This document shows, in pieces, positions 1 through 21,866 of a stretch of DNA of 21,866 nt. The stretch is from positions 1-21,866 of IMG/VR virus record IMGVR_UViG_3300025128_000394. One strand, 5' to 3'. Numbering within the stretch: position 1 is the first letter of the stretch; each line of letters starts with the position of its first letter. The notes under the pieces are model-generated. The model was not told the origin of the DNA. It ran no database searches and saw only the letters and a list, made by a program, of their open reading frames with translations. A program made the translations under genes and the position numbers. Source of the stretch: a virus.

Positions 1-13
1 CTCAAGCACATAG

Positions 14-30
14 AGGTGGACCCACCACCT
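14..30. promoter_or_regulatory. palindrome upstream of first promoter
   Basis: The arms AGGTGG and CCACCT are perfect inverted repeats around the 5-base spacer ACCCA. The site ends 11 bases before the -35 box of the promoter at 41-69 and has no T-run after it, so an operator fits better than a terminator. It could also be the tail of a terminator belonging to a gene outside the window. No repressor can be assigned. Confidence 0.35.
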
Positions 31-40
31 GATGCCTGAC

Positions 41-69
41 TTGACGCACAGGCTCTTCGGGCCTATGAT
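41..69 (+). promoter_or_regulatory. sigma70-like promoter of the early operon
   Basis: TTGACG (41-46) matches the -35 consensus at five of six positions. A 17-base spacer leads to TATGAT (64-69), also five of six. Transcription would begin near 76 and leave a leader of about 37 bases before the ATG at 113. This is the best match to a housekeeping bacterial promoter in the window. It also argues against the in-frame ATG at 32, which lies upstream of the promoter. Confidence 0.7.
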
Positions 70-112
70 GGGCACGAACATACTATCATTACCACCACCA
101 AGGGGAGGTCGG

Positions 113-625
113 ATGTCGGACTTGAAGCAACTCATCGTTGCAGCAGATGGCGCACACGCCGTGTTCCTTGCAGCCAAGCATGATGCTCAGCTTGCAGGAA
201 CAATCACGACAACACAGAAAGGAACACTGCACAGAAATGGGAGACCAGTTGGCGACAAAGAGCTTGCCAACATCTTGGTCTACTTGACTGGGCAGTATGG
301 AATCAAACCCAGCAAGTGGGAGCTAATGGCTGGACTGGTCGCTGCCGCAGAGAAGAAGAGAAGAAGAGCGCAACGCAAGCCACCACCCGCTGAGTTCACA
401 AAGCAGGTGGAGGATTGGTTGAATGACAAAGACCCATCAACCACGAACCTCAACATCACAACGGAGCGAATTGCAAATGACATAATGCCGGAAGAGTTTG
501 AGATAAACAGGCGTGGTGTAGAGATGAAAACTGCCAGCGCTCTCAGGGTTCTTGGCCTGCAATCAAGGCGGGTAATGGTGAACGGCGCAAGGCGTTACCG
601 GTGGTTCCCAACAAAAACCCCTTGA
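113..625 (+). CDS. small DNA-binding-type protein with VapE-like C-terminal domain
   Basis: The protein has 170 residues from the ATG at 113, which has AGGGGAGG four bases upstream. The in-frame ATG at 32 lacks such a site and precedes the promoter. A basic stretch (about 81-90, KKRRRAQRK) separates an unrecognised N-terminal part from a C-terminal domain (about 98-166). That domain can be aligned by eye with residues about 368-431 of the VapE-like ATPase encoded at 3118-4458: both read W-L, then I/L-T-T, an amphipathic helix, E-M-(K/R), V-(L/M)-R-x-LG, a basic cluster, a Gly and R-R-x-Y-x-W. This suggests a shared winged-helix-like nucleic-acid-binding module. First gene of the early operon; function unknown. 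Confidence 0.75.
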   Translation: MSDLKQLIVAADGAHAVFLAAKHDAQLAGTITTTQKGTLHRNGRPVGDKELANILVYLTGQYGIKPSKWELMAGLVAAAEKKRRRAQRKPPPAEFTKQVEDWLNDKDPSTTNLNITTERIANDIMPEEFEINRRGVEMKTASALRVLGLQSRRVMVNGARRYRWFPTKTP

Positions 626-650
626 CGAAGTTAGGCACAGTAACTAAGTT
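622..650 (+). promoter_or_regulatory. second candidate early promoter
   Basis: TTGACG (622-627), identical to the -35 of the first promoter, stands 17 bases from TAAGTT (645-650), a weak -10. An inverted repeat AGTTA-N7-TAACT (629-645) fills the spacer and could be a repressor site. The -35 overlaps the stop codon of the preceding gene. A (CAA)6 tract (669-686) follows in the leader. Confidence 0.35.
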
Positions 651-668
651 CTCAGGGAAGGCGAAAGC

Positions 669-686
669 CAACAACAACAACAACAA
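669..686 (+). repeat. (CAA)6 tract in the leader of the second gene
   Basis: Six CAA triplets lie 17 bases before the ATG at 704. CAA repeats form no secondary structure, and unstructured CAA leaders are known to favour ribosome loading. Here the tract is followed by the Shine-Dalgarno-like GAGAAGAG. A role as a translation-promoting leader is inferred. Confidence 0.5.
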
Positions 687-703
687 AAGAACGAGAAGAG
701 AAA

Positions 704-1198
704 ATGCACAACCTTACTCCAGAAGAGATCCTCGCCATCATGAAGGCAGTCTCAACCAAGGAATCAAAGCAGGCACGTGATGCTATTGCGAATGACTCCA
801 ATGTTGAGATCGATACCATCGTTCGGGTCAAGGGCATCCTCAAGCGAGGCGAAGCCTTTGACTCTAAGGGCACCAGCCGCATCCCTTGGAAGGTTGCTAT
901 TGCGCTGCTGCTCAAGCGCTCAGGCGTGACCGGCCCCGGCTCTATTGAGCTTTTGACTGAGGCTATTCGTGATGCCGTCACGATGAACAAGGATGCTCGC
1001 AACGAGCTTCTTAAAGAGAACGGCGTTGGTGACGCCCTTCAGATTGTAGACAAGGAGCTTTGCGAAAAGCTTCCGCCCATCCAAAAGGATGGAAACATTA
1101 GCTTCACTCCTTCGGTGGTGAAGGCAGTTCGTGAGCCCGTATTGGTGGCTGACGAGAACGAAGACAACGACAAATCCGGCACAGAAGCCGCGAAGTAG
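704..1198 (+). CDS. hypothetical early phage protein, 164 aa
   Basis: This 164-residue soluble protein starts at an ATG behind GAGAAGAG. It is largely helical. A central segment (about 37-65, VRVKGILKRGEAFDSKG and following PWKVAIALLLK) resembles, in my recollection, small proteins of recombination-gene-bearing phages, but I cannot name a family. The C-terminus (about 145-164) is acidic and low in complexity. No catalytic motif, Cys cluster or membrane segment is visible. It sits nine bases before the next gene in the early operon, so an early regulatory or DNA-metabolism accessory role is likely but unproven. Confidence 0.7.
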   Translation: MHNLTPEEILAIMKAVSTKESKQARDAIANDSNVEIDTIVRVKGILKRGEAFDSKGTSRIPWKVAIALLLKRSGVTGPGSIELLTEAIRDAVTMNKDARNELLKENGVGDALQIVDKELCEKLPPIQKDGNISFTPSVVKAVREPVLVADENEDNDKSGTEAAK

Positions 1199-1207
1199 GA
1201 GGCAGAA

Positions 1208-1447
1208 ATGAAGCCCAAGAGAAACAAGAAGGTGAGCGCGGAAGACTTCATCACCGCCTGGCAAACCGCCGGGTCTGTCGATGAAGTCTCAGAGCGACTT
1301 GGCATGTCCAAGAGCGCAGCGATGACACGGGCCAGCAACTATCGCAGGGTCCATGAAATCCCGCTCAAGAAGTTCTACAGGTCAACTAAGCTGGACAAGC
1401 AAAGGCTTCGCGACCTGGCGACATCACTGGCGGCACACGGGAAGTAG
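1208..1447 (+). CDS. small helix-turn-helix protein
   Basis: The 79-residue basic protein has a good Shine-Dalgarno site (GGAGG) nine bases after the previous stop. Residues about 10-45 read as a helix-turn-helix: an E/D-F-x-x-A-W-Q helix, then SVDEVSERLGMSKSAAMTRA, in which DEVSERLG is the first helix and SKSAAMTRASNYR the recognition helix. A basic tail follows (LKKFYRSTKLDKQR). Proteins of this shape occur widely in phages as small putative DNA-binding regulators. The target is unknown. A hairpin-rich gap follows. Confidence 0.75.
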   Translation: MKPKRNKKVSAEDFITAWQTAGSVDEVSERLGMSKSAAMTRASNYRRVHEIPLKKFYRSTKLDKQRLRDLATSLAAHGK

Positions 1448-1594
1448 TGGGGGCAAAGACCGGGGGTCACTCCTGTGCCCTTTAGGACCGAGCAGGGAGG
1501 CATGTCGGTGGTCGCACAGATGCCTCAACCCTACTGCCTGTAGGCAGCAGAACAGAAAGAAAGAACCTAACAACCCTCACTTTTCGAGTAGCAG
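1448..1594 (+). other. hairpin-rich intergenic stretch I
   Basis: This 147-base gap between two small DNA-binding genes contains a perfect 7-bp stem GAGGCAT (1497-1503)/ATGCCTC (1520-1526) with a 16-base loop. It also contains CTGCC-TGTA-GGCAG (1534-1547) and competing GACC/GGTC pairings (about 1458-1489). None is followed by a T-run, so simple termination is unlikely. A structured leader of the following gene, an RNA-processing site or a small RNA are possible. A 13-codon reading frame at 1502 has its ribosome site one base from the ATG and is probably not translated. Confidence 0.4.
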
Positions 1595-1903
1595 ATGGAC
1601 AAACGAAGAGCCAAAGCAGAAGCGTCAGCAGCCAACAGGGTCAACACATTGCCAGCAATAGCCGCCTTAGTGAAAGCTATGGGGGGCAGCTTCAGGCAGG
1701 CAAGCAAGATTATGGGAGCAAACTACGCCACCCTCTGGAGACAGAAGGAAGGCAAAAAGAACTGCCCCAGTCTCGATGCCCTGATGCTTTACGCGCATCG
1801 CGTTTACAGCCGAACAGGCATCAAGATGGTCGTGACCGTAACCCCGGACATGAACCTCTACTACACAATCACTGACAGCTACGAAGATAGTTCGTCAGGT
1901 TGA
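1595..1903 (+). CDS. small HTH regulator-like protein
   Basis: The 102-residue protein starts at ATG 1595 with only a weak ribosome site (GAG about 10 bases upstream). Residues about 22-62 (ALVKAMGGSFRQASKIMGAN and YATLWRQKEGKKNCPSLDAL) look like an XRE/Cro-type helix-turn-helix: the sequence turns at the KIMGAN Gly, with a Tyr/Leu/Trp-containing recognition helix. The C-terminal half (about 70-95, KMVVTVTPDMNLYYTI) is beta-like and may be a dimerisation part. Hairpin-rich gaps on both sides suggest its expression or that of the primase is controlled at RNA level. Regulator role inferred. Confidence 0.65.
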   Translation: MDKRRAKAEASAANRVNTLPAIAALVKAMGGSFRQASKIMGANYATLWRQKEGKKNCPSLDALMLYAHRVYSRTGIKMVVTVTPDMNLYYTITDSYEDSSSG

Positions 1904-2050
1904 AAAGCTTTTGATAGTTCGCTATCAGTCAATCGCCCGCAGGGACTGATCATCCCTGCACCTCGCAAGAGGTGATGGGCTTCCGGTGGGCCCCCAGGTT
2001 TCCTGGTGCGGCCCTAACCGGGAGCCGTCGCGCATACACCGGGAGTCTTC
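1904..2050 (+). ncRNA. hairpin-rich intergenic stretch II, candidate structured RNA leader of primase
   Basis: The 147-base gap is packed with consecutive perfect stems: TGATAG-TTCG-CTATCA (1912-1927), GCAGGGA-N7-TCCCTGC (1939-1959), ACCTC-GCAA-GAGGT (1960-1973), GGGC-N9-GCCC (1977-1993), CCAGG-TTT-CCTGG (1994-2006) and CGGCCC-N6-GG-A-GCCG (2009-2027). Two loops are of the UUCG and GNRA tetraloop types, which favours RNA over DNA function. The primase ribosome site (GGGAG, about 2040-2045) follows directly. It matches no riboswitch or tRNA that I recognise. A leader RNA or a processed phage small RNA are the main options. Confidence 0.5.
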
Positions 2051-3118
2051 ATGTGGATTGAGCAGGCAAGGCAAGTGTCTCTACAGGCAGCAGCAAGGGC
2101 TGCGGGCCTGACGGTTGCACGGAACAGCATGGCACCATGCCCAATGTGTGCCGCCGTTACACGCGGCAGCAGCGACAAGCGTGGACCAATAGGGTTCAGT
2201 CGAGATGGGTACGGGTGGATGTGCCACCACTGCGGGGCCAAGGGTGATGTCATCGACTTGGTCTCGATCACTTCATGCGGCAACCTGTTTCGGAACATCG
2301 ACAAGCTTCAGCAGCGCGCAGTTCGTAGCTGGTTTTCAGAGCGAGGCGCGTGCCCACCACCAAGCGGCCAGCCCGTCAAACCTGCCGAGCCAAGCGCCCA
2401 CCCCTTGCCGATGAGAGACGTGGAGAAAATAGAGGCGAGAAACCAACGCCCCCCGCAGGCTGAACTGAAGAAGCTGTGGGCATCGACCTTCTCAATAGTT
2501 GACGGACTCGACCTCCCGCCAGTGTTCTCTGACCCGCTCGATGACTGGATGATTCGCAAGGAGTTCTCGCCCATCCTGTGCTCAAGGCTCAACCTTGTGC
2601 GGGTTCTTCCTGCGCCAACCCAGTTGAACTGGCCGGGCTGGTGGCCCAAGGTGTGGGCGAATGACTACCGGCTTGTAGCGCCTGCCTATGAAATGGACGG
2701 GACATTCGCCAGCATCCACGCGCGAACATGTCGAGACCAAGAGGGAAAGCCGAAAACACGGTGGCCCAAAGGCTGTAAAGCTGGCGGGCTCGTCATGGCG
2801 AACCCAATGGCAGTCAAGATGATGAGAGGAAATCCACTCGATTTTGATGGAGACGTACCCGGTTTACTGGTTTGTGAGGGATTTACCGACTTTCTCCGAG
2901 CCGCCCTTACTGCTATGAATGAAGGACTTGCCCTCCCAATCATCGCTGGAACCTCTGGTTGCTTCAGGCAACTCAGAGAAGTGAAGATCCCCAAAGGTCT
3001 CAACATCTTTATCGCCACAGACCCAGACGATAAAGGTGATGACTATGCAGACATCATATCTAAACAACTTGCCCACCACCCCGTATACCGGCTGCCGCTA
3101 AAGCAACAGGAGACCTAA
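2051..3118 (+). CDS. phage DNA primase (zinc ribbon + TOPRIM)
   Basis: The 355-residue primase would make RNA primers at the fork. Four cysteines (C30, C33, C58, C61; CPMC and CHHCG) form an N-terminal CHC2-type zinc-binding domain, followed by KGDVIDLV as in DnaG-type proteins. A TOPRIM domain occupies about 268-348, with the metal-binding Glu in LLVCEGFTD (E276) and the DxD motif in ATDPDDKGDD (D324, D326). The start ATG has GGGAG six bases upstream. The stop TAA shares its last A with the ATG of the next gene, so primase and VapE-like ATPase are translationally coupled. No helicase domain is fused; the neighbour probably supplies it. Confidence 0.9.
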   Translation: MWIEQARQVSLQAAARAAGLTVARNSMAPCPMCAAVTRGSSDKRGPIGFSRDGYGWMCHHCGAKGDVIDLVSITSCGNLFRNIDKLQQRAVRSWFSERGACPPPSGQPVKPAEPSAHPLPMRDVEKIEARNQRPPQAELKKLWASTFSIVDGLDLPPVFSDPLDDWMIRKEFSPILCSRLNLVRVLPAPTQLNWPGWWPKVWANDYRLVAPAYEMDGTFASIHARTCRDQEGKPKTRWPKGCKAGGLVMANPMAVKMMRGNPLDFDGDVPGLLVCEGFTDFLRAALTAMNEGLALPIIAGTSGCFRQLREVKIPKGLNIFIATDPDDKGDDYADIISKQLAHHPVYRLPLKQQET

Positions 3119-4458
3119 TGCCAGACTTGGATGAGACGCTGCGCGGAAACCAAACGCTGAGAAACTTGCTGAAACTGTCGGTCGTGAGTGGTTCCATGAC
3201 CGGAGAAACCCCAGAAGACAAGGCCTACCTGGGTGACGATGAGTCCGACCCGGCCGCCTTGAATCAGCTTGAGCAGTACAAGGACAAGCAAGGCAATGCG
3301 ACGGGGGTAGCAAAGCCAACGCGCCGGAATGTGTTTCTTATCCTGACCTATGACAAGCGATGGAAAGGACGGGTCTGGCTCAATGACTTTGCTGGCTCTC
3401 TGATGATTGACGACCGAGAGTATGCCGATGTCGATGACACGGAGATCAGCCTGTGGCTGGACCAGGCATATCAACTGCAGGTGTCGTCAGATAAAGTGCG
3501 CGAGATGACCCAGTTTGTTGGCAACCGAAACAAGAGAAACCCACTTCAGGACTGGCTCAATCAGAAGCATTGGGACAAGACATCGCGCCTCAACGAATGG
3601 CTCGTGCGGGCAACGGGATGCGAGGATACAGAGCTTAATCGAGAGATAGGCAAGCGGTGGCTGATTCAGGCAATAGCAAGAGCTATGGTCCCCGGCTGCA
3701 AGGCAGACTGCGTCTTGATCCTTATTGGAAAACAGGGCGCAAAGAAGAGCACGCTGCTTAGGACGCTGGCATCCACGCAGTTCTTTGCTGACACTCCTAT
3801 AGACATCGGGTCAGCCAATGCCTACACACAGATTCGTCGTGCCTGGATATACGAAGTGGCTGAGCTTGATTCAGTGCGGCGGTCAGCCAACTCTGCCACC
3901 AAGGCGTTCCTAAGCGCCCAGGAGGATGTCTACAGGCCCGCCTATGGCCGGCACGCTGTGACTGTGAAGAGGCACGTCTGCTTCGCAGGAACAACCAATG
4001 AGGCGCAGTTCATTAGCGACCAGACAGGGTCACGACGATACTGGCCAATCAAGGTCGGCAACATTGACCTTGAGTGGGTCTCTGAACATCGTGACCAGCT
4101 TTGGGCTGAGGCCATCGTCGAGTTCAACGCAGGCGAGCGGTGGTGGCTGGAGAACGTGGTATCCGACTCCCTATCTGAAGAAAGCGAGCAGTACCGACAC
4201 GTCGACCCATGGATGGAGCGCATCTCTGATTGGTTGATTGGCAACGCAGCGTCACTCACAACCAGAAACATTCTGGAGAATGGGCTGAAACTTGAAGCCA
4301 ACCAGATGACCAGAAGCGCAGAGATGCGAATAGGCGAAGTGATGCGAGACCTTGGCTACGAACGCAAGCGTTGCCGAATAGGTGGAAGACGTGTGTATGA
4401 GTGGTTGAGGAAAGACAGAGTGATTGAGATCCCTTTTAGTGAAACTAACGATTGGTAA
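3118..4458 (+). CDS. VapE-like P-loop ATPase / replicative helicase
   Basis: The 446-residue protein resembles the virulence-associated E family, which in phages and mobile islands pairs with a primase. The P-loop is GKQGAKKST (204-212), where the usual Gly before the catalytic Lys is Lys. Walker B is WIYEVAELD (243-251), sensor-1-like GTTNE is at 291-295 and the arginine-finger-like GSRRYWP at 304-310. The C-terminal domain (about 368-431) resembles that of the gene at 113-625. Overlapping TAATG with the primase indicates a fixed protein ratio. The role as helicase or loader is inferred from family and context. Confidence 0.85.
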   Translation: MPDLDETLRGNQTLRNLLKLSVVSGSMTGETPEDKAYLGDDESDPAALNQLEQYKDKQGNATGVAKPTRRNVFLILTYDKRWKGRVWLNDFAGSLMIDDREYADVDDTEISLWLDQAYQLQVSSDKVREMTQFVGNRNKRNPLQDWLNQKHWDKTSRLNEWLVRATGCEDTELNREIGKRWLIQAIARAMVPGCKADCVLILIGKQGAKKSTLLRTLASTQFFADTPIDIGSANAYTQIRRAWIYEVAELDSVRRSANSATKAFLSAQEDVYRPAYGRHAVTVKRHVCFAGTTNEAQFISDQTGSRRYWPIKVGNIDLEWVSEHRDQLWAEAIVEFNAGERWWLENVVSDSLSEESEQYRHVDPWMERISDWLIGNAASLTTRNILENGLKLEANQMTRSAEMRIGEVMRDLGYERKRCRIGGRRVYEWLRKDRVIEIPFSETNDW

Positions 4459-4462
4459 TAAA

Positions 4463-5836
4463 ATGAATGACAATATTTGTGTGATTGGTGGCGCTAAGTT
4501 TTTACCGCCGAACAGCCCGGCAGCAAACCAGATTCGAAACAACCTAAAACTTCCAAACCCAGCCTATAAGCAAGCCCAAGCCCTTCGCGGCAGAGGCAAG
4601 TGGGTCAACATCCCCGACGCCCACATCAATGGCTGCCAAGAGATCCCGCCGGAGCATCCATGGGGCGGCGGGCTGTCCGTGCCCCGTTGCGTGGACCTCT
4701 CCCAATATGGACTGGAGATGCGTGACATGCGCGGGGCTCCAGACGCATCAAACCTAAGCCTTGAATCCAACATCAAGCTTCGTGACTACCAGGAAGATGC
4801 TGTGACCTCTTGGCTTAAGGCTGGTGGGGAGGGGGTTATCGTCGCACCATGCGGGGCCGGTAAGACCGTCATGGGCCTGGCATCCACAACAAAGATCGAC
4901 ACTAAGGTTCTGGTACTGGTCCACACCCGAGACCTTGCAGCACAGTGGGCCGAGCGTTGCCAGCAAATCCTTGGCGTTGATGCGACCCTTTACGGTGGCG
5001 GAAAGAAGGACGACAGCGGACGAATCGTCATCGCTACATTCCAGACTCTTGAAAGAATGCGATGGGCTGATCGGTATCAGTGGGCCAAGCAGTTCGGTAT
5101 GTGCATTGTTGATGAAGCGCACCACGTTCCCGCCAGCACGTTCTGCTCTGTGATGGTCACCATTCCAGCCCGATATCGGCTTGGGTTGACCGCGACACCA
5201 GACCGTCCCGATGGACTAACTGACCTTCTGCACTGGCACCTTGGGGCTACAGTAGCTTCGATTGATACCAAGATGCTGGCGCTTGAGGGGCAGGTTGTGA
5301 CCCCCAAGATCGAATGGCTGAACACCGGATGGAAGCCAGAGAAAGAAGGGCAAGAGTGGCCAAAGCTTATCACTGAGATGACTACAGACGATGACCGGAA
5401 TGCAACCATTGTGAATCGCGCTCTTCAGGCGGTTGATAATGGGCGACAAGTCTTGATTCTTTCTGACCGTGTAGACCACTGCATCTTTCTGGCAAACGCT
5501 CTTTCTGAGTACAGGCTTAATGCTGAGGCGTTTGTTGGGGCAGTATCAAAGAAGAAGCGGGCAGAGATTCTTACCAGAGCAAACAGCAGAGAGATTGATG
5601 TCATTTGCGCCACGACGGTTGCAGACGAGGGGCTTGACCTACCGGGCCTTGATACGGTTATGCTGACAACGCCATCAAAGGCATTGAATCGAGTTCAACA
5701 GCGTATAGGGAGGGCGATGAGGCCCCACCCAGACAAGAAGGAGCCCATCGTGATCGACCTTGTTGATGAGCCCCGCTCGCTTAGAGGCATCGCACGTAAA
5801 CGCCTGCGGCTGTACACTCGTCTTGGATGTAGGTGA
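4463..5836 (+). CDS. SF2 DEAH-box helicase
   Basis: The 457-residue protein from ATG 4463 is a UvsW/Rad25-like superfamily 2 helicase. It has LRDYQ (106-110), motif I APCGAGKT (128-135), HTRDLAAQW (154-162), motif II DEAH (217-220), motif III TAT (243-245), motif V ATTVADEGLDLP (383-394) and motif VI QRIGRAMR (413-420). The first 100 residues are a family-unassigned, Pro-rich extension. A TTG at 4424 in the same frame lies inside the upstream gene and is less likely. No good ribosome site precedes 4463, so coupling across the 4-base gap after the VapE-like gene is probable. Likely roles are fork remodelling or recombination-dependent replication. Confidence 0.92.
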   Translation: MNDNICVIGGAKFLPPNSPAANQIRNNLKLPNPAYKQAQALRGRGKWVNIPDAHINGCQEIPPEHPWGGGLSVPRCVDLSQYGLEMRDMRGAPDASNLSLESNIKLRDYQEDAVTSWLKAGGEGVIVAPCGAGKTVMGLASTTKIDTKVLVLVHTRDLAAQWAERCQQILGVDATLYGGGKKDDSGRIVIATFQTLERMRWADRYQWAKQFGMCIVDEAHHVPASTFCSVMVTIPARYRLGLTATPDRPDGLTDLLHWHLGATVASIDTKMLALEGQVVTPKIEWLNTGWKPEKEGQEWPKLITEMTTDDDRNATIVNRALQAVDNGRQVLILSDRVDHCIFLANALSEYRLNAEAFVGAVSKKKRAEILTRANSREIDVICATTVADEGLDLPGLDTVMLTTPSKALNRVQQRIGRAMRPHPDKKEPIVIDLVDEPRSLRGIARKRLRLYTRLGCR

Positions 5837-5839
5837 TAA

Positions 5840-6049
5840 ATGCAAGACCTTTGGAACATGATGCCCGAGGGATGGTCCATCACCCCAACACATGAGGGAT
5901 GGACCATCCGAGACGACGATGACGATGTGGTGGCAACCGGACCAGACATGGACGAGGTCAAGCGCATTCTCACTATAGAGTTTGCGCTACAGCAGGCCTT
6001 TGCCGCCATACAGTTGGCTCAGGCCATGCCGGTCACACCAGAAGCGTAG
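5840..6049 (+). CDS. small acidic hypothetical protein
   Basis: The 69-residue acidic protein begins three bases after the helicase stop, with AGGTG (5831-5835) as ribosome site inside the end of the helicase gene. It contains a 9-residue internal repeat, EGWSITPTH followed by EGWTIRDDD, and a run of five Asp. The underlying DNA carries two copies of a palindrome (see 5867-5908). The C-terminal half is a predicted hydrophobic-face helix (about 38-62). It ends two bases before the stop of the converging leftward H1-like gene. Function unknown. Confidence 0.65.
   Translation: MQDLWNMMPEGWSITPTHEGWTIRDDDDDVVATGPDMDEVKRILTIEFALQQAFAAIQLAQAMPVTPEA
5867..5908 (+). repeat. two palindromic direct repeats inside a gene
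   Basis: GAGGGATGG-W-CCATC occurs at 5867-5881 (W is T) and 5894-5908 (W is A), 27 bases apart. Each core is a dyad, GATGG-W-CCATC; the second extends to GGATGG-A-CCATCC. The spacing keeps the reading frame and yields the EGWxI peptide repeat. This may be a simple 9-codon duplication or a pair of intragenic operator sites. Confidence 0.5.
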
Positions 6050-6051
6050 GC

Positions 6052-6279
6052 TTACTTCTTTTTCGCAGCGCTCTTCTTGGCCGGAGCCTTCTTAGCTGCT
6101 GGTGCCTTCTTAGCTGCTGGTGCCTTCTTGGGGGCAGGCTTAGCGGCAGCAGCAGCAGCGGCAGCGGCATTCATTGCATCGATGTGCAAGAACAGCTTGT
6201 TGATGGTGCCCCGCATGTCGGGCGTCTTGGTTTGAAGTGACCTCTTAAGGTCACGAAGTTCGGTATCAGAAAGCAGCAT
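6052..6279 (-). CDS. histone H1-like Lys/Ala/Pro-rich protein
   Basis: The 75-residue protein starts at 6279 with an excellent AGGAGG ribosome site. Residues 1-36 form a predicted amphipathic helical head (LSDTELRDLKRSLQ). Residues 37-75 are Ala, Lys and Pro only, apart from one Ser, with AAKKAP-type repeats ending in KKK, like the tails of eukaryotic H1 and bacterial H1-like proteins. Such tails bind DNA without sequence preference. It overlaps the end of the HTH repressor candidate by 14 bases, so the two form one operon. A role in compacting phage or host DNA, or modulating repression, is inferred. A purely structural coincidence is possible. Confidence 0.75.
   Translation of the reverse strand: MLLSDTELRDLKRSLQTKTPDMRGTINKLFLHIDAMNAAAAAAAAAKPAPKKAPAAKKAPAAKKAPAKKSAAKKK
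6086..6132 (-). repeat. 18-bp tandem repeat coding the AAKKAP tail
   Basis: The 18-base unit GCCTTCTTAGCTGCTGGT (+ strand) is present twice exactly (6086-6103 and 6104-6121), followed by a partial third copy (6122-6129). Each unit encodes six residues of the basic tail. Near-identical units point to recent expansion by slippage or unequal exchange. Confidence 0.75.
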
Positions 6280-6532
6280 TGTTCCTCCTTATTTGGTGAT
6301 GCTTGCGTTTGAATAATCCAGGCCAATCACGAACCTTAACCTTACTTCCAGTTGCATCTTCAACTGCAATTGCAAGCGCAAGAGAAGGCACAGACCGACC
6401 ACTCTCCAAGTCCCTTAAATAAGGAACGGAAATGTTGAGGCGTCTTTGACCAAGATAGTCGTTAATCCATTGGCAGAAAGCAACGCGAGTGCTTTTGCCA
6501 GGCGAACTTTCTCGATAATCTCTGATGTTCAT
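6266..6532 (-). CDS. HTH repressor candidate (XRE/Cro-like)
   Basis: The 88-residue protein begins at 6532, where GAGGTG lies six bases upstream. A longer frame reaching 6697 runs through the promoter region into the neighbouring gene and is rejected. Residues about 14-60 (AFCQWINDYLGQ, then ISVPYLRDLESGRSVPSLAL) match the XRE pattern: a first helix, a turn and the recognition helix with LRDLESGRSVPS, very like the Y-I-S-x-x-E-x-G-x-R-x-P-S signature. The tail is basic. It is divergent from the YqaJ/RecT operon and faces two palindromes, as expected of an autoregulating switch repressor. Confidence 0.8.
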   Translation of the reverse strand: MNIRDYRESSPGKSTRVAFCQWINDYLGQRRLNISVPYLRDLESGRSVPSLALAIAVEDATGSKVKVRDWPGLFKRKHHQIRRNNAAF

Positions 6533-6550
6533 GACAACACCTCTGCAACA

Positions 6551-6581
6551 ATAAATACAATATCGGACAAAACTTGTCCAA
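6551..6581 (-). promoter_or_regulatory. leftward promoter candidate of the repressor operon
   Basis: On the - strand TTGGAC (6581-6576) precedes an AT-rich stretch with TGTATT (6559-6554, 16-base spacing) or TATTTA (6557-6552, 18-base spacing). The GGACAA palindrome lies between the boxes. The boxes are weak matches; position and AT-richness are the main support. Confidence 0.35.
6565..6579. promoter_or_regulatory. operator-like palindrome 1 (GGACAA-N3-TTGTCC)
   Basis: This is a perfect 6-bp inverted repeat around AAC, centred 40 bases upstream of the repressor start codon and within its candidate promoter. It has the size of a dimeric HTH repressor site, so autorepression is the simplest reading. 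Confidence 0.6.
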
Positions 6582-6587
6582 CTCTGG

Positions 6588-6606
6588 GTGATGCTATTGA
6601 CATCAC
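6588..6606. promoter_or_regulatory. operator-like palindrome 2 (GTGATG-N7-CATCAC)
   Basis: This is a perfect 6-bp inverted repeat with a 7-base spacer. Its spacer and right arm contain the TTGACA box (6597-6602) of the rightward promoter, so a bound protein would block that promoter. Its sequence is unrelated to palindrome 1, suggesting a second regulator or an asymmetric site. Confidence 0.55.
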
Positions 6607-6625
6607 TTCTCCACAAGAGTAGCTT
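6597..6625 (+). promoter_or_regulatory. rightward promoter of the recombination operon
   Basis: A perfect TTGACA -35 (6597-6602) stands 17 bases from TAGCTT (6620-6625), a poor -10. The start point would fall near 6632, leaving a very short leader with GGTGAGG (6631-6637) before ATG 6645. The overlap with palindrome 2 suggests repression when that site is occupied. Confidence 0.5.
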
Positions 6626-6644
6626 CGTTCGGTGAGGTTTGGAT

Positions 6645-7565
6645 ATGACTGAAAGCGGGCACGCACCAACCATCGGAAGCAGCAGTATAGCTGCCATACT
6701 TGGACTATCCCCGTGGGCTGGTCCGTGGGATGTTTGGGCCAGAACGATGGGGCTGACTCAATCCAAATCCACCAGGGCCACGCTTCGCGGACACATCCTT
6801 GAGCCTGCGATTGCGAACTACTACGGCAAGCAGGTTGGTTGTGAACTAATCCCTGGCCCCGAGTATGAAGAAGAACCAATCATTGGGCCAGAACCCTGGA
6901 TGCATGCACGGCCAGACCGGTTTGCAAAGAAGGGTGGCGAAGAGTGGCTGGTTGAGATCAAATCAACAAGGACGTTCAAGGAAGGTTGGGGCGAGCCCGG
7001 AACACCCGATGTCCCTCAATACTATGCAGCCCAGTGTCTTTGGCAGATGGCCGTGACTGGCCACGAACGCACCGACCTTGCTGCATTTGCGACCATCTCA
7101 GACGAGTACCGCGTGTTTACACTTCATCGCGACAAAGAGCTTGAGGATAGAATCGTCGGCTATGCGCGCAACTGGTATGAGAAGTACATCACCACTATGA
7201 CGCCGCCAGATGTTGATGATTCAAAAGGGTGCTCGATTGTTCTTGGGCAGCACCTAAAGCAAAAGTCAAATGACTTGATTGAAGCGACCCGGCAGGATGA
7301 GGCTCTGGCCAAAGATTTGTTTGATGTTCGCCGCAGAATCAACGAGCTTGAAGCAGACAAAAGAATGAAGGAAAACCTACTCAAAGAGCGGGTCTCCGAA
7401 AGCAGGGGCGTTGTCGGGGTATGTACTTGGTCCGAGACTAAGCCTCGCGTCACAGTCGACTCAAAAAGACTGAAGGAAGAGCACCCCGACATATACGAAA
7501 AGTATTCCAAGACCGGGCAGGCAAACCGGCAGTTTCGATTTATCTATCAACCAAAGGAACAGTAA
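6645..7565 (+). CDS. YqaJ-type (lambda-exonuclease-like) recombination nuclease
   Basis: The 306-residue protein belongs to the YqaJ/lambda Exo group of 5'-3' double-strand exonucleases that prepare ends for a RecT/Beta-type annealase. Visible motifs are SSSIAAILGLSPW (12-24), LRGHILEP with the metal-site Glu (E53), ARPDRF (D91) and WLVEIKS giving the E-x-K pair (E104, K106), then VPQYYAAQCLWQM (123-135) for the Q-x-Y helix. The C-terminal third is a coiled-coil-like helix plus basic tail. ATG 6645 fits GGTGAGG seven bases upstream; the TTG at 6639 lies too close to it. The next gene begins directly after the stop. Confidence 0.92.
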   Translation: MTESGHAPTIGSSSIAAILGLSPWAGPWDVWARTMGLTQSKSTRATLRGHILEPAIANYYGKQVGCELIPGPEYEEEPIIGPEPWMHARPDRFAKKGGEEWLVEIKSTRTFKEGWGEPGTPDVPQYYAAQCLWQMAVTGHERTDLAAFATISDEYRVFTLHRDKELEDRIVGYARNWYEKYITTMTPPDVDDSKGCSIVLGQHLKQKSNDLIEATRQDEALAKDLFDVRRRINELEADKRMKENLLKERVSESRGVVGVCTWSETKPRVTVDSKRLKEEHPDIYEKYSKTGQANRQFRFIYQPKEQ

Positions 7566-8429
7566 ATGGCATCAGCAAACGTACCAGCACTACGGTTTCG
7601 ATCTATTGTCGAAGACAAGGCATCGGAGTTTTTGAGCACAACACTCGGCACAAGTTCGGGTCAAGAGGCCGCAGGCAAGGTTGCACTTGCTTTTAGGTCG
7701 GCAGCCCAAGCCAACGACAAGCTGTACTCCTGCGACCCGGCTTCAGTAGCTCAGGCGATTGCTATGTCGGCCATGACCGGACTGATGCCTGGCGGGCCTT
7801 TGCCGGACGTGTACCTGCTTCCAAGGGGAAACCAGTTGCAGTGGTTTGTGTCCCACCGTGGGTACCTCAAGCTAATGTCGAGAACGGGCACCCGCATTCG
7901 CGCTCGATTCGTACTTGAGGGTGAGCAGTTTGAGGTTGCTGAAGGACTGAGCCCAGACATCGTTCACGTCCCAGACCTTGAGCTTGAGCCCACCTGGGAA
8001 AACCTGAAGGCTGTGTATGTTGTTGCACACTACCCCGATGGCAACAGTGACTTCGTTGTAGTCCGCAAGAAGGACATCGAGAAGCGGCGAAACAACTCTG
8101 ATGCCTGGAAGCGCAACAGCAAGAAGTCTCCATGGGGCCAATGGCCTGTAGAGATGGCGCTAAAAACCGGTATTCGATACGCCATTTCTCGCGGTCTTGT
8201 CTACCTGGATGAGCAAAGCTCTCAGGCATTTGACCAAGACGGAATACAGGATGCCCCGTCAGCAACAAGCTCAGGTGTTAGTATTGGGAATGGCTCGTCT
8301 ACAGGGATGGGCGCACTAAGTGAATCCGTAAAGGAACTCACTGACAACACACTTTCTACAACTGAATCCGTTGCCCCGTCTTTGCTGGACGCGGTCGACA
8401 TCGAGCCCACTCAAACAGCAGATATTTAG
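7566..8429 (+). CDS. recT: RecT-family single-strand annealing protein
   Basis: The 287-residue protein anneals complementary strands exposed by the exonuclease encoded just before it, with no bases between stop and start. The RecT core covers about 30-205: KVALAFRSAAQANDKLYSCD, VAQAIAMSAMTGLMPGGPLPDVYLLPRG, FVSHRGYLKLMSRTG, YVVAHYPDG and KSPWGQWPVEMALKTGIR. All these match the usual order (GL-x-P, gYlkL, W...EM..Kt..R). The last 70 residues are Ser/Thr/Asp-rich and disordered-looking, as in many RecT proteins. Exonuclease plus RecT form a complete two-component recombination pair. Confidence 0.93.
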   Translation: MASANVPALRFRSIVEDKASEFLSTTLGTSSGQEAAGKVALAFRSAAQANDKLYSCDPASVAQAIAMSAMTGLMPGGPLPDVYLLPRGNQLQWFVSHRGYLKLMSRTGTRIRARFVLEGEQFEVAEGLSPDIVHVPDLELEPTWENLKAVYVVAHYPDGNSDFVVVRKKDIEKRRNNSDAWKRNSKKSPWGQWPVEMALKTGIRYAISRGLVYLDEQSSQAFDQDGIQDAPSATSSGVSIGNGSSTGMGALSESVKELTDNTLSTTESVAPSLLDAVDIEPTQTADI

Positions 8430-8438
8430 GAGATAACC

Positions 8439-9113
8439 ATGGGACTTATTGATCAGGCACAGGAAAAGAACAATCCTTTTAACAGCGCGCATGGTGCATC
8501 CGAGAACAAAGATGAGCCAAAGATTATGCAAGCGGCACTCCTGCTGAACATCGCAAACAACGTGCTTCAACTAAACTCGCTGCCAACCAAGGCTAAGAAG
8601 CGCTGCGCTAATCACAGAAACCGCCTTGCGGATGCAAACTGGAGGCTCTCAGGATTGCTTGGAAAGGTTGATGAGGTCAACTGGTCAAACGCGGTGGGCC
8701 GGTGCCTTGAGGGACAAGAGAAGACTATCTTGCACAGCCAGCCGAATGGAACTTGGAAAATCTCTGAATATGAGATCGACATCCGAAGAGATGAAGGCGG
8801 ACAAGAGCGCTTGTTCCTCGCAGCACAGTGGGTCGATATCGACAACGAGCCAGACCTTCACTACCAAAACGGCGCACCCGCCGTGAACGTCAACATCTCA
8901 AACCCAGAGCTTCCGAAGGAACTGCTGGCTGCGCTCAGCAGCAAGGGCGGAAACGACGAGGAACTCAAGGGTCTCCTCAAGCAATTGATCGGCACGATGG
9001 CTTCAAATGCAGCCAAGACCACAGCACCCCAGCTTCCACCAGAGGCAGACAGCCTCATGGAAGGCCCCCAGAGTACAGACCCAGACTCCACTTCCGCTGA
9101 TTTTGATGACTAA
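8439..9113 (+). CDS. hypothetical recombination-operon protein with acidic tail
   Basis: The 224-residue protein starts behind AGGAG, nine bases after recT. Residues about 28-75 are helical and basic (LPTKAKKRCANHRNRLADANWRL). Residues about 100-130 are beta-like (WKISEYEIDIRR...RLFLAAQWVDI). The C-terminus is long, low in complexity and ends in DPDSTSADFDD, reminiscent of the acidic tip of single-strand-binding proteins, although no OB-fold pattern can be recognised. Gene order (exonuclease, RecT, this) is where phages often keep an SSB, so an SSB-like or RecT accessory role is a hypothesis only. The tRNA gene begins at the next base. Confidence 0.7.
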   Translation: MGLIDQAQEKNNPFNSAHGASENKDEPKIMQAALLLNIANNVLQLNSLPTKAKKRCANHRNRLADANWRLSGLLGKVDEVNWSNAVGRCLEGQEKTILHSQPNGTWKISEYEIDIRRDEGGQERLFLAAQWVDIDNEPDLHYQNGAPAVNVNISNPELPKELLAALSSKGGNDEELKGLLKQLIGTMASNAAKTTAPQLPPEADSLMEGPQSTDPDSTSADFDD

Positions 9114-9186
9114 TGGGGTGTAGCGCAACTGGCAGCGCATCCGGTTGTTACCCGGAAGGTTGGTGGTTCGAGTCCACCCGCCCCAG
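9114..9186 (+). tRNA. tRNA-Asn(GTT)
   Basis: The 73 bases fold as a complete cloverleaf: acceptor TGGGGTG/CGCCCCA with one G-U pair, D stem GCGC/GCGC with GG in the loop, anticodon stem TCCGG/CCGGA with loop TTGTTAC (anticodon GTT), variable loop AGGTT, T stem GGTGG/CCACC with loop TTCGAGT, discriminator G. The 3' end is followed by CCT, so CCA is not encoded and must be added by host enzyme. G73 and anticodon GTT agree with bacterial tRNA-Asn. It begins one base after the previous stop codon, so it must be processed from the operon transcript unless it has a hidden promoter. Confidence 0.95.
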
Positions 9187-9200
9187 CCTTTGGATGGACC

Positions 9201-9335
9201 GTGGATAAAGTCATCAAGCTATACCGGCGGTGCTGCATTGAGTGCGGGCACATCTGGTTCGGTAAGCTGGCTTGCCCGAAGTGTAAGGCACCAGGCGAGC
9301 CTATTTGGGTTGAGGGGCAGGATGCCGCTGTATGA
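9201..9335 (+). CDS. 44-aa zinc-ribbon mini-protein (GTG start)
   Basis: The frame from GTG 9201 to TGA 9333-9335 encodes 44 residues with RRCCIECGHIWFGKLACPKC (9-28), which is two CxxC knuckles as in rubredoxin-like or zinc-ribbon proteins. A GGATGG (9192-9197) three bases upstream is a passable but close ribosome site. The frame overlaps the ATG of the FmdB-like gene by 14 bases, in the style of the other coupled genes. Knuckle spacing (C-x2-C-x10-C-x2-C) and Gly after Cys favour a real zinc-binding protein. Function unknown; perhaps a small nucleic-acid or protein adaptor. Confidence 0.65.
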   Translation: MDKVIKLYRRCCIECGHIWFGKLACPKCKAPGEPIWVEGQDAAV

Positions 9336-9522
9336 GTACGAGTGTGATGCATGCGGAAAAAGAGAAGAGCGCCTACAAAAACACGGCGACCCAGCACCGT
9401 TCTGCCAACAGTGTTCACAGGACATGACTAAGCGAATCAGTGTTGGCTCATTCGCCCTCAAGGGCGAGGGCTGGGCCAAGGACAACTACGGGCTCAAAAA
9501 GACAACAGCGAAGGAGAAATGA
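9322..9522 (+). CDS. FmdB-like zinc-ribbon protein
   Basis: The 66-residue protein from ATG 9322 (GAGGGGCAGG upstream) begins MPLYEYECDACGKREERLQK, the hallmark of the FmdB/CxxC_CxxC_SSSS regulatory family. CQQC follows at about 32-35 and SFALKGEGWAKDNYG at about 48-62, matching the family's usual F-x-L-x-G-x-G-W-x-x-D-x-Y end. A longer frame starting at 9145 would run through the tRNA gene and is rejected. The biochemical role of this family is poorly defined; it occurs in many bacteria and phages. It overlaps the preceding zinc mini-protein. Confidence 0.85.
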   Translation: MPLYEYECDACGKREERLQKHGDPAPFCQQCSQDMTKRISVGSFALKGEGWAKDNYGLKKTTAKEK

Positions 9523-9526
9523 AAGT

Positions 9527-9763
9527 ATGAGACTTCAATCTTTAGGTCGACCATGGATCGTTTTGAACTATGCAGTAAGCGAACCAGACGAGTGGACCTG
9601 TAGGACCATTGCTGAAGATATTGGAGACACTCCAAAGAAGGTTGGCATGACTGTGCGCTCTCTTCAACAAAGAGGGTTTCTTGTAAAGGGAAAGAGGCTC
9701 GGCAGGGCCCACGCCTTGTTCCCAACACCAGAAGGCGTAGAGGCGCTGTATACCGCCATTTAG
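9527..9763 (+). CDS. winged-helix (MarR-like) DNA-binding protein
   Basis: The 78-residue protein starts at ATG 9527, four bases after the FmdB-like stop, with AAGGAG (9511-9516) 10 bases upstream. WTCRTIAEDIGDTPKKVGMT then VRSLQQRGFLVKGKRLGRAHALFPTPEG is a classic winged helix: helix 2, recognition helix ending in L-Q-x-R-G-F-L, beta-wing with basic tips, and TPEG as in MarR/PadR proteins. The dimerisation helices of full MarR proteins are missing. Likely a small transcriptional regulator; target unknown, although palindrome 2 at 6588-6606 is one candidate. Confidence 0.8.
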   Translation: MRLQSLGRPWIVLNYAVSEPDEWTCRTIAEDIGDTPKKVGMTVRSLQQRGFLVKGKRLGRAHALFPTPEGVEALYTAI

Positions 9764-9863
9764 TCTCCCCACCTTTTCGTCCACGCCGGTCGCTCATGGT
9801 GAGCATCCATGCAGCGGGGACGCCGGTTCCTACCGGGCGAGAAGGATGGGGCATGGAGTATCA
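9764..9863 (+). other. hairpin-rich intergenic stretch III
   Basis: The 100-base gap has GCTCA-TGG-TGAGC (9792-9804), a 5-bp CCGGT-TCCT-ACCGG hairpin (9823-9836) extended by CG/CG past a one-base bulge, a long-range CGTCC/GGACG pair (9778-9782 with 9818-9822) and an 8-base direct repeat ACGCCGGT (9783-9790, 9820-9827). No T-run follows. It resembles the stretches at 1448 and 1904 in density of stems. Confidence 0.35.
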
Positions 9864-10031
9864 ATGAAACTACATTGGACCGCAGGTGACCAAAAACAGC
9901 GTGACTCTACCGGGTTCTTGTTGTGGCGAACCTCCTGTAAACGATGGATGCTGCTTAGCCGAACTACTGTGCCAAGCGGGGTCACTTGCAAGCAATGCCG
10001 TAAATACCTGGACAAGCTTGCTGCAAAGTAG
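9864..10031 (+). CDS. 55-aa basic CxxC protein
   Basis: The 55-residue basic protein begins at ATG 9864 with GGAG six bases upstream. The C-terminus, VPSGVTCKQCRKYLDKLAAK, has the VTCxxC knuckle seen at the end of many small phage proteins, and another Cys lies at about 31. N-terminal residues MKLHWT may supply a His. Possibly a single-knuckle metal site or nucleic-acid-binding mini-protein. It is the last gene before the terminator cluster. Confidence 0.6.
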   Translation: MKLHWTAGDQKQRDSTGFLLWRTSCKRWMLLSRTTVPSGVTCKQCRKYLDKLAAK

Positions 10032-10049
10032 GCCTAAGTTACAAGAACT

Positions 10050-10085
10050 TTGTGGTCAGTTTACGTGCCCGTTTTCTGGCCACAA
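10050..10085 (+). terminator. stem-loop followed by TTT, weak terminator candidate
   Basis: TTGTGGTCAG pairs with CTGGCCACAA over 10 bp (one G-U) across a 16-base loop, followed by TTT. It starts 19 bases after the stop of the CxxC protein. The large loop and short T-tract make it weaker than the two terminators that follow. Confidence 0.4.
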
Positions 10086-10097
10086 TTTCAACACCAA

Positions 10098-10111
10098 TGC
10101 TCGCAAGAGCA
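10098..10111 (+). other. GNRA tetraloop hairpin TGCTC-GCAA-GAGCA
   Basis: A 5-bp stem closed by a GCAA tetraloop. Its core CTC-GCAA-GAG is identical to the hairpin at 1960-1973 in the primase leader, while the flanking pair differs on both sides in a compensating manner (A-C/G-T there, T-G/C-A here). It lies between two terminator-like stems. Confidence 0.5.
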
Positions 10112-10130
10112 GAAAGTGCTGGGGTGACAT

Positions 10131-10166
10131 AAGCCCGCTGGTGGATTGGCCACTGGCGGGCTTTTT
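10131..10166 (+). terminator. rho-independent terminator 1
   Basis: AAGCCCGC/GCGGGCTT forms an 8-bp GC-rich stem (10131-10138 with 10156-10163), continued after a 2x2 internal loop by GTGG/CCAC around ATTGG, and is followed by a T-run (10162-10166). It should end the rightward operon starting at 6645. The - strand lacks a T-run, so it is directional. Confidence 0.85.
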
Positions 10167-10185
10167 CAACGAGGCCCGCAGATTC

Positions 10186-10222
10186 AGCCCCGTTCAGGTG
10201 TCGCGACCTGGACGGGGCTTTC
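10186..10222 (+). terminator. rho-independent terminator 2
   Basis: A 14-bp stem AGCCCCGTTCAGGT/ACCTGGACGGGGCT (one G-U pair) with a 6-base loop GTCGCG is followed by TT and TCCC. It lies 20 bases after terminator 1. The long stem makes it very stable, although the T-tract is short. Tandem terminators isolate the upstream operon from the small membrane genes. Confidence 0.8.
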
Positions 10223-10260
10223 CCAGACCCAGGTGCTATTTGCAACCAACGGACCAGGAT

Positions 10261-10332
10261 ATGGACGTAGCCATCTCAGCCCTTGTGCTAGTATGCGTCA
10301 GCTACCTTGCACTTAGGCTAAGCTCGTTCTAA
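10261..10332 (+). CDS. 23-aa hydrophobic leader peptide
   Basis: ATG 10261 opens a 23-codon frame whose product MDVAISALVLVCVSYLALRL plus SSF is almost wholly a single membrane helix. Its TAA shares the final A with the ATG of the next gene, which itself lacks a clear ribosome site, so coupling is plausible. GGACCAGGA precedes it, with an AGGA very close to the ATG. It could be a small holin-like or leader peptide. A chance frame cannot be excluded at this length. Confidence 0.45.
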   Translation: MDVAISALVLVCVSYLALRLSSF

Positions 10333-10631
10333 TGGCACGATGCGGACGATGTGGGCTCTTCGCTCAGTACCCAGGAGACTTCAGTGAGAAGAAGTACGCG
10401 GGAATGTGCCTATGGTACCGGATTCGTTTGCCTGAGGATGAGGTATGGGAGCAGAGGAAGTGCGCTCAGTTTTTCGAACGGATTCCGAACTGGACGAGTC
10501 AACAGCACTGGTCATACGCGACTCGGCATGATGACCTGGGGCGCAGTTGGCATGCCAGTAGACGAGCCTTGACCTTCTCGTTGTTCTCACTGGTATTGTC
10601 CGCCGCCGGGCTTGCGTTCAAGTTTATCTAA
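10332..10631 (+). CDS. Cys-rich membrane protein, 99 aa
   Basis: The 99-residue protein has CGRC at residues 4-7 with further cysteines at 26 and 44, a possible four-Cys zinc site, an aromatic middle (WTSQQHWSY) and a C-terminal membrane helix (about 78-98, ALTFSLFSLVLSAAGLAFKFI). The start is set by the TAATG overlap with the preceding 23-codon frame. Its stop overlaps the stop of the converging leftward gene by four bases. No family recognised. An N-in, tail-anchored topology would place the metal site in the cytoplasm. Confidence 0.65.
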   Translation: MARCGRCGLFAQYPGDFSEKKYAGMCLWYRIRLPEDEVWEQRKCAQFFERIPNWTSQQHWSYATRHDDLGRSWHASRRALTFSLFSLVLSAAGLAFKFI

Positions 10632-10882
10632 GAGTCCCTGTTTTCGATCATCTTAGCGATGTCTTTCTTGAGCTTGTCTTCTTCTTTGCTCTTGATGATC
10701 GTGTCGAGCTTTGCGGTTTGCTCAGTCAACTGAGTACCAATCGTGTCCGTCATGCGGTCAATCCGCTTCTGGGCAAACCAGTTGGTGACAATCAAGTAGA
10801 TGGCAAAGATGCCCATCGCTCCATACTCCAGCAGTGCGGTGACCACGCTGCTGGTAGTGTCGGATACGACCTGCTCTTCCAT
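10628..10882 (-). CDS. holin-like small membrane protein
   Basis: The 84-residue protein has one membrane helix (about 17-37, LLEYGAMGIFAIYLIVTNWFA) and a long charged C-terminal helix with coiled-coil character (about 38-82). Its ATG overlaps the lysin stop (TAATG), a coupling typical of holin/lysin pairs. A single-pass holin or an antiholin is the likely role. A spanin-like function is less likely as the C-terminal domain follows a basic patch (QKR) and so probably stays in the cytoplasm. Confidence 0.65.
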   Translation of the reverse strand: MEEQVVSDTTSSVVTALLEYGAMGIFAIYLIVTNWFAQKRIDRMTDTIGTQLTEQTAKLDTIIKSKEEDKLKKDIAKMIENRDS

Positions 10883-11463
10883 TAGACCTGGGGCTCGTCA
10901 ATCAAGGTGTAGGTGAACTGCGGACCATAGGTCTCAGCAGACTTCTCAACAATAGCCATGAAGCACGCGAAGTCATCGGCGTTTGCCCAAACCTGGCAGC
11001 CCGCTGACCACTTGTCTACTTCAGTGGAGTGGGAGCCTGCCTTGTGTAGATTGATGCCGAAGTACCCATCCTGCTCAGTGGCTGGATCCATGTCGAGGAT
11101 GTCGTCCTTGTTGTCGTCCCGGTACACCCGGACGCGGCCACCGGTTTGAACCAGGGCCTTGTACTTACCTCGATGAAGGCCAATCTTGTATGAGCCTCTG
11201 TACTGGTCCGCCACAAGAATCGCCGTCCCGTTGACGTTCATTGGATGCTCTCGCCAGTAGGTGCCTGGGTCGGTTGTGCAGTGCCAGGTACGAGTGACCC
11301 ATCCGTGTTCATCCTTGTAGACCACGTACATATAATCGTTGAACTCGTTGGCGCTATCTTCAGGTGTACGAACGCCGATGATGTTCAGGTTGTAAAGCCC
11401 GTTCTCGAATACTGCGTGGCCAAGAGATTCGACATAGTCAAGGATTTGAGGCCTCATCTGCAA
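10882..11463 (-). CDS. lysin, L,D-transpeptidase (YkuD)-fold-like
   Basis: The 193-residue protein has no signal peptide. GINLHKAG (136-143) followed by SAGCQVW (153-159) matches the H...(S/T)-x-G-C active-site pattern of YkuD-like enzymes, with H140 and C156 as candidate catalytic residues. Phage proteins of this type are taken to be peptidoglycan-degrading lysins. It overlaps the upstream membrane gene by 10 bases and the downstream holin-like gene by one. The alternative is a cell-wall-modifying enzyme rather than a hydrolase, because true YkuD enzymes are transpeptidases and the motif here lacks the usual His before Gly-Cys. Confidence 0.75.
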   Translation of the reverse strand: MQMRPQILDYVESLGHAVFENGLYNLNIIGVRTPEDSANEFNDYMYVVYKDEHGWVTRTWHCTTDPGTYWREHPMNVNGTAILVADQYRGSYKIGLHRGKYKALVQTGGRVRVYRDDNKDDILDMDPATEQDGYFGINLHKAGSHSTEVDKWSAGCQVWANADDFACFMAIVEKSAETYGPQFTYTLIDEPQV

Positions 11464-11744
11464 CGTGCTCCTGTCGCCTGACAGATGGCCGACTGGTTGG
11501 TCATTAGCGTCTTCAGGTCACGCGACATCTCATTCTGCTGAGTCTCAATCTTTTCAATACGAGTCTCGCCAGCCGTGTGACCCTCAGCCGCAACGTGAAT
11601 CGTTAGCTCACTCTCCTGGCCATCAAGCGTCTCTTGGATCTTGGTCACGTCCGAAGACATGGCCTCAAGATGCCACCACCCACCACCAGCAAGGAACACT
11701 ACGGTAGCGACCCATATGATCAGCTTTGTGTCGATGTCTTTCAT
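11454..11744 (-). CDS. single-pass membrane protein, i-spanin-like
   Basis: The 96-residue protein has a short charged N-terminus, a membrane helix (about 8-25, LIIWVATVVFLAGGGWW) and a periplasm-side helical region (about 30-82) with heptad-like spacing, ending CQATGARC. N-in, C-out topology with a coiled coil next to a lysin is the layout of Rz-type i-spanins. No partner lipoprotein with a lipobox is seen, so a holin or other lysis accessory is also possible. It shares ATGA with the preceding gene. Confidence 0.6.
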   Translation of the reverse strand: MKDIDTKLIIWVATVVFLAGGGWWHLEAMSSDVTKIQETLDGQESELTIHVAAEGHTAGETRIEKIETQQNEMSRDLKTLMTNQSAICQATGARCR

Positions 11745-12262
11745 TTAAAGCCCCCCGAGCCGTATGAATAAGCAGCACTGAGGCCAACAGCAACCACGCC
11801 AACCGTCACAAGTGTCTCCAGTCTACCAAACCACCGCTGTGTTCCTGGCCTTTCAAGGAATGGGGGAGGTGCTGATTCCTCCTTTAATTTCTTCTTATAC
11901 CATTCAAGGTCCATCTCCAAAGCCTTGGTATCTACTGCATACTGGGCAGCGACGGACTCTGCCCACTTCTCGGTAGCAAGGAGGTCCGCGTAGTCTGAAA
12001 GAGGCACAAGAACACCAGAGCATGATGCGACACCACGGGGCAAAATCAAAACGGGAGAAGGCGCCTCTCCTTTTCGAACTGGAATGTTTTTCGCGCATTG
12101 CCCGGCAATAGGCTGAGGTGCTGCGGGACGCTCGATTAAGTCTCCGGCCCTCGCAACTCCTGGGCCGAGAAGTAGGTACAAAATGATGGCAACAAATATC
12201 CCTACAGTTGCCACGGCAACCAGCTTGGCGCAGACGCCAGCTTGCTTATCAAGCCAACTCAT
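11741..12262 (-). CDS. two-helix membrane protein of the lysis cluster
   Basis: The 173-residue protein has an N-terminal hydrophobic segment (about 13-37) ending LLLGPGVARAGD, which could be a signal peptide (ARA-GD) or an anchor. A periplasm-type domain with Cys near 56 and 81 follows, then a helical stretch (about 97-130) and a second hydrophobic segment near the C-terminus (about 149-166). An N-terminal export signal plus C-terminal membrane segment recalls unimolecular spanins, but no lipobox is at the N-terminus, so this is only an analogy. It shares ATGA with both adjacent genes. Confidence 0.6.
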   Translation of the reverse strand: MSWLDKQAGVCAKLVAVATVGIFVAIILYLLLGPGVARAGDLIERPAAPQPIAGQCAKNIPVRKGEAPSPVLILPRGVASCSGVLVPLSDYADLLATEKWAESVAAQYAVDTKALEMDLEWYKKKLKEESAPPPFLERPGTQRWFGRLETLVTVGVVAVGLSAAYSYGSGGFK

Positions 12263-12510
12263 CGTCGGTTCCTTGAGTTTCCCTTGTCAGCCAAGTCTCC
12301 GGCGGGGTCTTTCCCTTTCAGCCGCTTCCAGACACCAGAGACTTCTTCTTGAAATGTCTGCTGAATCGTATCGTTTGCTGCATCAGCACTGCGATTGGGG
12401 GCAGGGCCGTCATCTTCCATCTTTCGCTTTTTCTGCGTGATGGCTCGGCCAATAAAGAAAGCAACAATAGCTGCCCCAAGAACTGACAATATGGTTGAAA
12501 TATGCTCCAT
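12259..12510 (-). CDS. small single-pass membrane protein
   Basis: The 83-residue protein has a membrane helix (about 5-24, STILSVLGAAIVAFFIGRAI), a basic stop-transfer patch (QKKRK) and a charged helical tail (about 47-83), giving an N-out, C-in orientation. It overlaps the upstream stop by one base (TGATG) and lacks its own strong ribosome site, so it is coupled. Holin or antiholin is possible; no family recognised. Confidence 0.6.
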   Translation of the reverse strand: MEHISTILSVLGAAIVAFFIGRAITQKKRKMEDDGPAPNRSADAANDTIQQTFQEEVSGVWKRLKGKDPAGDLADKGNSRNRR

Positions 12511-12893
12511 CAGCTTGAGACTATTCGAACAACGACATCGTATGCAGGAGACGCAGCCGAATTGCCACCAGTTGATTCAGGGCCCGTCACACACCACGTA
12601 GTAAGCCCAACGCTGTAGGGCACACCAAACGGCATCGCGTACTCTGAGATGCTGCCAGCGGCTGCGTAGAATATCCAATCAGGGTGAGTGGTTCCTGGTG
12701 TCGCGGCTGCGGCATCAGCAATCTTAAGATAGACCGGCCCCGCATTTTTGGAGTTGTCGACCTTGATTAAGAAAAACTCACCAGCAGTAACACCAGTGAC
12801 ACTAAGGCTCGCGTTAGCGATAGCATCTAAATATGAAACAAGACGACCAGCAAGCACTCTTTGATCGGATGTCTTGGTAAGCTCGGCAGCCAT
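12510..12893 (-). CDS. paralogue D of the four-member beta-rich structural family
   Basis: The 127-residue soluble protein has GGTGA upstream. It matches its neighbours in a shared pattern: FFLIKVDNSKNAGPVYLKIA (41-60), then PGTTHPDWIFYAAAG (67-81), MPFGVPYSVGLTTWCVT (87-103) and a final beta-strand VVVRIVSS. PGTTxPD is shared with the copy at 13867-14244. The beta-rich sequence, lack of signals and position among tail genes suggest a virion surface or fibre-associated protein. Decoration, fibre-tip or adaptor roles are all possible. Confidence 0.7.
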   Translation of the reverse strand: MAAELTKTSDQRVLAGRLVSYLDAIANASLSVTGVTAGEFFLIKVDNSKNAGPVYLKIADAAAATPGTTHPDWIFYAAAGSISEYAMPFGVPYSVGLTTWCVTGPESTGGNSAASPAYDVVVRIVSS

Positions 12894-12898
12894 TCAGA

Positions 12899-13261
12899 TC
12901 ACCCTATCAATAGCGTTACTGTAGTTTTTGAATCTGGATTTTCAGTATCAAGGGGATTTGCGTTTTTTGTTGCCCAAAAACTTAGATTCGTGAACGTGAA
13001 TCCGCTTGGGATTTCATAAATCTCAGTAGCCCCCTTGGGGCATTTAAAGATTAGCTGAGGAAGAGAGCTTCCAATAACGGCAGACCCGCCGTCAAATATC
13101 TTCACATAAGAATCGGACTTTACATTGCCCTCAGTGATAACGGTCAACAGCACGCCGCCGACATCACCAATGTTGGCGTTTACTGTGGCTTTTGCGTCAT
13201 CCTCTTTGATGACCTTGTGAGAAACCGCCGTTCCCTGAAATCTCGTGCTGTGTAGCGTCAT
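12899..13261 (-). CDS. paralogue C of the four-member beta-rich structural family
   Basis: The 120-residue member shows LLTVITEGNVKSDSYVKIFD, LPQLIFKCPKGATEIYEIPS and GFTFTNLSFWATKNAN in the same order and spacing as the other copies, and ends TVTLLIG. It begins nine bases after the small membrane gene and lacks a strong ribosome site, so it may depend on read-through translation. Sequence identity between members is low by eye, meaning old duplications or strong diversification. Confidence 0.7.
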   Translation of the reverse strand: MTLHSTRFQGTAVSHKVIKEDDAKATVNANIGDVGGVLLTVITEGNVKSDSYVKIFDGGSAVIGSSLPQLIFKCPKGATEIYEIPSGFTFTNLSFWATKNANPLDTENPDSKTTVTLLIG

Positions 13262-13270
13262 TCATTGAGC

Positions 13271-13459
13271 CTACTTCTTCAAGAACGACATCGCCTTTTC
13301 AGCGGAGTCGCCAGCAATGTATGCGAGGCCAAGGTAAAGCCACTGTGTAGAGTCCAGCATCCCCGCAGCCAGCAGGCCTGTGCCAAGAGCAAGGACCGTA
13401 ATCCGACGCCAGGACATTCGGGTTTGAGAGCAGAAAAGCGACTTAATAAAATTCTTCAT
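13271..13459 (-). CDS. 62-aa membrane protein between paralogues
   Basis: The 62-residue protein has a basic N-terminus (MKNFIKSLFCSQTRMSWRR) and two hydrophobic stretches (about 20-35 and 39-50, ITVLALGTGLLAAGML and QWLYLGLAYIAG), ending DSAEKAMSFLKK. GGAGAG is its ribosome site. Size and topology fit a small holin or phage membrane protein. Its position inside the structural array is unusual, since the other membrane genes sit together beyond 12510. Confidence 0.65.
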   Translation of the reverse strand: MKNFIKSLFCSQTRMSWRRITVLALGTGLLAAGMLDSTQWLYLGLAYIAGDSAEKAMSFLKK

Positions 13460-13470
13460 GATTCTCTCCG

Positions 13471-13857
13471 TCAGGTTCCAAGAAGCTTAGCAATAACAGT
13501 GCTGCTTGGGTTGTTCTGGGTTTCAGTGGTTCCGTCGTAGCTGGCTTGAGTCTGGGTAACCCAAAAGGTGACGCCGGATCCGTATGTTGATCCAGTGTCG
13601 CAAACATAAGTTACCTTCTCCCCGGCAGGGGCGTAGAAGACCGACTCTGCCTTTACACTCTGGGACGCTCCAGAAGTAGCGTTGTGAATCTTCAGGTAGT
13701 TGACCTGGCTCGCGTTGGCCGTGTTGTCGATTTCAACAGCATATACGGTGCTTGCGCCGCCAAATACGTCAAGTTCAGACGTGCCATTCGCGGCTGCGTC
13801 TGTGATCAATGTGCCCGCCAGGGCATCGGCAACAGTTCCAATAGTTACGTTGGCCAT
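13471..13857 (-). CDS. paralogue B of the four-member beta-rich structural family
   Basis: The 128-residue member starts behind GAGGTG. VYAVEIDNTANASQVNYLKI (39-58), SVFYAPAGEKVTYVCDTGS and GVTFWVTQTQASYDG align with the pattern of the other three, including the asparagine-rich turn before YLKI and the FW near the third strand. It ends with a STVIAKLLG strand. An unusually high Ala/Thr/Gly/Ser content suits phage surface proteins. Confidence 0.7.
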   Translation of the reverse strand: MANVTIGTVADALAGTLITDAAANGTSELDVFGGASTVYAVEIDNTANASQVNYLKIHNATSGASQSVKAESVFYAPAGEKVTYVCDTGSTYGSGVTFWVTQTQASYDGTTETQNNPSSTVIAKLLGT

Positions 13858-13866
13858 CTTTACACC

Positions 13867-14244
13867 TCAAGAAGTAACGAATGTGACATTTACATTTCCA
13901 CCACTGATTGCGCCAGTAGATGAAACACCAGGGTCGCTTACCATCCAATAGCTAAGCTTGGTAAACGTGATTCCGTCAGGCATCTTCCATCTAACATTGG
14001 AGCTTGTTGGGCAGAAAACAACGATGTCTGGATTGGTGGTGCCTGGAACAACTCCGCTATCAACGTCGGTTAGAGTGATCTTCAGAAAAGCCACAGTAGA
14101 CGATGAGCCGTTCTCTACATCAATAGAGTACAGCTTGCCATTGTCTTGGGTGACATCAGTAGTGGCTGTAACAGGGGCAGCGGTATCTACGACAATCTTG
14201 TATGTAAGTTTGTCGTCCTCGAATCGTGCTACAGAAAGTGCCAT
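13867..14244 (-). CDS. paralogue A of the four-member beta-rich structural family
   Basis: The 125-residue protein begins behind GAGGA. LYSIDVENGSSSTVAFLKIT, PGTTNPDIVVFCPTSSN, MPDGITFTKLSYWMVSDPG and the end NVNVTFVTS provide the clearest version of the family pattern. MPDGITFTKLSYW matches IPSGFTFTNLSFW of the copy at 12899 at most positions. First of the array in transcription order, directly downstream of the Asp-box protein. Possibly its trimer or attachment partner; inference from neighbourhood only. Confidence 0.7.
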   Translation of the reverse strand: MALSVARFEDDKLTYKIVVDTAAPVTATTDVTQDNGKLYSIDVENGSSSTVAFLKITLTDVDSGVVPGTTNPDIVVFCPTSSNVRWKMPDGITFTKLSYWMVSDPGVSSTGAISGGNVNVTFVTS

Positions 14245-14255
14245 TAGTCAGTCCT

Positions 14256-15413
14256 CTACAAAGGAAGTAGTACATTAGCGGCAACTGCGTCGAGGTTCTC
14301 GACGTTGTTGCCCCCAGTCGGGAATCTGAGATTAGTGTTGGAGCCGCCATCTTGCACGCCGGTTTGCTCAGCCCATGATCCCGCAGCGCCATCGTTGGTA
14401 TTTATTGACACACGGCCAGAGTCATGGACTACCACCCATGTTCCATTGCCATCAGTGGCAAGTCCACGGGCATCTGTGCGGGGTAGATCATCATTATCAC
14501 TAGTGTAGTAAGTCCAGTCCTGGCCACCATCTGTGCTTCTTGAGACGTTATCCCCAACCACCATCATAACCGTGGAGCCTGCTGCCGCGATGTGCCGGTT
14601 TGAGTGTGCGACCAGATTCTGATTCTGGAGAGCGCCGCCATCCAATGTTGCCACGGTCCAGCTTGACGTATCAGCCGCCGTGGCATGGATAATCCGAGTC
14701 TGACCACTATCGCGGGCAAAGACTACCCACCGGGATGTCCCACTGTGAGTGCTGTACGCGATGCCGCGAATCTTAAAGCCATCATCAGATAGGGGTGAAT
14801 CAGCAGTGTCGTAGACCTTTGCCCACGATGCCCCGTTATCAGTAGACTTAAAGATCTGGTCGTGGTTGTCGCACATCCAAGTGCCAGCGCCATCAGATGC
14901 CAAATGTCGGACATCTACCCCGTTGGTGAACCAACCCGTAGCCCCGGACATGTCTACTGCTGACCAGCTAGCACCATCAGTGGACCGCCATAGCGTCCCG
15001 TTTTGGCCTGCTGCCATCCAAACATTGTTGCCCCAAAGAACTGCATAGAGCTTCCCTGCTGCAACGTTAGTGTCAGACCACCCCTGGGTATTGGTTGGAT
15101 CTGACGAGTACCGAATCTCACGGTTACCGTTTGAGTCTACGGCAACCCAAAGTGGATCTCCTGACCCATCCTTACCGTAGCCAACTGCGTTGTAATCGGT
15201 GGTCCCCATGTTTGAGGAGACGTACCCCGTCCAGGCATTCAAATCTGAATGGGCTGCCGTGGCTACACAACCATCAGCACCAACAATGCACCAGAGTGAT
15301 GCACCAGACGCAGGGGCGTCACAACCATTTACTTTAAGGCTGGCTTTTGCTACACCGCTGAAAGATGCAATGTCAGCAATAGCTACACCATTTATGGCTG
15401 CGATATCAGGCAT
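14256..15413 (-). CDS. Asp-box (BNR) beta-propeller tail protein
   Basis: The 385-residue protein carries sialidase-type Asp boxes S-x-D-x-G-x-x-W: STDGASW (144-150), STDNGASW (190-197), STDGGQDW (293-300), and weaker ones near 103-112 and 339-347, each followed by a repeat with GxWxxx and beta-strands. A 4-5 bladed or larger propeller is likely. Sialidase catalytic residues (Arg triad, FRIP) are not evident, so glycan or receptor binding is more likely than hydrolysis. The N-terminus (MPDIAAINGVAIADIASFSG) is a repeat-like strand found at the virion-attachment end of phage tail proteins. The ATG overlaps the preceding stop (TAATG). Confidence 0.8.
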   Translation of the reverse strand: MPDIAAINGVAIADIASFSGVAKASLKVNGCDAPASGASLWCIVGADGCVATAAHSDLNAWTGYVSSNMGTTDYNAVGYGKDGSGDPLWVAVDSNGNREIRYSSDPTNTQGWSDTNVAAGKLYAVLWGNNVWMAAGQNGTLWRSTDGASWSAVDMSGATGWFTNGVDVRHLASDGAGTWMCDNHDQIFKSTDNGASWAKVYDTADSPLSDDGFKIRGIAYSTHSGTSRWVVFARDSGQTRIIHATAADTSSWTVATLDGGALQNQNLVAHSNRHIAAAGSTVMMVVGDNVSRSTDGGQDWTYYTSDNDDLPRTDARGLATDGNGTWVVVHDSGRVSINTNDGAAGSWAEQTGVQDGGSNTNLRFPTGGNNVENLDAVAANVLLPL

Positions 15414-16426
15414 TAAGCAACCTCGATGACATCACCAGATGGGCTGAAGAAAACCAGATCAGCAGTCACAGCCCAGCCAATGACTTGTACAAAGTCTCCA
15501 CTCGTATCCGGGGCAGCTTGCTCTGGTACATTCTCAGAAGATGTCTCAGCTTCAGGTGTGAAGAGAGCCCCGCCGATTGTGTAGGAGGGGAACGACGCAG
15601 CATCCCGCAAGAAGCCGTGCATTAGGAACTTTCCAGCAGCATCTGCTGAGATGTCCTCCGCTGCCATAGCCACACAACGGGAAGTTGCAGATGCAGTGGC
15701 AACAGCCTTCCACATCTTAGAATCGGCAGCTTTGAAGTAAACCACCTCTCCACGTGTCAGTGCTTCCCCTGCTGTGAAGACTGCGGTAATGCCCGAAACA
15801 GACTCGTCTGCGATTGATGAGTTGATTCCAAGTGCGCCCATCACATCGACGCCAGCATCAGGGCCTACAAGAATCGCAGGTGTAGTCCCATGCGTTGAGC
15901 CGACGCCAATCTCAAGAGTGTTGGTGCCATCATCCAGGCCGACGCGGAAGTCCACCTCATTACCATCAAACACCAGCATGGTGTCTTCTGTACCAGCGTC
16001 ACCGATGGTAACTGTGGGCGTGGTTCCAGTGACAACCAGATCACCAGTAAACGTGGCCTTCTGTGCCTCATCAATGGTCAGCGCAGCAACAAGGCCAGAG
16101 CCACTGTTCGTGGAAACGATGTACTTGCCCTTAACGTCATCTGATGAGCCACTGTGGCTGCCCTCGACCTGGGCCAAGGCTGCGTCTGCGTGGTCCTCAA
16201 AGATGATCTTCGACTCACAGCCACCCTCAGTGTTCTCAGCGGTTGAGTTCTGCAACGTGACGGCAGTCGTAGTACTGCTTAGCTGAAGCGTTGTGCCTGG
16301 AGCAGCCGTACCAATACCAAGCCGATTGTTGGTCTCATCGACAACAAGCGTGGTTCCATCGACCTCAAGGTCAGTAAGGATGAGCTTCTGACCACCCCCA
16401 GTAAAGCTTGAATTGAAGCTGGGCAT
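15413..16426 (-). CDS. tail-fibre-like structural protein
   Basis: The 337-residue protein begins behind AGGAG. LVVDETNNRLGIGTAAPGTT (27-46) is the short beta-repeat common in phage tail fibres. A long beta-rich middle (about 130-215, TATFTGDLVVTGTTPTVTIG) follows, then a C-terminal domain (about 215-337) with AGEALTRGEVVYFKAADSKM and repeated hydrophobic strands, similar to surface domains of phage fibre or head-decoration proteins. No S74-type autocleavage chaperone motif is visible. Coupled to the propeller gene, so the two may form one fibre. Confidence 0.75.
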   Translation of the reverse strand: MPSFNSSFTGGGQKLILTDLEVDGTTLVVDETNNRLGIGTAAPGTTLQLSSTTTAVTLQNSTAENTEGGCESKIIFEDHADAALAQVEGSHSGSSDDVKGKYIVSTNSGSGLVAALTIDEAQKATFTGDLVVTGTTPTVTIGDAGTEDTMLVFDGNEVDFRVGLDDGTNTLEIGVGSTHGTTPAILVGPDAGVDVMGALGINSSIADESVSGITAVFTAGEALTRGEVVYFKAADSKMWKAVATASATSRCVAMAAEDISADAAGKFLMHGFLRDAASFPSYTIGGALFTPEAETSSENVPEQAAPDTSGDFVQVIGWAVTADLVFFSPSGDVIEVA

Positions 16427-16434
16427 CGATACTC

Positions 16435-16863
16435 CTAACTGTTGTCATGCCAATGAAGCCGGGCTTTCTCAACAACAACCGCTTCGTTGGGCATAATCCA
16501 CAAGTAGACCTTACCAGCAGTTGTTTGACCAGACGGCGCGGTCGCAAACAAACGGTCCAACGAGATCACTGTATGAGCGTTGTTTGAAGTCCCAGCAGCA
16601 GTGGTGGCGACACCCTCGACCTTAGCAGTCAAGGGGTCATCTCCAGCGCTATCCCACGTCAGATAACAATCAAACCTGAAAGCGGGGATGTCGGCAACAG
16701 CACTAAACGCGAGGTCCAACTGCGCGAAGTCACACGCCTGCGGCAATGCCCTGGACCTGGCATCGCTTGGAGTCCCGCTCGTCTGCTCCGCTAAAAGCGT
16801 AGACGCGAACGCGCTGGTGGACGTAAGCGATGTCCGAGTCGTGTTTGTGATGAACCCCTGCAT
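16435..16863 (-). CDS. hypothetical structural protein, 142 aa
   Basis: The 142-residue protein has a strong AGGAGG ribosome site. It is Thr/Ser/Ala-rich at the N-terminus and beta-rich afterwards (FRFDCYLTWDSAGDDPLTAK, KVYLWIMPNEAVVVEKARLH). Nothing catalytic is visible and it does not match the four-member array by eye. Position between the giant protein and the tail-fibre gene suggests a virion part. Confidence 0.65.
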   Translation of the reverse strand: MQGFITNTTRTSLTSTSAFASTLLAEQTSGTPSDARSRALPQACDFAQLDLAFSAVADIPAFRFDCYLTWDSAGDDPLTAKVEGVATTAAGTSNNAHTVISLDRLFATAPSGQTTAGKVYLWIMPNEAVVVEKARLHWHDNS

Positions 16864-16889
16864 GGGAGCCTCCTACTCAGGGATTCAAA

Positions 16890-17495
16890 TCAGGTGGACG
16901 GGTTGACGATGTCTACGACAAAGCCCTGAGTTGCCGCAAGGTTTGCGTTAGCGTTTCCAAACTCAGTCGAGATGCTGACATAGTTGTCAACGGTAGCGTC
17001 GATGGTAAACGACGGCTCAAACTGAGCAGAAACCAGCTTTGATCCAATTACGTCAGAATCAGAGATAGTTCCAAAAGACACCGCAGTAGTGGTCGTGCGG
17101 ATTTGGATGACCATGTCGCCAACAGAAAAATGGGATGTATTGTCTTGATCAACGGCGGTTGAAACTGCACACTCAGTATCAGATGTCATGGTAGTACCAT
17201 TGCTGCCAAAACGAAGCCGGACAGTCAGGTTGTCGGTTCCACCAGCAATAGCAGAGGTCGCCGTAACCCAGCGTACTCGGATTGTAGAACCAGCAACAAG
17301 GGTGTTTGCTGGAATCTTGTACTGAGCAGTCTTGTTTTCGGCACTGCTTGTTGCTGTGGTGCTGCCCGCAGCCACATCAGCGTTCGCCTGGCCACCAACG
17401 TACATCTTTTTGCCACCGCCACGGCCATGGTCAACCGCAAGAGCAATACCGTGGCCAAGTGCGCGGCCAGCCATAAGTTCGGGAATCTGGGACAT
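16890..17495 (-). CDS. hypothetical structural protein, 201 aa
   Basis: The 201-residue protein has GGAG seven bases upstream of its ATG. After an N-terminal Gly-rich segment (ALGHGIALAVDHGRGGGKKM), the rest is beta-rich with long strand-like stretches (GSTIRVRWVTATSAIAGG, LTVRLRFGSNGTTM, MVIQIRTTTTAVSFG, YVSISTEFGN), a jelly-roll-like pattern. No family recognised. Probably a virion protein. About 26 bases separate it from the 142-residue gene. Confidence 0.65.
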   Translation of the reverse strand: MSQIPELMAGRALGHGIALAVDHGRGGGKKMYVGGQANADVAAGSTTATSSAENKTAQYKIPANTLVAGSTIRVRWVTATSAIAGGTDNLTVRLRFGSNGTTMTSDTECAVSTAVDQDNTSHFSVGDMVIQIRTTTTAVSFGTISDSDVIGSKLVSAQFEPSFTIDATVDNYVSISTEFGNANANLAATQGFVVDIVNPST

Positions 17496-17543
17496 TTTCT
17501 ACTCCATACGGGGAGGGTTTAGGGATTCGGTCAGTAGAATAAC

Positions 17544-17563
17544 ATACTGAGCTTAATCAGTAT
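17544..17563 (-). other. hairpin with the giant gene's stop codon in its loop
   Basis: ATACTGA pairs with TCAGTAT over 7 bp around a 6-base loop. The TAA of the giant gene (17553-17555) lies in the loop. No T-run follows on the - strand, so termination is unlikely. It could modulate coupling to the next gene. Confidence 0.35.
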
Positions 17564-20500
17564 CGGGAGTTTCCTTTTCTTTGGTCTCTCTTTCAATTTC
17601 ATATCGGGCATGCTTGAGCATTTCAGCCACTCGTGACTCATAGGTATCAACATACCTACCCTTAACTCCCATCAAACCAGCAAACTCAAGAAAGGAAAAG
17701 TCTGTAGGGTCACCTTCGTAAAAGTCTGGACGAGGAAGCATTGTGTCTCTTCGCCAGTCATCTTTACTTAGGCCGACCGGTATCGCGGGCTCAGAAGTCG
17801 GAACATCAAGCCACCCCGCATCTTCAAGAGGATGTCGTGCGTGCTCCCTAAAGAGGGCAGAAAGCTCAACCAGCGTCTCTACAGGGCCAAGATTGGCGCG
17901 GTCCATGGCCGTGATGGTGTGCATAGAGCGCCCGAAGCCAGGAGTCTGCAACATGTTTCGGAAAAACCACCACGCTTCGCCGTTCATTGCTTTGAACTGA
18001 TCGCGGCCCGGCACATCTTCATAGACCTTGTTCTTGACGGGAACCTTCTGAATCTCCAAAAGTTGGTATAGCTGGCCACCAGTCAGGTTGAAATCCAACT
18101 CAATGAACCAACCGGGCACCACGTTGTTTCGCTTCAGGTCGTACCCATAAAAGAAGTCCTTCTCGCCAGCCATGACAAACGGGAACTGAACCCACGGAGT
18201 AAACCGAGACACCAATCCCCTTGCGCCCTCTTGCCCTCGTTCAGAATGCATAAGGAACGGCGCTTGCCCAAGATCCGTAACGACATTCAACACATCCTCG
18301 AAAGGCAAGATTGGCGCCACAAAAGCAAGCTGACGATTGTAGTTACCAGTCCAATAGGCATCCTTCAATGAGACCATCATCCGAGACTTAAGGTAGTCAT
18401 CGAGAATTACCTCAGGATCTTCCGGGTCAAGAACCATCCGCTGAGAACCACGCACCAAGCGCATCTGGGCAATGATCCGGTGAGGGTTCCGCAACATCGT
18501 ATCCCAGAACAGGTCGAGATTCTTCCTCTGGTACGAGTAGAACATGACGAACCAGCGAAGCTTCTTACGCTCAAACTCGGTCAGCGCAGAGTAATCAAAG
18601 CCAGCCTTTCTGGAGATTTCCGCAGCAGCAGATGGCGACCTGCCCTTAGCCAACTCATCTACAAAGATGCTGACTCGGAAATAGTTATCAACGGCGGTTG
18701 CAACCTCGACAAGGTTTCCCTGCCACCACTTAGGGAAACGACGCATCCAGCCCATAAACTTGGGCATCTTGTCCTCAAGGTCTTTAGCCAACGCTTGTGT
18801 TGTTTCAGCCTGAATATAACTGGACTTCATCCCCTCCCTGATTGCCAGATGAGCGACCATATCATCTGTATAAATCATGCCATTCTTAGTGAATAGAGCG
18901 GCGGAATGTGGTGTGTACCCGCCCTCTTTCCACATTCTCGCAACAACCGATCCGACCATGTCAGGACGAACACCAAAGTGCGCCAGGTCAATCGCGCTAT
19001 ATGTCCTAAACGCAGACACGGGAGCCTTCACCAAGTACTTGGTGGCAGCAAATGCTCCCTGGGTCTGGTAAGCCTGAAAGAACGCGCCAAGAGTCACGCC
19101 AGCGTAGTACGCAGAATTTGGCATACCAATGCCCGTGGTCACCCCCATCTTGATCCGCGAGGCCGTGACCGGGTTCAGGTCCATAAGAGTATCGACAGCT
19201 TGACCAAGCTTCATTTGAATAAATGTCTTCGGGCGCTGCTTTGTCGGCTGGTCCAGCGCCACGTTGGTTCGCTGTGATTTGATCGTCCGAGTTCTGCCGC
19301 GAGTCCACGCCTGACCAATAGACGCCGCACGGTCTACTGCGTCCTCAATCTCTTTCGTCAGCATCAAAGGCACAAGAGCTTCGGAACCATCCGGCATAAC
19401 ATGCCGCTCCCACTTGCCTTTGCCAAGCTTAAAGCCCCACTCTGCCAAGAGGTCATGCGCCCTGGTGTAGGCAATCTGGTCTCTCCAGCCAACACCCCAC
19501 CGGCCAGGACCGCCATCATCAGGCATGTCGTGAATCGCGTACATGCTGCGCGGTGGAGCGGCAGGCTTTTTATGAATTTCGCCAGTCTCCTTGACCCTCT
19601 GCATCGACGCACCCCAGGTCATCTCTTTGTTGAGATAGTACGCGACCCGGTCAACGAATCCATCCCGGTCCAACGATGTGCCTGGACCAAACTTTTGATG
19701 CCTCGTCAACTTTCTGGCATCCATCGTTACGCCATATTCAGCGAGATTTCGAGACAGATTTCCAATGATCTCATTGGCCCTCATTCGGGCAATCATTTCA
19801 AGTGTGGCGACGGCCTGGCTGTATTCAGGAATTGCTGTCGGGTCTGCACCAACTGCGCGGCCTTCACCGGCAGCCCAATCGAACATCGATTTAAAGTCAC
19901 CTTTATAGAACCACTGGTAGAGCATCTGGTATTCGATGTCATGACGCTCAATCAAAATCGACTTGTCTGTGGTCCCCTCAAGAGACATGAGAATCTCTCG
20001 GGCGCGCTGTTTCACCAGTTCCTTTCGAGACCACAATCCATGGTGAATCTCACGAACAGCATCACCAAGCGCATACAAGTCGCCATCAGCAAGGTCTTCA
20101 AGTGGAGTTCGCTCATACGTCCGCAAAATTCGGAGCGCAGCCCGCTCGTGGTCAGTCAGGCCCTTGCCGTTATGAAGGAGCCCCTGGATAGCATCAAGCC
20201 GACTGTAAAGCTCCATGTGAGTGAGTTGCATGACCTCATCACCGGAATGGATCTCACCACGCTCCATCCGACCAAGTCGACGGGCATCAGCCTCCAGCAC
20301 GCCACTAAATCTATCAACCATTTCAAAAAGCTGAGAGGTCTGGCCTGGGTTCACAGGAGCGTTCAGCTTGCCGATCATGCTCCGATATACCGCTTGATAG
20401 CTTGTGGCATCATCAACTCCGACCGCAAGGTCAGCCATCTGAAGAATCCACCGGTCGATGCCATTTAGTTCTCGGACACCTGCCTCAGTCAGATCACGCA

Positions 20501-21866
20501 CGACAGGCGCAATATAGTCATCATCCCCAAACTTAGGCACAACGAAGCGGTCCTTAAAGTTTAGCTTCATCTCCTCCAGGCGCTTGCTTTTTGAAATCAC
20601 ATGATTTGCTGCAGTTTTGATTCCATTTACAAAAGCAAATGCAAGGTTTGGTGAGATTTGTTCTGCGTATTTTGTTGCACGAGAAGCTACGCCAGCCTCT
20701 ACATCTATTAGAACCTCGGCAATCTTGTTGTACTGCTTTACAGTTACAACTTCAAAAGCAAACCTTGGGTCGAAAAACTCCTTTGGCAAAATGTCAGCCA
20801 AAGGCTCAGAAGCAAGCTCAAGAACCAGGGTCTTAAGGCCTGCCGCTTGAGGGGCATCGAGAACAACAACTCCCTCAGTCAACATGACGTTGTCGGCTCC
20901 CCAGAATTGCTGGGCAACATCTGTAGGGACAACCTCTCCCTTCTGGTAGACCTTTAGATTTTTTGGCTGAGTACCAATAGCCTCCGCAACGCGGGTGCGA
21001 ATCGAGTTCTGAATGCGCTTCATTCTCTTCAATGGCACAAATGTGCGAAGCGTCGGACGGACCCACTCCTCACCGATAATCCCTTTCTTCCAGTGCTCTG
21101 TCGCAACATAGGCAAGGGCCTTGTGCATGATCTCAACGGCATCAACTTCACCACCAACTGAGCGCCGACGAGTAGCCCACTCATGTGCAGCCGGGTCTGG
21201 GCTAATATCCTTCCAGTAGACTTCTTCTTTCAAGCCGAGAGCGCTGCGGACATGCTGCCGATTAAGGTCAATCGCTGATGCACTTTTAGCCCGTCCAGCC
21301 TTCTTGACTGCCTCGGCTTCTATTCGAGCGGCAGCAGTAGCCTCAACATTAACAATCGGATGCCGCTTGGCCATGACGGAGTGGGTGACCTCTTGAGCGT
21401 ATGGTCTCGCTGTAGATTCTGGTCTTAGCCACTGGTCCCACAACCGCCTGACATCCTTTGGAAGTGTGGGGTCTTTGCCTCTAAGGACTCGCCACGCTTC
21501 TTTGATGTTCCAGAAAAGCTGTTGGAAAAATCTCTGAACTGCACCGTTGGGGCTATACCGAACGCGCATGTAGTGCATGAATGCATCCGCAACCTGCTCC
21601 TCACCAATGTCAGTCAACCGAACAGTGCCGTCTGGAGACGCCTCATGGTCGAAGTGTCGAGCGAGAGTGCCCATCCACTCATCTCCCATGATTGCAGAAA
21701 CAAGGTGACCAGACTCGTGCCAGAGTGTGTTGAGGTCACCATTTCGGAACAGGGCAACGACGTACTTAGCTGAGACGGGATCCCACTCGAAATATCCGAG
21801 AGCCTCGCCCTCACCCATCATGTAGCGGGGCTTGGGTTCGGGGGCGCGGGGGGCAGCCTCTTCCAC
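17553..21866 (-). CDS. giant virion-type protein with zincin motif (partial)
   Basis: At least 1,437 codons are visible; the frame is open at the window edge, so the true start probably lies beyond (a GTG happens to occupy the last three bases). LWHESGHLVSAIM carries HExxH (visible residues 50-54), followed by EEQVADAF (89-96) with a candidate third zinc ligand, as in gluzincin-like peptidase domains. The middle is helical and charged. The C-terminal part (about 950-1250: GMPNSAYYAGVTLGAFFQAY, KAGFDYSALTEFERKKLRWF, MLRNPHRIIAQM) resembles, from memory, large internal-virion and polyvalent phage proteins. The likely role is an ejected or capsid-internal protein with a peptidase or wall-acting domain; activity is not proven. 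Confidence 0.75.
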   Translation of the reverse strand: MEEAAPRAPEPKPRYMMGEGEALGYFEWDPVSAKYVVALFRNGDLNTLWHESGHLVSAIMGDEWMGTLARHFDHEASPDGTVRLTDIGEEQVADAFMHYMRVRYSPNGAVQRFFQQLFWNIKEAWRVLRGKDPTLPKDVRRLWDQWLRPESTARPYAQEVTHSVMAKRHPIVNVEATAAARIEAEAVKKAGRAKSASAIDLNRQHVRSALGLKEEVYWKDISPDPAAHEWATRRRSVGGEVDAVEIMHKALAYVATEHWKKGIIGEEWVRPTLRTFVPLKRMKRIQNSIRTRVAEAIGTQPKNLKVYQKGEVVPTDVAQQFWGADNVMLTEGVVVLDAPQAAGLKTLVLELASEPLADILPKEFFDPRFAFEVVTVKQYNKIAEVLIDVEAGVASRATKYAEQISPNLAFAFVNGIKTAANHVISKSKRLEEMKLNFKDRFVVPKFGDDDYIAPVVRDLTEAGVRELNGIDRWILQMADLAVGVDDATSYQAVYRSMIGKLNAPVNPGQTSQLFEMVDRFSGVLEADARRLGRMERGEIHSGDEVMQLTHMELYSRLDAIQGLLHNGKGLTDHERAALRILRTYERTPLEDLADGDLYALGDAVREIHHGLWSRKELVKQRAREILMSLEGTTDKSILIERHDIEYQMLYQWFYKGDFKSMFDWAAGEGRAVGADPTAIPEYSQAVATLEMIARMRANEIIGNLSRNLAEYGVTMDARKLTRHQKFGPGTSLDRDGFVDRVAYYLNKEMTWGASMQRVKETGEIHKKPAAPPRSMYAIHDMPDDGGPGRWGVGWRDQIAYTRAHDLLAEWGFKLGKGKWERHVMPDGSEALVPLMLTKEIEDAVDRAASIGQAWTRGRTRTIKSQRTNVALDQPTKQRPKTFIQMKLGQAVDTLMDLNPVTASRIKMGVTTGIGMPNSAYYAGVTLGAFFQAYQTQGAFAATKYLVKAPVSAFRTYSAIDLAHFGVRPDMVGSVVARMWKEGGYTPHSAALFTKNGMIYTDDMVAHLAIREGMKSSYIQAETTQALAKDLEDKMPKFMGWMRRFPKWWQGNLVEVATAVDNYFRVSIFVDELAKGRSPSAAAEISRKAGFDYSALTEFERKKLRWFVMFYSYQRKNLDLFWDTMLRNPHRIIAQMRLVRGSQRMVLDPEDPEVILDDYLKSRMMVSLKDAYWTGNYNRQLAFVAPILPFEDVLNVVTDLGQAPFLMHSERGQEGARGLVSRFTPWVQFPFVMAGEKDFFYGYDLKRNNVVPGWFIELDFNLTGGQLYQLLEIQKVPVKNKVYEDVPGRDQFKAMNGEAWWFFRNMLQTPGFGRSMHTITAMDRANLGPVETLVELSALFREHARHPLEDAGWLDVPTSEPAIPVGLSKDDWRRDTMLPRPDFYEGDPTDFSFLEFAGLMGVKGRYVDTYESRVAEMLKHARYEIERETKEKETPDTD

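Follow-up and report, generated by a model that had tools for sequence, protein, structure and literature searches.

The array described here belongs to a marine phage and lies on a virus record of 21,866 bases that is probably fragmentary and was analysed at its full length (the window). Four intact genes for proteins of 120–128 aa are present on the minus strand where the sequence-only reading had placed them (Table 1). Copies 1 and 2 are separated by 9 nt and copies 3 and 4 by 5 nt, and the 62-residue membrane gene reported inside the array is real and separates copies 2 and 3. Its product is, as a guess, a possible holin. The 62-aa protein is 74–81% identical in relatives including L012 and L013, despite far more diverged adjoining genes. 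The copies had also been said to follow directly on an Asp-box propeller gene, and a 385-aa gene with such motifs, recognised by eye, does lie upstream; its library matches are weak (phrog_8700, E 1.5e-4; Pfam BNR, E 7.8). Fibre-like genes are also found upstream. In the window, the array adjoins tail-type and lysis genes and not a capsid gene, the head module being outside the window.

Table 1. Genes of the array and its neighbours in the window, with the basis of each assignment.
Feature	Position	Strand	Basis
Endolysin, downstream of array	10882..11463	-	phrog_33083, E 2e-16
Three small membrane-type genes (83, 173, 96 aa), downstream of array	11454..12510	-	weak Rz-spanin matches for two of them
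Copy 4, type B', 127 aa	12510..12893	-	ORF; tree; profile comparison
Copy 3, type A', 120 aa	12899..13261	-	ORF; tree; same predicted fold, pLDDT 84.0 (A-only alignment)
Membrane-type protein, 62 aa, separating the pairs	13271..13459	-	ORF; comparison with two-copy phage L012
Copy 2, type B, 128 aa	13471..13857	-	ORF; tree; jelly-roll-like model, pLDDT 87.7
Copy 1, type A, 125 aa	13867..14244	-	ORF; tree (A-type clade, shared with copy 3 and the first gene of two-copy phages)
Asp-box-like propeller, 385 aa, adjacent upstream of array	14256..15413	-	motifs by eye; absent in L009 relative (G003)

Relatedness of the four proteins was assessed by the all-against-all profile comparison that had been proposed for them. 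A small profile was built for each copy from its orthologues in close relatives. All six pairs were positive, from E 5.5e-5 to 1.9e-15 (the others being 4.7e-6, 2.5e-13, 1.5e-12 and 3.2e-7). Column-reversed profiles gave E 0.16–0.84 in 12 comparisons, and other proteins from the same phages gave E 0.034–0.89 in 20. As the reversed and unrelated controls reach at best E ~0.03, the similarity of the copies is not due to chance, and their scores are better than those of other proteins from these phages. The copies align end to end with 23–31% identity to copy 1 and have in common the LKI/VKI strand, the Gly of the P-G-x-x-(F/Y) box and a Trp, in agreement with the shared low-identity pattern noted before. 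A family HMM detected all four at E 2e-30 to 1e-34, the copies being also seeds of that HMM. The profile comparisons indicate that the four copies share common descent.

Related loci were collected in one scan of viral contigs with the copy-2 profile, which yielded 70. The number of adjacent family members detected by HMM at these 70 viral loci was 1, 2 or 4, and three were found at no locus. Where at least 1.5 kb was available on both sides, one copy was present at 6 loci, two copies at 31 and four copies at 10; these are counts of contigs, some of them near-identical, and not of independent events. Copy 4 is present in L004. The predicted variation of copy number between related phages is therefore observed (1, 2 or 4 locally, and 6 in one whole record described below).

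In a tree of 120 family members, copies 1 and 3 fall into one clade (30 rows, support 99/93) together with the first genes of two-copy phages, and copies 2 and 4 into the other part of the tree with the second genes of those phages. Odd or even position in the array required 1 change on this tree for the four-copy arrays against a null mean of 13.4 (0 of 2000 swaps as low), and 7 changes for all pairs against a null mean of 31.3, the null being generated by swapping position labels within pairs. Since this null treats pairs as independent and related phages are not, the size of the effect outweighs the swap count. From the split of the tree by position, the array is read as A-B-TM-A'-B', where all four genes match the family profile and occur as adjacent A then B. 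The topology thus indicates one two-gene unit that has been duplicated (A-B, A'-B') and not four independent paralogues; of the earlier description as four tandem paralogues, the homology stands and the independence does not. The A and B labels are uncertain beyond the four-copy lineage and the two-copy phages closest to it, because the deep branches are weak. In the two-copy phage L012 the 62-aa membrane-type gene comes after the first A-B pair (A-B-TM), as if a second pair was added behind this arrangement.

For copies 1, 2 and 4, the tree joins each with its positional counterpart from a second four-copy lineage (supports 99/95, 97/78 and 99/94), the join of copy 3 being unsupported. Because these copies group by position, the A-B duplication is probably older than the split of the two phage lineages, between which identity is about 34% for copy 1 and 39% for copy 4. 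Tandem duplication of small genes is common, and the array could represent redundancy, its copies kept by chance or dosage without any paired function. This we consider very improbable, since orthologues of copies 1, 2 and 4 remain recognisable across the two lineages at such low identity and odd copy numbers above one do not occur. The organisation as two A-B pairs, with no three-copy locus and with copies 1, 2 and 4 holding their positions, also argues against an exchangeable, diversified host-range set as had been suggested.

Structures of two copies were predicted with AlphaFold2, copy 2 from an alignment of 75 relatives and copy 3 from one of 30 A-type rows only, copy 1 among them. Both models have seven strands (DSSP) in identical order and match largely the same entries of a viral model library; the hits in this library include an RSK1 entry (155 aa). 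The predicted fold of copies 2 and 3 is a jelly-roll-like beta-sandwich, and the expectation of a common fold is borne out for these two. Solved structures among the matches included the KHP40 cement protein, Ena pilins and the cores of plant HDT and nucleoplasmin; every solved match had Z < 8, so that the common beta-sandwich alone may explain them. The top matches, nucleoplasmin-type cores (plant HDT, nucleophosmin) and Ena endospore pilins (Z about 6–7.7), have the same general beta-sandwich but are cellular proteins of 4–15% identity, with Z within the range of common arrangements. For the trimeric cement protein of phage KHP40, one of the best-matching solved structures, Z was 7.3 and 7.0, too low to tell a true relative from a common arrangement. 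Cement proteins of BPP-1 and GP4 were not seen among the structural matches listed, nor were XepA and YomS (C2-like beta-sandwich pentamers); this is uninformative either way and decides nothing.

Sequence searches were carried out with members of the family. None of 75 diverse members matched Pfam or PHROGs at E 0.01, although the family occurs in many viral contigs, and no significant match to a characterised cement protein was obtained in PDB sequences, Pfam or PHROGs. The GP4 tail fibre chain 8jov gave a sub-threshold sequence match (E 0.08 and 0.015); this is not significant, and the match was rejected. Among annotated phages, one close relative (Virus Rctr197k) was found, and a distant set was reached through the Synechococcus phage S-SRP01; query P0001 had no match among annotated phages, query P0003 alone found nothing in viral contigs, and a DNA search with the array region gave no match. 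Two scans of bacterial and archaeal genomes returned no family relative, and hence no provirus or host is known. Every annotated member seen is a hypothetical protein, and no description of the domain family was found in the open-access papers searched.

Some members are the C-terminal domain of larger phage proteins of ~260–290 aa (Synechococcus S-SRP01 QPD06456, Arthrobacter Tweety19 gp1, Caulobacter KSC gp046, S2B gp004c). The HMM assigns these to the family (E 4e-7 to 6e-15), and they have the VKFY...GTDxP motif, but they are single copy, carry an extra N-terminal region, are all annotated as hypothetical and occur in mixed neighbourhoods.

The gene neighbourhoods of the relatives were compared. 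In the T4-like L041/L046, the family gene comes immediately after the gene for a T4-type major capsid protein (phrog_138, E 2e-70); in L027 it lies between the portal (phrog_156) and the major head protein (phrog_9953), and in L076 it adjoins the terminase large subunit. In the cultured cyanopodovirus S-SRP01, the family domain (HMM 46 bits, E 2.6e-13 at database size 1000) forms the C-terminal end of a 291-aa protein whose gene stands between those for capsid assembly and capsid. A collagen-like Gly-X-Y gene is found directly before the family-domain gene of S-SRP01 (L085 25495–26052), between the scaffold and capsid genes. Tail, packaging or lysis neighbourhoods are seen in the lineage of the window and in PBR31, DB virus 2, Funsized, KSC, S2B and DSL-LC07. 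The distant relative is located after tail tubular B in Xanthomonas PBR31 and between fibre and spike genes in Octadecabacter DB virus 2, and a weak match (E 0.0014) lies between minor tail genes in Mycobacterium Funsized.

The 75-kb record G001 of the close relative L007 contains six family members. Its four-gene array is at 21.1–22.9 kb, and a further A-B pair is at 62.8–63.6 kb (corresponding to L081 6798–7559). Downstream of this third pair, and all encoded on the late strand, are the terminase large subunit (phrog_2, E 1.9e-32), the major head protein (phrog_9953, E 1.7e-24) and, by a weak match, a portal-like protein (phrog_156, E 0.0034). A-B pairs are present in the same packaging and head setting in L105 and L106 (6001–6760); in copy A'' L105 and G001 do not differ, and both may come from one virus. 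A junction of two phages in G001 was considered and rejected, as its gene list shows only a single gene each for terminase, portal-like protein and major capsid protein, all on one late strand. The six-member record may still arise from an assembly error, but the third pair recurs in the separate contigs L105 and L106. The 71.7-kb record G007 of the second four-copy lineage has only four members, with terminase- and capsid-like genes recognised by eye.

The steady pairing of A with B suggests that both proteins work together on the particle. We propose that the A and B products would assemble jointly as a hetero-oligomer on the particle exterior, as virion-surface accessory proteins, most likely in capsid decoration or as head-fibre subunits, and put the chance of this at about even. 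The A'-B' pair would form a separate assembly of its own at a different site, and some relatives have a third pair in addition. From the gene data we infer presence in the virion, and with it the label of virion protein for the four copies, as well as a capsid site, differing roles of the pairs and contact between A and B, for which co-inheritance of the two is the sole indication. The earlier suggestion of a hetero-oligomer is thereby kept as a possibility, consistent with the paired organisation.

Jelly-roll cement proteins on an HK97-type capsid are established in BPP-1 (PMC3863775), and the cement trimers of GP4 have been described as Ig-like, their topology resembling that of BPP-1 and KHP30 (PMC9698820). 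Like Bbp16 of BPP-1 (140 aa) and the cement proteins of Helicobacter phages KHP30/KHP40, the copies are small stand-alone proteins of similar size with a predicted jelly-roll-like fold, and some of their relatives adjoin the capsid gene. The jelly-roll fold of such cement proteins has eight strands; seven are called in the models. The differences are that no sequence similarity was found, and that the BPP-1 and KHP cement proteins are single-gene homo-oligomers whereas here A-B pairs occur in up to three sets, with a putative location on the capsid.

As the main alternative, the proteins could be tail or tail-fibre subunits. A and B would then build a ring of jelly-rolls, a collar or a tip that contacts the receptor, close to the short tail and possibly holding fibres. 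The array lies after the propeller and before lysis genes, and the distant relatives in PBR31, DB virus 2 and Funsized are among tail genes. With respect to L007, conservation is lower in the second pair than in the first (68% against 81–88%), as is often the case for surface-contacting proteins; the 8jov match would point the same way were it significant. Against this stand the relatives whose gene comes after that of a T4-type major capsid protein or is flanked by those of portal and major capsid protein, and the absence of the propeller in one relative without change in the array. A tail role is thus possible, if doubtful. Capsid decoration is favoured because of the head neighbourhoods, the jelly-roll-like fold and the known jelly-roll cement proteins. 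Of the fibre, decoration or adaptor subunits proposed originally, the head-gene neighbourhoods favour decoration, and the tail neighbourhoods of distant relatives leave room for a tail role.

The relative without the propeller is L009 (record G003, 41.7 kb, partial genome), where the gene is absent from the entire record and other fibre-like genes occupy its position. Copies 1 and 2 of this phage are 88 and 81% identical to those of the window, and copies 3 and 4 are 62 and 53% identical. Since copies 1 and 2 are kept at this level without a propeller, at least the first pair is not matched to it, which argues against a dedicated receptor-adaptor set. The propeller appears to be a swappable module, missing in G003 while the flanking genes are kept.

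A function in lysis was also weighed. XepA and YomS of Bacillus prophages are beta-sandwich pentamers of lytic cassettes (PMC6834076), and the copies, as phage proteins with predicted beta-sandwich domains beside lysis genes, may resemble them. Lysis genes are directly downstream of the array and a membrane-type gene is within it, so similar pentamers could act with these neighbours. The relatives in head modules of T4-like, podovirus-like and cyanophage genomes, and the third pair near terminase and capsid genes, do not fit such a role, which we likewise regard as very improbable.

Capsid decoration by A-B hetero-oligomers would differ from what is known, as jelly-roll decoration proteins are mostly single-gene homo-oligomers. 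If true, a co-inherited A-B pair present as 2, 4 or 6 genes would provide hetero-oligomeric surface proteins with site specialisation. In a bolder version, which we think unlikely, one virion would carry up to three paralogous jelly-roll heteromers (A-B, A'-B', A''-B''), each at a different particle site, as a modular surface coat made from a two-gene unit that is paired in unrelated phage groups. The family is widespread and unnamed, and its members are probably virus-surface proteins. The domain family is already in deposited genomes; the paired and multiplied organisation is the new part, provided that the virion role is right.

Other features of the window were also recorded. A giant virion-type protein is represented at 17553–21866 by its C-terminal 1437 aa; the ORF runs off the end of the window and, judging by the relative G003, would be much longer. 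A 337-aa protein at 15413–16426 has a sub-threshold match to Phage_cement_2 (PF09956, E 0.015). A tRNA-Asn (gtt) is located at 9114–9188. An Ala/Lys/Pro-rich KKAPAKKAPAKK protein resembling a histone H1 tail is encoded at 6052–6279 on the minus strand, and a similar ORF is present in L084 (1111–1374).
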